DNA from: Streptomyces sp. NBC_01231
GTDB taxonomy: Bacteria > Actinomycetota > Actinomycetes > Streptomycetales > Streptomycetaceae
Assembly: GCA_035999765.1 (NCBI GenBank)
Contig: CP108521.1
Location: forward strand, 6,944,001 to 7,008,000
DNA length: 64,000 bases
Direction of reading: 5' to 3'
Shown: piece after piece, positions 1 to 64,000 of the stretch
How the letters are laid out: each line of letters begins with the position of its first letter
How positions within the stretch are numbered: position 1 is the stretch's first letter
Made by a program: the position numbers and the translations under genes
The notes under the pieces: generated by a model
Seen by the model: the letters and a program-made list of their open reading frames with translations, nothing else
What the model was told of the DNA's origin: nothing
Database searches by the model: none

Positions 1-328
1 TGAGCAGGAACGGGCGGTTCAGACGGGACCTGAAGCGGGACAGGGGGTACGCCGCGAGCGCCGCGCACACCACCGTCAGCCCGGTCGCGCCCCCGCACAG
101 GATCAGGCTGTTCAGCAGCGGGGTGAAGGTGATGTCGGACGTCAGGATCGCGTCGAAGTTGCCCAGGGTGAGGCCGTCGGGGGCTTTCACTCCGAGGCCG
201 GCGTGCGAATCCAGGGACGACAGGACCACCCAGGCCAGCGGCAGCGCGAAGGCGGCGGCGAAGGCGAGCAGTCCCGCGTCGGCGGCGAGCCGGCGGCTGC
301 GGCGGCGGGAGGAGAGCGTGAGTGCCAT
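1..328 (-). CDS. Carbohydrate ABC transporter permease, MalG type (3' end outside window)
   Basis: This is the second inner-membrane permease of a sugar importer. Only the N-terminal 109 codons are present. They read [20 protein letters not shown], a first membrane helix (LLAFAAAFALPLAWVVLSS), a periplasmic stretch with 'LTLGNFDAIL' and a second helix leading to 'AAYPLSRFRSR', an order typical of MalG-like permeases in the CUT1 family. The ATG start at 328 lies 6 bp after the stop of the upstream permease, so the two are co-transcribed and probably translationally coupled. The conserved EAA loop that would contact the ATPase lies beyond the window edge. No ATPase gene is visible; CUT1 systems in Streptomyces usually share the MsiK ATPase encoded elsewhere (family knowledge). 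Confidence 0.9.
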   Translation of the reverse strand, partial: MALTLSSRRRSRRLAADAGLLAFAAAFALPLAWVVLSSLDSHAGLGVKAPDGLTLGNFDAILTSDITFTPLLNSLILCGGATGLTVVCAALAAYPLSRFRSRLNRPFLL

Positions 329-334
329 GTGTCG

Positions 335-1285
335 TCAGACCTCCGTCCGCAGCAGGCGCAGGTAGATGAGCGAGAACAGGGAACCGACCAGGAGCAACAG
401 CAACGCCACCGCCGTTCCGTAGCCGATCATGCTGTTCTGGAAGGCCTGTTCGTACATGAAGAGGGGGAGCGTCTGGCTCTTGTCGCCGGGGCCGCCCCTG
501 GTCATCACCCAGATGAGCCCGAAGACGGACAGGGTCTGGAGGGTGTTCAGCATCAGGTTCGTCCCGATGGAACGGCGGATCATCGGGAGCGTGATGTGCC
601 ACATCCGGCGCCAGCCGCCGGCCCCGTCGACCTCGGCCGCCTCGGTGACCTCCTGGGGGATCTCGTTCAGGGCCGCCGAGTAGACCAGCATCGAGAAGGC
701 CGTCCCCCGCCACACGTTCGCGAAGGACACCGCGAGGATCGGAAGCGTGAACAGCCAGTTCTGGGACGGGAGATGGAGCCAGTCCAGGATGGCGTTCAGA
801 GTGCCCTCGCGGCGGAAGAAGGCGTAGAGGAGAAAACCGGCGACCACCTCCGGCAACACCCACGCCGTGATCACGATCCCGCCGGTCAGCGTGCGGACCG
901 GTTTCGAGGCCCGCCGCATGAGGGAGGCGAGCGCCAGCCCGAGCGTGTTCTGCCCGATGAGGGACGAGATCACGGTGAACACCAGCGTCAGCCATACGGC
1001 GTTGAGGAACTCCTCGTCCTGGAACGCCGTACGGAAGTTCTCCAGGCCGACGAACGACGACTCGGCCTGGCCGGTGAGCTGGAGGTCGGTGAAGGCGATC
1101 CAGACGCAGTAGACGATCGGGCCCGCGAGAAAAAGGAGCAGCAGGACCAGGGCGGGGGAGACGGGGAGGGCACGGACGAGGGAGCGGCGCAGGGGGACGC
1201 CCGGGGCATCGGGCGGCGAAGGGGGCGGGCCCGAGGGCGACTTCGCCGCCCCCGGGCCCGTCGCCTGAGGTGCGGCGGTGGTCAC
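335..1285 (-). CDS. Carbohydrate ABC transporter permease, MalF type
   Basis: 316-residue inner-membrane permease of a CUT1 sugar importer. A Pro/Ala-rich cytoplasmic N-terminus of about 35 residues precedes the first helix (LVLLLLFLAGPIVYCVWIAF). The segment 'EAAEVDGAGGWRRMWHITLP' near residue 220 is the EAA loop that docks with the ATPase and identifies the MalF/UgpA-type family. The start is a GTG overlapping the stop of the binding-protein gene by 4 bp (GTGA), a sign of translational coupling. It pairs with the MalG-type permease immediately downstream and the lipoprotein upstream. The substrate cannot be read from the permease itself. Confidence 0.93.
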   Translation of the reverse strand: MTTAAPQATGPGAAKSPSGPPPSPPDAPGVPLRRSLVRALPVSPALVLLLLFLAGPIVYCVWIAFTDLQLTGQAESSFVGLENFRTAFQDEEFLNAVWLTLVFTVISSLIGQNTLGLALASLMRRASKPVRTLTGGIVITAWVLPEVVAGFLLYAFFRREGTLNAILDWLHLPSQNWLFTLPILAVSFANVWRGTAFSMLVYSAALNEIPQEVTEAAEVDGAGGWRRMWHITLPMIRRSIGTNLMLNTLQTLSVFGLIWVMTRGGPGDKSQTLPLFMYEQAFQNSMIGYGTAVALLLLLVGSLFSLIYLRLLRTEV

Positions 1286-2658
1286 TTCTCGACCACCTGG
1301 TTGTCCGTTGCCTCCTTGAGCGCGTCGTCGTAGCCCCGCGCTGCCTGGTCTACGGGCTGGTCACCGGTCGTCACGCCCTCCATCGCCTCCTGGATGGCGG
1401 TGGAGACCTTCGGGTACGCCGGGTAGGCGGGCCGGTAGTGGGTGCTGGCGACCAGGTCGGTGAAGAACTTGATGCCGGGCTGCGCCTGGGCGTACGCGGG
1501 ATCGGTGGCGACGTCCTTGCGGACGGCGATTCCCGAATTGGCGACGTACCACTTCTGGGCGTTGGCCTTCGTCTGCATGGTCTTGATGAAGTCGAAGGCG
1601 AGGTCGGGGTTGGCGGACTTGTCCGGGATGGACCAGGTCCAGCCGCCGGACATGCTCACCTTGCCGGGGGCCTGGCCGTGCTGGGTGGGCATGGCGGCGA
1701 GACCGAGTTCCTTCGACCACTCGGGCCACTCGTGTCCACTGCCCTTCAGCCAGTCCTGCGGGAGCCAGGAGCCGTCGAGGGCGATACCGAGCTTGCCCTT
1801 GGGGAGCCACTCGCCGCGGACCCTCGTCATGACGTTGGGGTCGAGGGCGTCCTCGATGTCCGGACCGAGCTTCTCCTTGTAGACCGTCTCGACGAAGGAG
1901 AGGGAGTCCTTGAAGCCCTCGCCTCCGGCGACCCACTTCTTCGACGCCCGGTCGTAGAGGGGATCCTGGCTGCCGGCGTCGTCGGTGCCGTAGAGCAGCA
2001 TCTCGAAGGTCTGCATGGTGGCGGCCTCACCGACCGGCTTGCCCGTGTAGACGTTCAGGGGGATGACGTCCGGGACCTTGCGCTTGATCGTGCGGGCGGC
2101 GGTGAGGACTTCGTCCCAGGTCTTCGGCTGCCAGCCTGCGGGCAGGCCGGCCTTTTGGAAGATGTCCTTGCTGAACCAGAGGCCGCGGGTGTCCGTGCCG
2201 TCCGGGACGCCGTACGTCTTGCCGTCCTCGGCCTTGGCGGCGGTCTTCGCGGTGTCCATGAACTGGTTCCAGTCCGGCCACTTGGCGAGGTAGGGGTCGA
2301 GCGGCTTCAAGTACCCGCTGGTGATGTCCGAGTTGATGAGGAACGTGTCCTCGTAGACCAGGTCCGGGGCGGTCTTGGGGGAGCGGAGCATCTGCTGGAG
2401 CTTGGTGTAGTACTCCGAGTCCGGGGCCTTGATGGGGACGAGTTCGACCTTCTTGCCGGGGTTCTCCTTCTCGAACTGCTTCTTGACGCCGGCGAGGTAG
2501 TCGTCCATGACGTGGATCGAGTTGTCCGTGGACTGCTTGAAGGAGACCTTCACGGTGTCCGGGTCGCTGCCGGAGCCGTTGCCGCAGGCGGTGGAGGCGG
2601 TGGCGGTGGCAACAAGGGCGATCAGTAAGGCAGTTGGGCGGGCGGCGGTGGGGCGCAC
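1282..2658 (-). CDS. Sugar ABC transporter substrate-binding lipoprotein
   Basis: Extracellular solute-binding protein (family 1) that would capture a sugar and hand it to the two permeases downstream. The N-terminus is a lipoprotein signal: arginines, a hydrophobic stretch (ALLIALVATATAS) and a lipobox ending TAC. A motif such as 'LQQMLRSPKTAPDLVYED' and 'KFDFIKT'-like C-terminal segments fit the MalE/UgpB fold. The perfect AGGAGG at 2667-2672 is only 2 nt from the ATG at 2664 but 8 nt from the in-frame GTG at 2658, so GTG (458 residues) is preferred. A rare TTA leucine codon sits in the signal peptide (2626-2628), implying bldA-tRNA dependence. The upstream operator resembles DasR sites, so an aminosugar or chito-oligosaccharide is possible but unproven. 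Confidence 0.9.
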   Translation of the reverse strand: MRPTAARPTALLIALVATATASTACGNGSGSDPDTVKVSFKQSTDNSIHVMDDYLAGVKKQFEKENPGKKVELVPIKAPDSEYYTKLQQMLRSPKTAPDLVYEDTFLINSDITSGYLKPLDPYLAKWPDWNQFMDTAKTAAKAEDGKTYGVPDGTDTRGLWFSKDIFQKAGLPAGWQPKTWDEVLTAARTIKRKVPDVIPLNVYTGKPVGEAATMQTFEMLLYGTDDAGSQDPLYDRASKKWVAGGEGFKDSLSFVETVYKEKLGPDIEDALDPNVMTRVRGEWLPKGKLGIALDGSWLPQDWLKGSGHEWPEWSKELGLAAMPTQHGQAPGKVSMSGGWTWSIPDKSANPDLAFDFIKTMQTKANAQKWYVANSGIAVRKDVATDPAYAQAQPGIKFFTDLVASTHYRPAYPAYPKVSTAIQEAMEGVTTGDQPVDQAARGYDDALKEATDNQVVEK

Positions 2659-2709
2659 GGGCATGACCTCCTGCGGGCACGTCGCTGTGGCCGGGATGGC
2701 TGCCGTGTG

Positions 2710-2739
2710 AACGTAAGAGGAGTGGTCTAGTCAGGTCAA
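2710..2739 (-). promoter_or_regulatory. Promoter of sugar importer with DasR/HutC-type operator
   Basis: Reading the minus strand, TTGACC (2739-2734) and TACGTT (2715-2710) are separated by 18 bp, a good vegetative promoter. Between and over them, plus strand 2721-2738 reads AGTGGTCTAGTCAGGTCA. I count 13 matches out of 16 to the published DasR 'dre' consensus (A-C/G-TGGTCTAGACCA-C/G-T). A repressor bound here would block RNA polymerase. The protein could be DasR or another HutC-type GntR factor; the adjacent small GntR gene is an alternative. Confidence 0.6.
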
Positions 2740-2771
2740 TGCGTGTGCGGTGGTTATCGAGTGGAGCCCCT

Positions 2772-3068
2772 TCAGGCGTTCGGCTCGCTCTGTTCGGGCG
2801 CGTCGCCGGGCGGTTGCTCGGCGACGAAGGATCCCTTGCCGCGCACGGTGACGATCAGCCCGCGCTCACGCAGTTCCTGTGCGGCCCGCCGTGCCGTGAG
2901 TCGCGCCACGCCGTACTCGTCGGCCAGGTGGTTCTCCGAGGGGATGGGCCTGTCCGGAGCCAGCTCCCCGGACGCGATTTTCCCGGCGATGACGTCGGCC
3001 AGCTGCACGTAGAGCGGTCTCGCGCTCATCGGGTCCAGGGTCGCCTTCGGCTGTGCCTTATCGCTCAT
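2772..3068 (-). CDS. Small GntR-family transcriptional regulator
   Basis: 98-residue DNA-binding protein consisting almost only of a GntR winged helix. 'PLYVQLADVIAGKIASGELA' opens the domain, 'PSENHLADEYGVARLTARRA' is the helix-turn-helix and 'RGLIVTVRGKGSFVA' is the wing. It lacks the large UTRA or FadR effector domain, so it is a very short type that ends about 20 residues after the wing with an acidic tail. It lies 108 bp upstream of, and in the same direction as, the sugar importer operon, which suggests but does not prove local control. The ATG lies 6 nt after a TACGTT -10 box, so the mRNA may be leaderless. Confidence 0.88.
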   Translation of the reverse strand: MSDKAQPKATLDPMSARPLYVQLADVIAGKIASGELAPDRPIPSENHLADEYGVARLTARRAAQELRERGLIVTVRGKGSFVAEQPPGDAPEQSEPNA

Positions 3069-3074
3069 ACGTCC

Positions 3075-3101
3075 AACGTAGAGCGGTAGTGACCTGCACT
3101 A
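3075..3101 (-). promoter_or_regulatory. GntR gene promoter with candidate autoregulatory palindrome
   Basis: On the minus strand a -10 box TACGTT (3080-3075) is followed by six bases and then the ATG at 3068, which predicts a leaderless transcript. Immediately upstream is the inverted repeat TAGTG-ACCTG-CACTA (3087-3101). GntR proteins bind short inverted repeats of this size, so autoregulation is plausible. No convincing -35 box was found. Confidence 0.45.
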
Positions 3102-3111
3102 TCGTGTGGAT

Positions 3112-3225
3112 CCCTCTGCACTTGTATGCAGAGGGCTGCATCCAGGTGTAGCTTCGGAGACGAAAGACCCCGGCGAGGTGGCTAGACCTCCCGGGGCACG
3201 GCCAACGCTTACAAGGAGCGTCGAC
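3112..3225 (+). promoter_or_regulatory. Structured 5' leader of cassette A (two hairpins, SD-enclosing)
   Basis: Three elements are visible. First, a perfect 9-bp inverted repeat CCCTCTGCA / TGCAGAGGG (3112-3120 and 3127-3135). Second, a GC-rich hairpin: CCCCGG (3168-3173) pairs with CCGGGG (3191-3196), and AGGT (3176-3179) pairs with ACCT (3186-3189). Third, a small hairpin ACGCT (3205-3209) / AGCGT (3217-3221) whose loop and 3' arm contain the Shine-Dalgarno AAGGAG (3213-3218). The last 33 bases before the start codon match the leader of cassette B (49313-49345, minus strand) at 31 positions. Copy A cannot encode the short peptide that copy B could, which argues for conservation as RNA or DNA rather than protein. 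Confidence 0.65.
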
Positions 3226-3549
3226 ATGCACGACCTTATCCGCCGCAACCTCGAATGGCTGCGCCTCCTCTTCGCCCCCGGCACCGGCAAACGGCGCCGC
3301 CCTCGCCGTCACCCCAGCCCTTACCTCACCCCCGTACGCCCCTCCGCCCCCCTGCCGCGCCACCGCTCCCCGTACGGCCTCCCCACCCCCCTCGACGGCA
3401 CCGCCTCCGCCCTCGTGCGCCCCTACCTCGCCGCGCTCGAACAGGAAGCCGCACTCCAGCAACACCGCCGCCTGGCCCTCGTCCTCGCCGCCGACTTCGG
3501 GATCGACCTCGACCGGCACCTGATCGGCGCGCAGGAGGTGGCCGCCTGA
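3226..3549 (+). CDS. Cassette A protein 1, unknown function
   Basis: 107-residue protein that I do not recognise from any named family. It starts MHDLIRRNLEWLRLLFAPGT, continues with a basic Pro/Arg-rich linker (GKRRRPRRHPSPYLTPVRPS) and ends with a predicted helix 'VRPYLAALEQEAALQQHRRLA' followed by 'DFGIDLDRHLIGAQEV'. The ATG at 3226 is chosen because AAGGAG lies 7 nt upstream. A diverged copy lies at 49004-49312 (minus strand), sharing the pattern RPYL-x-A-x-E, the Ala/Arg-rich helix and GID. The stop overlaps the start of the next gene (TGATG), so the two proteins are made together. The basic linker would suit nucleic-acid or membrane contact, but that is speculation. Confidence 0.75.
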   Translation: MHDLIRRNLEWLRLLFAPGTGKRRRPRRHPSPYLTPVRPSAPLPRHRSPYGLPTPLDGTASALVRPYLAALEQEAALQQHRRLALVLAADFGIDLDRHLIGAQEVAA

Positions 3550-3899
3550 TGGAACCCACAACGCGACACGTCACGGACCCCACGACGACCTCCGCCTCAC
3601 CCCGTCTCCTGCCCTGGCCGTCCCCCGGCGGCAATCCGTGTTACCTGGTCACGGACAGCGGCGGCGGGTACGTGTCCCGCCTCGCCGACGAGCTGGAGGC
3701 CACGCAACTGGCCATGGGCGTCGACGTGCTCGGCCTCGCCCGCACGGTGCTGGAGGACCCCACGTCGCCGTACACCGAGGTCCGCTACGCCGGCATCCGG
3801 CTCGCCGAGTGCCTGACCGACGCCCTGCGCGTCGCCGAGTCCCGGGGCCTGCGCCTGCCCGCACCGGACACGGAGGGCACCCAGGATGCCTACGCCTAA
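3549..3899 (+). CDS. Cassette A protein 2, unknown function
   Basis: 116-residue soluble protein of unknown function, translationally coupled to the preceding gene through a one-base TGATG overlap. Landmarks shared with the copy at 48642-49007 are LLPW, G-x-PCYL, GY-x-SRLAD-xx-EATQL and SRG-x-RLP-x-P near the C-terminus. Sequence between these motifs has diverged strongly, so the paralogues are old or were acquired separately. The protein is mostly predicted helix after residue 40, with a disordered Thr/Pro-rich N-terminus. Its stop overlaps the stop of the convergent response-regulator gene by 4 bp. No enzyme motif is visible. Confidence 0.75.
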   Translation: MEPTTRHVTDPTTTSASPRLLPWPSPGGNPCYLVTDSGGGYVSRLADELEATQLAMGVDVLGLARTVLEDPTSPYTEVRYAGIRLAECLTDALRVAESRGLRLPAPDTEGTQDAYA

Positions 3900-4603
3900 C
3901 GCCCTCGCCCCACCACTCCACGCACCCACCGATACACCAACTCCGGCCGCCCCACCTGCCCGTACACCGGCGCCCGTTCCGCCCTGCCCGCCTCCACCAG
4001 ATGCTCCAGGTACCGCCGTGCGGTGATCCGGGAGATGCCCACCGCCTCGGCGATCCCCGCCGCGGTCAGGCCCTCCTCCGCCTCCCGCAGCGCGCCGGTC
4101 ACCCGTTCCAGGGTCGGTCCGCTCAACCCCTTCGGCAACGCTGCGGGCCCTGGCGCCCGCAGCGTCGCCAGGGCTCTGTCCACCTCGTCCTGGCCGCTCG
4201 CCTCGCCCGCCGACGCGTGGAACTCGGCGTAGCGCACGAGGCGGTCCCGCAGGGTCGCGAAGGTGAAGGGCTTCAGTACGTACTGGACGACACCGAGGGA
4301 GACGCCCTCCCGTACGACGGTGAGGTCCCGCGCCGACGTCACCGCTATCACGTCCGCGTGGTGGCCGGCGGCCCGCAGGGAGCGGGCCAGTTGGAGGCCG
4401 TGCACGTCCGGCAGGTGGAGGTCCAGGAGGAGCAGGTCGACCGGTGTGCGGTCCAGCGCGCGGCGGGCCTCCGCGCCGGTGTGGGCCTTTCCGACGGCGG
4501 TGAAACCGGGGACACGGTTGACGTACATGACGTGGGCGTCGGCCGCGACCGGGTCGTCCTCCACCACCAGGACCCGGATGGGCTGCTGCTCGGTCGTCGT
4601 CAT
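3896..4603 (-). CDS. Response regulator, DpiA/CitB type
   Basis: 235-residue cytoplasmic response regulator. The receiver domain (about residues 8-125) has the acidic pair in 'VVEDDPVAA', the phospho-acceptor in 'DLLLLDLHLPDVHGL', the switch Thr/Ser in 'VIAVTSARD' and the Lys in 'YVLKPF'. The C-terminus carries a helix-turn-helix of the CitB/DcuR kind: 'GLTAAGIAEAVGISRITARR'. This family controls uptake of citrate or C4-dicarboxylates, and a DctA transporter lies just beyond the partner kinase. Its start overlaps the kinase stop by 4 bp, so it is the second gene of a kinase-regulator operon. The likely target is the divergent dctA promoter. Confidence 0.93.
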   Translation of the reverse strand: MTTTEQQPIRVLVVEDDPVAADAHVMYVNRVPGFTAVGKAHTGAEARRALDRTPVDLLLLDLHLPDVHGLQLARSLRAAGHHADVIAVTSARDLTVVREGVSLGVVQYVLKPFTFATLRDRLVRYAEFHASAGEASGQDEVDRALATLRAPGPAALPKGLSGPTLERVTGALREAEEGLTAAGIAEAVGISRITARRYLEHLVEAGRAERAPVYGQVGRPELVYRWVRGVVGRGR

Positions 4604-6501
4604 GCTTCGCCTCCTGAAACCGGGTTGCCGCCGGACACCGTGCTGTCCCCGGAAACCGCACTTCCCCCCGTAACCGCGCTGCCCGCCGAAGCCGCGCCGC
4701 CTCCGGAAACCCTGCCCCCGGTAACCGCGCTGCCCCGAGAAGCCCCAGAAACCCCAGAAACACTGGAAGCCCCGGAAGCCCCGGAAGCCCCGGAAGCCCC
4801 GGAAGCCCCGGAAGCCCCGGAAGCCTCAGAAGTCCGGCCCCCGGGGACGACCTCGCTCCCCGACACCACGGCCCCCTCCGACACCCGCTCGGATCCGTCC
4901 CCGCCCTCCAAGGACAGCCGTACCTCGAACTGTGCCCCGCCCTCGTCGGCCTCCGCCACCGTCAGGGACCCCTCGTGCCGGTTCACCGCCTGCCGTACGA
5001 GAGCCAGGCCGAGCCCCCGGCCGCCCGGTCCGGCCGGCTTCGTCGAGAAGCCCCGCTGGAAGACCGCTTCCGTGTGGGCGGGGTCGACGCCGGCTCCGGT
5101 GTCGCAGACGCGCAGCACCAGCTCACGATCTTCGGTGTACGCCGTCACCGTCACCCGCGCCGGCACACTGCCCTGCGCCGCGTCGACCGCGTTGTCGATC
5201 AGGTTGCCGAGGATGGTGACCAGGTCACGGGAGGGGAGCGAGGGCGGGAGCAGACCGTCGTCCAGGCGGCTGTCGTCCGAGACCACCAGCTCCACGCCCC
5301 GCTCGTTGGCCTGTGCGGTCTTGCCCAGCAGCAGGGCCGCCAGCACCGGTTCGCCCACCGCCGCCACCACCTGGTCGGTGAGGGCCTGGGCCAGCTCCAG
5401 TTCGGCGGTCGCGAAGTCCACCGCCTCCTCCGCGCGGCCCAGCTCGATCAGGGAGACGACCGTGTGGAGCCGGTTCGCCGCCTCGTGGGCCTGGGAGCGC
5501 AGCGCCTGGGTGAAGCCACGCTCCGAGTCCAACTCGCCCATCAGGGACTGGAGTTCGGTCACATCGCGCAGGGTGACGACGGTTCCCCGGCGCTCGCCGC
5601 CCGACACCGGGGACGTGTTGACCACCAGCACCCGGGCCGCGGTCAGGTGCACCTCGTCCACCCGCGGCTCCGATGCCAGCAGCGCCCCGGTGAGGGGGGC
5701 GGGCAGGCCAATTTCCGCCACCGAACGGCCCACCACGTCCGCCTCGGACGCCACCCCGAGCAACTCCCGCCCGCCGTCGTTGATGAGCGCCACCCTGAAC
5801 TGCCCGTCCAGCATCAGCAGACCCTCGCGCACGGCGTGCAGCGCGGCCTGGTGGTAGTCGTGCATGGCGCTCAGTTCGGCCGCGTTCATGTTGTGGGTGT
5901 GGCGGCGCAGCCGGGCGTTGACGACGTACGTGCCGATCGCGCCGAGGGCGAGCGCGCCGGCCGCGACCCCGAGCATGGCCGTCAGCTGGCCCTGCACCCG
6001 CTTGCTGATCTCCTCGACCCTTATGCCGGCGCTGACCAGGCCGATGACCCGGTGGTCGCCGTCCTCGACGGGGGTGACCGCGCGCACCGACGCGCCCAGC
6101 GTGCCCGTGTAGGTCTCGGTGAAGGGCCTTCCCTTCAGAGCGGGGGCGATGTTGCCGCGGAAGTGCTGGCCGATCTCGGCCTCCACGGGGTGGGTCCAGC
6201 GGATGCCCTGCGGATTCATGATCGTGACGAAGTCGACCTCGGCGTCCGTCATCACCCGCATCGCGTACGGCTGGAGCTCGGCCGTCGGGTCGGAGGTGCC
6301 GATCGCCTCCCGTACGGAGGGGGAGTCGGCGACGGACCGCGCCACCGCCAGGGCCTGCCGACGGGCGGAGTCCTCCGCCTGGCCGCGGTCGCTGACGTAC
6401 GTGAACAGCGCGTACCCGGCGACGACGACCGCGATCAGCACCGCCTGCATGGCGAAGAGCTGGCCGGCCAGGCTGCGAGGTCTCGGGACACGGACGTACA
6501 T
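4600..6501 (-). CDS. Sensor histidine kinase, DcuS/CitA/DpiB type, with repetitive tail
   Basis: 633-residue membrane sensor. Helix 1 is near residues 10-35 and helix 2 near 165-190; between them lies an extracellular PAS-like (CitA/DcuS) sensor region with 'FVTIMNPQGIRWTHP'. A cytoplasmic PAS follows (about 215-310), then the phospho-acceptor box 'LRSQAHEAANRLH' and an ATPase domain with N-box 'NLIDNAVDAA', G1 'DTGAGVD' and G2 'GRGLGLAL'. Family members sense citrate or C4-dicarboxylates. The kinase core ends near residue 530. The last 100 residues are an unusual Gly/Ala/Ser/Val-rich tail coded partly by 9-bp tandem repeats, absent from normal family members. The gene faces the dctA symporter across a 181-bp divergent promoter region. 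Confidence 0.92.
   Translation of the reverse strand: MYVRVPRPRSLAGQLFAMQAVLIAVVVAGYALFTYVSDRGQAEDSARRQALAVARSVADSPSVREAIGTSDPTAELQPYAMRVMTDAEVDFVTIMNPQGIRWTHPVEAEIGQHFRGNIAPALKGRPFTETYTGTLGASVRAVTPVEDGDHRVIGLVSAGIRVEEISKRVQGQLTAMLGVAAGALALGAIGTYVVNARLRRHTHNMNAAELSAMHDYHQAALHAVREGLLMLDGQFRVALINDGGRELLGVASEADVVGRSVAEIGLPAPLTGALLASEPRVDEVHLTAARVLVVNTSPVSGGERRGTVVTLRDVTELQSLMGELDSERGFTQALRSQAHEAANRLHTVVSLIELGRAEEAVDFATAELELAQALTDQVVAAVGEPVLAALLLGKTAQANERGVELVVSDDSRLDDGLLPPSLPSRDLVTILGNLIDNAVDAAQGSVPARVTVTAYTEDRELVLRVCDTGAGVDPAHTEAVFQRGFSTKPAGPGGRGLGLALVRQAVNRHEGSLTVAEADEGGAQFEVRLSLEGGDGSERVSEGAVVSGSEVVPGGRTSEASGASGASGASGASGASGASSVSGVSGASRGSAVTGGRVSGGGAASAGSAVTGGSAVSGDSTVSGGNPVSGGEA
4765..4827. 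repeat. In-frame 9-bp tandem repeat in the kinase tail
   Basis: The unit GGAAGCCCC is repeated six times perfectly (4765-4818), followed by one variant unit GGAAGCCTC. Read on the minus strand it codes a Gly-Ala-Ser tripeptide array within the sensor-kinase C-terminus. Because the unit is a multiple of three, copy-number slippage would lengthen or shorten the tail without breaking the frame. Looser copies of the same theme extend on both sides. Confidence 0.9.
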
Positions 6502-6682
6502 GTCGTCAGTCTGCCTCTTGGCTGATTGTGAACTATATGAACGGAAGGGTGACCGCCCTCACACGACGGGAGATAGTCACCGCATCCCCCCATGCAGAAC
6601 CGCCATACACAACCCCATCCAAATCCCCCGGACGTGAGCCGCACGCCGGTGATGCCGACGACGTCGTCAAGGAGGGCCTTCC
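6502..6682. promoter_or_regulatory. Divergent promoter region, sensor kinase / dctA
   Basis: The gap between the divergent kinase and transporter genes holds an AT-rich patch around 6525-6545 with the repeat-like TGTGAACTATATGAAC. This is a reasonable place for the DpiA-like regulator to bind, since family members recognise AT-rich sequences. I could not assign -35/-10 boxes confidently. A clear RBS, AAGGAGG (6669-6675), precedes the dctA GTG by 7 nt. Confidence 0.4.
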
Positions 6683-8074
6683 GTGACCAGCGCAGCCGAT
6701 ACGGCACCTGCCTCACCCAAAGCCAAGCGGGACCGCACCCACTATCTGTACATCGCCGTCATTGGCGCGGTGGCGCTCGGCATCGCGGTCGGTCTGATCT
6801 GGCCCGATTTCGGGGTCGAGCTCAAGCCCCTGGGCACGGGCTTCGTGAACCTGATCAAGATGATGATCTCGCCCATCATCTTCTGCACCATCGTTCTGGG
6901 CATCGGCTCGGTACGGAAGGCCGCGAAGGTCGGTGCCGTCGGCGGCATCGCGCTCGGCTACTTCATGGTGATGTCCCTGGTCGCGCTGGCCATCGGCCTG
7001 GTCGTGGGCAACATCCTGCACCCGGGTGACGGGCTGCACCTGACCGAGGCCCTCAAGGCGTCCGGCCACGACCAGGTGTCGGCCGACGCGCTTCCGCCCG
7101 TCGAATTCGCGCTGTCGATCATCCCGGTGACGTTCGTCTCCGCCTTCACCGAGGGCCAGGTTCTCCAGACCCTTCTCGTCGCGCTGCTCGCCGGCTTCGC
7201 CCTGCAGGCGATGGGTCCGGTCGGTCAGCCGATTCTGCGGGGTGTCGAGCACATCCAGCGACTGGTGTTCCGCATCCTCGCCATGGTGATGTGGGCCGCC
7301 CCGATCGGTGCCTTCGGTGCCATCGCCGCCGTGGTCGGATCGGCGGGTCTGGACGCGCTCAAGAGTCTCGCCGTGCTGATGATCGGCTTCTACATCACCT
7401 GTGTGCTTTTCGTCTTCGTCGTGCTCGGGACGCTGCTGCGCGTGGTCGCGGGACTGAACATCTTCATGCTGTTCAAGTACCTCGCCCGGGAGTTCCTGCT
7501 GATCCTGTCCACCTCTTCCTCCGAGTCGGCGCTGCCGCGGCTCATCGCGAAGATGGAGCATCTGGGCGTGAGCAAGCCGGTGGTCGGCATCACCGTTCCG
7601 ACCGGCTACTCCTTCAACCTTGACGGCACGATGATCTACATGACCATGGCGTCGCTCTACATCGCCGACGCCTTGGGGACGCCGATGTCGATCGGCGAGC
7701 AGATCCCGCTGCTGCTCTTCCTGCTGGTCGCCTCCAAGGGCGCGGCGGGCGTCAGTGGCGCGGGTCTGGCCACCCTGGCCGGCGGTCTGCAGTCGCACAA
7801 GCCCGCTCTGGTGGACGGCATCGGCCTGATCGTCGGTATCGACCGCTTCATGAGTGAGGCGCGGGCCGTGACGAACTTCGCGGGCAACGCCGTGGCTACC
7901 CTCCTGATCGGCACCTGGACGAAGGAGGTCGACCGCGAGCGCGTCGACCAGGTGCTCGCCGGACACCTGCCCTTCGACGAGAAGACGCTCCTGGACGACG
8001 GTGCCGACGGCGACCAGGACGTCCACGCGGAGCTTCCCGAGCAGGGCGGCGAGAAGGAACTCGCCAAGGCCTGA
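6683..8074 (+). CDS. dctA: C4-dicarboxylate:cation symporter DctA
   Basis: 463-residue membrane carrier of the dicarboxylate/amino acid:cation symporter (DAACS) family, importing succinate, fumarate or malate with protons or sodium. The protein begins with a short polar tail, then helices such as 'YLYIAVIGAVALGIAVGLIW'. Diagnostic motifs are the serine-rich hairpin 'STSSSESALPRL', 'GYSFNLDGTMIYM' and 'SKGAAGVSGAG' followed by 'DRFMSEARAVTNFAGNAVA', which carry the substrate and cation sites. The length is normal for DctA. The GTG start is fixed by AAGGAGG 7 nt upstream. The divergent DpiBA-type two-component system is the likely regulator. The acidic C-terminal tail (after residue 430) is usual. 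Confidence 0.95.
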   Translation: MTSAADTAPASPKAKRDRTHYLYIAVIGAVALGIAVGLIWPDFGVELKPLGTGFVNLIKMMISPIIFCTIVLGIGSVRKAAKVGAVGGIALGYFMVMSLVALAIGLVVGNILHPGDGLHLTEALKASGHDQVSADALPPVEFALSIIPVTFVSAFTEGQVLQTLLVALLAGFALQAMGPVGQPILRGVEHIQRLVFRILAMVMWAAPIGAFGAIAAVVGSAGLDALKSLAVLMIGFYITCVLFVFVVLGTLLRVVAGLNIFMLFKYLAREFLLILSTSSSESALPRLIAKMEHLGVSKPVVGITVPTGYSFNLDGTMIYMTMASLYIADALGTPMSIGEQIPLLLFLLVASKGAAGVSGAGLATLAGGLQSHKPALVDGIGLIVGIDRFMSEARAVTNFAGNAVATLLIGTWTKEVDRERVDQVLAGHLPFDEKTLLDDGADGDQDVHAELPEQGGEKELAKA

Positions 8075-8091
8075 CGGCGCCGCGCGACACC

Positions 8092-8115
8092 GGGGGCCCC
8101 GACGCCGGGGCCCCC
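8092..8115 (+). terminator. Hairpin terminator after dctA
   Basis: GGGGGCCCC (8092-8100) and GGGGCCCCC (8107-8115) form a perfect 9-bp stem with a 6-nt loop, 17 bp after the stop codon. There is no T-tract, as is common in Streptomyces. Confidence 0.7.
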
Positions 8116-8127
8116 GCCCCCGACCGG

Positions 8128-8260
8128 CGTCCCCGGCCGCCGGCCTCGCGGCCACCCGGGCCTTCGATCTCGCGGTCGTGCGGCCACCGGCCACCCGGCC
8201 TTCGGTCGTGCGGCCACCGGCCTCGCGGCCATCCGGGCCACAGGCCTTCGTTCGCGCGGC
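8128..8260. repeat. Imperfect GC-rich repeat in the dctA-TetR gap
   Basis: The 356-bp space between dctA and the TetR gene contains no convincing gene. The 19-bp word GGTCGTGCGGCCACCGGCC occurs at 8174-8192 and again at 8204-8222 (30-bp period), with a weaker third copy around 8240-8257 and related GCGGCCA/CCGGGCC words on both sides. Long open frames here arise from the repeat and extreme GC content. Confidence 0.6.
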
Positions 8261-8357
8261 CACCGGCCGCTGCGACCTCCGGCCACTCCGGCCCACCGCC
8301 ACTCCGGCCCCACATCAGGGCCGGGCCCGGCCTGAACCCGGGCTCGTCCCTTGGTCC

Positions 8358-8396
8358 CCGGGCGGCTGAGTACTCCCCCGTAGCTCAGCCGCCCGG
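8358..8396 (-). terminator. Terminator of the TetR gene (probably bidirectional)
   Basis: A perfect 13-bp stem, CCGGGCGGCTGAG (8358-8370) and CTCAGCCGCCCGG (8384-8396), with a 13-nt loop lies 34 bp beyond the TetR stop. It could stop transcription from either side. Confidence 0.7.
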
Positions 8397-8430
8397 TCCG
8401 GCTTTCCAGGCCCTCACGCCGCTCTCGCCG

Positions 8431-9114
8431 TCACTCGGCGGTTGCGGCGTTTTCGGCGTTCTGGCCTGCCACCTTGGCCCTCACGTCCCCCTCGGCCTCA
8501 TCGCTCAGCTTCGCCACCAGCGCGGTGGCGCGGGAGGCGGGTACACCTGCCGCGGTCAGTACGGTGATCGCGGCCGAGCGGCCCGCCTCCCGGGCTGCCA
8601 GCAGGCCGTCGTTCACGGCCTCCATCAGCGCGATCAGGGTCTGCTCCTGGACGTACGCCAGTGCCGGCGCCGGCAGTGGCGAGTCGAAGACGCCCTCCTC
8701 CAGGCCGCGCCGCAGCAGCTCCACGCTCGCCCCGCGCACCGGGGTGAGGCGGTCGCGGATGCCCTGCATCGTCACGCTGCGCTGGGCGAGTGCGACCAGG
8801 ATGCGATAGCGGTCGGCGACCTCCCAGACCGCCAGCACCGAGCGCGCCACGGCCTCCGCCGGGTCGTCCACGCCGTCCCGGCCCGCCGCGTGGGCCGCCG
8901 CCACAGACTCCACGGCACCGTCGACGAGCGTGCCGACCAGGGCCTCGCGGCTGGGGAAGTGGCCGTACACCGTCCGCCGTACCACTCCCGCGGCGCGGGC
9001 GATCTGGTCCATGGACGCGTCGGGGTCGCGCAGCAGCTCCGCGAGGGCGACGTCGAGGATGCGGCGCCGGTTGGCATCGGCGCGACTGGTGGGGCCGGTG
9101 GTCATGGCAGCCAT
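8431..9114 (-). CDS. TetR-family transcriptional repressor
   Basis: 227-residue one-component repressor. The N-terminal helix-turn-helix runs from 'RRRILDVALAELLRDPDASM' through 'DQIARAAGVVRRTVYGHFPS', the TetR signature, ending with 'REALVGTLVDGAVE'. The remaining 150 residues are the helical ligand-binding and dimer domain, which is not conserved enough to name a ligand. It is transcribed away from a DHA2-type drug exporter, and the gap holds two near-identical palindromes. This is the classic arrangement of a drug-responsive repressor controlling its own exporter. An in-frame ATG at 9105 is an alternative start; neither has a strong RBS. Confidence 0.92.
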   Translation of the reverse strand: MAAMTTGPTSRADANRRRILDVALAELLRDPDASMDQIARAAGVVRRTVYGHFPSREALVGTLVDGAVESVAAAHAAGRDGVDDPAEAVARSVLAVWEVADRYRILVALAQRSVTMQGIRDRLTPVRGASVELLRRGLEEGVFDSPLPAPALAYVQEQTLIALMEAVNDGLLAAREAGRSAAITVLTAAGVPASRATALVAKLSDEAEGDVRAKVAGQNAENAATAE

Positions 9115-9172
9115 TCTGCACGCCCGTCCGCGGGCAGCCCGCGTACCTCCATCAGGGCTTCACCTCCTCAAT

Positions 9173-9236
9173 TTGCACAGTGCTGTGCAGCTGCCGTACA
9201 TTGCACATGGTTGAGCATTTGCACAGCACTGTGCAA
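9173..9236. promoter_or_regulatory. Two TetR operators in the divergent TetR/MFS promoter
   Basis: Operator 1 (9173-9190) is TTGCACAG-TG-CTGTGCAG. Operator 2 (9219-9236) is TTGCACAG-CA-CTGTGCAA, a perfect 8+8 inverted repeat. A half-site TTGCACA lies between them at 9201-9207. Centres are 46 bp apart, so each probably covers one of the two divergent promoters. The size and symmetry fit a TetR dimer. Confidence 0.8.
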
Positions 9237-9283
9237 TCGATACGGCACGCTTGCGGTACTCCGCGAGGAAGGCGACCCCTGAC

Positions 9284-10954
9284 ATGCGACTCGTCATGAA
9301 CGAACCGGTCGAGACGATGGACGGCCCCTACGCCCGGCGTTGGTGGGCGCTCCTGGTCCTGTGCCTGAGCCTGCTGATCATCGTGATGGCGAACACCGCC
9401 CTCACCGTCGCCGCGCCCGACATGACCCAGGACCTGGGTCTGTCCAGCGCCGACCTCCAGTGGGTCATCGACGGCTACACCGTCCCGTACGCGGCGCTGA
9501 TGCTGCTGCTCGGTGCGATCGGCGACAAGTACAGCCGGCGTGGGGCGCTCGTGCTGGGGCTGTTCGTCTTCGGGGGCGGCGCCGTGGCGGGGTCGCTCGT
9601 CGACAGTTCCGCCGGTGTCATCGCGGCCCGCGCGGTGATGGGCGTCGGTGCCGCCATGATCATGCCCGCGACACTCTCGCTGCTCGCCGCAAGCTTCCCG
9701 CGCGCCGAACGCGCCAAGGCGATCACGCTGTGGACCGCCACGGCGGGCCTGGCGATCGCGGCCGGCCCGCTGCTCGCCGGCGCGCTGCTGGAGCAGCACA
9801 GCTGGAAGTCCACGTTCCTGATCAACGTCCCGGTCGCCGCGCTCGCCGTCATCGGCGCGCTGGTGCTGGTGCCGCCGTCGAAGGCCGCCGAGAAGGGGCG
9901 TATCGACTACGTCGGCGGACTGTTGTCGGTCGTCTGGATCGGCTCGCTGGTCTACATGATCATCGAGGGTCCGCACTTCGGCTGGGGCGTCAAGGCGATC
10001 ACGGCCGCGGTGGTCGCGGGCGTCGGCCTCGTCCTGTTCGTGGTGTGGGAACTGCGCCACCCGCGCCCGGTCGTGGACGTCCGCCGCTTCACCGACCGTC
10101 GGTTCGCCGGCTCGAACCTCGCGGTGGCCCTGTTCTTCCTGGCGGTCTTCGGCGCCTTCTACTACCTCACCCAGCACCTGCAGTTCGTCCTCGGCCACAG
10201 CGCCCTGGACACCGGTCTGCGCATGCTGCCCCTGGCCGGCGCGGTCTTCGTCGGCTCGGCCCTCACCGGCTATCTGACGCCGAAGGTCGGTATGAAGTGG
10301 ACCGTCACCGCCGGCATGGTCGGCGGCACGGCGGCCCTCGCCCTGCTCACCCAGGTCGACGCGGGTTCGTCGTACGGCGATCTCGTCGCCCCCCTCGCCA
10401 TCCTGGGGCTCGCGATAGGGCTCGCCCTCTCACCCTGCACGGACGCCATCATGGGCGCCTTTCCCGAGTCCGAACTGGGCGTCGGCGGCGCCGTGAACGA
10501 CACCTCGCTGGAGCTCGGCGGCTCGCTCGGCATCGCCATCCTCGGCTCGCTGCTGGCCACGTCGTACTCCGACCACCTCACCGACGCGACCTCCGGCAGC
10601 AAGCTGCCCGCCTCGACCCTGGCCACCGCACAGGACTCGGTCGGCGCCGGATACGGGGTCGCGCAGGGCATCTCCGAGCAGGCCCGGAAGGTCGCCGCGC
10701 AGGCGGCCGGGACGAAGGACCCGCAGCAGGCCGCCCAGTTGAAGGCTCAGGCCGAGCAACTCGCCCAGGGGGCCCACCGGATGGCCGACGCGGTCGGCTC
10801 CTCCTTCTCGGACGCGGTCGCCCACACCAGCCTGATCGGCGCGGTGGTCCTGGGCGTCGGCACGGTCGTCGTCGCGCTGCTCCTGCCGCGCGGCAAGGAG
10901 ACCGAGCGGGCCGAACAGCCGGAGACGGAGAAGGAACTGGCCGGCGCCCGCTGA
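9284..10954 (+). CDS. MFS drug exporter, DHA2 (EmrB/QacA) family
   Basis: 556-residue proton-driven multidrug exporter of the 14-helix DHA2 family. 'WWALLVLCLSLLIIVMANTALTVAAPDM' is helix 1 with the family D-T motif region; 'LQWVIDGYTVPYAALML' begins helix 2 and 'GDKYSRRGAL' is the MFS motif A loop. Motif C-like 'LWTATAGLAIAAGPLLAGALLE' lies in helix 5. The C-terminal part has a long hydrophilic loop rich in Ala/Gln (around residues 450-510) before the last helix. ATG 9284 is chosen over upstream TTG and downstream ATG 9296 because of GAGGAAGG at 9265-9272. The divergent TetR gene is the likely repressor. The substrate is unknown. Confidence 0.92.
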   Translation: MRLVMNEPVETMDGPYARRWWALLVLCLSLLIIVMANTALTVAAPDMTQDLGLSSADLQWVIDGYTVPYAALMLLLGAIGDKYSRRGALVLGLFVFGGGAVAGSLVDSSAGVIAARAVMGVGAAMIMPATLSLLAASFPRAERAKAITLWTATAGLAIAAGPLLAGALLEQHSWKSTFLINVPVAALAVIGALVLVPPSKAAEKGRIDYVGGLLSVVWIGSLVYMIIEGPHFGWGVKAITAAVVAGVGLVLFVVWELRHPRPVVDVRRFTDRRFAGSNLAVALFFLAVFGAFYYLTQHLQFVLGHSALDTGLRMLPLAGAVFVGSALTGYLTPKVGMKWTVTAGMVGGTAALALLTQVDAGSSYGDLVAPLAILGLAIGLALSPCTDAIMGAFPESELGVGGAVNDTSLELGGSLGIAILGSLLATSYSDHLTDATSGSKLPASTLATAQDSVGAGYGVAQGISEQARKVAAQAAGTKDPQQAAQLKAQAEQLAQGAHRMADAVGSSFSDAVAHTSLIGAVVLGVGTVVVALLLPRGKETERAEQPETEKELAGAR

Positions 10955-10981
10955 CTCACCGAACTCTTACCCGGCCGAACT

Positions 10982-11016
10982 AGCCTGCCGCACCGGACCG
11001 ACCGGTGCGGCAGGCT
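10982..11016 (+). terminator. Strong terminator after the MFS exporter
   Basis: A perfect 15-bp stem, AGCCTGCCGCACCGG (10982-10996) and CCGGTGCGGCAGGCT (11002-11016), with a 5-nt loop, separates the exporter from the next gene, which begins only 22 bp later. Confidence 0.85.
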
Positions 11017-11037
11017 CATGCGGAGGGTACGCGGGGG

Positions 11038-11802
11038 ATGAAGATCGACTGGGACCGGCGGACCTGTGCCCGGCGCGGGCATGTGACGTACGCGCCGGAC
11101 GAACCCGCGCTGCGGGAGCGGCTGCACGCGGAGACCGCCCTCGGCACGGCCTGGCGCTGTCTGCGCTGCGGCGACTTCGCCCTCGGCGCCCCGCACGGCT
11201 CCGGGCCGGCCGACCGGGCCCCGCTCGTCCCGCGCGGCAAGGTGCTGCGCGACCTGTTCATCCTGCGCTTCCTGGCGATCGAGCGAGCCGTGCGCGGGGT
11301 GTTCATCGTGCTGGTCGCGGTGGCGGTGTGGAAATTCAGCAACTCCCGGGACGCGGTCCGCGAGCTCTTCGACGAGTACCTGGACGTCTTCCGGCCCGTC
11401 TTCCGCCACTTCCACTACGACCTCGACCACTCGCCGGTCGTCGGCAGCCTGCAGAAGACGTTCGGCTACCGGCACTCCACCCTGGTGCTGGTGGCGGTCC
11501 TGCTGCTGGCCTACGCGCTGATCGAACTCGTCGAGGCGGTCGGCCTCTGGTACGTCAAGCGCTGGGCGGAGTACCTGACCGTCGTCGCCACCGCCGCGTT
11601 CCTCCCTCTGGAGATCTACGAACTCACCGAGCGCATCAGCTGGTTGAAGATCGCCACGCTGGTCCTCAACATCCTCGCCGTCGTCTACATCGCGCTCGCC
11701 AAGCGGCTGTTCGGGCTGCGGGGCGGGCGCGGGGCGTTCGAGGAGGAGCGGCGGAGCGCCTCACTGCTGGAGGTGGAGGAGTCGGCGGGGTCCGCTGTCT
11801 GA
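11038..11802 (+). CDS. DUF2127-like membrane protein
   Basis: 254-residue integral membrane protein of unknown role. The N-terminal soluble segment has a Cys pair, 'WRCLRCGDF', preceded by two further Cys/His residues (TCARRGH), resembling a small zinc ribbon. Hydrophobic helices follow at 'VRGVFIVLVAVAVWKF', 'STLVLVAVLLLAYALIELVEA', 'EYLTVVATAAFLPLEIYEL' and 'IATLVLNILAVVYIALAKRL'; the last three with the 'GLWYVKRWAEYLTV' linker match my memory of the DUF2127 family. The ATG at 11038 with GGAGGG upstream is preferred over earlier in-frame starts. It stands alone between two terminators. Confidence 0.75.
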   Translation: MKIDWDRRTCARRGHVTYAPDEPALRERLHAETALGTAWRCLRCGDFALGAPHGSGPADRAPLVPRGKVLRDLFILRFLAIERAVRGVFIVLVAVAVWKFSNSRDAVRELFDEYLDVFRPVFRHFHYDLDHSPVVGSLQKTFGYRHSTLVLVAVLLLAYALIELVEAVGLWYVKRWAEYLTVVATAAFLPLEIYELTERISWLKIATLVLNILAVVYIALAKRLFGLRGGRGAFEEERRSASLLEVEESAGSAV

Positions 11803-11817
11803 TCCTCCGGCGCAGGG

Positions 11818-11848
11818 GGCGGCCGACGCGTGGGAAACCTCGGCCGCC
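11818..11848 (+). terminator. Terminator after the DUF2127-like gene
   Basis: GGCGGCCGA (11818-11826) and TCGGCCGCC (11840-11848) form a 9-bp stem with a 13-nt loop, 16 bp after the stop codon and just before the MerR promoter. Confidence 0.6.
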
Positions 11849-11863
11849 GCGGCAGTGACGGTG

Positions 11864-11894
11864 TTGCCTTGACGTCGGCGTCAAGGCTTACGTT
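11864..11894 (+). promoter_or_regulatory. MerR-type autoregulated promoter, leaderless
   Basis: TTGCCT (11864-11869) and TACGTT (11889-11894) are separated by 19 bp, the overlong spacer typical of MerR-controlled promoters. The spacer region holds the perfect inverted repeat GCCTTGACG-TCGG-CGTCAAGGC (11866-11887), the expected MerR dimer site. The ATG at 11901 begins 6 nt after the -10 box, so transcription would start at or next to the start codon. Confidence 0.8.
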
Positions 11895-11900
11895 CGACCC

Positions 11901-12329
11901 ATGCGCATCGGCGAGCTGGCGGCGCGGGCCGGGACCACGACCCGGACGCTGCGGTACTACGAGTCACGGGGTCTGCTGCCCGCGAGACGGAACGGCAACG
12001 GATACCGCACCTACGACGAGGACGACCTGAAGCTGCTGAGGCAGATCAGGACGTTGCAGGACTTCGGGTTCGACCTGGAGGAGACGCGGCCGTTCGTGGA
12101 GTGTCTGCGGGCCGGTCACCCGGAGGGCGACACGTGTCCCGCCTCGCTCGCGGTCTACCGGCGCAAGCTGGACGAGCTCGACGCGCTGATCGGCGAGTTG
12201 CGGGCGGTGCGCGAGCAGGTCGGGGCGCAGCTGGCGAGGGCGGAGCGGGCCCGTGACGCGCTGGCGGCCGATGCGGGGGCTCCGGGGGGTCCGGAGCCGG
12301 GGTGCGAACTGGGAGGGAACCTCAGATGA
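11901..12329 (+). CDS. MerR-family transcriptional regulator
   Basis: 142-residue regulator. The N-terminal winged helix, 'MRIGELAARAGTTTRTLRYY' then 'ESRGLLPARRNGNGYRTYDE', is textbook MerR. A coiled dimer helix follows (about 80-125). Two cysteines, in 'FVECLRAG' and 'EGDTCPAS', lie in the effector region, and a third is near the C-terminus (PGCELG), so a thiol-reactive or metal signal is possible. The next gene is a thioredoxin whose ATG overlaps this stop (ATGA), so the regulator and thioredoxin form one operon that the regulator likely controls through the palindromic promoter upstream. The exact signal cannot be read from sequence. Confidence 0.92.
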   Translation: MRIGELAARAGTTTRTLRYYESRGLLPARRNGNGYRTYDEDDLKLLRQIRTLQDFGFDLEETRPFVECLRAGHPEGDTCPASLAVYRRKLDELDALIGELRAVREQVGAQLARAERARDALAADAGAPGGPEPGCELGGNLR

Positions 12330-12658
12330 TCAAGGCGGCGGGTGTGGCCGAGGTGACGGACGCGGACTTCGAGACGGAGGTGGTCGGCGCGGAGCTGCCG
12401 GTGCTGGTGGAGTTCACCGCCGACTGGTGTCCGCCCTGCCGGCAGATGGGGCCGGTGCTCAGCGCCCTCGCCGAGGAGGAGGGCGAACGGCTCAAGGTGG
12501 TCCAGCTGGACGTGGACACCAACCCGGAGACCACGAACGCGTACAAGGTGCTGTCGATGCCGACGTTCATGGTGTTCCGCGGCGGTGAGCCGGTGAAGTC
12601 GATGGTGGGGGCCCGGCCGAAGCGGCGGCTCCTGGAGGAGTTGGCCGACGTCCTCTGA
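12326..12658 (+). CDS. Thioredoxin with WCPPC active site
   Basis: 110-residue thioredoxin-fold protein that reduces disulfides in the cytoplasm. The active site is 'FTADWCPPCRQMGPVL', and the cis-proline loop is 'SMPTFMVF'. Length and fold are those of classical TrxA, and there is no signal peptide. The redox motif is CPPC instead of the usual CGPC; in related proteins the two residues between the cysteines tune redox potential, so it may be less reducing or act on particular partners. The ATG at 12326 overlaps the MerR stop by 4 bp and is preferred to an upstream in-frame start. Co-transcription with the MerR gene implies induction by the same stress. Confidence 0.93.
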   Translation: MIKAAGVAEVTDADFETEVVGAELPVLVEFTADWCPPCRQMGPVLSALAEEEGERLKVVQLDVDTNPETTNAYKVLSMPTFMVFRGGEPVKSMVGARPKRRLLEELADVL

Positions 12659-12696
12659 GTCCCCGGCGAGCTCCCGGATGAGCTCCCCCGATACGA

Positions 12697-12732
12697 AGAA
12701 ATCCCCCGAGCAATTGCGCTCGGGGGATTTCT
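12697..12732 (+). terminator. Strong terminator after the thioredoxin gene
   Basis: AGAAATCCCCCGAGC (12697-12711) pairs perfectly with GCTCGGGGGATTTCT (12718-12732), with loop AATTGC. The AT-rich base of the stem ends in TTT, giving a near-classical Rho-independent terminator. Confidence 0.85.
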
Positions 12733-12818
12733 TTGCGTATATTTACTGGTTCGCGACTTCACGGGAATTGGTCGCGAATGAGGCTTAGTGAGCACAGTAT
12801 ATCCGGGCGGGAGTGGAA

Positions 12819-15092
12819 TTGTCAAACACCGACTTTCCAGATCGTGAATTGAAGCGCGAACAGGAATTCATCGACGAGCTGTACGCGCGCGTGGACGCCC
12901 TGCGCGGCGACACCGAGGTCTCGGTCACGGACGCGCTCGCCCAGGGCAACACGCCCATGCAGGTGCGGCTGGAACGGGACATCCTGGTCGCCGAGCGCTC
13001 GGGACTGCTGGCCGCGCTGAACGCGGTGGACGGTTCGCTCTGCTTCGGCCGGATCGACCTCAGCTCCGGCGTCACCCACCACATCGGCCGGATCGGTCTG
13101 CGCACCGACGACGCCGAGCACACCCCGATCCTGATCGACTGGCGGGCCGACGTCGCCCGACCCTTCTACCTGGCCACCGGTCACACCCCGATGGGCATCG
13201 GCCGGCGCCGGCACATCACCACCGAGGGCCGCACGGTCACCCACCTGCACGACGAGATCCTCGACCTCGGCGACGCCACCCGCACCGGCCACGAGGACCC
13301 CACCGGGGACGCCGTGCTGCTGGCCGCACTCAACTCCGCCCGCACCGGCCGGATGAGCGACATCGTGCAGACCATCCAGGCCGAGCAGGACGAGATCATC
13401 CGGGCTCCGCACCGCGGGGTGCGGGTGGTCGAGGGCGGCCCCGGCACCGGCAAGACGGCGGTCGCCCTGCACCGGGCCGCCTATCTTCTGTACGAACACC
13501 GGGAACTGCTCGCCAAGCGGGCCGTCCTGATCGTCGGCCCCAACCCCGCCTTCCTCGGCTACATCGGCGAGGTGCTGCCCTCCCTGGGCGAGACCGGTGT
13601 CCTGCTGGCCACGGTCGGTGAGCTGTACCCCGGAGTGAAGGCGACGGCGACCGACACCCCCGAAGCGGCCGCCGTGAAGGGCCGCGCCGACATGGCCGAC
13701 GTCCTCGCCGCCGTCGTACGCGACCGGCAGGCGCTGCCCGACCCGGTGATCGCGATCGAGCACGACCGCGAGATCCTGATGCTCGACGACGATCTGGTGA
13801 ACATGGCCCGCGAGCGCACCCGGGCCACGGGGCTCCAGCACAACGCGGCGCGCGAGACCTTCGAGGGCCACATCCTCAACACGCTCACCGACATGGTCGC
13901 CGAGCGGATCGGCACGGACCCGTACGACGGATCCAACCTGCTCGACCCGAGCGACATCACCCAGATCCGTGACGAACTCGCCGAGAACCCCGAAGTCTGG
14001 TCGGCGATCGGCCAGTTGTGGCCGAGGGTGACCCCGCGACGCCTGGTCGCGGACTTCCTCGCCGCACCAGAGGGGTACCTGGGCGACGAGGACGCGGCCG
14101 CCGTCCGCCGCCCGGTGACCCGGGTGTGGACCGTCTCGGACGTACCGCTGCTCGACGAGGCGGCCGAGCTGCTGGGCGAGGACGACCGGGTGGCGCGGGC
14201 GCGCGCGGAGCGGGAGCGGGAGACGCAGATCGCGTACGCACAGGGCGTGCTGGACGTCTCGTACGCGTCCCGGACCTACGAGTTCGAGGACAAGGACGAG
14301 GAGGACTCCGAGGTCCTGTCCGCGCACGACATCATCGACGCCGAACGGTTCGCCGAACGGCACGAGGAGGACGACCACCGCAGCGCCGCCGAGCGCGCGG
14401 CGGCCGACCGCACCTGGGCGTTCGGGCACATCATCGTCGACGAGGCGCAGGAACTGTCGCCGATGGCCTGGCGGTTGTTGATGCGGCGCAGCCCGACCCG
14501 TTCGATGACCCTGGTCGGCGACCCGGCGCAGACCGCGGAGGCGGCGGGCGTCGGCTCCTGGGCGGGGATCCTCGAACCGTACGTCGAGGACCGCTGGGAG
14601 CACACCCGCCTCCGGGTCAACTACCGCACCCCGGCCGAGATCATGGACGTGGCGGCGGCCGTGGTGCGCGCGGAGCACCCCGGCTTCGAACCCCCGAGTT
14701 CGGTCCGGTCGACGGGGGTACGACCCTGGGTGCGCGCCACCGACGACCTGCCCGGCGCCGTGGCGAAGGCGGTGGCGGAACTGACCCCCGCCGAGGGCCG
14801 GCTCGCCGTCATCGCGCCCCGCGACCTGCACCGCGCGCTGGCCGCCCGGCTGGACGGAGTGACGGCGGGCACGGAGCCCGACCTGACGCACACCGTCGTC
14901 CTCCTCGACCCCCGCCAGTCCAAGGGCCTGGAGTTCGACTCGGTGCTGGTGGTCGAGCCGACGCGGTACGGCACGAGCGACCTCTATGTCGCGCTGACCC
15001 GGGCGACCCAGCGGCTCGGGGTGCTGCACGCCGAAAAACTCCCGGCAACGCTGGCCGAGGCGTTCGCGGGCGCGGCGGAGGCGGGCGGCTAA
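12819..15092 (+). CDS. helD: HelD-like UvrD-superfamily ATPase (RNA-polymerase recycling type)
   Basis: 757-residue superfamily-1 ATPase. An N-terminal segment, 'ELKREQEFIDELYARVDALR', looks like the anti-parallel coiled arm that HelD proteins insert into RNA polymerase. Then come a Q-motif-like region, Walker A 'EGGPGTGKTAVALHRAAYLL', Walker B 'IIVDEAQELSP', motif III 'TLVGDPAQTAEAAG', motif IV 'RVNYRTPAEI', motif V 'SKGLEFDSVLVVEP' and motif VI 'YVALTRATQRLGVLH'. The split helicase core with a long middle insertion (residues 300-520) fits HelD/HelR, which release stalled polymerase or displace rifamycins, rather than DNA-unwinding UvrD. Start TTG 12819 is preferred because GGGAG lies 5 nt before it; GTG 12813 is the alternative. 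Confidence 0.8.
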   Translation: MSNTDFPDRELKREQEFIDELYARVDALRGDTEVSVTDALAQGNTPMQVRLERDILVAERSGLLAALNAVDGSLCFGRIDLSSGVTHHIGRIGLRTDDAEHTPILIDWRADVARPFYLATGHTPMGIGRRRHITTEGRTVTHLHDEILDLGDATRTGHEDPTGDAVLLAALNSARTGRMSDIVQTIQAEQDEIIRAPHRGVRVVEGGPGTGKTAVALHRAAYLLYEHRELLAKRAVLIVGPNPAFLGYIGEVLPSLGETGVLLATVGELYPGVKATATDTPEAAAVKGRADMADVLAAVVRDRQALPDPVIAIEHDREILMLDDDLVNMARERTRATGLQHNAARETFEGHILNTLTDMVAERIGTDPYDGSNLLDPSDITQIRDELAENPEVWSAIGQLWPRVTPRRLVADFLAAPEGYLGDEDAAAVRRPVTRVWTVSDVPLLDEAAELLGEDDRVARARAERERETQIAYAQGVLDVSYASRTYEFEDKDEEDSEVLSAHDIIDAERFAERHEEDDHRSAAERAAADRTWAFGHIIVDEAQELSPMAWRLLMRRSPTRSMTLVGDPAQTAEAAGVGSWAGILEPYVEDRWEHTRLRVNYRTPAEIMDVAAAVVRAEHPGFEPPSSVRSTGVRPWVRATDDLPGAVAKAVAELTPAEGRLAVIAPRDLHRALAARLDGVTAGTEPDLTHTVVLLDPRQSKGLEFDSVLVVEPTRYGTSDLYVALTRATQRLGVLHAEKLPATLAEAFAGAAEAGG

Positions 15093-15120
15093 GGGCCTGC
15101 CGTGCCGCCTGCCGTGCCGT

Positions 15121-15168
15121 CTGCCCGCGCCGTCCCAGGGAACCGAGCGCCCCGGGACGGCGCGGCAG
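15121..15168. terminator. Bidirectional terminator between helD-like gene and glgB
   Basis: GCGCCGTCCC (15127-15136) pairs with GGGACGGCGC (15154-15163), and the outer CTGC/GCAG extends the stem. It sits between two convergent stop codons and probably serves both genes. Confidence 0.65.
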
Positions 15169-15169
15169 C

Positions 15170-17770
15170 CTACGCCGGACGTAGCCAGACCGTCGCCAGC
15201 GGCGGAAGCGACACGCGGATGCTGGCCGCGCGGCCGTGCCATGCCGTCGCCTCCGGCTTCACCGCGTCGGGGTTGGTGACGTCGCCGCCGCCGTACCGCC
15301 CCGCGTCGGTGTTCAGGGCCTCGTACCAGGCGGGGACGTCGTCGGGGACGCCCAGGCGGTAGTCGTGGCGGACGACCGGCGCGAAGTTGGACACCGCCAG
15401 CAGCGGGGCGCCGTCCGCGTCGTGGCGGAGGAAGGCGAAGACGTTGTCCTCGGCGGCGTCCCCCACGACCCACTGGAATCCGGACGGGTCGGTGTCGCGC
15501 TCCCACAGCGCCGGGGTGTGCAGGTAGACGGTGTTGAGGTCGCGGACCAGGTCGCGCACGCCGCGGTGGTCGGCCTCCGCCCCGTACGCCGGGTCCAGCA
15601 GCCACCAGTCCGGGCCGCGCGCCTCGGACCACTCCGCGCCCTGTGCGAACTCCTGGCCCATGAAGAGGAGCTGCTTGCCGGGGTGGGCCCACATGAAGCC
15701 CAGATAGGCGCGGAGGGTGGCGCGCTGCTGCCACCAGTCGCCCGGCATCTTCGACACCAGCGAGCCCTTGCCGTGGACGACCTCGTCGTGCGAGATCGGC
15801 AGCACGTAGTTCTCGCTGTAGGCGTACACCATCGAGAACGTCATCTCACCGTGGTGGTACTTGCGGTGCACCGGCTCATGACTCACGTAGTCGAGCGAGT
15901 CGTGCATCCAGCCCATGTTCCACTTCAGTCCGAAACCGAGGCCCCCGAAGCCGCCCGGGCCCAGGTGGTGGGTGGCGCGGGTGACGCCGTCCCAGGCCGT
16001 GGACTCCTCCGCGACCGTCACCACGCCCGGCACCCGCCGGTACACGGTCGCGTTCATCTCCTGGAGGAACGCCACCGCGTCCAGGTTCTCCCGGCCGCCG
16101 TGCTCGTTCGGCGTCCACTGGCCGGGCTCGCGCGAGTAGTCGAGGTAGAGCATCGAGGCGACCGCGTCCACGCGCAGGCCGTCGATGTGGAACTCCTCGC
16201 ACCAGTACACGGCGTTGGCGACCAGGAAGTTGCGCACCTCGCGGCGGCCGTAGTCGAACTCCAGCGTGCCCCAGTCGGGGTGCGCGGACCGCAGGGGATC
16301 CTCGTGCTCGTACAGCGGACGCCCGTCGAACTCCGCCAACGCCCACTCGTCGCGCGGGAAGTGCGCCGGCACCCAGTCCATCAGCACGCCGATCCCGGCC
16401 TGGTGCAGCGCGTCGACCAGGAACTTGAAGTCGTCGGGGGTGCCGAGCCGGGCGGTGGGGGCGTAGAAGCCGGTGACCTGGTAGCCCCAGGACCCACCGA
16501 AGGGATGCTCGGCGACCGGCATCAGCTCCACATGGGTGAAGCCCAGGTCCTTGACGTACGCCGGCAGCTGCTCCGCGAGCTGACGGTACGTCAGTCCAGG
16601 TCGCCAGGACGCGAGATGGATCTCGTAGACCGAGAAGGGCGCCTCGTGCGCGGGGGCGTCCGCGCGGCGCTCCAGCCACTCCTCGTCACTCCACTCGTAG
16701 TGCGACGAGGTCACGATGGACGACGTGCTGGGCGGGACCTCGGTACGGCGGGCCATCGGATCGGCGCGCAGCGTCTTCGAACCGTCGGGCCGGGTGATCT
16801 CGAACTTGTACAGCTCGCCCTCGCCGATCCCGGGCACGAACAGCTCCCAGACACCGGTGCCGCCGAGCGAGCGCATCGGGAACGCGGAGGCGTCCCAGAA
16901 GTTGAAGGTGCCGGCCACCCGCACGCCCCGCGCGTTCGGCGCCCACACCGTGAACCGGGTCCCCGCCACACCGCCATGGATCATCGGGTGCGCCCCGAGC
17001 GCCCGCCACAGCTCCTCGTGCCGGCCCTCGCCGATCAGATGCAGGTCCAGATCGCCGAGCGCGGGCAGGAAGCGATACGCGTCCTCGGTGTCCTGGGCCG
17101 CCCCCTCGTACGCCACGAGGAGGCGGTACGCCGGGACGTCCCGCAGCGGCAGCAGACCCGAGAAGAACCCGTCCCCGTCGTCGTGCAGGTCCGCCCGCAG
17201 GTCACCGGCGACGACCGTCACGGACCGCGCGTACGGCCGGAACACGCGGAAGGCGATCCCGCCGGGCACCGGGTGGGCGCCGAGCACCTCGTGCGGGGCG
17301 TGGTGGGTCCCGGAGAGCAGCCGCTCGCGGTCGCCGGCGGGTACCTGGGGCGACGCGGCGGGCTCAGTCGCGGTGACCGTCCTGGCGGCGACCGTCTCGG
17401 CGGTGACCTTCTTCGCCGCGGAGGTCTTTTTCGTGGTGGATTTCTTCACGGCGGCCTTTTTGGCGGCGGTCTTCTTCGCGGCGGGCGCGGTCGTCTTGGC
17501 CGTGGCCTTCTTCGTGACCGCCTTCTTGATGACTGCCTTGTTGGCGACCGCCTTCTTCGTGACCGCCTTCTTCACGACGTTCTCCCCGGCCACCGTCTTC
17601 TCGGCGGCTTTCTTCACGCTCTTCTGCACACTCTTCTTCTCGGGCTTCTTCCCGGGCTTCTTCCCGGTCGTGTTCGCAGTCGTGTTCGCAGTCGTGCTCT
17701 CGGTCTTCTTCCGGGCTTTCGCAGCCGTCTTCTTCGGATCCGAACCGCTGGACGGGGGGCGGGGCGTCAC
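15170..17770 (-). CDS. glgB: 1,4-alpha-glucan branching enzyme GlgB with lysine-rich N-terminal extension
   Basis: 866-residue cytoplasmic GH13 branching enzyme that makes alpha-1,6 branches in glucan. After a CBM48-like N domain ('[20 protein letters not shown]'), the barrel shows '[12 protein letters not shown]', the nucleophile Asp (about D535) in '[12 protein letters not shown]', the acid/base Glu in '[10 protein letters not shown]' and '[13 protein letters not shown]'. The first 135 residues are unusual: almost entirely Lys/Ala/Thr blocks such as KKTAAKK and KKAVTKKAV, resembling histone H1 tails. GTG 17770 is chosen because AGGAGG lies 9 nt upstream. It is the last gene of the glgE-treS-pep2-glgB run and branches the linear glucan made by GlgE. 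Confidence 0.95.
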
Positions 17771-17802
17771 GGGGGAATGCCTCCTCGGCGAAAGTCTGTC
17801 GG

Positions 17803-19200
17803 TCAGATCTGGTCGGATGTGGCGTACCGCTGTATCGCGGCCATCGGTACGGGCAGCCAGTCGGGGCGGTGCCGGGCCTCGTAGACGACCTCGTAGATCG
17901 CCTTGTCCGTCTCGCAGGCCCGCAGCAGCACCGGGTCGGTCCGCGGGTCCACGCCGCTGACCTCGGCGTATCCCGAGCAGTAGGCGGCCCGGCAGGTCTG
18001 CGCCCAGCCCGGGGCGGGTGGGTCGGCGGAGAGCGCCGCGTAGTCGAAGGAGCGGAGCATCCCCGCGATGTCCCGGGCCGGAGGCTGCGGCATCCGGCGC
18101 TCGGCGAGCGGCTTGGACGGCTCGCCCTCGAAGTCGATCAGCGACCACTGCCCGGCGGGCGAGCGCAGACACTGCCCGAGGTGCAGATCGCCGTGCACGC
18201 GCTGCGCGGTCCAGGTACGGCCCTCGGCGGCCAGGTCGGCGAGCGCGGTGAAGGCGGAGCGCAGTCCGGGCGCGTACGGCCGCAGCGCGGGGACCGCCTG
18301 CGTGGCCGCCTCCAGACGTTCGATCATGCCGTCGACCAGCTGGTTCAGCTGGGTGTGGCCGAGGGTCGCGGTGGGCAGCGCGCGGGCGAGCGCCGTGTGC
18401 ACCTCGGCCGTGGCCCGTCCCAGCGACCGTGCCTCCGCGCCGAAGTCCTCGCCCTTGGCCAGCTCAAGCAGTGCCAGCTCCCAGCCGTCACTCGCGCCCT
18501 GCACGAACGGCTGGAGCACGCCCAGGACGTACGACTCCCCGTCCGGCTCCGCCCGTATCCACCCCGTCGGCGCGGGCACCCGGGGGCAGTCCTCCCGGGC
18601 CAGCGCCAGCGGCAGCTCCAGGTCGGGATTGACGCCGGGCAGGACCCGGCGCAACAGCTTGAGGATGAACGTATCTCCATAGACGACCGACGAGTTGGAC
18701 TGCTCGGCGGTCATCAGGCGCGGCACCAGCCCGTCCCGGATCTCCTGCCGCTGGTTCCGTTCGAAGCGCAGCCCGCCGATGCGGGCCTGGGAGCGCATCG
18801 CCTCCAGGAGCAGTTCGGCGGGCCGGGTGTCGTGCAGGGCCTCGTACACCGTGTGTCCGGCGAGCGGGCCCTCGTCGACGTGACCGATCAGCGCGGGCGC
18901 CAGCCTGGGGGGCAGCGCCTCGCGCACGCCTATCAGGAGCTGGTAACAGTCGCCCGGGTGGGGCGCGGAGCCCAGGGCGAGCGGCTGGTGGGCGCGCACC
19001 AGCAGGTGGTAGAGGCCGATCTTGGCCGTGGGCGGCAGCAGCTCGGTGGCGGCCACCAGGGAGAACCCGGTGACGGGGCGCCCCTTGCCCGCGAACCAGC
19101 GCTGTCGCGGCAGCCACTCCCGCAGCAGCGGATCCAGTGACGCGAGGAGGCCGGGGCTGCCGGAACTGGATGTGGCGGTACGTATGACGGCTTCCGACAT
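17803..19200 (-). CDS. pep2: Maltokinase Pep2
   Basis: 465-residue cytoplasmic kinase that converts maltose and ATP to maltose-1-phosphate, the substrate of GlgE. The fold resembles aminoglycoside phosphotransferases. An N-terminal cap (residues 15-110, '[20 protein letters not shown]') is typical of maltokinase. The catalytic loop is '[12 protein letters not shown]' and the metal-binding '[16 protein letters not shown]' follows. The ATP-side lysine is in '[15 protein letters not shown]'. The ATG at 19200 is set by an AAAGGA about 9 nt upstream. The gene lies between treS (104 bp) and glgB (32 bp) on the same strand, which is the standard GlgE-pathway order. Confidence 0.93.
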
Positions 19201-19304
19201 GGCGTCGCGTCCTTTCCCCGGGATGGTCGGGGTGTTCCTTCTGCGTGCCCCGGGCGGGACGGGGGAAACCGTCCCGCCCGGGGTTCCACCGGGCTCGCAC
19301 GGCC

Positions 19305-23158
<3,854 letters not shown>

Positions 23159-23270
23159 GACCGCTCCTGTCCGCGTCAACGTGGGTGGGCGGATGGCTGT
23201 GGGGAGGTGGGTCCTGCGTGGCATCCCCGGGGTGCCTGTGCTGTACCTGCGGGGGTACCGGTGGAGCCTT

Positions 23271-23289
23271 CCCACCCTATTCGGGTGGG
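23271..23289. promoter_or_regulatory. Inverted repeat upstream of glgE
   Basis: CCCACCC-TATTC-GGGTGGG (23271-23289) is a perfect 7+7 inverted repeat in the 225-bp space between glgE and the protease gene. It lies about 115 bp upstream of the glgE start, so it could be an operator. I could not assign the promoter boxes. Confidence 0.35.
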
Positions 23290-23337
23290 CAATCCGGCAG
23301 GTTGCTAACTACTCACACGTACATCAACACACGAGAA

Positions 23338-23364
23338 CGGCCCCGTTCTGGCCGAACGGGGCCG
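23338..23364 (-). terminator. Terminator after the S8 protease gene
   Basis: CGGCCCCGTTC (23338-23348) and GAACGGGGCCG (23354-23364) form a perfect 11-bp stem with a 5-nt loop, 19 bp beyond the protease stop. Confidence 0.8.
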
Positions 23365-23383
23365 GTGCCGCACGTGGCCTCGG

Positions 23384-24583
23384 TCAGCGCGGCACACGCA
23401 GGATTTTGTTCGGTGAACCCAGGCCGCGGCCGGACACCTTGCCGGATGTGGCCGCGCCGACCAGTGCCTTGCCGACCTGGGCGGGGGTGGCCCTGCGATG
23501 GTCCGCGAGATAGAGCGCGGCGGCGCCGGCCGCGTGCGGCGACGCCATCGACGTACCGGAGGAGGTCACCCGGCCGGTGTCGCTCGCGTACGACGCCGAG
23601 GTGATCGACACGCCAGGGGCGAACAGGTCGAGGGACGCTCCGTAATTGGAGAATCCCGGTTTGGCATCTTTTGTGTCGATGGCGCCGACCGTGATCGCCT
23701 CCTTGACGGCCGCGGGGGAGTAGAGGGAGGCCGGCAGCCCGTCGTTGCCCGCCGCGACCGTGTACGTCACGCCGGACCGGACGGAGTTGCGCACGGCGGC
23801 GTCCAGCTGGGCGTTGCGGTAGCCACCGAGACTGAGGTTGGCGACCGCCGGTTTTCTGGCGTGTTTCGTCACCCAGTCGATGCCGGCGATGACCCGGGCT
23901 GTCGTGCCCGCGCCGGCGTTGTCGAGCACGCGTACGGCGACCACCTCGGCCTTCTTGGCGACGCCGTACCCGGCGCCGGCCACGGTGCCGGCGACATGGG
24001 TGCCGTGCCCGTTGCCGTCGCCCGCGTTCCGGTCCCCGCCCACGAAGTCCCAGCCGTGGCTCGCCCGCCCGCCGAAGTCCTTGTGACCGATCCGGATCCC
24101 GGTGTCGATCACGTACACGGTCACCCCGGCGCCCGCCGAGGCCGGCGAGGTGTAGCTCCGGTCGAGCGGCAGCGACGGCTGGTCGATCCGGTCCAGGCCC
24201 CAGGACTGCGGGTTCCTCTGCGCCTCGTCCAGGGCCACGCGGCTGTCCTGGACGACCGAGGCGACCCGCGGGTCCGCCGCGAGGAGCCTCGCCTGTCTCT
24301 CGTTCGCTCGCACCGCGTAACCGTTGAGGACCGTGCCGTAGGTGTGGCTGATTCGCGCCCCGTACTTCTCGGCGAGGCCCTTTCCGGCCGCGGAGGGCGC
24401 CTCCGTTCCCCCCTTGAGTGTCACGAGGTAACTTCCGCCGACGGAACCGGGCTCTCCGGCGCCGAGTATCCGCCCCTGGGGTGCGGCGTACGCGGGCAGG
24501 GTGATGGCCGAAAGCGCAGCGGCGCAGGCCACCGCGGTCAGACCCCCCGCCACGCGCAGACGCCGTGTCCGCGTCCGTGCCAT
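23384..24583 (-). CDS. Secreted subtilisin-like (S8) serine protease
   Basis: 399-residue secreted endopeptidase. A signal peptide ([14 protein letters not shown]..., cleavage near AYAA, residue 30) is followed by an I9 inhibitor propeptide (about 45-115, '[20 protein letters not shown]'). The mature domain has the triad Asp in '[15 protein letters not shown]', His in '[14 protein letters not shown]' and Ser in '[18 protein letters not shown]', plus the oxyanion Asn in 'VAAGNDG'. This matches the proteinase K/aqualysin branch. The ATG is set by an AGGAGG-rich RBS. There is no C-terminal P domain. It lies between the glgE operon and glgP but has no obvious link with glucan metabolism. Confidence 0.94.
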
Positions 24584-24930
24584 GGCTGTGTACCCCCTCC
24601 TGAAGTCGGCGTGGACGGCCGTGTGCCGCCGGGTGTGCCCGGCGGCCGACCGGCACGCCACTGGCAGCCTCTCGTGCGGGTTGAAGCACCACAAGGACGC
24701 CTACAGGGGTGGAATCGGCCATATCGGAAGGCTCGGAAGGGTCCGAAGAGGGCGTCAGCGGGCATCTCGGCCAGGCGCTGCCGAGTCGTGATCAACACCC
24801 TGAGCCCTGGCTGGACGAAGACTGATCCCCGGCGCGACCCCACCGACCCACGAGGAGCGACTACCGTCGAAAGTGAAGCTGGGACGCACAGCGCCGTGAG
24901 TCCCCCTCCGCACGCCTGGCGAGGTGGCAA
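24584..24930. other. Divergent intergenic region, S8 protease / glgP
   Basis: 347 bp between divergent genes with no convincing coding sequence. It must hold both promoters. The plausible RBS sites are AGGAGGGGG before the protease and GAGGTGG before glgP. A purine-rich repeat of GGAAGG and CGAAG words lies at 24722-24752. I saw no clear palindrome. Confidence 0.5.
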
Positions 24931-27546
24931 GTGAAGGCGATCCGTCGATTCACCGTCCGTCCCGTTCTCCCCGACCCTCTCCGGCCGCTGAGTGACCTGG
25001 CGCGCAATCTGCGCTGGTCCTGGCATGCGGAGACGCGTGATCTGTTCCAGTCCGTCGATCCGGAACGGTGGGCCGCCCAGGGCGGTGATCCCGTGCGGCT
25101 GCTCGGCAGTGTGCGGCCCGGGCGGCTCACCGAGCTCGCCGAGGACCGTGACTTCCTGCGCCGGCTCACCGCCGTCGCGGACGATCTGCACGACTATGTG
25201 ACCGGCGACCGCTGGTACCAGACGCAGACGACGGACCTGCCCCAGGCCGTCGCCTACTTCTCGCCCGAGTTCGGCATCACGGCCGCGCTGCCCCAGTACT
25301 CCGGCGGCCTCGGCATCCTCGCCGGCGACCATCTCAAGGCGGCCAGCGATCTCGGCGTGCCGCTGATCGGGGTCGGGCTGCTGTACCGGCACGGGTACTT
25401 CCGCCAGACCCTGTCCCGGGACGGCTGGCAGCAGGAGCACTATCCGGTGCTCGATCCCCATGAGCTGCCCGTCGCCCCGCTGAAGGAGGCCGACGGCACC
25501 CCGGCCGACGTCTCCCTGGCCCTGCCCGGCGGCAAGCGGCTGCGGGCCCGTATCTGGCTGGCCCAGGTGGGCCGGGTGCCGCTGCTGTTGCTGGACTCCG
25601 ACGTGGAGGAGAACGACCTCGGCGAGCGTGGGGTGACCGACCGGCTCTACGGCGGCGGCAGTGAGCATCGGCTGCTCCAGGAGATGCTGCTCGGCATAGG
25701 GGGTGTGCGGGCGGTGCGGACGTACTGCCGGCTGACCGGGCACCCCGGACCCGAGGTCTTCCACACCAACGAGGGCCACGCGGGCTTCCTCGGTCTGGAG
25801 CGGATCGCCGAACTCTGCGACCAGGGGCTGGACTTCGACTCCGGGCTGGAGACGGTCCGGGCCGGGACCGTCTTCACCACCCACACCCCCGTCCCGGCCG
25901 GCATCGACCGCTTCGACCGGGAACTGGTCGCCCACCACTTCGGGCCCGACGCGGAACTGCCGGGGATCGATGTCGGACGGGTGCTGCAGCTGGGCATGGA
26001 GACCTACCCCGGCGGTGAACCGAACGTCTTCAACATGGCCGTGATGGGCCTCAGGCTGGCCCAACGGGCCAACGGCGTCTCCTTGCTGCACGGCAGGGTC
26101 AGCCGGGAGATGTTCTCCGGACTGTGGCCGGGATTCGACCCCGAGGAGGTGCCGATCACCTCCGTGACCAACGGGGTGCACGCCCCGACCTGGGTCGCCC
26201 CGGAGGTGTTCCGGCTCGGCGCCCGGCAGATCGGCGCCCAGCGCACCGGGGACGCGATGACGGTCGGCGGCTCGGAACGGTGGGACGCCGTCGCGGACAT
26301 CCCCGACCAGGACATCTGGGAGCTGCGGCGCGATCTGCGCGAGCAACTGGTGACGGAGGTGCGGGAGCGGCTGCGTGCCTCCTGGCGGCAACGCGGCGCC
26401 GGTACCGCCGAGTTGGGCTGGATCGACGGGGTGCTCGACCCCGATGTGCTGACGATCGGGTTCGCGCGGCGGGTCCCGTCGTACAAGCGGCTGACGCTGA
26501 TGCTGCGGGACCGGGACCGGCTGATGGACCTGCTTCTGCATGCCGAGCGGCCGATCCAGATCGTCGTCGCCGGGAAGGCGCACCCGGCGGACGACGGGGG
26601 CAAGCGGCTGGTGCAGGAACTGGTGCGGTTCTCCGACGACCCCCGGGTGCGCCACCGTCTCGTGTTCCTGCCGGACTACGGCATGGCGATGGCGCAGAAG
26701 CTCTACCCGGGCTGCGACATCTGGCTCAACAACCCGCTCAGGCCGCTGGAGGCGTGCGGGACGTCCGGGATGAAGGCCGCGCTGAACGGGTGCCTCAACC
26801 TGTCCGTCCTGGACGGCTGGTGGGACGAGTGGTTCCAGCCCGACTTCGGCTGGGCGATCCCCACCGCCGACGGCGTGGACACCGACGACCGGCGCGACGA
26901 CATCGAGGCCGCGGCGCTCTACGACCTGCTCGAGCAGCGGGTGACCCCCCGCTTCTACGAGCGCGGCCAGCACGGCCTGCCCGACCGCTGGATCGAGATG
27001 GTCCGCCAGACCCTCACCCTGCTCGGCCCCAAGGTGCTGGCCGGCCGCATGGTCCGCGAGTACGTCGAGCGGCTCTACGCCCCCGCCGCGAACGCCCACC
27101 GCACGATGGCCCCCGACTCCGCGCGCGAACTGGCGGAGTGGAAGTCCCGGGTACGTGCGGCCTGGCACGGGGTGACGGTCGACCACGTCGAGGCGACCGC
27201 CGCGACGGCCACCGCGGAACTCGGTACGACCCTGGGGCTGCGGGTGCGCGTCGCTCTGGGCGACCTCGGCCCCGACGACGTCGAGGTGCAGGCGGTCTCC
27301 GGCCGGGTGGACGAGGAGGACCGCATCACCGACGCCGCGGCCGTCCCGCTGAAGCCGGTGGGCGGCCCCGACCCGGAGGGACGCCGACTGTACGAGGGAC
27401 CGCTGTCCCTGGACCGTACGGGACCCTTCGGCTACACGGTCCGCGTCCTGCCCGTGCACCGCCTGCTGGCGTCCGGCGCGGAGCTGGGGATGGTGGCCGT
27501 GCCGTCGGAGGAAGTGGTGGAGGCGGCCGGTGTGCTGCTGAGGTGA
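24931..27546 (+). CDS. glgP: Alpha-glucan (glycogen) phosphorylase GlgP
   Basis: 871-residue cytoplasmic GT35 enzyme that releases glucose-1-phosphate from alpha-glucan. It begins with the DUF3417-type N-terminal domain of actinobacterial phosphorylases ('LSDLARNLRWSWHAETRDLF'). Then come 'YFSPEFGITAALPQYSGGLG', 'HTNEGHAGFLGLERI', 'TSVTNGVHAPTWV' and 'GFARRVPSYKRLTL', and the pyridoxal-phosphate region 'EACGTSGMKAALNG'. The GTG start at 24931 follows GAGGTGG. It stands alone, divergent from the protease and facing away from the glgE operon. In S. coelicolor-type clusters GlgP lies next to glgE, so local clustering of synthesis and breakdown is expected. Confidence 0.95.
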   Translation: MKAIRRFTVRPVLPDPLRPLSDLARNLRWSWHAETRDLFQSVDPERWAAQGGDPVRLLGSVRPGRLTELAEDRDFLRRLTAVADDLHDYVTGDRWYQTQTTDLPQAVAYFSPEFGITAALPQYSGGLGILAGDHLKAASDLGVPLIGVGLLYRHGYFRQTLSRDGWQQEHYPVLDPHELPVAPLKEADGTPADVSLALPGGKRLRARIWLAQVGRVPLLLLDSDVEENDLGERGVTDRLYGGGSEHRLLQEMLLGIGGVRAVRTYCRLTGHPGPEVFHTNEGHAGFLGLERIAELCDQGLDFDSGLETVRAGTVFTTHTPVPAGIDRFDRELVAHHFGPDAELPGIDVGRVLQLGMETYPGGEPNVFNMAVMGLRLAQRANGVSLLHGRVSREMFSGLWPGFDPEEVPITSVTNGVHAPTWVAPEVFRLGARQIGAQRTGDAMTVGGSERWDAVADIPDQDIWELRRDLREQLVTEVRERLRASWRQRGAGTAELGWIDGVLDPDVLTIGFARRVPSYKRLTLMLRDRDRLMDLLLHAERPIQIVVAGKAHPADDGGKRLVQELVRFSDDPRVRHRLVFLPDYGMAMAQKLYPGCDIWLNNPLRPLEACGTSGMKAALNGCLNLSVLDGWWDEWFQPDFGWAIPTADGVDTDDRRDDIEAAALYDLLEQRVTPRFYERGQHGLPDRWIEMVRQTLTLLGPKVLAGRMVREYVERLYAPAANAHRTMAPDSARELAEWKSRVRAAWHGVTVDHVEATAATATAELGTTLGLRVRVALGDLGPDDVEVQAVSGRVDEEDRITDAAAVPLKPVGGPDPEGRRLYEGPLSLDRTGPFGYTVRVLPVHRLLASGAELGMVAVPSEEVVEAAGVLLR

Positions 27547-27551
27547 GGGTG

Positions 27552-27568
27552 CCGCCGGGTCCCGGCGG
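27552..27568. terminator. Short bidirectional terminator between glgP and the DUF1990-type gene
   Basis: CCGCCGGG-T-CCCGGCGG (27552-27568) is a perfect palindrome filling the 22-bp gap between two convergent stop codons. Confidence 0.6.
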
Positions 27569-28072
27569 TCACTCGAGGTCCGCGCACAGCCTGCGCAGCG
27601 CCGCCCCGCAGCGTCGGGCGTAGGCCTGCTGGAGGCCCCGGGTCGCCGGACCGCCCGCCCGGCTGTACCACTTCGCGGCGCGGCTGAAGGCGGAGATCGT
27701 CAGCCAGACCGTGCCGTCGCCGGTGCGGTCCACGACGAAGGACTCCTCGCCGCACTCCGGGTGACCAGTCAGGGTGCCGTACGCCCAGCCGGCGCGGCGG
27801 GGTTCCTCCAGCGTCCAGACCACCCGGCAGGGCGCCTTGATCACGCCGGCGAGGGTGACCGTGACGTCGACGTCGGGAGCGGCACGGTCCGCGCTCACGT
27901 CGACGCCCACGCCCAGCGCGCGGTGCATCTCCCAGGTGAGGAGCGCCTCGGAGGCTCTGTGAAAGACCTCCTTGCCCTCGCCGATGCGGCTGCGCACGTG
28001 CATGGGGTGGAAGCCGGGCGGGCAGAAGCCGGCTTCCCTGGTCGCGCCGACGTCGTCGTACGTGAAGGACAT
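27569..28072 (-). CDS. DUF1990-type protein
   Basis: 167-residue soluble protein of unknown function. 'FTYDDVGATREAGFCPPGFH', a central 'FHRASEALLTWEMHRALGVG' and 'YGTLTGHPECGEESFVVDRT' match the conserved blocks I associate with DUF1990 (a START-like fold, also seen in plants). 'ISAFSRAAKWYSRAGGPATR' near the end is the usual C-terminal helix. The ATG at 28072 is preferred to an upstream TTG. It may ride on its own promoter; the gap upstream holds a terminator for the protease gene. No substrate or partner can be named. Confidence 0.8.
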   Translation of the reverse strand: MSFTYDDVGATREAGFCPPGFHPMHVRSRIGEGKEVFHRASEALLTWEMHRALGVGVDVSADRAAPDVDVTVTLAGVIKAPCRVVWTLEEPRRAGWAYGTLTGHPECGEESFVVDRTGDGTVWLTISAFSRAAKWYSRAGGPATRGLQQAYARRCGAALRRLCADLE

Positions 28073-28086
28073 GGGTCCCAAGAGTA

Positions 28087-28126
28087 GGGCGGCACCCCGG
28101 AACGTCTTCGTTCCGGGGTGCCGCCC
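28087..28126 (-). terminator. Very strong terminator after the first M4 protease gene
   Basis: An 18-bp perfect stem (28087-28104 with 28109-28126) closed by the TCTT loop lies 29 bp past the protease stop. Confidence 0.9.
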
Positions 28127-28155
28127 CTGTCACGGTGCCGTCAACTGCCCGACAG

Positions 28156-29820
28156 TCAGCTGACGTTGACCGCCGACCAGGCCGCGGCGACCGCCTTGTA
28201 CTCGGTGCTGGTGGAGCCGTAGAGGGCACTGGCCGCCGAGAGGGTGCCGGTGCGGGCCGCCTTGTAGTTGGTGGTCGACGTGAAGTACGTCGTCAGCGCC
28301 TTGTACCAGATCTGAAGCGCCTTGGCGCGGCCGATGCCGGTGACCGTGGAGCCGTTGGACGTCGGCGAGTTGTACGAGACGCCGTTGATCGTCTTCGCGC
28401 CGCTGCCCTCGGACAGCAGGTAGAAGAAGTGGTTCGCGACGCCCGAGGAGTAGTGGACGTCCTTGTTGCCGACGGTGGAGGACCAGGAGTCCGCCGAGCC
28501 GCCGTCCTTGCTGGGCTTGTCCATGTAGCGCAGCGGGGAGCCGTCCCCGTTGATGTCGATCTCCTCACCGATGAGGTAGTCACCGGGGTCGTTGGCGTTG
28601 TTGGCGTAGAACTCCACGCCGGTGCCGAAGATGTCCGAGGTGGCCTCGTTCAGACCGCCGGACTCGCCGCTGTAGTTGAGGCCCGCGGTGTTCGAGGTGA
28701 CACCGTGGCTCATCTCGTGGCCGGCCACGTCCAGCGAGGTCAGCGGGTTGACGTTGCCCTCGCCGTCGCCGTACGTCATGCAGAAGCAGCTGTCGTCCCA
28801 GAACGCGTTGACGTACGCGTTGCCGTAGTGGACGCGGGAGTAGGCGGCCACGCCGTTGTTCTTGATGCCGCTGCGGCCGAACGTGGACTTGTAGAAGTCC
28901 CAGGTCTCCTGCGCGCCGTAGGCGGCGTCGACGGCGGCGGTCTGGTCCGTGGCCGAGCTGGAGGCCGTGCCGGTGCCCCAGGTGTCGTCCGCGTCCGTGA
29001 ACAGGGTGCCGGCCGACGAGCTGGTGCCGTGCGACTTGTTGTACGTCTTGTGGCTGCCGCGGGTGCCGTCGGTCAGGTTGTACGTCGTGCCCGACTTGGT
29101 GGTGCCGAGGGTGACGGTGCCGGAGTAGAGGCTCTTGCCGGTGCCGGTCTCGATGCCCTGGTACTCGTAGAGCTTCTTGCCGGTGGCCGCGTCGGTGATG
29201 ACGTGCAGCTCGTTCGGGGTGCCGTCGTCCTGGAGACCGCCGACGACCGTCTCGTAGGCGAGGACCGGGGTGCCGGAGCCGGCCCAGACCACCTTGCGCG
29301 GGGCCTGGTCGGCGGCCGTCTTCTCGGAGCCGGCGGCCTGCGCGGCGGTCAGCGCCTGCTTCTCCGCCTTGGCGGCGGCGAGCTTCGGCGTCAGGGAGGC
29401 GACCTTGACGGAACCCTTGAGCGCCTTGGTCACGCCCTTGGTCGTACCGCTGGGCGACTGGTGGACGACCAGGTCGCCGCCGAGGACCGGCAGGCCCGCG
29501 TAGGTGCGCTCGTAGCGGGTGTGGACCGCGCCGTCGACGTCCTTGACGACGTCCTTGACGACCAGCTTCTCCTTGGCGCCGAGGCCTATCTCCTGGGCGG
29601 TGCCGGCCGCGTCGGCCTGCTGCTCCTGGATCAGCGAGGTGCGGGCTGCCGTGGACAGGTGCAGCGGGGCGGCGGCGAGCGTGGATCTACCGGTGTCCGC
29701 CGTGGTCTCGGCGGCGGCTGAGGTACCGGTGGTCAGGCCGGTGGTCAGCAGTGCTCCGGCGGCGACGGCGGTGGCGATGGCCAGAGTGGTTCGCTTGTGA
29801 CGCGCGTAGAGGGGGGTCAC
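28156..29820 (-). CDS. Secreted M4 (thermolysin-like) neutral zinc metalloprotease
   Basis: 554-residue secreted endopeptidase. The signal peptide has 'HKRTTLAIATAVAAGALLTT'; an FTP/PepSY propeptide covers about residues 60-225 ('YERTYAGLPVLGGDLVVHQS'). The catalytic domain has HEMSH at 368-372 and the third zinc ligand in 'GGLNEATSDIFG'. The C-terminal M4 domain ('GVANHFFYLLSEGSG') ends at the stop without an extra module. GTG 29820 is chosen because AAAGGAG is 6 nt upstream. The next upstream gene is a close paralogue with an added P domain; the pair probably arose by tandem duplication. Confidence 0.95.
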   Translation of the reverse strand: MTPLYARHKRTTLAIATAVAAGALLTTGLTTGTSAAAETTADTGRSTLAAAPLHLSTAARTSLIQEQQADAAGTAQEIGLGAKEKLVVKDVVKDVDGAVHTRYERTYAGLPVLGGDLVVHQSPSGTTKGVTKALKGSVKVASLTPKLAAAKAEKQALTAAQAAGSEKTAADQAPRKVVWAGSGTPVLAYETVVGGLQDDGTPNELHVITDAATGKKLYEYQGIETGTGKSLYSGTVTLGTTKSGTTYNLTDGTRGSHKTYNKSHGTSSSAGTLFTDADDTWGTGTASSSATDQTAAVDAAYGAQETWDFYKSTFGRSGIKNNGVAAYSRVHYGNAYVNAFWDDSCFCMTYGDGEGNVNPLTSLDVAGHEMSHGVTSNTAGLNYSGESGGLNEATSDIFGTGVEFYANNANDPGDYLIGEEIDINGDGSPLRYMDKPSKDGGSADSWSSTVGNKDVHYSSGVANHFFYLLSEGSGAKTINGVSYNSPTSNGSTVTGIGRAKALQIWYKALTTYFTSTTNYKAARTGTLSAASALYGSTSTEYKAVAAAWSAVNVS

Positions 29821-30046
29821 GCATGCTCCTTTGTGGGGAGTCCGTCCGATGGTTGGGGTCAACGGGCGGAGTCGGTTGTGGAGTTGCTGTGCTGAAGCGG
29901 CGTGAGGGAAGAGTGGCACTGAGGCGCGTACATGTCATGACCCTCAAGTGATGTTGGCTCAAAACTGACGTTCGAGCGAATATTGCCGTCATGTAAACGG
30001 AGTTGACCTGGGTCAAGCGCCAACCGGCGATGCGTATAGAGGTGGC
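29821..30046. promoter_or_regulatory. Promoter region of the first M4 protease with TTGACC palindrome
   Basis: The space between the two protease genes (313 bp with the terminator) has no gene. The inverted repeat TTGACC-TG-GGTCAA lies at 30003-30016. Read on the minus strand, TTGACC (30016-30011) could be a -35 box with TTTACA-like sequence about 15 bp downstream. The palindrome may be an operator. Confidence 0.4.
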
Positions 30047-30095
30047 AAAAAAGGAGGGCGCCGCCCGGGGAGTCGAACCACCGGAGCGGCGCCCT
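30047..30095 (-). terminator. Rho-independent terminator after the P-domain protease
   Basis: Stem AGGGCGCCGC (30055-30064) pairs with GCGGCGCCCT (30086-30095). On the minus strand it is followed by CC and six T residues (plus-strand A run 30047-30052), a classical terminator and one of the few with a T-tract in this window. Confidence 0.85.
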
Positions 30096-30133
30096 GTCAT
30101 GGGGGCCCGTGGGGCACAGGAGGCCCGTGGGGC

Positions 30134-32209
30134 CTACGGGAAGGTGAGCTTCCAGCTGTTGATGTAGCCGGTGTCCTGGGCCGCGTTGTCCTGGACCCTC
30201 AACTTCCATGCACCGTTGGCGACTTCGGAGGACGCGTTCACCGTGTAGGTGGTGTTGAGGTTGTCCGCGCTCCCGCCGGTGCCGTACGCCTTCAGCGTGT
30301 ACGCCGTCCCGTCCGGGGCGACCAGCTGCACCTGGAGGTCACCGATGTAGGTGTGGACGATGTCGACCGCCACCGCGAGGTTCGACGGCGCGTTGCCCGT
30401 CCGTCCCGAGACGGTGATCGACGACGTGACCGCGGCACCGTTGTCCGGAATTGATACGTCGGCCGCGTTCTCGAAGGAGGTGCCGCCGCCCCCGCCGCCG
30501 CCGTCGGAGCGGGCGCCGACCGCGATGGCCGCCCAGGCGTCCTGCACGGCCTTGTACTCGGCGCTCGTGGTGCCGTACAGCTCACCGGTCGCCGCGAGCG
30601 TGCCGGTGCGGGCCGACGCGTAGTTGGTGGTCGAGGTGAACTTCGTGGTCAGCGCCCGGAACCAGATCTTCTCCGCCTTGTCCCGGCCGATGCCGGTGAC
30701 CGGGAGCCCGTCCGAGGTGGCCGAGTTGTAGGTGACACCGTTGATGGTCTTGGTGCCGCTGCCCTCGCTCAGCAGGTAGAAGAAGTGGTTCGCGGGGCCC
30801 GAGGAATAGTGCACGTCGATCGAGCCGAGGCCGGAGTACCAGCTGTCCTTGGACGCGCCGTCCTTGCTGGGCTTGTCCATGTAGCGCAGCGGGGTGCCGT
30901 CGCCGTTGATGTCGATCTCCTCGCCGATGAGGTAGTCACCGACGTCGGAGGAGTTGTTGGCGTAGAACTCGACGGTCGAACCGAAGATGTCGGAGGTGGC
31001 CTCGTTCAGGCCGCCGGACTCGCCGCTGTAGTTGAGGCCGGCCGTGTTGGAGGTCAGGCCGTGCGTCATCTCGTGCGCGGCAACGTCGATCGCCGTCAGC
31101 GGGTTGGCGTTGCCCGAGCCGTCGCCGTACGTCATGCAGAAGCAGCTGTCGGACCAGAACGCGTTGACGTAGTTGTTGCCGTAGTGGACCCGGGAGTACG
31201 CGCCCACGCCGTCGCCCTTGATGCCGCTGCGGCCGTGCACGTTCTTGTAGTAGTCCCAGGTCAGCTGGGCGCCGTAGTGCGCGTCCGCGCCGGCCGACTC
31301 CAGGTTCGAGGCGGTGCCGTTGCCCCACACGTCGTCAGGGCCGGAGAAGAGCGTGCCGGTGCCGGAGGTGCCGCGGTTGAGGTTGTACGTCTTGTGCCCG
31401 CCGCGGGCGCCGTCGGTGAGGTTGTACGTCGACCCGGACTGTGTGGTGCCGAGGGTGACCGTGCCGCTGTACACCGTGTTGCCGGTGCCGGTCTCGATGG
31501 CCTCCCACGAGAACAGCTTCGCGCCGGTGGCCGCGTCCGTGACGACGTGCAACTCCTGCGGGGTGCCGTCGTGCTGGAAACCGCCCACGACCGTCTCGTA
31601 CGCCAGGGTCGGCTTGCCGTCGGCCGCCCAGATCACCTTGCGCGGGGCGCGGTTGACGGCGGGGCTCTTGGCGTCCTCGGCCTCGGCGGCCTTGAGCGCC
31701 TGCGTCCTGGCCTTGGCCGCGGGCAGCGCGGCCGAGGTGGTGGCCGGCTTGATGGCGGCGCGGGTGGCCTTCACGACCGCCTCGGTGGCGTCGGCCTTCG
31801 TGCTCTCGACGACGAGGTCGCCGCCGAGGACGGGCAGACCGTCGTAGGTGCGCTCGTAGCGGGTGTGGACCGTGCCGTTGCCGTCCTTGAGGACGTCCCG
31901 GACGACCAGCTTCTCCTTGGCGCCCAGGCCCAGGTCCTTGGCGGTCTCCGCCTTGGCGGCGTCGGCCTTCCGGATCAGCTCGGCGCGCTGGGCGGGGGTG
32001 AGCTTCACGGACTCGGCGCCCGGTATGACCTTGCCCGCGGCCGACGGTGCCCGCTCCGGGGCGGCGGTGGCGGCGCCCGACTGGACGGCCGCGGCGATCA
32101 GGGCGGAGACGCCGACGAGGGCGACCGCCGCGGCCTTGCGGCGCGCGGAGTGGGGGATGGCGTCAGAGGTGGTGTGGGAGGTGCGTCTGTGCGAGGAACT
32201 TCTCAACAC
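30134..32209 (-). CDS. Secreted M4 metalloprotease with C-terminal P (proprotein convertase) domain
   Basis: 691-residue secreted protease. A long signal peptide (basic start, then 'AAAVALVGVSALIAAAVQSG') is followed by an FTP/PepSY propeptide. The catalytic domain has HEMTH at 379-383 and 'GGLNEATSDIFGSTVEFYAN'. A Gly-rich linker (GGGGGGGT) joins a P domain of about 115 residues ('SIPDNGAAVTSSITVSGRTG', 'YIGDLQVQLVAPDGTAYTLK', 'GAWKLRVQDNAAQDTGYINS'), which often aids folding or substrate binding. The start is GTG 32209 (or TTG 32206), with AAGGAG just upstream. It is highly similar to the shorter M4 protease next to it and lacks only the shared stop. Confidence 0.95.
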   Translation of the reverse strand: MLRSSSHRRTSHTTSDAIPHSARRKAAAVALVGVSALIAAAVQSGAATAAPERAPSAAGKVIPGAESVKLTPAQRAELIRKADAAKAETAKDLGLGAKEKLVVRDVLKDGNGTVHTRYERTYDGLPVLGGDLVVESTKADATEAVVKATRAAIKPATTSAALPAAKARTQALKAAEAEDAKSPAVNRAPRKVIWAADGKPTLAYETVVGGFQHDGTPQELHVVTDAATGAKLFSWEAIETGTGNTVYSGTVTLGTTQSGSTYNLTDGARGGHKTYNLNRGTSGTGTLFSGPDDVWGNGTASNLESAGADAHYGAQLTWDYYKNVHGRSGIKGDGVGAYSRVHYGNNYVNAFWSDSCFCMTYGDGSGNANPLTAIDVAAHEMTHGLTSNTAGLNYSGESGGLNEATSDIFGSTVEFYANNSSDVGDYLIGEEIDINGDGTPLRYMDKPSKDGASKDSWYSGLGSIDVHYSSGPANHFFYLLSEGSGTKTINGVTYNSATSDGLPVTGIGRDKAEKIWFRALTTKFTSTTNYASARTGTLAATGELYGTTSAEYKAVQDAWAAIAVGARSDGGGGGGGTSFENAADVSIPDNGAAVTSSITVSGRTGNAPSNLAVAVDIVHTYIGDLQVQLVAPDGTAYTLKAYGTGGSADNLNTTYTVNASSEVANGAWKLRVQDNAAQDTGYINSWKLTFP

Positions 32210-32503
32210 TGACTCCTTCTGCACGGCCGCGAATCTCGCGGCCAGGGGAGACCGGTCGGCGGTGGGCCGAACGGGCAGAACAGGGGCGGTGCGCAGAACC
32301 TCGTGCGGGTGCTCGGCCACGGCACAGCGGTGGAACATGTGAGGTTGCTGTGGAGGGGCCGTGGGAAGAGTGGCAGGAGATCGCGGTTTCTGTCAGGAGC
32401 GCGTCAGTAACTTGGCCGGAAATCCTCCGTTGTCCGGGAGTTCATGTCCGATATCCGGAATGATTGGCCGGGCAGTGGTGCCGGCCGGGACCCCTGCCTC
32501 AGG

Positions 32504-34288
32504 TCAGTCGTGCGGGTGCGCGCCCGGCTGCGGGCTCGGGTCGTGGTCCCCGTGCCAAGACCCCCACAGCGCCGCGTACGCACCCTTCGCCGCCACCAGC
32601 TCCTCGTGCGTGCCGAGTTCGGTCAGGCGGCCGTCCTCCATCACGGCCACCCGGTCCGCGTCGTGCGCGGTGTGCAGGCGGTGCGCGATGGCGATGACCG
32701 TGCGGCCCTCCAGTACGGCGGCCAGCGCGCGCTCGGTGTGCCGGGCCGTCGTCGGATCCAGCAGGGCGGTGGCCTCGTCGAGGATCAGGGTGTGCGGATC
32801 GGCCAGGACCACCCGGGCCAGGGCGAGTTGCTGGGCCTGCGAGCCGTCCGTACGGCAACCGCTCTCACTCAGTTCGGTGTCCAGCCCGTCGGGCAGCTCC
32901 CGCACCCAGGCGTCGGCGCCGACCGCCACCAGCGCCGCCCACAACTCCTCGTCCGTCGCGGTGGGTTCGGCGATCAGCAGGTTGTCGCGGACCGTCCCCA
33001 GGAACACATGGTGCTCCTGGGTGACCAGCACCACCTGCCGGCGCAACTGTTCCGGTCCCAGCTCGACCACCGGCACCCCGCCCACTGTCACCGCGCCCGC
33101 GCTCGGCATGTCGACGCCCGCCAGCAGCCTGCTCAGCGTGGTCTTCCCGGCACCGGACGGACCGACGACGGCCAGCCGTTCCCCGGGCCGTACGGTCAGG
33201 TCCACCCCGTGCAGCACCTCACGCCCCCGGTCGTAGGCGTAGTGCACGCCGGTCACGTCGATGCGGTCGCCCGCCGGAGTGGGGGAGCCGCCGTCCGCGG
33301 CGGTGCGCGGCGCCCCCGCCAGCCCCTCCACCCGGGCGAAGGAGGCGCCGCTGCTCTGCAGTTGCTCGACCCGGACCAGGATCTCGTCCAGCGGCCCCTC
33401 GAACTGCCGCAGGTACAGCGCCGCCGCCACGACCGCCCCCAGACTCACCGCCCCGTGCGCGTGCAGCACCCCGCCGAGCAGCAGCACCCCCGCCACCGGG
33501 AAGAGGTACGCCACCTCCACCACCGGGAAGAACACCGAGCGCAGATACAGCGTGAACAGGCGCCTGCTCCGGGACCGGTCCAGCGCCTGACGGCTCGCCG
33601 CGACCCGGCGCTCCCGCAACCGGAACGCCTCCACCGTGCGGGCCCCGGCCGCGGTCGCCGCGAGGATCTCGGCGACGTCCGAGTTCGCCGCGCCCTCGGC
33701 GAGATAGGCGTCCCGGGCCCGGCGCAGATACCAGCGCACGGCGAACCAGATCGGGGTGAGGCCGAACACGCCCACGGCACCCAGCAGCGGATCGATCACG
33801 AAGACCGCGCCGAGCAGGAACAGCGCCTGCACGACGTTGATGAGCAGTTCGGGCCCCGCGTCGCGCAGCGTGGTGCCGACGGTGGCCACGTCCGCCGTGC
33901 CGCGCGCCGTCAGATCACCGGTGCCCGCCCGCTCCACCACGGACGCGGGCAGCGCCAGCGTCCGGTCGACGAACTCCTCGCGGACCCGGGCCAGCGTCCG
34001 CTCCCCGAACCGGTGCCCGGCGTACCGTGCCCAGCGCGCCAGCAGCAACTGCGCCGTCGCGCAGGCCACGATCCCCAGCGCGGCCCGGTCCACCGCGTCG
34101 ACACCGCCCCCGGCCCGCACCTGGTCGATGATCCGGCCCAGCAGCCACGGTCCGGCGAGCCCCGCCCCGGCGGCCGCCGCGTTCAGAGCGAGCACGGCGG
34201 CGAAGGCACGCGCGTCGGCGCGCACCAGACGCCCGGAGGCCCGCCGCACGTCCGCGGGCTCGGCGATCGGCAACTGTCCCCGCGTCAC
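32504..34288 (-). CDS. ABC exporter half-transporter with degenerate signature motif (ABC1)
   Basis: 594-residue membrane-ATPase fusion. The N-terminal transmembrane domain (about 1-320) is followed by an ATPase domain with normal Walker A 'VVGPSGAGKTTLSRLL', Q-loop 'VLVTQEHHVF', Walker B 'HTLILDEATALLD' and H-loop 'IAIAHRLHT'. The signature motif, normally LSGGQ, is 'RTDGSQAQQLALAR', i.e. DGSQ. The gene overlaps the stop of the upstream half-transporter (ABC2) by 4 bp, so the two form a heterodimeric exporter. In such pairs one nucleotide site is often non-catalytic; the altered signature here would complete the defective site of ABC2. The substrate is unknown. Confidence 0.92.
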   Translation of the reverse strand: MTRGQLPIAEPADVRRASGRLVRADARAFAAVLALNAAAAGAGLAGPWLLGRIIDQVRAGGGVDAVDRAALGIVACATAQLLLARWARYAGHRFGERTLARVREEFVDRTLALPASVVERAGTGDLTARGTADVATVGTTLRDAGPELLINVVQALFLLGAVFVIDPLLGAVGVFGLTPIWFAVRWYLRRARDAYLAEGAANSDVAEILAATAAGARTVEAFRLRERRVAASRQALDRSRSRRLFTLYLRSVFFPVVEVAYLFPVAGVLLLGGVLHAHGAVSLGAVVAAALYLRQFEGPLDEILVRVEQLQSSGASFARVEGLAGAPRTAADGGSPTPAGDRIDVTGVHYAYDRGREVLHGVDLTVRPGERLAVVGPSGAGKTTLSRLLAGVDMPSAGAVTVGGVPVVELGPEQLRRQVVLVTQEHHVFLGTVRDNLLIAEPTATDEELWAALVAVGADAWVRELPDGLDTELSESGCRTDGSQAQQLALARVVLADPHTLILDEATALLDPTTARHTERALAAVLEGRTVIAIAHRLHTAHDADRVAVMEDGRLTELGTHEELVAAKGAYAALWGSWHGDHDPSPQPGAHPHD

Positions 34289-36039
34289 CCCAGGACCTCC
34301 TCGGCGTCCCGGCCGGACCCGTCCTCGCGCGGGCCGGCCTCCTCGATGTCCGCGTCCCGGGTCACCAGCGCCCGGTAGCCGGGCTCCTGAGCCAGCAGCC
34401 GCTGATGGCTGCCGGTGGCCGCGACCTTCCCGTCGACCAGGTAGAGCACGGTGTCCACACGGTCCAGCACGAGCGGCGAGGTGGTGGTCACGACGGTCGT
34501 ACGGCCCCGGCGCGCGTCCCGCAGCCGGGACGCCACCGCCGCCTCCGTGTGCGCGTCGAGCGCCGAGGTCGGCTCGATCGCCAGCAGCACCTCCGGGGCG
34601 GCCAGCAGAGCCCGTACCAGCCGGACCCGCTGCCGCTGTCCACCGGAGAGGTTGTGCCCCTGTGCGTCGACGGCCGAGTCGAGCCCGTCCGGCAGACCCC
34701 GCACGAGGTCCTCCGCGGCGGAGGCCCGCACCGCCGCCATGATCTCCGCGTCACCGGGGTCCCCGCGCCCGCCGACCAGTTCACGCAACGGCCCCGCGAA
34801 CAGGTCGGCCTCGTGGTCGGCGACCAGGATCCGCGCCCGCACCTGCGGCAACGGCACCTCGTCGAGCCGCACGCCGCCCCAGGTCGCCGCCGACGGCGCG
34901 TACCGGCCCAGCCGGTCGACGACGGCCGCCGTGTCGGCCGGCCGGGCCCCGGCCAGCGCGATCAGCCGCCCCGGCGCCACCCGTACCCCGGACTCCGGGT
35001 CGTACAGCACCGACGGCTCCGCGGGAGCGTCGCACACCCCGTCGTCCGGCTCCGGCTCCACCCGCAGCAGTCGTACGACGCGCCGCGCGGCCACCACACC
35101 CCGGCCGAGCTGGTAGGCCCAGTCGATGAAGTACGCCACCGTGGGCACCAGCACCGCGACATAGCCGTACACCGACACCAACTCGCCCACCGTGAGGGTG
35201 CCCTGGGCCGCCATCCGGGCCGCCATCCAGGTCACCACCGCGAGGTACAGCGTCGGCAGGCCCACTCCGAGCGCCTGCATCCAGCTGGTCACCGCTCCCA
35301 CCCGGTATCCCTGCTCGCGCAGCCGCGTCGAGTCCCGCCGGAAGGCGTCGGCGACCAGCCCCTTGCCGCCTAGCCCGTTCAGGACCCGCAGCCCGCCCGC
35401 GAGGTCCCCGATCCGCGCGGTCAGCACGCCCTGCCGCTCCCGGTACTCCGACTCCGTACCCTGCAGCCGGAGCATCAACGGCCCGACGAGCACGGCCACC
35501 AACGGCACCCCGAGCAGCACCACCAAGGTGAGCTGCGTGGAGATGGACAGCAGCAGCCCCGCGACCACCAGGTAGGAGACGACCGCGCCGACACCGGGGC
35601 CGATCACCGTCAGGGACGAGCTGATCTGCTGCACGTCCCCCACGCCGATCGTCACGACCTCCCCGGCCCCGACCCGCCGAGGCAGCGCCGCCCCCAGCCG
35701 CACCGCGTGTCCGACGACGACCTTGACCGTGCGGAAGTTGGCGTCCATCCGCACCCGGGTCATCGTGCGGTGCCGCATGATGCTCAGCCAGGCGTTGAAG
35801 GCGCCGACCACGACCATCAGACCGGTCCACAGGGCCAGCGCGCCCATGTCGCCCTTCTCCAGGCCCTCGTCCACGGCCCGCGCCATCAGATACGGCGTCG
35901 CCGCGAGCAGCACCATCCACACGCTGCCCAGCAGCGCCCCCGCCACCGACCGCCCCGGCTGCCGCAGCACCAGCCACCACAGGTACCACCAGCCGCCCCG
36001 ACTGTCGGGCGTGCCCGGATCCTCGTACGCGTCGATCAT
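34285..36039 (-). CDS. ABC exporter half-transporter with degenerate Walker A/B (ABC2)
   Basis: 584-residue partner of ABC1. The transmembrane domain occupies about residues 1-310. The ATPase domain is strongly degenerate at one site: the Walker A position reads 'LIALAGARPADTAAVVD' with no GKT/S, Walker B reads 'VLLAIEPTSALD' with Ile where Asp is expected, and the H-loop is 'VVTTTSPLVL' without His. The signature 'NLSGGQRQR' is intact. This fits an asymmetric heterodimer: Walker A of ABC1 with LSGGQ of ABC2 makes the working site, and the two altered motifs meet in the dead one. The N-terminal codons (MIDAYEDPGT) are repeated as a fragment at 50777-50806. Confidence 0.92.
   Translation of the reverse strand: MIDAYEDPGTPDSRGGWWYLWWLVLRQPGRSVAGALLGSVWMVLLAATPYLMARAVDEGLEKGDMGALALWTGLMVVVGAFNAWLSIMRHRTMTRVRMDANFRTVKVVVGHAVRLGAALPRRVGAGEVVTIGVGDVQQISSSLTVIGPGVGAVVSYLVVAGLLLSISTQLTLVVLLGVPLVAVLVGPLMLRLQGTESEYRERQGVLTARIGDLAGGLRVLNGLGGKGLVADAFRRDSTRLREQGYRVGAVTSWMQALGVGLPTLYLAVVTWMAARMAAQGTLTVGELVSVYGYVAVLVPTVAYFIDWAYQLGRGVVAARRVVRLLRVEPEPDDGVCDAPAEPSVLYDPESGVRVAPGRLIALAGARPADTAAVVDRLGRYAPSAATWGGVRLDEVPLPQVRARILVADHEADLFAGPLRELVGGRGDPGDAEIMAAVRASAAEDLVRGLPDGLDSAVDAQGHNLSGGQRQRVRLVRALLAAPEVLLAIEPTSALDAHTEAAVASRLRDARRGRTTVVTTTSPLVLDRVDTVLYLVDGKVAATGSHQRLLAQEPGYRALVTRDADIEEAGPREDGSGRDAEEVLG
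36009..36038. repeat. Direct repeat, left copy (start of ABC2)
   Basis: These 30 bases, which include the first codons of the ABC2 gene, are identical in sequence and orientation to 50777-50806 at the far side of the RHS island. They mark the island boundary. Confidence 0.85.
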
Positions 36040-36158
36040 GTGCCCCCCGATTCATTACGCCGGACCGCCCGCCGCTCCCGCGCGCGGTCCGGCCACCGCC
36101 TCCTGCACGTAGGACGGTCCCGCCGCCTGCCGCGCCCCCGACCGTCCCGCCGTCTCCT

Positions 36159-36287
36159 ACGCCAGACTGTCCCGTCATACCCGGTGCAGATTCGCGAACC
36201 GGCCGGTGCCCGCGACGAGTTCGGCCGGGTGCGACGGCGACGATCCGGCCGCCGGACAGCAGCGCGACGCAATGGAGCCTACGGACC
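36159..36287 (-). pseudogene. Remnant of the ABC3/ABC4 exporter genes (left scar)
   Basis: Bases 36159-36230 resemble the last codons of ABC3 (50826-50897), with about ten differences. Bases 36242-36270 are identical to 29 bases inside ABC4 (52764-52792), and 36275-36287 matches the 13 bases just upstream of ABC4 (54481-54493). The fusion point falls at homologous positions of the two paralogous ATPase domains, as expected from recombination between them. Nothing here can be expressed as an exporter. The segment lies between ABC2 and the RHS island and is therefore a collapsed copy of the neighbouring exporter pair. Confidence 0.75.
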
Positions 36288-36626
36288 CTGATGGGCGGCT
36301 GCTACGGGCGAAGGCGGTGGGCCGCTGGCAATTCCCCTGGCCAGAAGCACTGCCACTGGTACTTCTCCTGCCCTAACAAGCCGGTTGGCCTGTTTTATGA
36401 ATGGCTCAAAATTCTTGGGCTGCAGGTGGTCCGCCACGGCGGGCCCGTAAATCAGGGCAGCAAAGCGCATGCGACGTGCGGAATCAGTGAAAGTGCATGC
36501 CGTCGATGCTTGCGAAGTGATCACGCGAATCGAGCCATGGAACCCATGGGCGTGACGGCAAGGCCTTGATCCGTGAGTGGCGAGCGCGTTAACTCCCGCT
36601 GCTCGTAAAACTTTTGTAACTCTGGG
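36288..36626. other. Intergenic region with LamG-gene promoter candidate
   Basis: 339 bp of noticeably lower GC than the surroundings and no recognisable gene. A minus-strand open frame across it has no known motif and runs antisense to the LamG gene. A promoter candidate on the plus strand is TTGATC (36566-36571) and TTAACT (36589-36594) with a 17-bp spacer, which would start transcription near 36601. Confidence 0.5.
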
Positions 36627-39600
36627 GTGGGGACTGTGGAGTTCTGGCGGGGGCGTCGTCGGCATGCCCTGACACGTAAAGGAAGCCCTCTGTGGGGGGC
36701 CGACAGGGCGTTGGCGGGGATTGCCTGTGCGGCCGTGCTGTCGACGTTGCTGGTGCAGGTTCCTGCCGCGCATGCGGCGGGTTCCGCCAGCAACGCGGAG
36801 GATCCTGCGGCGGTCTCGGAGGGGCAGAAGGCCCTGGCCGAAGCCGAGGAGTCGGGCAAGCGGGTTGAGGTGGTGGGGGAGCGGACGGAGCGGACCACGG
36901 TCTTTGCCAACCCTGACGGTTCCACGTTCACGCTGCAGGAGTCGTCCGTCCCGGTGCGGGTGGCCAAACCGGGCGGTGGCTGGCAGGCGCCGGATCCCAC
37001 GCTGGAACAGCGTGCCGATGGGAGGGTCGTGCCGAAGGCGGCGGCGCCTCAGATGGTTTTCTCCGGCGGAGGTGAGAAGGATCCGCTGGTACGGATCTCG
37101 TATCAGGGCAAGTCGGTTGAGCTGAGCTGGCCGAGCAAGCTGCCCGTGCCGAAGCTCGACGGTGCCAGCGCCACCTACGCGAATGTGTTGCCGGATGTGG
37201 ACTTGAAGGTCACCGCGACCGTGGAGAGCTTCCAGCAAGTCCTGGTGGTGAAGACACCCAAGGCTGCGGCGGACGCGGAGCTGAAGAAGCTCACCTTCGG
37301 CCTCAAGACAACCGGCCTGAAGGTCGAGGAGGGCGGCGCAGGGAATCTGGCGGCCGTCGACGCGGACGGCAAGGCGGTGTTCAAGTCGCCGCCGGCACGC
37401 ATGTGGAACTCATCAGGCGACCCGACCCCACCACAGGCGAAGACCTCTGCCGCACGGTCGACGGCGAGCGAGGATGCGCCGTCGGATCCTGCCGAGAGTG
37501 CTCCGTCGGGCAGTGGCCTGGAGCCTGGGCAGGGTGACCAGGTTGCCAAGATGGATGTTGAGGTAGGCAAGGACTCGCTGCAGATCGTCCCGGATGCCGA
37601 CCTGTTGGCGGAGAAGGACACCAATGCGTTCCCGCTGTTCATCGACCCGTCGGTCACGTGGGGGGAGTCCGAGCGGACCTTGTTGCGCAGCGACGGGTAT
37701 GAGTCCTACGCCTGGGGCAACGGCGACGATGACATGGGCAAGGGTGCCGGCAAGTGCGGCACCTGGACCACGGGCGGCGTCACCTACGGCTGCGGCCCGG
37801 GCTATGTGCAGAAGCTGTACTACGAGTTCTCCCCGGCCAGCCTGAAGGGCAAGCACGTCCTGGACGCCACGTTCCGGGTGACAGAGCCGTGGGCGTTCCA
37901 GTGCGACCCGCGCTCAGTGGACCTGGTGCGCACCAACAACATTTCCTCCTCCACGACCTGGTCCTCGAGGCCCAAGGAGCTGGACCGGATGGGGGATCGC
38001 TCTGTGTCCGCGGGCAGGGGCGACTTGTGCAGCCCTGGACTGCCGAACGCGGCCATCGAGTTCAACGACAACCCGGAGGAGGCCGACGAGAACCTCACCC
38101 CGACCGTGAAAAACTTCGCGGCCGGCAAGTTCTCCCGTCTCACCCTGGAAGTCCGTGCGCACGACGAGGATGACACCGCGGCGTGGAAACGGTTCCGCAA
38201 TGACGCCGTACTCGAGGTCGACTTTGTGGGCCTGCCGGACAAGCCGACCGGGGTCGGGCTGGTGACCGGTTCCGGAACGGTGTGCGAGACCCACGAGAAG
38301 GACCCGGCGATCGTGTCCGACCCGACGCCGGCACTGACCGCAACAGCACAGACCAAGCCGGGCGGAGAGAAGGACGCGCAGCTACGCGCGTACTTCGACA
38401 TCGACCACAAGAAGAGCGACGGCACGTGGGCGGACACCCCGACGACGGCCGCTGATGTGCGGCCCTCGACCGGGTATGTGGGGGACAACTCCAAGCTGAC
38501 GATGTCCTGGTCGGTGCTGACCGAGGGCACCTTGTACCGGTACGGGGCGTGGGTCAGGTCGTACTACAACGACGGCAAGAGCTACCTGACCGGGCCGTCC
38601 AGCGCGTCAACGGGCTGGTGCTACTTCAAGGTCGACCCGACTGCGCCCAAGGCACCCAAGATCTCCATCGGCGACCCGTACTCGGAATGCCTGCCGAACA
38701 ACTGCTTGGCCAAGGGCGGACCGGGACAGGCCGGCAGGTTCACCTTCGCCCCGGCAGACGGCGACACTACCAACACCGCCTACCAGTACAAGCTCTCCTC
38801 GCAGGTCGCGTGGAATGACATCTTAAGAACCTGCGATGGAGGAATATCCCAGTTCGTCTGCTTTACCTTGCCGGTCACTGACAGCAGGGTTCGTTGGCGT
38901 GCCTCCATCACTCCGAAACGCGCGGGCACGTACCAGGTTTACGCGCGGGCGAAGGACTCCGTCGGGCGGTGGGGTGCGCAGAACTCGGTCGCCTTCCAGG
39001 TAGCGGGGGGAACTCCGCCGGTCGCCCGCTACCACTTCGACGAGGCGGACGGCGCCGCCATCGACGCGGCCGCCGGGGACGGCAAGGACGACGCCACGCT
39101 GGCTGCCGGCGCGACCCGCGACAGCCGCGGACGACGTGGCCTGATGACTCACGACGCACAAGGCCGGCCACTGGCCACCCCGGTGGAGGACACGGGCCTG
39201 GCCCTGAAGGGAGATGGCGGCTACGCCGCCACGAACGGGCCAGTCCTGGACACCATCAACTCGTACACGGTCGCCGCCTGGGTACGGGTCGATCCAAGCC
39301 TCACAGGCACGGTGTCGGTGCTGAGCCAGACGCCGTCGACTGCGAGCCCGTGGACGAAGAAGTACAGCCCGTTCGTCATCTCCTATGGCAATAAGTGGAG
39401 CGTCCGCGTCTTCTCCACGACCGGCGACTTCGCCCGCGAGGCAGTCGAAGCGGAAAACCACCCCAAGGGTGTGTGGACGCACGTGGCCGCGGTGCACGAC
39501 ACGGTCGCCAAGAAGGTCACCCTCTACATCAACGGCAAACAGGCTGCAGAGGTGGACGCAGGAACACCGTGGAAGGCCGAAGGAAACCTGGAGATCGGCC

Positions 39601-40427
39601 GGGTGATGTACGGCGACACCTATGTCGACTCCTTCAAGGGCGCCATCGACGAGGTGACAGCCTGGCAGCGAGCCCTCGAGCCGACCGAAGTGCAGGACGA
39701 GGCGCGGCTGCTGACCTCCGACACATTCGCCGGCACGGAGCTGATCGCGGACTGGAACCCGACCCGCGGCGTCAACGGCACCAGCGTCAAGGACACCACC
39801 TCCGGCTACGGCAAGAGCCTGGCACTGGCGGGCGGTGCCTCGGTGGCCGATGAGACGATCGTGCTGGACGGCGTCGACGACGCCGCCACAGCCGCCGGAC
39901 CTCTGGTGGAGGGCACCGGATCGTTCACTGCCAGCACGCTCGTGCAACTTGATGAGCAGAAGCTGCTGACCAAGGATGTTGGCTACATCGGCCAGGTCGC
40001 TGGCCAGCGCACCGCTGACGGCTCGGCCTGGGGGCTGTGGTTCCAGGTGACGGGGAAACGCACGGAGCTGACCGACGAGGGCGACGAGGTCACGGTGCCG
40101 GAGGGACTGTGGCACTTCGGCCGCCTGGAATCCGACGGCACCTTCTCCTCGGTCACCTCCGAACAGGCCGCCAGCGTGGACAGCCCGGTGCGGCTGACCG
40201 GTGTGCACGATTCCGTGGACGGCACGATCAGCCTCTACCTCGGCTACGCCCAAAACGGCGACTCCAAGGCCTACATCGCGAAGATGGGCGACGACGAGTT
40301 CGCAGTCGGCAAGGCCTACTCCGCCGGCGCCTGGAAGCACTTCCTGCCCGCGGCGATCTCCGAGGTACGGGTGTGGGCCGGGGCCATGGCCAGCTCTGAG
40401 CAGATCGAGACCACGGTCGGCGACTGA
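36627..40427 (+). CDS. Secreted LamG-type protein, partner of the RHS toxin gene
   Basis: Up to 1266 residues. A signal peptide (ALAGIACAAVLSTLLVQVPA, ending AAHAA) is followed by an extended beta-rich region with a DNRLRE-like section (residues 340-530, with 'LDATFRVTEPWAFQCDPRSV'), fibronectin-like stretches, and two concanavalin/LamG-like domains. The first runs from about 798 ('YHFDEADGAA') to 1020 with 'GVWTHVAAVHDTVAKKVTLY'; the second fills the C-terminus. Such proteins commonly precede RHS toxin genes in Streptomyces and may help anchor or present the toxin (inference). A TTA codon at 38823-38825 implies bldA dependence. The start is uncertain: GTG 36627 or GTG 36636, neither with a good RBS. 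Confidence 0.85.
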   Translation: MGTVEFWRGRRRHALTRKGSPLWGADRALAGIACAAVLSTLLVQVPAAHAAGSASNAEDPAAVSEGQKALAEAEESGKRVEVVGERTERTTVFANPDGSTFTLQESSVPVRVAKPGGGWQAPDPTLEQRADGRVVPKAAAPQMVFSGGGEKDPLVRISYQGKSVELSWPSKLPVPKLDGASATYANVLPDVDLKVTATVESFQQVLVVKTPKAAADAELKKLTFGLKTTGLKVEEGGAGNLAAVDADGKAVFKSPPARMWNSSGDPTPPQAKTSAARSTASEDAPSDPAESAPSGSGLEPGQGDQVAKMDVEVGKDSLQIVPDADLLAEKDTNAFPLFIDPSVTWGESERTLLRSDGYESYAWGNGDDDMGKGAGKCGTWTTGGVTYGCGPGYVQKLYYEFSPASLKGKHVLDATFRVTEPWAFQCDPRSVDLVRTNNISSSTTWSSRPKELDRMGDRSVSAGRGDLCSPGLPNAAIEFNDNPEEADENLTPTVKNFAAGKFSRLTLEVRAHDEDDTAAWKRFRNDAVLEVDFVGLPDKPTGVGLVTGSGTVCETHEKDPAIVSDPTPALTATAQTKPGGEKDAQLRAYFDIDHKKSDGTWADTPTTAADVRPSTGYVGDNSKLTMSWSVLTEGTLYRYGAWVRSYYNDGKSYLTGPSSASTGWCYFKVDPTAPKAPKISIGDPYSECLPNNCLAKGGPGQAGRFTFAPADGDTTNTAYQYKLSSQVAWNDILRTCDGGISQFVCFTLPVTDSRVRWRASITPKRAGTYQVYARAKDSVGRWGAQNSVAFQVAGGTPPVARYHFDEADGAAIDAAAGDGKDDATLAAGATRDSRGRRGLMTHDAQGRPLATPVEDTGLALKGDGGYAATNGPVLDTINSYTVAAWVRVDPSLTGTVSVLSQTPSTASPWTKKYSPFVISYGNKWSVRVFSTTGDFAREAVEAENHPKGVWTHVAAVHDTVAKKVTLYINGKQAAEVDAGTPWKAEGNLEIGRVMYGDTYVDSFKGAIDEVTAWQRALEPTEVQDEARLLTSDTFAGTELIADWNPTRGVNGTSVKDTTSGYGKSLALAGGASVADETIVLDGVDDAATAAGPLVEGTGSFTASTLVQLDEQKLLTKDVGYIGQVAGQRTADGSAWGLWFQVTGKRTELTDEGDEVTVPEGLWHFGRLESDGTFSSVTSEQAASVDSPVRLTGVHDSVDGTISLYLGYAQNGDSKAYIAKMGDDEFAVGKAYSAGAWKHFLPAAISEVRVWAGAMASSEQIETTVGD

Positions 40428-40439
40428 CCACGGCGGACG

Positions 40440-40466
40440 GGCGGGCGGCGAGCAACGCCGCCCGCC
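40440..40466 (+). terminator. Hairpin between the LamG and RHS genes
   Basis: GGCGGGCGGCG (40440-40450) and CGCCGCCCGCC (40456-40466) form a perfect 11-bp stem with a 5-nt loop, 12 bp past the LamG stop. It could end or attenuate transcription before the RHS gene. Confidence 0.65.
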
Positions 40467-40560
40467 ACGCGGGTCGAGCCACGCCGCCGCTGCGGCACTG
40501 ACCTCTTTGACCCTTTGATTCGTTGACTCCTTTTGTGACCCGGTGGGGGATGGAATACAC

Positions 40561-43500
40561 ATGGTGTTTGGCATAGGCACCTCAAGGCGTGGTGCGCGCG
40601 ACAGACGGAGACGGGGCAGACGCCTGGTCGTGCCCGCCCTGGCGCTGGCGCTGCTGGCCCCGGCCGGACCTCTGCAGGCCGCAGTAGCCGAGAGCGGTGG
40701 GCTGGGGCGCCCGGACGTGCCCAAACCTCGGGCCAGCAAGGTTCATGAGATGAAGGGCCTGGGCGCGAAGAAGGCTCGTGAGAAGGTCGCCAAGGGCGAG
40801 GAGGCCGACGCCGCGCAAGCCAGGCGCGCCGCAGCCGAGGAGAAGGCCACCTGGCCCGAGCCGGACACGGCCACCATCAGCCTCGCCAGTGACCAGCCGG
40901 GCACCGCCGACCTGGGCGGGACGCCGGTGGCCGTGCAGCCCGAGCACCGCGCCCGCACCGCACCTGCAGCGGGGAACGCGCAGGTCACCGTCCTGGACCA
41001 GAGTGCTGCACACAAGGCGGGCGTCACCGGTGTGCTGCTCACCGCGGCAGCGGACTCCGCCGGGAAAGCGGACATCAGCGTCGACTACACGGACTTCGCC
41101 TCCGCGATCGGTGGCGGCTGGGCACAACGCCTACGGCTCGTGCAACTGCCGGCCTGCGCACTGACGACACCGCGGAAGGCGGAGTGCCGACAGCAGACCC
41201 CCCTCAAGTCCGACAACGACCTGGCGAAGCAGTCGGTGTCCGCAGAGGCGCAGTTGCCCGAAGCGCAGTCGGGTGGTCGCAGCACCCAGTCCGTCTCCAA
41301 AGCCGATGCACCCGGTGTGACGGTGCTGGCAGTGACGGCCGCGTCGGCCGGATCCGGCCAGTCTGCCAAGGGCACTGGCGACTATTCAGCCACTGCCCTG
41401 TCCACGTCCTCCTCGTGGCAGGCCGGCGGCAGCTCCGGCGCGTTCACCTGGAACTATGACTTCGGCCTCCCACCCGCAGCGGCCGGACCCACACCCACCC
41501 TCGGCCTGTCCTACGACTCGGGCAGCATCGACGGCGAGACCGCCAACACCAACAATCAAGGCAGCGCGGTCGGCGAGGGCTTCACACTGACCGAGTCCTA
41601 CATCGAGCGCAGCTACGTCAGCTGCGACAAGGACGGCGACGACCACGACAAGGTCTACGACCGCTGCTGGAAGTACGACAACGCCCGTCTCGTCCTCAAC
41701 GGCAAGGCCACCCGCCTAATCAAGGACAGCCAGGGCAAGTGGCACCTTGAGGACGACGACGCCTCGACAGTGACCCGCTCGACGGGAGCCGACAACGGCG
41801 ACGACAACGGCGAGTACTGGACTGTCACCACTGGGGACGGCGCCAAGTACGTCTTCGGCCTCAACAAGCTCGACGGCGCAAGCGACCAGCGCACCAATTC
41901 CACCTGGACCGTCCCAGTCTTCGGCGACGACTCCGGCGAACCGGGCTACGACAAGGGCAGTGCCTTCTCCGGCCGGGCCCTGACCCAAGCCTGGCGGTGG
42001 AACCTCGACTACGTCGAAGACACCCGTGGCAACGCCGCCACCTACTGGTACACCAAGGAATCCAACTACTACAAGAAGAACAAGTCCGAGACCGCCAACG
42101 CCTCCTACACCCGTGGCGGTTACCTCAAGGAGTTCAAGTACGGGTTGCGCAAGGACGCGTTGTTCACCGACGACGCCGACGCGAAGGTGATCCTCTCGCA
42201 CGCCGAGCGCTGCACGGTCGGTGAGTGCAAGGAACTCACCAAGGACACGGCCGAGCACTGGCCGGATGTCCCGTTCGACGCGATATGCACCGACGGCGAC
42301 ACAGACTGCAACGCGGCAGGCCCGGTCTTCTTCTCCCGCAAACGGCTCACCAACATCGACACCTTCTCCTGGGACGCCGCCGACAAGAAGTACGCGCCGG
42401 TGGATTCCTGGGCCCTGACCGAGGACTACCTCGACGCCGGTGACATCGGCGACACCACCGACCACGTTCTGGTCCTGAAGTCGATCAAGCAGACCGGCAA
42501 GGCCGGCACCGCCATCGACGTCAAACCGATCACCTTCACTTACCAGTTGCGGCCCAATCGCGTCGACGGCACAGAGAACATCCTGCCGCTCAAGCGGCAT
42601 CGAATCGAGACGATCACCTCCGAGACGGGGGCGATCACCACGGTCACGCTGTCCCAGCCCGAGTGCAAGCGCGGCGAGGTCCTCGGTGCCGCCCAGGACA
42701 CCAACACACGCCCGTGCTACCCGCAGTTCTGGAACATCAACGGCGCCACCGAAGCCTCGGTGGACTGGTTCAACAAGTACCGCGTCCTCGCCATCAACGT
42801 TGCCGACCCCACAGGCCAGAACGAGTTGGTCGAGTACGCCTACGACTACAAAGGCGCGGCCTGGCACTACGACGACGACCCATTCACCCCCAAAGACGAG
42901 CGGACCTGGTCCCAGTGGCGCGGCTACCGCGATGTCACCGTCCGCACCGGCGCGACGGACACCGCGCGTTTGACGACGGTCTCCCGCTACCTGCAGGGCA
43001 TGCACGGCGACAAGAACAAGGGCGGCACCACCAAAGCCGTCAGCGTCGATCCGCTGCTGGACACCGACGTCGACTTCCCTGCGCTGACCGACAGCGACTC
43101 CTACAACGGCAAGTTACTCCAGCAGGTCACCTACAACGGCACCCAGCTCATCTCCACCACCTACACCAACTACATCAACAAGGAGACCGCCACCCAGTCG
43201 GTTCCGGACGTAGCCGACCACACAGCTCGCTGGGTCAGGCCCAGCACGTCCTACGAGAGCACCTACCTGACCGCGCCCAAGGCTTGGCGCACTCACGTCG
43301 CCACCATCCGCTACGACGACCTGGGCATGGTCAAGGAAGTTGACGACTACGGGCAGAAGGGCGTGGGCGGCGACGAAACCTGCACCCGCACCTGGTACGC
43401 CCGCAACGCCGACGCTGGCATCATCGGTCTGGTCGCCCGTACCCGCGCCGTCGCCAAGGAGTGCTCGGTCGCCGACAGCGCGCTGGATCTGCCCACGGAC

Positions 43501-46500
43501 GACTCGCGCCGCGGTGACGTCCTGTCGGACACGGCGACCGCCTACGACAACGCCACCTGGTCGGAGTCGATGAAGCCGTCCAAGGGCCTGCCCACCTGGG
43601 CAGGGCGCGCCAAGGCTTACTCCGGCGGCGCCCCGAACTGGCAGGTCACCACCACCACCGCCTACGACTCCCTTGGCCGCCCGACCGCGATCACCAACGC
43701 CGACCAGAACCAGAAGCCGACCACGACCGCCTATACCCCCACCGACGCGGGGCCACTGACCAAGACCGTCGTTACCAACCCGCTGGGTCACAAGGCCACC
43801 AGCTTCCTCGACCCGCGCAGCGGCCAGCCGCTTCGCACCTACGACGCGAACCTGAACAAGACCGAGCTCACCTACGACGCGCTCGGCCGACTCACCCAGG
43901 TGTGGCTGCCCAACCGCTCCAGCGCAAGCCAGAGCCCCAGCAAGAAGTTCACCTACAACATCAGCAACACCAAGCAGTCCTCGATCTCCACCTCGACCCT
44001 GAAAAGGGACGGCGAGACCTACAACACCGGCTACGCCATATTCGATGCGTTGCTCCGGCCGCTACAGACCCAGAGCGAGACCCCCAACGGGGGCCGTCTG
44101 CTGACAGATACCCGCTACGACTCCCGGGGCCTGGCCTACGAGACGCAGGCGGACATCTTCGACAAGGACAGCACCCCCAACGGTACTTACACTCGTGCCG
44201 AATACGGCGAGGCACCGACCCAGACCGCCACCGAATTCGACGGCGCAGGCCGTCCCACTGTCAGCACAATGTTGGTGTACGGGGTCAAGAAGTGGTCCAC
44301 CACCACGAGTTACACCGGTGACTCCACCGCCACCACCGCCACGGACGGCGGCAGCGCCACCCGGACCATCACCGACATCCGCGGCCGCACGGTGGAGAGC
44401 CGCGAGTACACAGGAAAGTCCCCGGCCGACACCCAGTACGGCGCCACGCTCGGCACGTCTTATATGTCGACAAGGTTCGCGTATACCTCCGACGGGCTGC
44501 AGAAGCAGATCACCGGCCCGGACGACGCCAAGTGGTCCTACACCTACGACTTGTTCGGCCGCAAGGTCAAGACTATGGACCCCGACGCGGGCACCAGCAC
44601 CACTGGCTACGACATCCTCGACCGGGTAGTCAAATCCACCGACTCGCGCAACAAGTCCGTCCTGACCGACTACGACGTGCTCGATCGAATCACCGGTACC
44701 TGGACGGGCACGAAGTCGGAGGCGACCCAACTCACCGCCACTACTTACGACACCCTGCAGAAGGGGCTGCCCGACACCTCCACCCGCTATATCGGAGGCA
44801 AGACCGGACAGGCCTACACCAACACCGTCACCGCCTACGACGTCCTGTCCCGCCCCACAACAACGAAGCTGGACCTGCCCAAGGCGGATCCCTTCGTCAA
44901 GGCAGGAACGCCGTCCACGCTGGAATTCGAGACCGCCTACAACCTCGACGGCACCGTCAAATACACCAAGGAGCCGGCCCTGGGCGGCCTGCCCTCCGAG
45001 ATCGTCGAGTACGGCTACAACAGTGTCGGCGGCATCACTTCTGTCGGCGGCTCCACCGGCTACCTCCTGGCTGCCAGCTACTCGCCTCTGGGCGAGCCCC
45101 AACAACTCGCCCTGGGCGCGGCGAGTAGTGACGATCAAAAGAAGACCTACATCAACAACATTTTTGAGGAGGGCACCGGCCGACTCACCCGCAGTTACAT
45201 CACCGACCAGACCCACGGCTACATGCCGCAGGACCTCAACTACACCTACGACCAGGCTGGAAACGTCACATCCATCGCCGACCCCACCAACCTCGGCGGC
45301 ACCTCCTCGGCCGAAACCCAGTGCTTCGCCTACGACAGCCATCGCCGATTGACGGAGGCCTGGACACCCAGCACCCAAAAGTGCACCGACCAGCCCAGCG
45401 CGAGCAGCCTGTCCGGACCGGCCCCGTACTGGACCAGCTACGACTACAACAAGGCCGGCCAGCGCACCACGGAAACCGTCCACAAGACCACCGGCGACCA
45501 CAAGACCACGTACTGCTACACCAAGACCGACCAGGCCCACTTCCTGACCGGCACCACCACCAAGAACGATTGCACCAGCCCCGAGAAGACCTACACCCCC
45601 GACGCGGCCGGCAACACCACCAAACGCCCCGGCGCGACCGGAACCCAGGACCTCAAGTGGTCCGACGAAGGCAAGCTCAGCACGCTCACTGAAGGCGCCA
45701 AGGCAACCGACTACATCTACGGCGCTGACGGCACCCTCCTCATCCGCAACGCCCAAGGCGGCGAGCGGATCCTGTACGCCGGAGCCACCGAACTCCACCT
45801 CCGCGCCAACGGCACCACCTGGGCCCAGCGCCACTACACCGCAGCCGACCAGAGCATTGCCACGCGCTCCAACGAAACCGGCAGCAACAAGCTCACCTAC
45901 CTCGCCGGCGACCACCACGGAACCCAGTCCCTGGCCATCGGCGCTGACAGCACACAGAGCGTAAGCAAGCGCTATTTCACCCCCTTCGGCGCCGAACGCG
46001 GCAAACCCGTCGGCACAGCCTGGCCCGATGACAAGGGATTCCTCGGCAAGACCAACGACAAGACCACCGGCCTCACCCACGTAGGCGCCCGCGAATATGA
46101 CTCGGCCGTCGGGCAGTTCATCAGCGTCGATCCGGTGTTGAACCCGAGCGACCCGCAACAGCTCAACGGATACGCCTACAGCGACAACAATCCGGTCACC
46201 CACTCTGACCCCACCGGCCTGTGCCCCCGTGATCTGTGCCCGAACGGCGGTCAAAACACCAACAACGACTTTCCGGGCGCCATCGGCGGTCCGCCCGCCG
46301 ACGGCCGCACGGGCATGAGCGCCTGGGACAGCGGAGGCCACGGCGGCAACAAGGCCAGAGGTGGCGGTGGGAGCAGTGGGGGCGGCGGCACCACCGTCAG
46401 GCAACAGGTTGTCACTCACCTCATCGAATACGGACCCACGACTTACGATGAGGACACGCTGCTCCGCTATTACACTGCGCACACCGCAGCGAACTACGGC

Positions 46501-47496
46501 GGAGACTACTGGAATACTGGAGTGGGCGAGGGCGACAGGCTTGCCATGGCCTGCTATGGCAGGGACGGGTGCATGAAGGCTCGCGCCTACCTTCTCGAGA
46601 CGCATGATGTGGCAGGAGCTAAATACCTCGCCGCCACCTACTGCCTCGACCACGCCAAGCGATGCGCCAGCAACGCCAACTACGAGAAACTGACCTCTGA
46701 CCTGATGCAGGAATCCCTTGAGCTGATCGCGCTCGGGCTGGGTGGAGGAAAGTACGGGTGCAAGTGCTTCTTGGCGGGCACCGACGTACTGATGGCAGAC
46801 AAGGCCACCAAGGACATCGAAGACGTGAAGGTCGGTGACAAGGTTCTTGCTACAGACCCTCGCACCGGCAAGACAGTGGCACGCAAAGTCACACGTCTTA
46901 TACGAACTGACGGTGACAAGTACTTCAACCGAATATCCATCGCGACTCGTGATGGCATTGAGGAAATCACGGCGACTCACGAGCATCCCTTCTGGTCGCC
47001 GTCGGAAGGGAATTGGGTCGCCGCGGGTGAGCTCCGCGCAGGGATGACTCTCCGTACGGACACCGGGTCGGTCGTCGTCGTGACCGGCAACTCCTCGTTC
47101 ACCCGGCACGCGCGTACCTACAACCTGACTGTGGAAGGCCTGCACACGTACTATGTGCTGGCGGGCGAGACCCCGGTCCTCGTACACAACAGCAACTGCA
47201 ATCTCAACACGCTCACACGTCCGCAATCCGACGATATTGCGAAATATCTTGGATATACGAAGACCAAGAAGTTGTCTGCAGGAAGGACCCCAATTTGGGA
47301 GAATAAGAAAGCTGGAGGTGGTCAGCCTAAGTCCATCACCTTCGACCGGACCGGACACAATAAGGAAGCTGTATTCAAGGGATCAAATGACCGGAATCCG
47401 TTCCAGTCGACCAAGGACTCGGCCCGAGATGGAACCTACGGACTGGACATCGGGCCGAATGGAGAGCTACGGGGACTCGAATGGCTGGCGAAATGA
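40561..47496 (+). CDS. RHS-repeat polymorphic toxin with Hint domain and C-terminal toxin tip
   Basis: 2311-residue secreted protein. A signal-like N-terminus (LVVPALALALLAPAGPLQAA) leads to a long shell of YD/RHS repeats ('YDALGRLTQVW', 'YDILDRVVKSTD'). The RHS-associated core ends at D1883 ('HSDPTGL'). A Gly-rich linker and helical spacer (about 1900-2060) lead to a Hint autoprocessing domain starting near C2067/C2069 ('CFLAGTDVLMADK'), with 'THEHPFW' and final H2209-N2210 ('TPVLVHN'). The last 101 residues ('FDRTGHNKEAVFKGS', 'DGTYGLDIGPNGELRGLEWL') resemble the toxin-21-like C-terminal family, a presumed nuclease; this name is tentative. A TTA codon lies at 43114-43116. The next gene overlaps by 4 bp and should be its immunity gene. 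Confidence 0.9.
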   Translation: MVFGIGTSRRGARDRRRRGRRLVVPALALALLAPAGPLQAAVAESGGLGRPDVPKPRASKVHEMKGLGAKKAREKVAKGEEADAAQARRAAAEEKATWPEPDTATISLASDQPGTADLGGTPVAVQPEHRARTAPAAGNAQVTVLDQSAAHKAGVTGVLLTAAADSAGKADISVDYTDFASAIGGGWAQRLRLVQLPACALTTPRKAECRQQTPLKSDNDLAKQSVSAEAQLPEAQSGGRSTQSVSKADAPGVTVLAVTAASAGSGQSAKGTGDYSATALSTSSSWQAGGSSGAFTWNYDFGLPPAAAGPTPTLGLSYDSGSIDGETANTNNQGSAVGEGFTLTESYIERSYVSCDKDGDDHDKVYDRCWKYDNARLVLNGKATRLIKDSQGKWHLEDDDASTVTRSTGADNGDDNGEYWTVTTGDGAKYVFGLNKLDGASDQRTNSTWTVPVFGDDSGEPGYDKGSAFSGRALTQAWRWNLDYVEDTRGNAATYWYTKESNYYKKNKSETANASYTRGGYLKEFKYGLRKDALFTDDADAKVILSHAERCTVGECKELTKDTAEHWPDVPFDAICTDGDTDCNAAGPVFFSRKRLTNIDTFSWDAADKKYAPVDSWALTEDYLDAGDIGDTTDHVLVLKSIKQTGKAGTAIDVKPITFTYQLRPNRVDGTENILPLKRHRIETITSETGAITTVTLSQPECKRGEVLGAAQDTNTRPCYPQFWNINGATEASVDWFNKYRVLAINVADPTGQNELVEYAYDYKGAAWHYDDDPFTPKDERTWSQWRGYRDVTVRTGATDTARLTTVSRYLQGMHGDKNKGGTTKAVSVDPLLDTDVDFPALTDSDSYNGKLLQQVTYNGTQLISTTYTNYINKETATQSVPDVADHTARWVRPSTSYESTYLTAPKAWRTHVATIRYDDLGMVKEVDDYGQKGVGGDETCTRTWYARNADAGIIGLVARTRAVAKECSVADSALDLPTDDSRRGDVLSDTATAYDNATWSESMKPSKGLPTWAGRAKAYSGGAPNWQVTTTTAYDSLGRPTAITNADQNQKPTTTAYTPTDAGPLTKTVVTNPLGHKATSFLDPRSGQPLRTYDANLNKTELTYDALGRLTQVWLPNRSSASQSPSKKFTYNISNTKQSSISTSTLKRDGETYNTGYAIFDALLRPLQTQSETPNGGRLLTDTRYDSRGLAYETQADIFDKDSTPNGTYTRAEYGEAPTQTATEFDGAGRPTVSTMLVYGVKKWSTTTSYTGDSTATTATDGGSATRTITDIRGRTVESREYTGKSPADTQYGATLGTSYMSTRFAYTSDGLQKQITGPDDAKWSYTYDLFGRKVKTMDPDAGTSTTGYDILDRVVKSTDSRNKSVLTDYDVLDRITGTWTGTKSEATQLTATTYDTLQKGLPDTSTRYIGGKTGQAYTNTVTAYDVLSRPTTTKLDLPKADPFVKAGTPSTLEFETAYNLDGTVKYTKEPALGGLPSEIVEYGYNSVGGITSVGGSTGYLLAASYSPLGEPQQLALGAASSDDQKKTYINNIFEEGTGRLTRSYITDQTHGYMPQDLNYTYDQAGNVTSIADPTNLGGTSSAETQCFAYDSHRRLTEAWTPSTQKCTDQPSASSLSGPAPYWTSYDYNKAGQRTTETVHKTTGDHKTTYCYTKTDQAHFLTGTTTKNDCTSPEKTYTPDAAGNTTKRPGATGTQDLKWSDEGKLSTLTEGAKATDYIYGADGTLLIRNAQGGERILYAGATELHLRANGTTWAQRHYTAADQSIATRSNETGSNKLTYLAGDHHGTQSLAIGADSTQSVSKRYFTPFGAERGKPVGTAWPDDKGFLGKTNDKTTGLTHVGAREYDSAVGQFISVDPVLNPSDPQQLNGYAYSDNNPVTHSDPTGLCPRDLCPNGGQNTNNDFPGAIGGPPADGRTGMSAWDSGGHGGNKARGGGGSSGGGGTTVRQQVVTHLIEYGPTTYDEDTLLRYYTAHTAANYGGDYWNTGVGEGDRLAMACYGRDGCMKARAYLLETHDVAGAKYLAATYCLDHAKRCASNANYEKLTSDLMQESLELIALGLGGGKYGCKCFLAGTDVLMADKATKDIEDVKVGDKVLATDPRTGKTVARKVTRLIRTDGDKYFNRISIATRDGIEEITATHEHPFWSPSEGNWVAAGELRAGMTLRTDTGSVVVVTGNSSFTRHARTYNLTVEGLHTYYVLAGETPVLVHNSNCNLNTLTRPQSDDIAKYLGYTKTKKLSAGRTPIWENKKAGGGQPKSITFDRTGHNKEAVFKGSNDRNPFQSTKDSARDGTYGLDIGPNGELRGLEWLAK

Positions 47497-48350
47497 GCAA
47501 GGAGCTGATCATCAGCCCTCGCAGTGAGCGCGTGCGAGACGAGCTGGCAAACGCAGCTGCCTGGAGTTCGTATGCGGCGGAACTTCGCCAGGTACTCGGA
47601 GCGGTGATCGTGAAGAGCGGCGCTGCCTTCCTAGAGGTCGGCGAGCTACTGGTGAGTGAACCCCTTCCCGACAGGCACCTCGGCCTTTACAACGGTGTGG
47701 AGGTCGAGTCCCCGCAGACGATTGATCTTGTCGAGGGAATGGCAGCCGGGCGCGGGCCGTACTGTCGGCTTTCCATGCCGGGGCGACTTCAGATCGAGTC
47801 GGGATGGGACGGGGCTGTACACCTCTACACGACACGAGCGGTAGCCGCCGAGCTGGCGTGGGTCCATGGCCAGAGTGTGATTCTCCAGTGGCGCGACGCA
47901 GCTCCTGAGCCCACAGAGATCTCGAAGCCCGTTAGTGCTGTAGTGGACGAGAGTTTCTGGGCGATGGTGGCGGAGGTCTCCGAGCGCTTCACATTGTTGT
48001 GCGAGCGCTGGGCGCACGGCGCCTACGGGTGCCGATGGTTCCGCGTGACTCGGGAGAACGTATCCGAACTGGCCCGACTCATGCGGCCGCGCTCACTGGT
48101 CTGCGTGGCTAGCGATCCGGAGTTGCAACCCAGGCCTGAGATATTGGAGGACGACTTCACCGCCTTCGTAGCCCCTCTGCTGCCCGGCGAGTTGGCCTAC
48201 CGGGCCTACCCTGGTGGCGCCGATGCGCTCTCCGAGGTCACGAGTGAGGGTTTCTCACTCATGCTGGCGGACAAGGTGATGGGCGATCGGTGCGCCGTGG
48301 TGCCGGACTCGGACGGGGTGAACAGGGCGCAGTGGGAGGGTCCAGGCTAA
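47493..48350 (+). CDS. Candidate immunity protein for the RHS toxin
   Basis: 285-residue soluble protein that I cannot place in a named family. The ATG at 47493 overlaps the toxin stop (ATGA), the usual toxin-immunity arrangement; an in-frame ATG at 47481 is possible. The protein has a mixed alpha/beta look with Trp-rich segments ('VAAELAWVHGQSVILQWRDA', 'CERWAHGAYGCRWFRVTREN') and no signal peptide, so it would act inside the cell against the processed toxin tip. A strong terminator follows 168 bp downstream, so it is the last gene of the toxin operon. Its role is inferred from position only. Confidence 0.7.
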   Translation: MSKELIISPRSERVRDELANAAAWSSYAAELRQVLGAVIVKSGAAFLEVGELLVSEPLPDRHLGLYNGVEVESPQTIDLVEGMAAGRGPYCRLSMPGRLQIESGWDGAVHLYTTRAVAAELAWVHGQSVILQWRDAAPEPTEISKPVSAVVDESFWAMVAEVSERFTLLCERWAHGAYGCRWFRVTRENVSELARLMRPRSLVCVASDPELQPRPEILEDDFTAFVAPLLPGELAYRAYPGGADALSEVTSEGFSLMLADKVMGDRCAVVPDSDGVNRAQWEGPG

Positions 48351-48518
48351 CCGTATTCCGAGTGCCCGCACCCATAGGGCAGCACGCAAGGCCAGCAGTC
48401 CCAACCGAACGCTCAACCGACGGCCTGACCTCGAGTCGTAGCGGAGTGAGCCGGGTGGGATGTTCCGGATATTTCTCTGTGATATCCGACTGGTCGCCGA
48501 AGTCTAGTAAAAGCAGGA

Positions 48519-48556
48519 CAGACCCCTCATCGACAGCGATGTCGATGAGGGGTCTG
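48519..48556 (+). terminator. Terminator of the RHS/immunity operon
   Basis: A perfect 17-bp stem (48519-48535 with 48540-48556) closed by GCGA lies 168 bp past the immunity stop. The 291-bp gap to the convergent cassette B holds no other recognisable feature. Confidence 0.85.
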
Positions 48557-48641
48557 CGACGATTGACGGCCACGTTAGCGGGCGACGGTCACTGCGGGCG
48601 GATGATCGGGGGGTGTCGTTGGTGGGGCCGAGAGTGTTCGC

Positions 48642-49007
48642 TCAAGGCGTCGATGGCCTGGCGTTGCAGGCGGAGTCAGACTTGGGGTAGATGCTGGCAG
48701 TGATGTCGAGACCATCGTTCGCGGGTGTGGGCAGGCGAGCGCCGCGGCTCACCGCGATGCGGTGCACGTTGCCGAGTGCTTGAGTCAACTGGACGGCGAG
48801 TAGATGCAGTTCCCCCTGCGTCCATTGCCGCTTGTCCAGGATGTGCCTGGCCTCCTGAAAGAGTTCCCCAGCCAGGGAAAGCTGGGTTGCCTCCGTGTTG
48901 TCGGCGAGCCGGGACAGATATCCGGCCCCGTCGCCTGCGAGGTAGCACGGCTTACCCTCGGGCCCGGCCCACGGCAGCAGGCGCAGCTGTGGTGTCCCGC
49001 TGGTCAT
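48642..49007 (-). CDS. Cassette B protein 2, unknown function
   Basis: 121-residue soluble protein, diverged copy of the protein at 3549-3899. Shared landmarks are LLPW, G-x-PCYL, GY-x-SRLAD-xx-EATQL and SRG-x-RLP-x-P. The C-terminus is extended by about 20 residues (LDITASIYPKSDSACNARPS) absent from copy A. The ATG at 49007 overlaps the stop of the preceding gene by 4 bp, matching the coupled order of copy A. No enzymatic motif is visible and I do not recognise the family. The gene lies inside the accessory island between the RHS toxin module and the broken XRE regulator. Confidence 0.75.
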   Translation of the reverse strand: MTSGTPQLRLLPWAGPEGKPCYLAGDGAGYLSRLADNTEATQLSLAGELFQEARHILDKRQWTQGELHLLAVQLTQALGNVHRIAVSRGARLPTPANDGLDITASIYPKSDSACNARPSTP

Positions 49008-49312
49008 GCTGGGACCTCCACTCCGTGGTTCAGCCGGGGACCGATGTCGATACCGCGCGCTGCCAGCCGGAGCGCGCGACGCCGAGCCTGCTGTTTCTGT
49101 GCCTCTCGCCGCTCTTGTGCGTACAGGTACGGGCGGATCAGCCCGACCTCCTCGCCGCGCAATACCCGGGCGGCCGATACGTGAGCCGGACATGCGGTTG
49201 CCGCCTCTGCGGCAAGGACGGCGGATGGGTGAGCAGGTCTGCGATGGCGTCCCAGTGCGGGCCACAGCAGCTGCAGCAGCGGCTCGAAGATGCGGACGAT
49301 ACAGTGCGGCAC
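49004..49312 (-). CDS. Cassette B protein 1, unknown function
   Basis: 102-residue protein, paralogue of the one at 3226-3549. It reads MPHCIVRIFEPLLQLLWPAL at the start, has a basic patch (GRHRRPAHPS), and ends with 'IRPYLYAQERREAQKQQARR' and 'RGIDIGPRLNHGVEV', which align with RPYL, the Ala/Arg-rich helix and GID of copy A. The start is GTG 49312; AAGGAG lies 7 nt upstream, in the same leader context as copy A. It contains three cysteines, none in a recognisable metal motif. The XRE-type regulator gene lies 140 bp upstream on the same strand and may control it. Confidence 0.75.
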   Translation of the reverse strand: MPHCIVRIFEPLLQLLWPALGRHRRPAHPSAVLAAEAATACPAHVSAARVLRGEEVGLIRPYLYAQERREAQKQQARRRALRLAARGIDIGPRLNHGVEVPA

Positions 49313-49371
49313 GTCGACGCTCCTTGTCAGCGTTGGCCATGCCCCCGGGACTGTTCGCCCGGTCGCGGGGG
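49313..49371 (-). promoter_or_regulatory. Structured 5' leader of cassette B
   Basis: On the minus strand a GC-rich hairpin (49362-49371 with 49342-49351, nine pairs and one mismatch, 10-nt loop) is followed by the small hairpin ACGCT/AGCGT (49333-49329 with 49321-49317). The 7-nt loop and the 3' arm of the latter contain AAGGAG. The layout and all but two of the last 33 bases match cassette A, although the proteins encoded downstream are only distantly similar. Confidence 0.65.
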
Positions 49372-49413
49372 TTCTGACGAGACGTCAGCCTGCCCACCGG
49401 CGAGGCACGGCGA

Positions 49414-49431
49414 TTGCACCGAAAGGTGCAA
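49414..49431. promoter_or_regulatory. Perfect inverted repeat upstream of cassette B
   Basis: TTGCACC-GAAA-GGTGCAA (49414-49431) is a 7+7 inverted repeat with a tetraloop spacer, between the XRE-type gene and cassette B. It is 20 bp after the XRE stop. It could be a terminator or an operator for the XRE regulator. Cassette A has a different inverted repeat at the corresponding place. Confidence 0.5.
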
Positions 49432-49451
49432 CTCCTCCTGCCGGGAATCTG

Positions 49452-50649
49452 CTATATCCCTACCCACTCTGCGTACTGTGCCAGCGAGCTGTTGCGCGCC
49501 CGCTCTTGGCGCTTCAGGGCCAGCACGGTCTCCCGCACGGTCGGGTGGTAGCGGGTCTGCTGCGGAGCGATGCGCCGGGCCTGGTGCAGGCAGTCCAACG
49601 CCTGCTCCGGGTGGCCCGCCCAGGTGTGGGCCCGACCGAGGTCCATCCAGTGGTGCCCGGCCCGGGAGCGGGTCCAGCCACGAGGGATACGTACGTTCTC
49701 GGCGAGTTCGATCGCGCGCCCGAAGTCGTCGGCCTCCGAGGCGATGGCCACCGCGTGCACACCGACGTTCACCGGCCCCCAGGTGACACCGAAGTCGGGC
49801 AACTCCCCTGTGGCCTGGGCAAGGGCACGGGCCTCGGCCAGACGGGCGTCAGCATGGTCCCTGTCCTTCATCCGGCCCGCGATGGTCGCGGCACGCAAGT
49901 GCAGCATGCCCCGCATCGCCTCAATGCCCGCCGGGCGGCGTGACTCCTGGCCATCGAGGTCGCGCAGTCCTTTGTCGACCACCCGCAGCCCTACGTCGTA
50001 CCGACCCGACGACATCGTGGTCTGCGCGCGCAGGAAGGCATGCATGGCGGCCAGCCCCGGCTCGTCGGCGCGCGGCGCGGTCCACGCCAGCCGGTCCAGC
50101 GCGATGGTCGCCAGATCGAGGAAGCCGAGCTTCCAGGCCACGGTGAACACACACCGGAACGTCTCCGCCAAACACTCGTAGGACAGCCGCTGCCCTTCTC
50201 CCGGTACTGGTGTGCACCGCCTGCACCGACTCGTCGATCAGTACGGGCAAGTCGCGCACCATGTCCGTGTACTGCGCCTGACGACGCTGCTCCAGAGCCC
50301 GCTGGACATCCGTCCAGATCAACGCGGCCGGGCGCGGAGCCGTCTCCCAGTCCAGAGCGATGTCCCAGTTCTCCAGCCCCTCACGGATCGGCTGGATCAG
50401 CGCATCCATCCGGTCCCGGCGCAGTTCCTCGGCATACGGCTGCCCGAGCAACTCGGACGTGGAAACACCCAACGCGCGGGCACAGGCCGCAACGAGAGCC
50501 GGAGAGGCGGGCTTCTGTCCGCACTCGGCCTTCGACAACAGCGACTTCGACACGTTGGCCCGCATCGCCAGCCCCTGCTGCGTCAGGCCGCGCTGCTTCC
50601 GGATACGGGCGATCCGAGCGCCGGTGTGCTCCTCGATGCTCTGCGACAC
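49452..50649 (-). pseudogene. XRE-family regulator with TPR-like C-terminus, frameshifted
   Basis: The first part (GTG 50649 onward) has an XRE helix-turn-helix, 'RIRKQRGLTQQGLAMRANVS', then 'KSLLSKAECGQKPASPALVA'. This frame leaves the family pattern after 'ESVQAVHTSTGR'. One base later another frame gives 'GEGQRLSYECLAETFRCVFT' and runs to 49452 with helical TPR-like repeats. Removing one C from the CCC at 50200-50202 (plus strand) restores a single protein of about 398 residues. So the gene is broken by a +1 insertion in a short homopolymer, or the sequence has an error there. Such regulators often sit beside cassette-type small genes in Streptomyces. GGAG lies 6 nt before the GTG. Confidence 0.85.
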
Positions 50650-50776
50650 GGCGAACTCCGTTCTGCGGCAACATTCAGACGCTACCCCCGCCACACGGCT
50701 CCGGATCGCCGAACAGTGATCACCCCCGGCTGCCCGCGCGTCCACACCGCGCCAGGCCGACGCTTACGCCAGTCGC

Positions 50777-50806
50777 GCGTGCCCGGATCCTCGTACGCGT
50801 CGATCA
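50777..50806. repeat. Direct repeat, right copy (orphan start of ABC2)
   Basis: Identical over 30 bases to 36009-36038, the beginning of ABC2. Here it has no ATG and no gene follows; it lies 17 bp from the ABC3 stop. This is the right boundary mark of the accessory island. Confidence 0.85.
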
Positions 50807-50823
50807 ACGCTCCCCCTGGAAGA

Positions 50824-52677
50824 TCACGCCAGACTCTCCCGCCACGCCCGGTGCAGGTCCGCGAACCGGCCCGTGCCCGCGACGAGTTCGGCCGGGGTGC
50901 CGTCCTCGACGATCCGGCCGTGCTCCATGACCAGCACCCGGTCGGCGATCTCGACCGTGGACAGCCGGTGCGCGATCACGACCGCCGTACGTCCCTTCAG
51001 CACCGTCGTCATCGCCCGCTGCACCGCCCGTTCGCCCGGGATGTCGAGCGAGCTGGTCGCCTCGTCCAGGATCAGCACCGCCGGATCGGCGAGCAACGCC
51101 CGTGCGAACGCGACGAGTTGGCGCTGACCGGCGGAGATGCGGCCGCCCCGCTTGCGGACGTCGGTGTCGTAGCCGTCCGGCAGGGCGCTGATGAACTCGT
51201 GCGCCCCGATCGCCTTGCCGGCCCGCTCGATGTCGCCACGGGTGGCGTCCGGCCGTCCGATCGCGATGTTCTCGGCGACCGTGCCCGAGAACAGGAACGC
51301 CTCCTGCGTCACCATGACCACCCCGCGCCGCAGCTCGGGCACGGACAGCTCGCGCAGGTCGACGCCGTCGAGGAGGACCCGGCCCTCGGAGGGGTCGTAG
51401 AAGCGGGCGAGCAGCTTGGCCAGCGTCGACTTGCCCGCGCCGGTCGAGCCGACGACCGCGACCGTCTGCCCGGCCGGCAGCGTCAGGTCGAAGCTCGGCA
51501 GCACCTCGCCGCCGGTGCGGTAGGCGAACCGGGTCCCGTCGAAGACCACCTCACGGCCGGGGAGTTCGGTCTCGAGCGGCGGAAGCTCCCGGGGAGCCGC
51601 CGGCTCCGGCACGGACGGCGTCTGCGCCAGCAGCCCCGCGATCTTCTCCAGCGAGGCGGCCGCCGACTGGTACGAGTTCAGGAACATGCCGAGCCGGTCG
51701 ATCGGGTCGTACAGCCGCCGCAGATACAGCACCGCCGCCGCCAGCACACCCAGCTCCAGCGAACCGCCCGCCACCCGCTGGGCGCCCCACAGCACGATCA
51801 GGGCGACGGCGGTGTTCGCGACCAGCCGGGAGCTGACGACGTAGCGGGCCATCTCCAGCAGCGCGTCGCCGTTGATCCGCTCGTGCCGCTGGTTCAGGGC
51901 GGCGAAGTCGGCGTCGTTGGCGGACTCGCGGCGGAACGCGCGCACGGGGCGGATGCCGTTCATCGTCTCGACGAACTTCACGATGACGGCGGCGATCGCC
52001 GTGGACCGCTTCCCGTACACCAGCGCCGCGCGCCGCCGGTACGTCCGTACCAGGAGGTACAGCGGCACGAAGGACGCCACCGCGACCGCGCCCAGTTCCA
52101 GGTCCAGCCAGAGCAGCAGCAGCGAGATGTAGACGAAGGACAGGATGACCGTGATCAGCTCCTGCAACCCCTCGCTGAGCAGCTCGCGCAGGGACTCGAC
52201 ATCCGTCGTGGAGCGGGAGATCAGCCGGCCGGAGGTGTACCGCTCGTGGAAGTCGACGCTCAGCGCCTGCGCGTGCCGGAAGATCCGGCCGCGCAGGTCC
52301 AGCAGCACGTCCTGGTTGACGCGGGCGGAGGCGATGATGAACGCGTACTGGAGCCCGCCGGAGGCCAGCGCGCACAGCAGATAGCCGACGGCCACGGCGA
52401 CCAGCGGGCCGTTGTCGTGGCCCCGGAACGCCGGTACCGCGCGGTCGAGGGCGTACGCCACAAGGAGCGGGCCCGCCTGCACCGCCGCCTGCTGGAGCAG
52501 CAGGAGCAGCGTCGTGAACGCGACCCGGGCCCGCATCGGGGCGAGCAGGGAACGCAGCAGGCCCGCGGTGGCGCCCGGGGGAGTGGGCAGGACGTCACGG
52601 TCGAAGGGGTCGCCCGACCCGTGCGGTTCCCCGGCCGGCTGCCTCTTGTCCGGTGCGGTGGTCGTGGTCGCCGTCAT
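50824..52677 (-). CDS. ABC exporter half-transporter (ABC3)
   Basis: 617-residue membrane-ATPase fusion. A disordered Thr/Pro-rich N-terminus (about 45 residues) precedes the six-helix transmembrane domain with 'ERYTSGRLISRSTTDVESLR', the typical exporter coupling region. The ATPase has Walker A 'VVGSTGAGKSTLAKLL', Q-loop 'VMVTQEAFLF', signature 'ISAGQRQLVAFAR', Walker B 'AVLILDEATSSLD' and H-loop 'VIAHRLST'. All catalytic motifs are intact. Its start overlaps the ABC4 stop by 4 bp, so the two form a heterodimeric exporter. Its last codons are partly duplicated at 36159-36230. The substrate is unknown. Confidence 0.93.
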   Translation of the reverse strand: MTATTTTAPDKRQPAGEPHGSGDPFDRDVLPTPPGATAGLLRSLLAPMRARVAFTTLLLLLQQAAVQAGPLLVAYALDRAVPAFRGHDNGPLVAVAVGYLLCALASGGLQYAFIIASARVNQDVLLDLRGRIFRHAQALSVDFHERYTSGRLISRSTTDVESLRELLSEGLQELITVILSFVYISLLLLWLDLELGAVAVASFVPLYLLVRTYRRRAALVYGKRSTAIAAVIVKFVETMNGIRPVRAFRRESANDADFAALNQRHERINGDALLEMARYVVSSRLVANTAVALIVLWGAQRVAGGSLELGVLAAAVLYLRRLYDPIDRLGMFLNSYQSAAASLEKIAGLLAQTPSVPEPAAPRELPPLETELPGREVVFDGTRFAYRTGGEVLPSFDLTLPAGQTVAVVGSTGAGKSTLAKLLARFYDPSEGRVLLDGVDLRELSVPELRRGVVMVTQEAFLFSGTVAENIAIGRPDATRGDIERAGKAIGAHEFISALPDGYDTDVRKRGGRISAGQRQLVAFARALLADPAVLILDEATSSLDIPGERAVQRAMTTVLKGRTAVVIAHRLSTVEIADRVLVMEHGRIVEDGTPAELVAGTGRFADLHRAWRESLA

Positions 52678-54473
52678 CGGCCGTCCTCCTCGTCGCTGCC
52701 GGCCATCAGATGGGCGTACTCGGCGTTGGTGCGCAGCAGTTCGTGATGGGTGCCGACGGCGGCGATCCGGCCGCCGGACAGCAGCGCGACGCGGTCGGCG
52801 AGCAGGACGGTCGACGGGCGGTGCGCCACGATGAGGGCGGTGGTGTCCGCGAGGACGTCCCGCAGGGCGGCCTCCACGGCCGCCTCGGTGTGGACGTCGA
52901 GTGCGGACAGCGGGTCGTCGAGGACGAGGAACTCGGGCCGTCCCACGACCGCCCGGGCCAGTGCGAGGCGCTGCCGCTGGCCGCCGGAGAGACTGTGGCC
53001 CTGCTCGCCGACCTGGGTGTCGGTGCCCTGGGGGAGGCGGTGCACGAAGTCGGCCTGAGCCACGGCGAGGGCGCGCTCCAGCTCGACGGTTCCCGCGTTG
53101 CCTCCGGCGCCCATGAGGACGTTCTCGCTCACGGCGGCGGAGAAGAGGGTGGGTTCCTCGAAGGCCATGGCGACCTTGGACCGGAGCTCTTCCCGGGACA
53201 TGGCCGTGATGTCCTGCCCGTCCAGGGTGATCCGGCCCGACGTCGCCTCGTGGAGGCGGGGGACCAGCGCGGTGAGCGTGGTCTTGCCGCTTCCGGTCGC
53301 GCCCACGAGGGCCATGGACTCGCCGGGGCGGATGTGGAGGTCGATGCGGTCGAGGAGGGGCGGGGAGTCCTCGGGGGCGTCGGGGTAGCGGAAGCGGACC
53401 TGGTGGAAGCGGAGTCCGCTGTCCTCGGCGGGCGTCGCGCCGGTACCGCCCCTCGACTCCGGCTCCTCGTCCATCACCTCGAAGTAGCGCTCGGTCGCCG
53501 CGGCCGCATCCTGGCTCATCGCCAGCAGGAAGCCGATGGAGTCCACCGGCCACCGCAACGCGAGGGCCGTGGACAGGAAGGCGACCAGTGTCCCCGCCGA
53601 CAGCTCCCCGTCCGCCACCTGCACGGCGCCCAGCACCAGCGCCGCCCCGATCGCCACCTCCGGGAGCGTCACGATGACGCCCCAGATGGTGGCGAGGAGC
53701 CCCGCCTTGCGCAGCTCGGTCCCCCGCAGGGTCCGGGACAGTTCACGGAACGCCCGTGCCTGGCTGCGGTGCCGCCCGAAGCCCTTGATGATCCGGATGC
53801 CGAGCACGCTCTCCTCGACGACCGTCGTCAGGTCCCCCACCTGGTCCTGCGCGCGCCGCGCCACCAGGGAGTACCGCCTCTCGAAGACCACGCACGTCAC
53901 CATCACGGGGACGGCCGGAACCAGGATCACCAGGCCCAGCGACCAGTCCTGCACCAGCATGATCACCACACCGACGATGATCGTCACGGCGTTGACCAGC
54001 AGGAACGTCAGCGGAAAGGCGAGGAACATCCGAAGCAGCATCAGATCGGTGGTGCCCCGGGACAGCAACTGCCCCGACGCCCACCGGTCGTGGAAGGCGA
54101 CCGGCAGCCGTTGCAGACGCCGGTACAGATCCGCCCGCATCTCCGCCTCGACATGCGACAACGGCCGCGCCACCAGCCACCGCCGCAGCCCGAACAACAG
54201 CGCCTCGGCGCCCCCGAGCAGCAGCAGGTACAGCGCCCCGAGCCACACCCCCGTCCCGTCCCGGTCGGCGACCGGCCCGTCCACCAGCCACTTCAGGACG
54301 AGCGGGATCACCAGCCCCGTGCAGGAGGCGAGCACCGCGACGACCGCGGCGGTCAGCAGCCGCGCCCGCACGGGCCGGACGTACGGCCACAGCCGCAGCA
54401 GGGTTCTTACGGCAGAGCGGTCCTTGGTGGTGACAGGTGTCGTCGGAGGTGTCGTTGCAGGTGTCGTGGCCAT
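52674..54473 (-). CDS. ABC exporter half-transporter (ABC4)
   Basis: 599-residue partner of ABC3. The N-terminus is Thr-rich; the transmembrane domain (about 25-330) has 'DRWASGQLLSRGTTDLMLLR'. The ATPase carries Walker A 'LVGATGSGKTTLTALV', 'VAMAFEEPTLFSAAV' at the Q-loop (Glu where Gln is usual), signature 'SLSGGQRQRLALAR', Walker B 'EFLVLDDPLSALD' (Asp instead of the catalytic Glu) and H-loop 'LIVAHRPST'. These two changes suggest this subunit contributes the weaker nucleotide site. ATG 54473 is chosen over the preceding TTG. It is divergent from the DrrAB-type operon. Confidence 0.92.
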   Translation of the reverse strand: MATTPATTPPTTPVTTKDRSAVRTLLRLWPYVRPVRARLLTAAVVAVLASCTGLVIPLVLKWLVDGPVADRDGTGVWLGALYLLLLGGAEALLFGLRRWLVARPLSHVEAEMRADLYRRLQRLPVAFHDRWASGQLLSRGTTDLMLLRMFLAFPLTFLLVNAVTIIVGVVIMLVQDWSLGLVILVPAVPVMVTCVVFERRYSLVARRAQDQVGDLTTVVEESVLGIRIIKGFGRHRSQARAFRELSRTLRGTELRKAGLLATIWGVIVTLPEVAIGAALVLGAVQVADGELSAGTLVAFLSTALALRWPVDSIGFLLAMSQDAAAATERYFEVMDEEPESRGGTGATPAEDSGLRFHQVRFRYPDAPEDSPPLLDRIDLHIRPGESMALVGATGSGKTTLTALVPRLHEATSGRITLDGQDITAMSREELRSKVAMAFEEPTLFSAAVSENVLMGAGGNAGTVELERALAVAQADFVHRLPQGTDTQVGEQGHSLSGGQRQRLALARAVVGRPEFLVLDDPLSALDVHTEAAVEAALRDVLADTTALIVAHRPSTVLLADRVALLSGGRIAAVGTHHELLRTNAEYAHLMAGSDEEDGR

Positions 54474-54598
54474 CAACAGCGAGCCTACGGACCGGCACTG
54501 ACATCGCCCACCGAGTTTTGGGCCGGACCCGGATCACCGCTGGTCCTATGACCTGCGTGTTCGAGGAGTCGTTCACCGTCGTGCCGCAGGTCGCAGCA

Positions 54599-54624
54599 CG
54601 GCATCAACCGATCGGTTGATGCCG
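54599..54624. promoter_or_regulatory. 26-bp perfect palindrome before the DrrAB-type operon
   Basis: Bases 54599-54624 are perfectly self-complementary; the centre is AACCGATCGGTT and the outer arms are CGGCATC/GATGCCG. Its size and centre resemble operators of TetR-family repressors. It lies 55 bp upstream of the ABC ATPase start, and 126 bp from ABC4 in the other direction. No TetR gene adjoins it, so the repressor must be encoded elsewhere. Confidence 0.7.
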
Positions 54625-54678
54625 CTTCGAGCGCGACGGCCGATGTGCGCGCGGGCCGCTCGCCGGGACGCTGGTGCC

Positions 54679-55587
54679 ATGTCCGTCATCGAAGTCAGCG
54701 ACCTGCGCAAGTCCTACGGCGGCCGAGCCGTCGTCGACGGTGTCTCCTTCACCGTCGAGGAGGGCGAGATCTTCGGCGTCCTCGGCCCGAACGGCGCCGG
54801 CAAGACCACCACCGTCGAGTGCGTCGAGGGCCTGCGCGTCCCCGACGCGGGCCGGATCCGGGTGACCGGCCTCGACCCCGTCACCGAGCACCGGGCCACC
54901 CGCGAGGTCCTCGGCGCCCAGCTCCAGCAGAGCGAGGTGCAGGCCAAGCTCACCGTCCGCGAGGCGCTGGAGCTGTACGCCGCCTTCTACCCGAACCCCT
55001 CGGACTGGCGACCGCTGGCCGAACGCCTGGGCCTGACGCCCAAGTTGGGCACCCGGTTCGGCAAGCTCTCCGGCGGCCAGAAGCAGCGTCTGTTCATCGC
55101 GCTGGCCCTCATCGGCAATCCGCGAGTCGTCGTCCTGGACGAGCTGACCACCGGGCTCGACCCGCGCGCCCGCCGGGACACCTGGGAGCTGATCGAGGAC
55201 ATCCGCGAGCGCGGGGTGACCGTCCTGCTCGTCACCCACTTCATGGAGGAGGCGCAGCGGCTGTGCGACCGGATCGCCGTGATCGACCAGGGGCGGGTCG
55301 CCGCCCTGGACACCCCGGCCGGTCTGATCCGCCGCTCCGCGGGCGCCACCGTCATCAGCTTCACCCCGTCCGAGCCCCTCGACGACCGTGACCTGAACGC
55401 CCTGCCCGCGCTCGTGTCGGTCGAGCAGCACGGGGACGGCCGGATCACCCTCGCCGGCACCGACGAGACCGTGAACGCCGTCATCACCCTCCTCGCCCGC
55501 ACCCACGTCACCGCCCACCAGCTCCGCGTCACCGACGCCACACTCGACGACGCGTTCCTCGACCTCACGAAGGAGGCAGCGGCATGA
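54679..55587 (+). CDS. ABC exporter ATP-binding protein, DrrA/CcmA type
   Basis: 302-residue cytoplasmic ATPase of an ABC-2 exporter. It has Walker A 'LGPNGAGKTTTVECVEGL', Q-loop 'GAQLQQSEV', signature 'KLSGGQKQRLFIALAL', Walker B 'RVVVLDELTTGLDP' and H-loop 'LLVTHFMEEAQRL'. The C-terminal 80 residues are the regulatory extension of DrrA-like ATPases. The ATG at 54679 is preferred to upstream in-frame starts. The next gene encodes its permease, with a 4-bp overlap, and a sensor kinase and regulator follow; the four genes form one operon-like run. The substrate may be a drug, lipid or peptide and is not determinable here. Confidence 0.93.
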   Translation: MSVIEVSDLRKSYGGRAVVDGVSFTVEEGEIFGVLGPNGAGKTTTVECVEGLRVPDAGRIRVTGLDPVTEHRATREVLGAQLQQSEVQAKLTVREALELYAAFYPNPSDWRPLAERLGLTPKLGTRFGKLSGGQKQRLFIALALIGNPRVVVLDELTTGLDPRARRDTWELIEDIRERGVTVLLVTHFMEEAQRLCDRIAVIDQGRVAALDTPAGLIRRSAGATVISFTPSEPLDDRDLNALPALVSVEQHGDGRITLAGTDETVNAVITLLARTHVTAHQLRVTDATLDDAFLDLTKEAAA

Positions 55588-56333
55588 GCACGGCCGTCGT
55601 CGACACCGCCGTACTGAAGACCGAGATCCGGCTGTTCCGCCGCGAACCCGGCAGCCTCTTCTGGATCCTGGGGTTCCCGACCCTGCTGCTGGTGATCCTC
55701 GGCTCGATCCCGTCGTTCCGGGACCACGAGGCCGACCTCGGCGGCCTGCGCACCATCGACATCTACGTCCCGGTGGCGGTGCTGCTCGGGATGATCGTCG
55801 GCGGTCTCCAGTCCATGCCGCAGACCCTCACCGGCTATCGCGAACGCGGCATCCTGCGCCGGATGTCCACCACCCCGGTCCGGCCCGTCGCCCTGCTGTC
55901 CGCGCAGATGCTGGTGTACGGCGGGGCCGCCCTGGTGTCGGCGCTGCTCGCCCTCGCGGTCGGCCGGTACGCCTTCGACGTACGCCTGCCGAAGCAGCCC
56001 TTCGGATACGCCGTCGCCCTGGTCCTGGCGATCCTGGCCGCCCTCGCGCTCGGCGCGGTCGTCTCCGCGCTGTCCCGGACCACGAAGATCGCGGGCGCGA
56101 TCGGCTCCGCCGTGTTCTTCCCGGCGATGTTCTGCGCGGGCGTGTGGGCGCCGGTGCAGACCATGCCGGACCTGCTGGCCCGGTGCGTCGGCTACACCCC
56201 GTTCGGCGCGGCGGCCGAGGCCCTGAACCAGGCGGCGGCGGGTCACTGGCCGGGGTGGGGCCACCTGGGCGTGCTGGCGATGTGGACGCTGCTGCTCACG
56301 GGCGCGGCGAGCCGCTGGTTCCGCTGGGAGTGA
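55584..56333 (+). CDS. ABC-2 type permease, DrrB type
   Basis: 249-residue membrane permease with six predicted helices, including 'SLFWILGFPTLLLVILGSIP', 'IYVPVAVLLGMIVGGLQSMP' and 'LVYGGAALVSALLALAVG'. The central 'TGYRERGILRRMSTTPVRPV' is the conserved ABC-2 loop, and 'GAIGSAVFFPAMFCAGVWAP' and 'YTPFGAAAEALNQAAAG' complete the family pattern. It overlaps the ATPase stop by 4 bp and is followed 3 bp later by the sensor kinase start. It would pair with the preceding ATPase to move an unknown hydrophobic compound out of the cell. Confidence 0.93.
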   Translation: MSTAVVDTAVLKTEIRLFRREPGSLFWILGFPTLLLVILGSIPSFRDHEADLGGLRTIDIYVPVAVLLGMIVGGLQSMPQTLTGYRERGILRRMSTTPVRPVALLSAQMLVYGGAALVSALLALAVGRYAFDVRLPKQPFGYAVALVLAILAALALGAVVSALSRTTKIAGAIGSAVFFPAMFCAGVWAPVQTMPDLLARCVGYTPFGAAAEALNQAAAGHWPGWGHLGVLAMWTLLLTGAASRWFRWE

Positions 56334-56335
56334 GC

Positions 56336-57613
56336 GTGCGCGTGCCCGACACTGGGCCCATGGACCAGGACGTGGCGGGAGTCGAGCGGCGGTGGGCGGT
56401 GGTCAACCACCGGGGCCCGTACCTGCTGCTGCTGGGCGGCGCGATCCTCGCGGTGCCGACCGCGGGCATGGTCGGCATGGAGCCCGGCGACTGGTACGCG
56501 GTCGGGGGCCTGGTCGCCGCCGGCCTGGCGCTCCAGGTCTGGTGGGGGACCGTCGCCGACATGGCGAGCGGCCCGTCCGGCACGAGCGTCTGTTACTACG
56601 CCGTCCGCTGGGTCATCGCCTTCGCCCTCACCTGGATCAACCCGCTCTTCTCGTTCTACGCGTTCACCGGCTACTTCGGCGCCCGCCGACTGCTGCCGCG
56701 ACCGCTGCGGAATGTCGGGCTGTTCGCCACCGCCGTCACCATGTCGGGTGCGCAATCCGGCGGGCTGCCTCCGAGCGGGCGGACCCAGTGGATGCTGTTC
56801 GGGGCGGTCCTCGCGGTCACCGTCGTCCTGGTCGCCGTCGCCGACCGCGTGTTCGCCACGGAGGACGAACGCGCCCGCGTCCAGGCCGCCACCATCGCCG
56901 AACTCGAGCGCACCAACACGGCGTTGCAACAGGCCCTCGACGAGAACGCCTCCCTCCACGCCCAACTCCTCGTCCAGGCAAGGGAAGCCGGGGTCGCCGA
57001 CGAACGCCGCCGCCTGGCCGCCGAGATCCACGACACCCTCGCCCAGGGCCTGACCGGCATCATCGCCCAGCTCCAGGTCGTGGCGAACGCCCCCGACCTG
57101 GACATCGCCCGCACCCACCTGGAGCGCGCCAGCGACCTCGCCCGCCACAGCCTCGGCGAGGCCCGCCGCTCCGTCCACAACCTCGCCCCCGTGGCCCTGG
57201 AGAACGACGGACTCGCGGAGGCTCTGAAGAAGACGGTCGCCGAATGGGGCGAACGGGTCGGCGTGCGCGCCGGGTTCACCGTCACCGGGACGGCGGAACA
57301 ACTCCACGAGGAGGTCGCGGCGACGCTCCTGCGCATCGTGCAGGAGGCCCTCTCCAACGCCGCCCGGCACGCGGCCGCCACCCGGGTCGGGGTGACCCTC
57401 AGCTTCCTGGGCGACGAGGTGATCCTCGACATCCGTGACGACGGCCGCGGCTTCGACCCGCTCGCCGTCCCGCCGCGCACCGGTGCGGGCGGCTTCGGCC
57501 TCGACGGCATGCGCGCCCGCGCCGCACGCATCGCCGGCGCCCTCACCGTCGAGTCGGAGCCGGGGCACGGCACGGCCCTGTCGGCTCGCGTACCGTTGGT
57601 CCGCCATGAGTGA
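56336..57613 (+). CDS. Sensor histidine kinase, NarL/DesK (HisKA_3) type
   Basis: 425-residue membrane kinase. Four or more hydrophobic helices occupy residues 25-175 ('GPYLLLLGGAILAVPTAG', 'WMLFGAVLAVTVVLVAVADR'), followed by a coiled linker ('ATIAELERTNTALQQALDEN'). The HisKA_3 phospho-acceptor is 'ERRRLAAEIHDTLAQGLTG' and the ATPase has 'LLRIVQEALSNAARHAAA', 'DIRDDGRGFDP' and 'GGFGLDGMRARAARIAG'. GTG 56336 is chosen because GGGAG lies 5 nt upstream; ATG 56360 is an alternative. Short sensor loops suggest it senses the membrane, as in LiaS/DesK/BceS-like systems, perhaps through the adjacent ABC exporter. It overlaps the regulator gene by 8 bp. Confidence 0.93.
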   Translation: MRVPDTGPMDQDVAGVERRWAVVNHRGPYLLLLGGAILAVPTAGMVGMEPGDWYAVGGLVAAGLALQVWWGTVADMASGPSGTSVCYYAVRWVIAFALTWINPLFSFYAFTGYFGARRLLPRPLRNVGLFATAVTMSGAQSGGLPPSGRTQWMLFGAVLAVTVVLVAVADRVFATEDERARVQAATIAELERTNTALQQALDENASLHAQLLVQAREAGVADERRRLAAEIHDTLAQGLTGIIAQLQVVANAPDLDIARTHLERASDLARHSLGEARRSVHNLAPVALENDGLAEALKKTVAEWGERVGVRAGFTVTGTAEQLHEEVAATLLRIVQEALSNAARHAAATRVGVTLSFLGDEVILDIRDDGRGFDPLAVPPRTGAGGFGLDGMRARAARIAGALTVESEPGHGTALSARVPLVRHE

Positions 57614-58250
57614 CGAGGCGTTGATCTCCCTGCTGATCGTCGACGACCATCCCGTCGTACGCGACGGTCTGCGCGGCATGTTCGAGTCGGCGCCCGGGTT
57701 CACGGTCCTCGGCGAGGCGGCGAACGGCGTCGAGGCGCTGGAGAGGGCCACCGTGCTCGACCCCGACGTGATCCTCATGGACCTGCGGATGCCGGGCGGC
57801 GGCGGAGTCGACGCGATCGCCGCGCTGGCCCGCCGCGGCGCCCGCGCCAAGGTCCTCGTCCTGACGACGTACGACACCGACTCCGACACCCTGCCCGCGA
57901 TCGAGGCGGGCGCGACGGGCTATCTGTTGAAGGACGCCCCGCGCGACGAGCTCTTCACCGCCGTCCGTGCGGCGGCACAGGGCCGTACCGTCCTGTCCCC
58001 GGCCGTCGCCTCCCGCCTGGTCTCCGCGGTCCGCACGCCCCGCGCCCCCGGCAAGGAGCCCCTCTCCGCCCGCGAGCGCGAGGTGCTGGCCCTGGTCGCC
58101 AAGGGCACCTCCAACCGCGAGATCGCCCGCGAGCTGTTCATCAGCGAGGCCACCGTGAAGACCCATCTCACCCACCTGTACGCCAAGCTGGGCGTCAAGG
58201 ACCGTGCGGCGGCGGTGGCGACGGCGTACGACCGCGGGATCCTGGGCTGA
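57606..58250 (+). CDS. Response regulator, NarL/LuxR type
   Basis: 214-residue response regulator. The receiver has 'SLLIVDDHPVVRDGLRGMF', phospho-acceptor Asp in 'PDVILMDLRMPGGGG', Thr in 'VLVLTTYDTD' and Lys in 'GYLLKDAPRDEL'. The LuxR-type helix-turn-helix follows: 'LSAREREVLALVAKGTSNRE' then 'IARELFISEATVKTHLTHLY'. It overlaps the kinase gene by 8 bp and closes the drr-kinase-regulator operon. The DrrAB-type exporter upstream is the probable target, in which case the loop is self-regulated. The stop directly abuts the stop of the convergent sulfatase gene. Confidence 0.94.
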   Translation: MSDEALISLLIVDDHPVVRDGLRGMFESAPGFTVLGEAANGVEALERATVLDPDVILMDLRMPGGGGVDAIAALARRGARAKVLVLTTYDTDSDTLPAIEAGATGYLLKDAPRDELFTAVRAAAQGRTVLSPAVASRLVSAVRTPRAPGKEPLSAREREVLALVAKGTSNREIARELFISEATVKTHLTHLYAKLGVKDRAAAVATAYDRGILG

Positions 58251-59666
58251 TCAGGAGGCCGGGTAGGGCAGCAGCCCGCCGGCGGTCTTCTCCCAGGCGG
58301 TCTTCAGCTCGGCCAGCACCTCGGGCCTGTCCGGGGCGAGATCGGCCTGCTCGCGCAGGTCGGCGGCCAGATTGTAGAGGTGGTCCTGGCCGGCGTCGTC
58401 CTGGTAGTACTTCCAGTCCCCGCGGCGCAGGGCCCGGTTGGCCCGCACCCGCCAGAACAGGTCCCGCTCCGGCAGCTCCTCGCCCCGCAGCAGATATCCG
58501 GCCAGGCTGGTGCCGTCCAGCGGGTACGCCGGGTCGGGCCGGGCGCCGCCCAGCTCCAGCAGGGTCGCCGTCCAGTCGGGGGAGAAGTTCGGCTCGTGGC
58601 TGACCTGGTGGCCGTCGATCCGGGCGGGCCAGCGCACGATCGTCGGCACCCGGATGCCGCCCTCCTGGAGGACGAACTTCTCGCCGGAGAGCGGCCAGAG
58701 GTACGACCAGCGCTCGCCGCCGTTGTCGCTGGCGAACAGCACCAGGGTGTTCTCCTCCTGCCCGGACCGGCGCAGCGCGGCCAGCACCTCGCCGACGGCC
58801 GCGTCGAGGCTCTGCACCATCTGCGTGTACTTCTCGACCGAGCCGCCGTCGAAGTGGTTGAGCGCGGCCGAGACCTCCGCCTGGCTCTTCGCGGCCCGGA
58901 TCTTCGCCGCGATCTCCGCGCCGGTCTCCTCGTCGCCCTCCGCCAGCCAGGGCCAGTGCGGGGTGGTGAAGTTGAGGTTCAGCAGCCAGGGCCTGTCGTG
59001 GTCCCGGCCGACGTACTCGACGGCCCGCTCGGTCAGGACCTCGGTGTAGTAGCGCAGGTCCTTGTACTCGGCGTCGCCCTCGTAGAGGTCGTAGGTGCCC
59101 AGCTGGCCGAGCTTGGAGTAGTACTCCAGCACGCCCCCGAAGTTGCCGAAGAACTCGTCCCAGCCCGACTTGGTGGGGCTGTGGTCGGGGAGCCAGCCGC
59201 AGTGCCATTTGCCGATCAGGGCGGTGGCGTACCCGGCCTTCTTCAGCAGGGAGGCCAGGGTGGGGTGATTCGGGTCCAGCCCCTGCGACGTGTTGGCGAC
59301 GGGCTCGGCGAGGCCACCGGGCGTACGCCCCGGATAGCGCCCGGTGTACAGGCTGAACCGGGTCGGGGAGCAGGTCGCCGACCCGGAGTACGCGTCGGTG
59401 AAGCGCACCCCCTGCCGGGCCAGCCGGTCCAGGTTCGGTGTCTTGATGTGCGGGGCGCCGTAGGAGGAGAGGTCGGCCCAGCCGAGGTCGTCCCCGAGGA
59501 TGACCAGCAGGTTGGGGCGCTTGCCGGAGGCGGCGGGGCGTGCCGTGAAGGGGCGTTCGGCAGGGGCGGTGTCGGCGGCCTCGGCGGCGGTGGCCGTACC
59601 GGCGACGGCGGTCACCGCACCGCCACCGACGAGCCCACCGAAGGTACGACGGGATATTTCGGGCAT
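58251..59666 (-). CDS. Tat-exported sulfatase
   Basis: 471-residue sulfatase that would hydrolyse sulfate esters outside the cell. The N-terminus is a twin-arginine signal ('SRRTFGGLVGGGAVTAVAGT', cleavage near ATAAEAA). Metal ligands are in 'LLVILGDDLGWADLSSYG'. The catalytic loop 'CSPTRFSLYTGRYPG' carries the CxPxR motif whose Cys is converted to formylglycine. 'LIGKWHCGW' and 'FASDNGGERW' are further conserved blocks. Length is typical. No formylglycine-generating enzyme is seen nearby. It lies 122 bp downstream of glgX on the same strand, so the two may be co-transcribed. The sugar or aryl substrate is unknown. Confidence 0.93.
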   Translation of the reverse strand: MPEISRRTFGGLVGGGAVTAVAGTATAAEAADTAPAERPFTARPAASGKRPNLLVILGDDLGWADLSSYGAPHIKTPNLDRLARQGVRFTDAYSGSATCSPTRFSLYTGRYPGRTPGGLAEPVANTSQGLDPNHPTLASLLKKAGYATALIGKWHCGWLPDHSPTKSGWDEFFGNFGGVLEYYSKLGQLGTYDLYEGDAEYKDLRYYTEVLTERAVEYVGRDHDRPWLLNLNFTTPHWPWLAEGDEETGAEIAAKIRAAKSQAEVSAALNHFDGGSVEKYTQMVQSLDAAVGEVLAALRRSGQEENTLVLFASDNGGERWSYLWPLSGEKFVLQEGGIRVPTIVRWPARIDGHQVSHEPNFSPDWTATLLELGGARPDPAYPLDGTSLAGYLLRGEELPERDLFWRVRANRALRRGDWKYYQDDAGQDHLYNLAADLREQADLAPDRPEVLAELKTAWEKTAGGLLPYPAS

Positions 59667-59788
59667 GCGGAGTCCTTGGTGCGGAAGGCGAAGGAGGGCG
59701 AGCACATGGCGCGCGGCTTCCATGTGATCAGCCGACCGACCTCAGGACCAGGGATCCCACCCGGAGTTCATGGGGCTGAAACGTTGCC

Positions 59789-62044
59789 TCAGCCGACCAC
59801 CCTCAGCAACAGCACGGCCCGCGCCGGAACCGTGATCGCCGTTCCCGCCCGATGGACGACCCCGGGAGCCTCGCCCTGTTCCTCCCGCGACGTGTCGACG
59901 ACCACCTCGTAGCGATCCGCCCACGGAGGCCCCGGCAGGACGAAGGTCGCCGGGCGGTCCCCCGCGTGCAGGACGGCGAGGAAGCTGTCGTCGACGATCG
60001 GGGCGCCGCGCTCGTCCCGGCCGGGGATGTCCCGGCCGGAGAGGTACATACCGAGGGTGGCGGTCGGCGCGTACCAGTCCCGTTCGGTCATCTCGGCGCC
60101 CAGCGAGGTGAACCAGGCCAGGTCCCGCAGACCGTCCGCCGAGTGGGCCCGCCCGGAGAAGAAGGCGCGGCGGCGCAGGACCGGGTGGCGGTGGCGCAGG
60201 TCGATCAGGCGGGCGGTCAGGTCGAACAGGGCCTTCCACGCGGGATCCTCCAGCAGCGCCCAGTCGACCCAGCTGATCTCGTTGTCCTGGCAGTACGCGT
60301 TGTTGCTGCCGCGCTGTGTGCGCCCCAGCTCGTCGCCCGCGACCAGCATCGGCACGCCCGTCGACAGGAGCAGGGTGGTGAGCAGGTTCCGCAGCTGGCG
60401 GCGCCTGAGCGCCCGTATCCGCTCGTCGTCCGTCTCTCCCTCCGTGCCGCAGTTCCACGACCGGTTGTCGTCCGTGCCGTCCCGGTTGCCCTCTCCGTTG
60501 GCCTCGTTGTGCTTGCGCTCGTACGACACGAGGTCGCGCAGGGTGAAACCGTCGTGCGCGGTGACGAAGTTGACCGAGGCGTAGGGGCGCCGGCCGCCCC
60601 AGGCGTACAGGTCGCTCGAGCCCGACAGCCGGTAGCCGAGGTCGCGTACGTCCGGCAGCGCGCCCCGCCAGAAGTCCCGCACCGCGTTGCGGTACCGGTC
60701 GTTCCACTCCGTCCACAGGGGAGGGAACGCCCCGACCTGGTACCCGCCCGACCCCACGTCCCACGGCTCGGCGATCAGCTTCACCCGCCGCAGCACCGGG
60801 TCCTGCGCGATGACGGCCAGGAACGGGGACAGCATGTCGACGTCGTGCATGGAGCGGGCCAGTGCCGCCGCCAGGTCGAAACGGAAGCCGTCCACGCCCA
60901 TCTCCGTCACCCAGTAGCGCAGCGAGTCGGTGATCAGGCGCAGCACGTGCGGCTGGACGACGTGCAGGGTGTTGCCGCAGCCCGTGTAGTCGGCGTACCG
61001 GCGGGCGTCCGACTGGAGCCGGTAGTAGCCCCGGTTGTCGATGCCCTTCAGGGACAGCGTCGGGCCCAGCTCGCCCGCCTCCGCCGTGTGGTTGTAGACC
61101 ACGTCGAGGATGACCTCGATCCCGGCCGCGTGCAGGGCCCGCACCATCCGCCTGAACTCGCCGACCTGCTGACCCGTCGTACCGGAGGCGGCGTAGCCCG
61201 CGTGCGGCGCGAAGTAGCCGATCGAGTTGTAGCCCCAGTAGTTCTTCAGGCCCTTGCGCAGCAGATGGTCCTCGTGCGCGAACTGGTGGACGGGGAGCAG
61301 CTCGACGGCCGTCACGCCCAGTGTGACGAGGTGCTCGATCGCCGCCGGGTGGGCCAGCCCCGCGTACGTCCCGCGCAGCTCCTCCGGAATCCCCGGGTGC
61401 AGGCGCGTGAAGCCCCGCACATGCACCTCGTAGATCACCGAGTCCGCCCACGGTGTCTTCGGCCGCCGGTCGTCCATCCACTCGTCCTCGGAGGCGTCGT
61501 CGTGGACGACCACGCCCTTGGGGACGTACGGCGCCGAGTCCCGCTCGTCGCGCACGGTGTCCGCGATCTGCTGCTGCGGCCAGTCGCGGACGTGCCCGTA
61601 CACCTCCGGCGGCAGGCCGAAGTCGCCGTCGACCGCGCGCGCGTACGGGTCCAGGAGCAGCTTCGCCGGATTCCACCGGCCGCCGGTCCACGGATCCCAG
61701 CGGCCGTGCACCCGGTAGCCGTAGCGCTGGCCGGGCATCACGCCGGGGACGAAGCCGTGCCATATCTCGTGGGTGAGCTCGGTGAGCCGGGCGCGGGTCT
61801 CCTTGCCCCGTTCGTCGAAGAGGCACAGCTCGACCGCCTCCGCCCCGCCCGCCCACAGCGCGAAGTTGGTCCCCGCGACCCCGTCCGGACCGACCCGGAA
61901 ACGGGCGCCCAGCGGCATCGGAGCACCCGGCCACACGGGGACACCTGGCGCCCTGCGCTGGTGCCCGCCGTTCACCACGGCGGGGCGCCCGTCCTCGGCG
62001 GCGCGTTCTTCGGCCACCGCCTTCTGCTCGGCTGCGCTGGACAC
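59789..62044 (-). CDS. glgX: Glycogen debranching enzyme GlgX
   Basis: 751-residue cytoplasmic GH13_11 isoamylase-type enzyme that cleaves alpha-1,6 branches of glucan. 'PLGARFRVGPDGVAGTNFAL' begins the CBM48-like domain. The barrel shows 'EVILDVVYNHTAEAGELGPT', the nucleophile Asp in 'GVDGFRFDLAAALARS', the Glu in 'VKLIAEPWDVGSGGYQVG' and 'FVTAHDGFTLRDLVSYE'. 'GDELGRTQRGSNNAYCQDNE' is characteristic of GlgX/TreX. GTG 62044 follows GGGAGG with an 8-nt spacing. With GlgP at 24931 it completes the breakdown branch of the alpha-glucan cycle in this window. Confidence 0.95.
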   Translation of the reverse strand: MSSAAEQKAVAEERAAEDGRPAVVNGGHQRRAPGVPVWPGAPMPLGARFRVGPDGVAGTNFALWAGGAEAVELCLFDERGKETRARLTELTHEIWHGFVPGVMPGQRYGYRVHGRWDPWTGGRWNPAKLLLDPYARAVDGDFGLPPEVYGHVRDWPQQQIADTVRDERDSAPYVPKGVVVHDDASEDEWMDDRRPKTPWADSVIYEVHVRGFTRLHPGIPEELRGTYAGLAHPAAIEHLVTLGVTAVELLPVHQFAHEDHLLRKGLKNYWGYNSIGYFAPHAGYAASGTTGQQVGEFRRMVRALHAAGIEVILDVVYNHTAEAGELGPTLSLKGIDNRGYYRLQSDARRYADYTGCGNTLHVVQPHVLRLITDSLRYWVTEMGVDGFRFDLAAALARSMHDVDMLSPFLAVIAQDPVLRRVKLIAEPWDVGSGGYQVGAFPPLWTEWNDRYRNAVRDFWRGALPDVRDLGYRLSGSSDLYAWGGRRPYASVNFVTAHDGFTLRDLVSYERKHNEANGEGNRDGTDDNRSWNCGTEGETDDERIRALRRRQLRNLLTTLLLSTGVPMLVAGDELGRTQRGSNNAYCQDNEISWVDWALLEDPAWKALFDLTARLIDLRHRHPVLRRRAFFSGRAHSADGLRDLAWFTSLGAEMTERDWYAPTATLGMYLSGRDIPGRDERGAPIVDDSFLAVLHAGDRPATFVLPGPPWADRYEVVVDTSREEQGEAPGVVHRAGTAITVPARAVLLLRVVG

Positions 62045-62196
62045 CGTTCAGCCTCCCACGGCTCGTGGAACGACAGGGAAAAGGGCGTACGGCGTCCCGG
62101 TCGTGGCACCCTCTCGAGTCATTCTCCCCACTGTTCTGCCCAGCGCTTGGCTCGCACTCACGTTTCCCAGGAGCATGCCCGCTCGTTGGGGTCGTC

Positions 62197-63426
62197 GTGA
62201 GGCACGTAACTGGGCGCGCAGGGCGCGTGGGGGTCGCACTGACCGCCGTACTGACATGGGCAGGACTCGTCGCCGGAGCCGCGGGATGTACGGCGGACGA
62301 CGCCGGCGGCATCGACATCGGCGGACTCGGCAAACCCCCGGCGCCCGAGGACGTCATCCGGATCTCCCCGGACGACGGCGCCAGGAACGTGCGCCCCGGG
62401 GAGAGGTTCCGGGTACGGGTGCCCAGCGGGCGCCTGGAGTCGGTCCGGGTCGTCAAATCCCAGGACGCACAGGAGTTCCCGGTCCCCGGGCGGCTCTCCG
62501 GCGACCGCCTCAGCTGGGAGCCCGACGAGGAGAGGCTGGCGCTCGCCGCCGAGTACACCGTCGACGCGGTCGCCCTGGACGGCCACGGCCGCCGCTCCGC
62601 CCGGCACACCAGCTTCACCACGAAGGTCCCCGAGGAGCGCTTCATCGGGTACGTCACCCCGGAGAACCGCGCCACCGTCGGCACCGGAATGATCGTCTCC
62701 CTGGAGTTCAACCGGGAGATCGAGCACCGCGCCGCCGTCGAACGGGCGGTCCGCGTCACCGCGCGTCCGCCCGTGAAGATCCGCCCGCACTGGTTCGGCA
62801 ACGGCCGCCTCGACTTCCGCCCCAAGCGGTACTGGAAGCCCGGCACACAGGTCACGGTCTCCCTGCGGCTGCGGGACGTCGAGGGGGCACCGGGGGTCTA
62901 CGGCGTCCAGCACAAGACGTTCTCCTTCACCGTCGGCCGCAGCCAGGTCTCCCTGGTGGACGCGGCCCGGCACACCATGGAGGTCCGGCGGGACGGCGAA
63001 CTGCTCGCCACCGTGCCGATCACCGCCGGCGCCCCGAAGACGACCACGTACAACGGCCGGATGGTCGTCAGCGAGATGCTCGAAGTGACCCGGATGAACA
63101 GCCGAACGGTCGGCTTCGGCGGCGAGTACGACATCCCGGACGTCCCGCACGCCATGCGCCTGACCGACTCCGGCACCTTCCTGCACGGCAACTACTGGGC
63201 GCCGGACGCCTTCGGCCAGGTCAACGTCAGCCACGGCTGCGTGGGCCTCATGGACGTGAAGGGCGGCGGGTCGGACACGCCCGCGGGCTGGTTCTTCGAC
63301 CGCAGCCTCGTCGGGGACGTCGTCGAGGTCGTCCACAGCAACGACAAAGAGGTCGATCCCGCCAACGGTCTCGGAGGCTGGAACATGGGCTGGAAGGATT
63401 GGAAGGCGGGCGGGGCGGTGAAGTAG
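62197..63426 (+). CDS. L,D-transpeptidase lipoprotein (YkuD domain)
   Basis: 409-residue lipoprotein acting on peptidoglycan outside the membrane. The signal (GRAGRVGVALTAVLTWAGLV) ends at lipobox AAG-C. Two Ig-like domains follow (about 50-150 and 150-245; 'VIRISPDDGARNVRPGERFR', 'FIGYVTPENRATVGTGM'). The YkuD catalytic domain (250-380) has 'HGNYWAPDAFGQVNVSHGCV' with the catalytic His and Cys in SHGC. This is the layout of mycobacterial LdtMt2-like enzymes. GTG 62197 is the most likely start although its RBS is weak. A second related lipoprotein begins 160 bp downstream. Confidence 0.93.
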   Translation: MRHVTGRAGRVGVALTAVLTWAGLVAGAAGCTADDAGGIDIGGLGKPPAPEDVIRISPDDGARNVRPGERFRVRVPSGRLESVRVVKSQDAQEFPVPGRLSGDRLSWEPDEERLALAAEYTVDAVALDGHGRRSARHTSFTTKVPEERFIGYVTPENRATVGTGMIVSLEFNREIEHRAAVERAVRVTARPPVKIRPHWFGNGRLDFRPKRYWKPGTQVTVSLRLRDVEGAPGVYGVQHKTFSFTVGRSQVSLVDAARHTMEVRRDGELLATVPITAGAPKTTTYNGRMVVSEMLEVTRMNSRTVGFGGEYDIPDVPHAMRLTDSGTFLHGNYWAPDAFGQVNVSHGCVGLMDVKGGGSDTPAGWFFDRSLVGDVVEVVHSNDKEVDPANGLGGWNMGWKDWKAGGAVK

Positions 63427-63586
63427 TCCCACAGGGGGGAAGGGCGGTCCGACTGCCCGTTGATGTTGGGACGGAACGGTGACCTTTGGCTCACACGATG
63501 CTCAAAACCCTCCGGTTAATATGCGCCGATGCGCGTGCAGCGCGCTTGGGGCGCGGGCCTGACCAGGCCCGTCGAGGGGAGCAGAC

Positions 63587-64000
63587 TTGAACGTGCGACC
63601 GATATCGGGGGCGTCGGTTGACGCGCGGGACCGAGGCGGCAGGGGGGCGTTGGCGCTGATACTGGGCGTCCTGCTGCTGACCGTCACCGCGTGCGGCGGG
63701 GGAGGCGACTCCGGCTCGGGGTCGGGTGAGGGGAAGAGCGGGGACGACAGGGCGGCACAGGCCAAGCAGTCACAGGCGGTTGTCACCATCGCCCCCAAGG
63801 ACGGCGCGAAGTCCGTCGACACCAGCGGCGCTCTCGAAATCAGCGCCGCCCGGGGCAAACTGATCGAGGTCCAGGTCAAGGACGCCGAGGGCACCGCGAT
63901 ATCCGGGAAGACAACCGGCGGCGGCGCCTCCTGGACGCCGTCCGCGCACCTGGCCTCCGGCACCAAGTACAGCGTGCACGCCGTCGCCAAGGACTCCGAG
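63587..64000 (+). CDS. Lipoprotein with Ig-like domain, probable second L,D-transpeptidase (5' part only)
   Basis: 138 codons to the end of the window. The signal peptide reads GALALILGVLLLTVTAC with the lipobox Cys, followed by a Gly/Ser-rich linker. An Ig-like domain then begins at 'VVTIAPKDGAKSVDTSGALE' with 'LIEVQVKDAEGTAISGKTTG', which parallels the first Ig-like domain of the L,D-transpeptidase just upstream. The catalytic domain would lie beyond the window. The start is TTG 63587 (GAGGGGAG lies about 6 nt upstream) or GTG 63593. A possible -10 TTAATAT lies near 63516. Confidence 0.8.
   Translation, partial: MNVRPISGASVDARDRGGRGALALILGVLLLTVTACGGGGDSGSGSGEGKSGDDRAAQAKQSQAVVTIAPKDGAKSVDTSGALEISAARGKLIEVQVKDAEGTAISGKTTGGGASWTPSAHLASGTKYSVHAVAKDSE

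Follow-up and report, generated by a model that had tools for sequence, protein, structure and literature searches.

Among the closest described systems are the SAS and ESAS sequences of cluster K mycobacteriophages and a comparable pair from Microbacterium phages of cluster EF, as set out in the available portions of the source papers (PMC3203893, PMC7302621, PMC12699233). In the accessible text of the cluster K study, its authors find no general support for RNA pairing in the ESAS repeats, and judge such pairing unlikely (PMC3203893). T4-type homing endonucleases (I-TevI, segB and Aeh1 mobE) are described, in the available part of the source, as having hairpins that sequester the ribosome-binding site (RBS) (PMC2988022), and ANTAR-target RNAs, in the available excerpt, as dual stem-loops which, in actinobacteria, may overlap the RBS (PMC8164766).

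Here we describe a folded mRNA leader that recurs in front of many unrelated genes, in Streptomyces, in other actinobacteria and in some phages, and that therefore probably confers a shared control of translation initiation. On sequence grounds, we give a probability of about 0.72 to the reading that such elements form a new family of structured 5′ leaders acting in cis on translation initiation. Two of them, copies A and B, lie in the window, by which we mean the whole 64,000-nucleotide stretch of Streptomyces sp. NBC_01231 DNA analysed, each in front of a pair of genes:

2772..3068, minus strand: small GntR-type helix-turn-helix regulator gene, divergent from copy A (Pfam GntR, 2.5e-15)
3112..3135, no strand assigned: inverted repeat CCCTCTGCA-6-TGCAGAGGG, candidate GntR operator, read directly
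3149..3154, plus strand: TANNNT, a −10-like hexamer 19 nt 5′ of hairpin 1 (sequence and positional enrichment)
3159..3228, plus strand: copy A leader element including the ATG (covariance-model match, 87.5 bits)
3168..3196, plus strand: copy A hairpin 1, CCCCGG, bulged C 3174, GAGGT / ACCTC, CCGGGG (covariation)
3201..3225, plus strand: copy A hairpin 2, ACGCT (3205-3209)/AGCGT (3217-3221), with lower G-C, C.A and C-G (covariation, lower-stem analysis)
3213-3218, plus strand: copy A Shine-Dalgarno sequence (SD) AAGGAG, in hairpin 2
3226..3549, plus strand: gene 1A, small basic 'RPY' protein, 107 aa
3549..3899, plus strand: gene 2A, 116 aa, overlapping the gene 1 stop
48642..49007, minus strand: gene 2B, 121 aa
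49004..49312, minus strand: gene 1B, 102 aa, GTG start
49310..49380, minus strand: copy B leader element including the GTG (covariance-model match, 77.1 bits)
49313..49337, minus strand: copy B hairpin 2, with the SD at 49320-49325 (position from the alignment of leaders, covariation)
49342..49371, minus strand: copy B hairpin 1 (position from the alignment of leaders, covariation)
49414..49431, no strand assigned: inverted repeat TTGCAC-6-GTGCAA, candidate operator
49452..50745, minus strand: XRE-TPR regulator gene in two overlapping frames, upstream of copy B

The first-pass annotation, made from the letters of the window, had claimed that the two leaders are nearly identical in front of distantly related protein pairs that could not be recognised, and both statements were borne out. 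Positions 3193-3225 (+) of copy A and 49313-49345 (−) of copy B share 31/33 bases, and the next best 33-mer anywhere in the window agrees at 21/33, despite protein identities of only 36% for gene 1 and 44% for gene 2. None of genes 1A, 2A, 1B and 2B reached the cut-off against Pfam and NCBIfam. The predicted structure of gene 2 (pLDDT 80), a beta hairpin with two long helices, gave zero matches to the PDB at E ≤0.001. The DNA-binding regulator reported beside each cassette is also present, GntR being divergent from copy A and XRE-TPR lying upstream of copy B on the same strand; the split of the latter over two frames suggests a frameshift or a sequencing error. Elsewhere in the window, 40543-48350 (+) holds a 2317-aa ORF that we take to be of RHS-repeat type; it seems to include a stretch resembling Hint and to vary at its C-terminus, and a 289-aa ORF comes next, an arrangement presumably like that of polymorphic toxin/immunity pairs.

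Within the 11.34 Mb genome, a 24-base core of the leader was matched with ≤3 mismatches only by copies A and B, and the reversed-pattern control gave zero matches under the same conditions. A diverged third copy, found as a weaker covariance-model match ~3.1 Mb away, fronts another relative of gene 1. Rfam 15, at gathering thresholds, had zero matches over the whole window; at relaxed E-values, five matches were listed in 15 further loci, none of them covering a leader. An Rfam sodF sRNA match was seen upstream of one leader locus (L081:159-251 (−), E 2.1e-9). Folded singly, the copy A leader gave z-scores of −3.2 and −2.5, and the copy B leader −1.1 and +0.4, no better than shuffles. These single-sequence folds lend weak support, so that the case rests on comparative evidence.

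A pattern search for the core with ≤2 mismatches found it in 31/295 genus genomes, with zero hits for the reversed pattern in the same 295; read in the correct orientation, these loci carry the same leader in front of quite different genes. R1, a covariance model built from 31 aligned pattern-found leaders, matched at least once in 215/295 genomes of the genus draw at E 0.01, including 185 of the 265 that had given it no sequence, the remaining 30 having supplied it. The class draw yielded R1 matches in 44/296 genomes and 15/114 genera at E 0.001. R2, a model built from 103 mixed leaders, matched 33/296 genomes and 25/198 genera of the phylum draw at E 0.0001; the genus, class and phylum draws overlap one another. 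Genomes with the element hold from 1 to at least 20 copies, numbers that are lower bounds because no more than 17 candidates were scored in any one genome when a search covered over 40 of them (G089 gave 17, then 20). Closely spaced leaders were observed as a pair 735 bp apart in G528 (L141/L150) and as two within 260 bp in G819 (L378). At least 120 viral stretches matched, and those searched were the 80 listed and three others. The sets used below comprise 151 cellular leaders (149 distinct) and 87 viral leaders (80 distinct), with two common to both. The earlier description of a cis-regulatory leader gains support from the covariation described next, but its 'duplicated cassette' proved too narrow, as the family fronts dozens of unrelated genes.

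Covariation across homologues, whose absence had been named as the outcome against a leader, is strong in both hairpins. Among the 31 pattern-selected leaders, hairpin 1 covaries strongly; hairpin 2 was not assessable there, its sequence having belonged to the search pattern, a limit lifted by the model-found leaders. In A4, a set of 55 model matches (53 distinct rows; 54/55 from other genera), two-sided changes occur in 5/5 hairpin-2 pairs and 10/11 hairpin-1 pairs. Two-sided cells number 183 in A4 against 48.4 after shuffling, 175 against 50.5 in A5 (97 Streptomyces-genus leaders), 219 against 65.7 in A8 (87 viral matches) and 84 against 24.9 in A13 (22 matches from more distant actinobacteria), each reached by 0/500 shuffles, in a control that ignores relatedness and on alignments that were fitted to the model and lean towards its structure. 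A9, which comprises 103 mixed diverse leaders drawn mostly from A4, A5 and A8, has two-sided changes in 15/16 pairs and 304 two-sided cells, against 87.3 shuffled and 6-26 in slid controls, with 95.4% of its cells pairing. Counts of pairs and of pair types are less extreme than those of cells, being reached by 46 and 48/500 shuffles in A8 and by 11 and 72/500 in A13; pair types in A9 were matched in 25/500. Mutual information, which is structure-free though computed on the same model-fitted alignments, ranks hairpin pairs as the top 5 in A5 and the top 7 in A4.

Both leaders in the window contain the two hairpins that had been described for them, but the AAGGAG said to be enclosed by the second is only partly so: AAGG lies in the hairpin-2 loop and AG in the 3′ arm. 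Across the family, the stem sequence of hairpin 2 varies freely (ACGCT/AGCGT, CAGCT/AGCTG, CCTG/CAGG and AACCT/AGGTT were all seen), the SD is kept in or beside the loop and the hairpin ends at the start codon. At its base, the outermost pair is G-C in 98/101 leaders of the unfiltered A9 and A-U in 2/101. The second position is C.A in 102/126 cellular and 59/67 viral leaders, in a table for which an outermost G-C was the selection filter; in A9 it is a non-standard pair in 84/101, and the third position is C-G in 89/101. A fully paired lower stem was therefore rejected. Taken together, the four lower positions of A9 have 29 two-sided cells against 11.6 shuffled (0/500), and sliding this stem by −1 gave a higher covariation score (0.173 vs 0.117). 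Lower-stem parsing omitted 4/238 leaders, and one parse of the cellular leaders omitted 4/151. The SD is predicted to be unpaired with a mean probability of 0.56 (148 cellular leaders) or 0.65 (85 viral leaders), an intermediate exposure that would make hairpin 2 a modest gate and not a tight lock. The hairpin is weak (−3.9 to −11.2 kcal/mol among the 20 leaders listed), so the gating may be mild.

Position relative to the gene is fixed as well. The next frame opens with a start codon exactly at the model end in 147/151 cellular and 83/87 viral leaders, a placement that is partly built into the model. The 225 distinct first-gene proteins, cellular and viral, fall into 64 clusters, 40 of them singletons; they include small basic 'RPY' proteins close to GntR or XRE genes and, in viral contigs, frequently proteins of homing-endonuclease kinds. 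Pfam scanning of 142/147 cellular first genes identified HATPase_c_2 in 5, serine recombinase domains in 5, DUF6415 in 3, HNH_3 in 2, and KilAC and Bro-N domains in 1; most others are short unknowns. A gene-1 profile matched 77/150 cellular and 2/85 viral first genes, counts to be read with reserve, since five rounds of iteration on low-complexity proteins may have made the profile drift. Among 79 viral first genes, the families found were HNH (12), HNH_5 (12), HNH_3 (10), endonuclease VII (7), MUG113 (5), T5orf172 (4), NUMOD3 (2), LAGLIDADG_3 (1) and GIY-YIG (1), overlapping counts whose union was not summed. One cluster holds 38/77 distinct viral first-gene proteins and 5 cellular ones.

Distant actinobacteria contributed 13 scanned first genes, from 22 phylum-set matches. 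Two are of the Cas1 family (E 1e-43 and 5e-36). An HTH_17 domain is present in two more, one of which also has a sub-cut-off match to AlpA. Another gene matches a phage integrase, again sub-cut-off, and a further one encodes a DDE transposase with a doubtful start, placed 4 bases into the model. The leaders of both Cas1 genes, the integrase and the transposase score just 39-44 bits. The Cas1 proteins, ~500 aa long, lie directly 3′ of their leader matches (L377:465-2003 and L383:504-2003; 44 and 40 bits).

Named phages carry the element as well. A 70-base BLAST query matched no phage; two viral-type queries matched 53 records, of which eight phage stretches were examined. R1 matched seven of the eight at E <1e-6: Microcystis phage MinS1, Microbacterium phage Footloose, Rhodococcus phage REQ2, Arthrobacter phage ArV2 and the Gordonia phages Squiddly, Spooky and Guacamole. 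The eighth, Reedo, had only a weak R1 match elsewhere. The annotated CDS begins at the predicted codon in MinS1 and ArV2; REQ2 has it 2 bases further on, and the annotated starts of Footloose, Spooky and Guacamole are in frame with the predicted ones. Record-wide searches found one or two copies per phage. In Squiddly (L329:2058-2120), the leader GTG opens a 70-codon frame that differs from the annotated endonuclease VII; this gene may be frameshifted or controlled differently.

The available part of a Streptomyces avermitilis transcript study gives TANNNT as the −10 consensus (PMC8780764). This hexamer starts 17-24 nt 5′ of hairpin 1 in 51/144 cellular leaders (1.1 expected) and 31/79 viral leaders (0.7 expected), and is absent in exact form from that interval in most leaders; a further count of its positions used 137/147 leaders, 10 being dropped. 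Its enrichment just upstream indicates that the element is probably the whole 5′ UTR, with the transcript predicted to begin a few bases 5′ of hairpin 1. Copy A fits, with TANNNT at 3149-3154. Copy B has no TANNNT in the 17-24 nt interval and may use another promoter or depend on readthrough from the upstream regulator gene. Transcription beginning downstream of the hairpins in both copies, an outcome that had been named as speaking against a regulatory leader, left no sign. TTTT occurs in 0/151 cellular and 1/87 viral leaders, and an attenuator was rejected for want of a U-tract.

In the mechanism we propose, the conserved outer stem of hairpin 1, its bulged C and the GG after it would make this hairpin a recognition module, or else a fixed fold or 5′ cap, and hairpin 2 would hold the SD in its loop and 3′ arm with its base abutting the start codon, so that initiation would need hairpin 2 to be opened. 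The frequency of this opening would most likely be set by a factor, or a fold, that reads hairpin 1 together with the linker. The module is portable and stands in front of genes of a probably dosage-sensitive kind: homing endonucleases, recombinases and cassettes of small genes next to GntR or XRE regulators. Sequence conservation beyond the needs of pairing favours recognition by a trans factor or a ligand; the analysis found no trans factor.

The main rival is a constitutive, portable 5′ UTR, in which hairpin 1 would guard the 5′ end of the mRNA against decay and hairpin 2 would present the SD in its loop, for dependable expression without any switching. It would suit a hairpin 1 lying close to the 5′ end of an element that is likely the entire 5′ UTR, an SD mostly in the loop, and a distribution over many unrelated genes in far-apart hosts. 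A protective hairpin, however, needs neither a bulged C that is C in 103/103 leaders (C16), nor a linker whose first G (G49) is kept in 103/103 and second in 101/103, nor a conserved C.A mismatch beside the start codon, and we consider this explanation rather unlikely.

The same conservation, unneeded for pairing, is what speaks for the next rival, a riboswitch in which hairpin 1, the linker and the base of hairpin 2 would form a small-molecule pocket that holds or frees the start site; to C16 and G49 may be added the AC directly 5′ of the start codon (A in 101/102, C in 98/102) and the A-rich 3′ side of loop 1. Switching would perhaps trade hairpin 2 for a pairing between the linker (YGGY) and the 3′ arm, an alternative put forward by RNAalifold that would compete with hairpin 2. 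In A9 this pairing forms in 89.0% of cells and its covariation score was reached by only 2/500 shuffles, but 89.0% is the level set by composition (88.3% in shuffles) and the two-sided changes number just 2. The associated genes, moreover, have no obvious metabolite theme, and no hairpin-1-to-hairpin-2 pair stands among the best 24 mutual-information pairs of each set, which together leave a riboswitch quite improbable. A third rival, in which the leader works as DNA, being an operator or a piece of a promoter bound by one shared regulator, would agree with the DNA-binding regulators common among neighbours (the nearest upstream ORF is divergent in 89/142, and 115/142 upstream ORFs scanned, selected by a codon-bias guess, include GntR 40, HTH_31 29 and MerR_1 5), but is very unlikely, because stem sequence changes while pairing is kept, strand and distance to the start codon are fixed with the SD inside, and the separate upstream inverted repeats at 3112-3135 (with similar repeats 5′ of the leader in L018, L020 and L030) and 49414-49431 appear to be better operator candidates than the leaders.

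Beyond the preferred reading, a structured leader acting in cis on translation initiation, lies a broader one that we hold to be unlikely: throughout Actinomycetota, some common cell factor or metabolite would read a single class of RNA switch. This class would time the production of the enzymes with which mobile elements cut and join DNA (serine recombinases, integrases, Cas1 and homing endonucleases of several folds) along with regulated small-gene cassettes, and would have spread by travelling with these genes. The leaders constitute an apparently undescribed, widespread RNA family, in bacteria that produce numerous antibiotics and in phages, that ties translation control to mobile DNA enzymes, marks likely start codons and gives many unknown genes a common control element. 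It raises a testable question: is there one factor or signal that reads this leader in hosts so unlike each other, and if so, which?

A literature search, thin on subscription journals, found no similar element. The leaders have a conserved RNA structure overlapping the initiation region, as is expected of a cis-acting translational leader. From ANTAR targets they differ in having a conserved outer stem and a bulged C instead of the A1/G4 hexaloop, which occurs in hairpin 1 of 1/103 leaders, six-base loops being present in 72/103. With the T4-type hairpins they share an RNA structure covering the RBS of phage homing endonucleases; those structures are individual in the available account, which has I-TevI relieved by a late promoter inside the structure (PMC2988022), whereas the leaders form one conserved two-hairpin family with an apparent promoter of their own upstream. 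SAS/ESAS, as far as the available portions of the papers describe them, are alike in being repeated at the start codons of varied gene families with the SD inside and a second unit just upstream, and are unlike in sequence, including around the SD. The 13-bp SAS consensus GGGATAGGAGCCC is not found at the SD position of the leaders. In a 30-kb stretch of phage Anaya, none of 16 SAS matches overlapped the listed R1 or R2 matches, the best of which (17-18 bits; E 0.049 and 0.0074, respectively) lie away from SAS sites. ESAS are described in those papers as 17-bp imperfect inverted repeats lying upstream; the inverted unit upstream in the leaders is of other sequence, and in the leaders both hairpins covary as RNA. 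Judging by its sequence, SAS may form a GGG/CCC hairpin with the SD in the loop and, by analogy, the leader family may help to explain the mycobacteriophage SAS/ESAS repeats.
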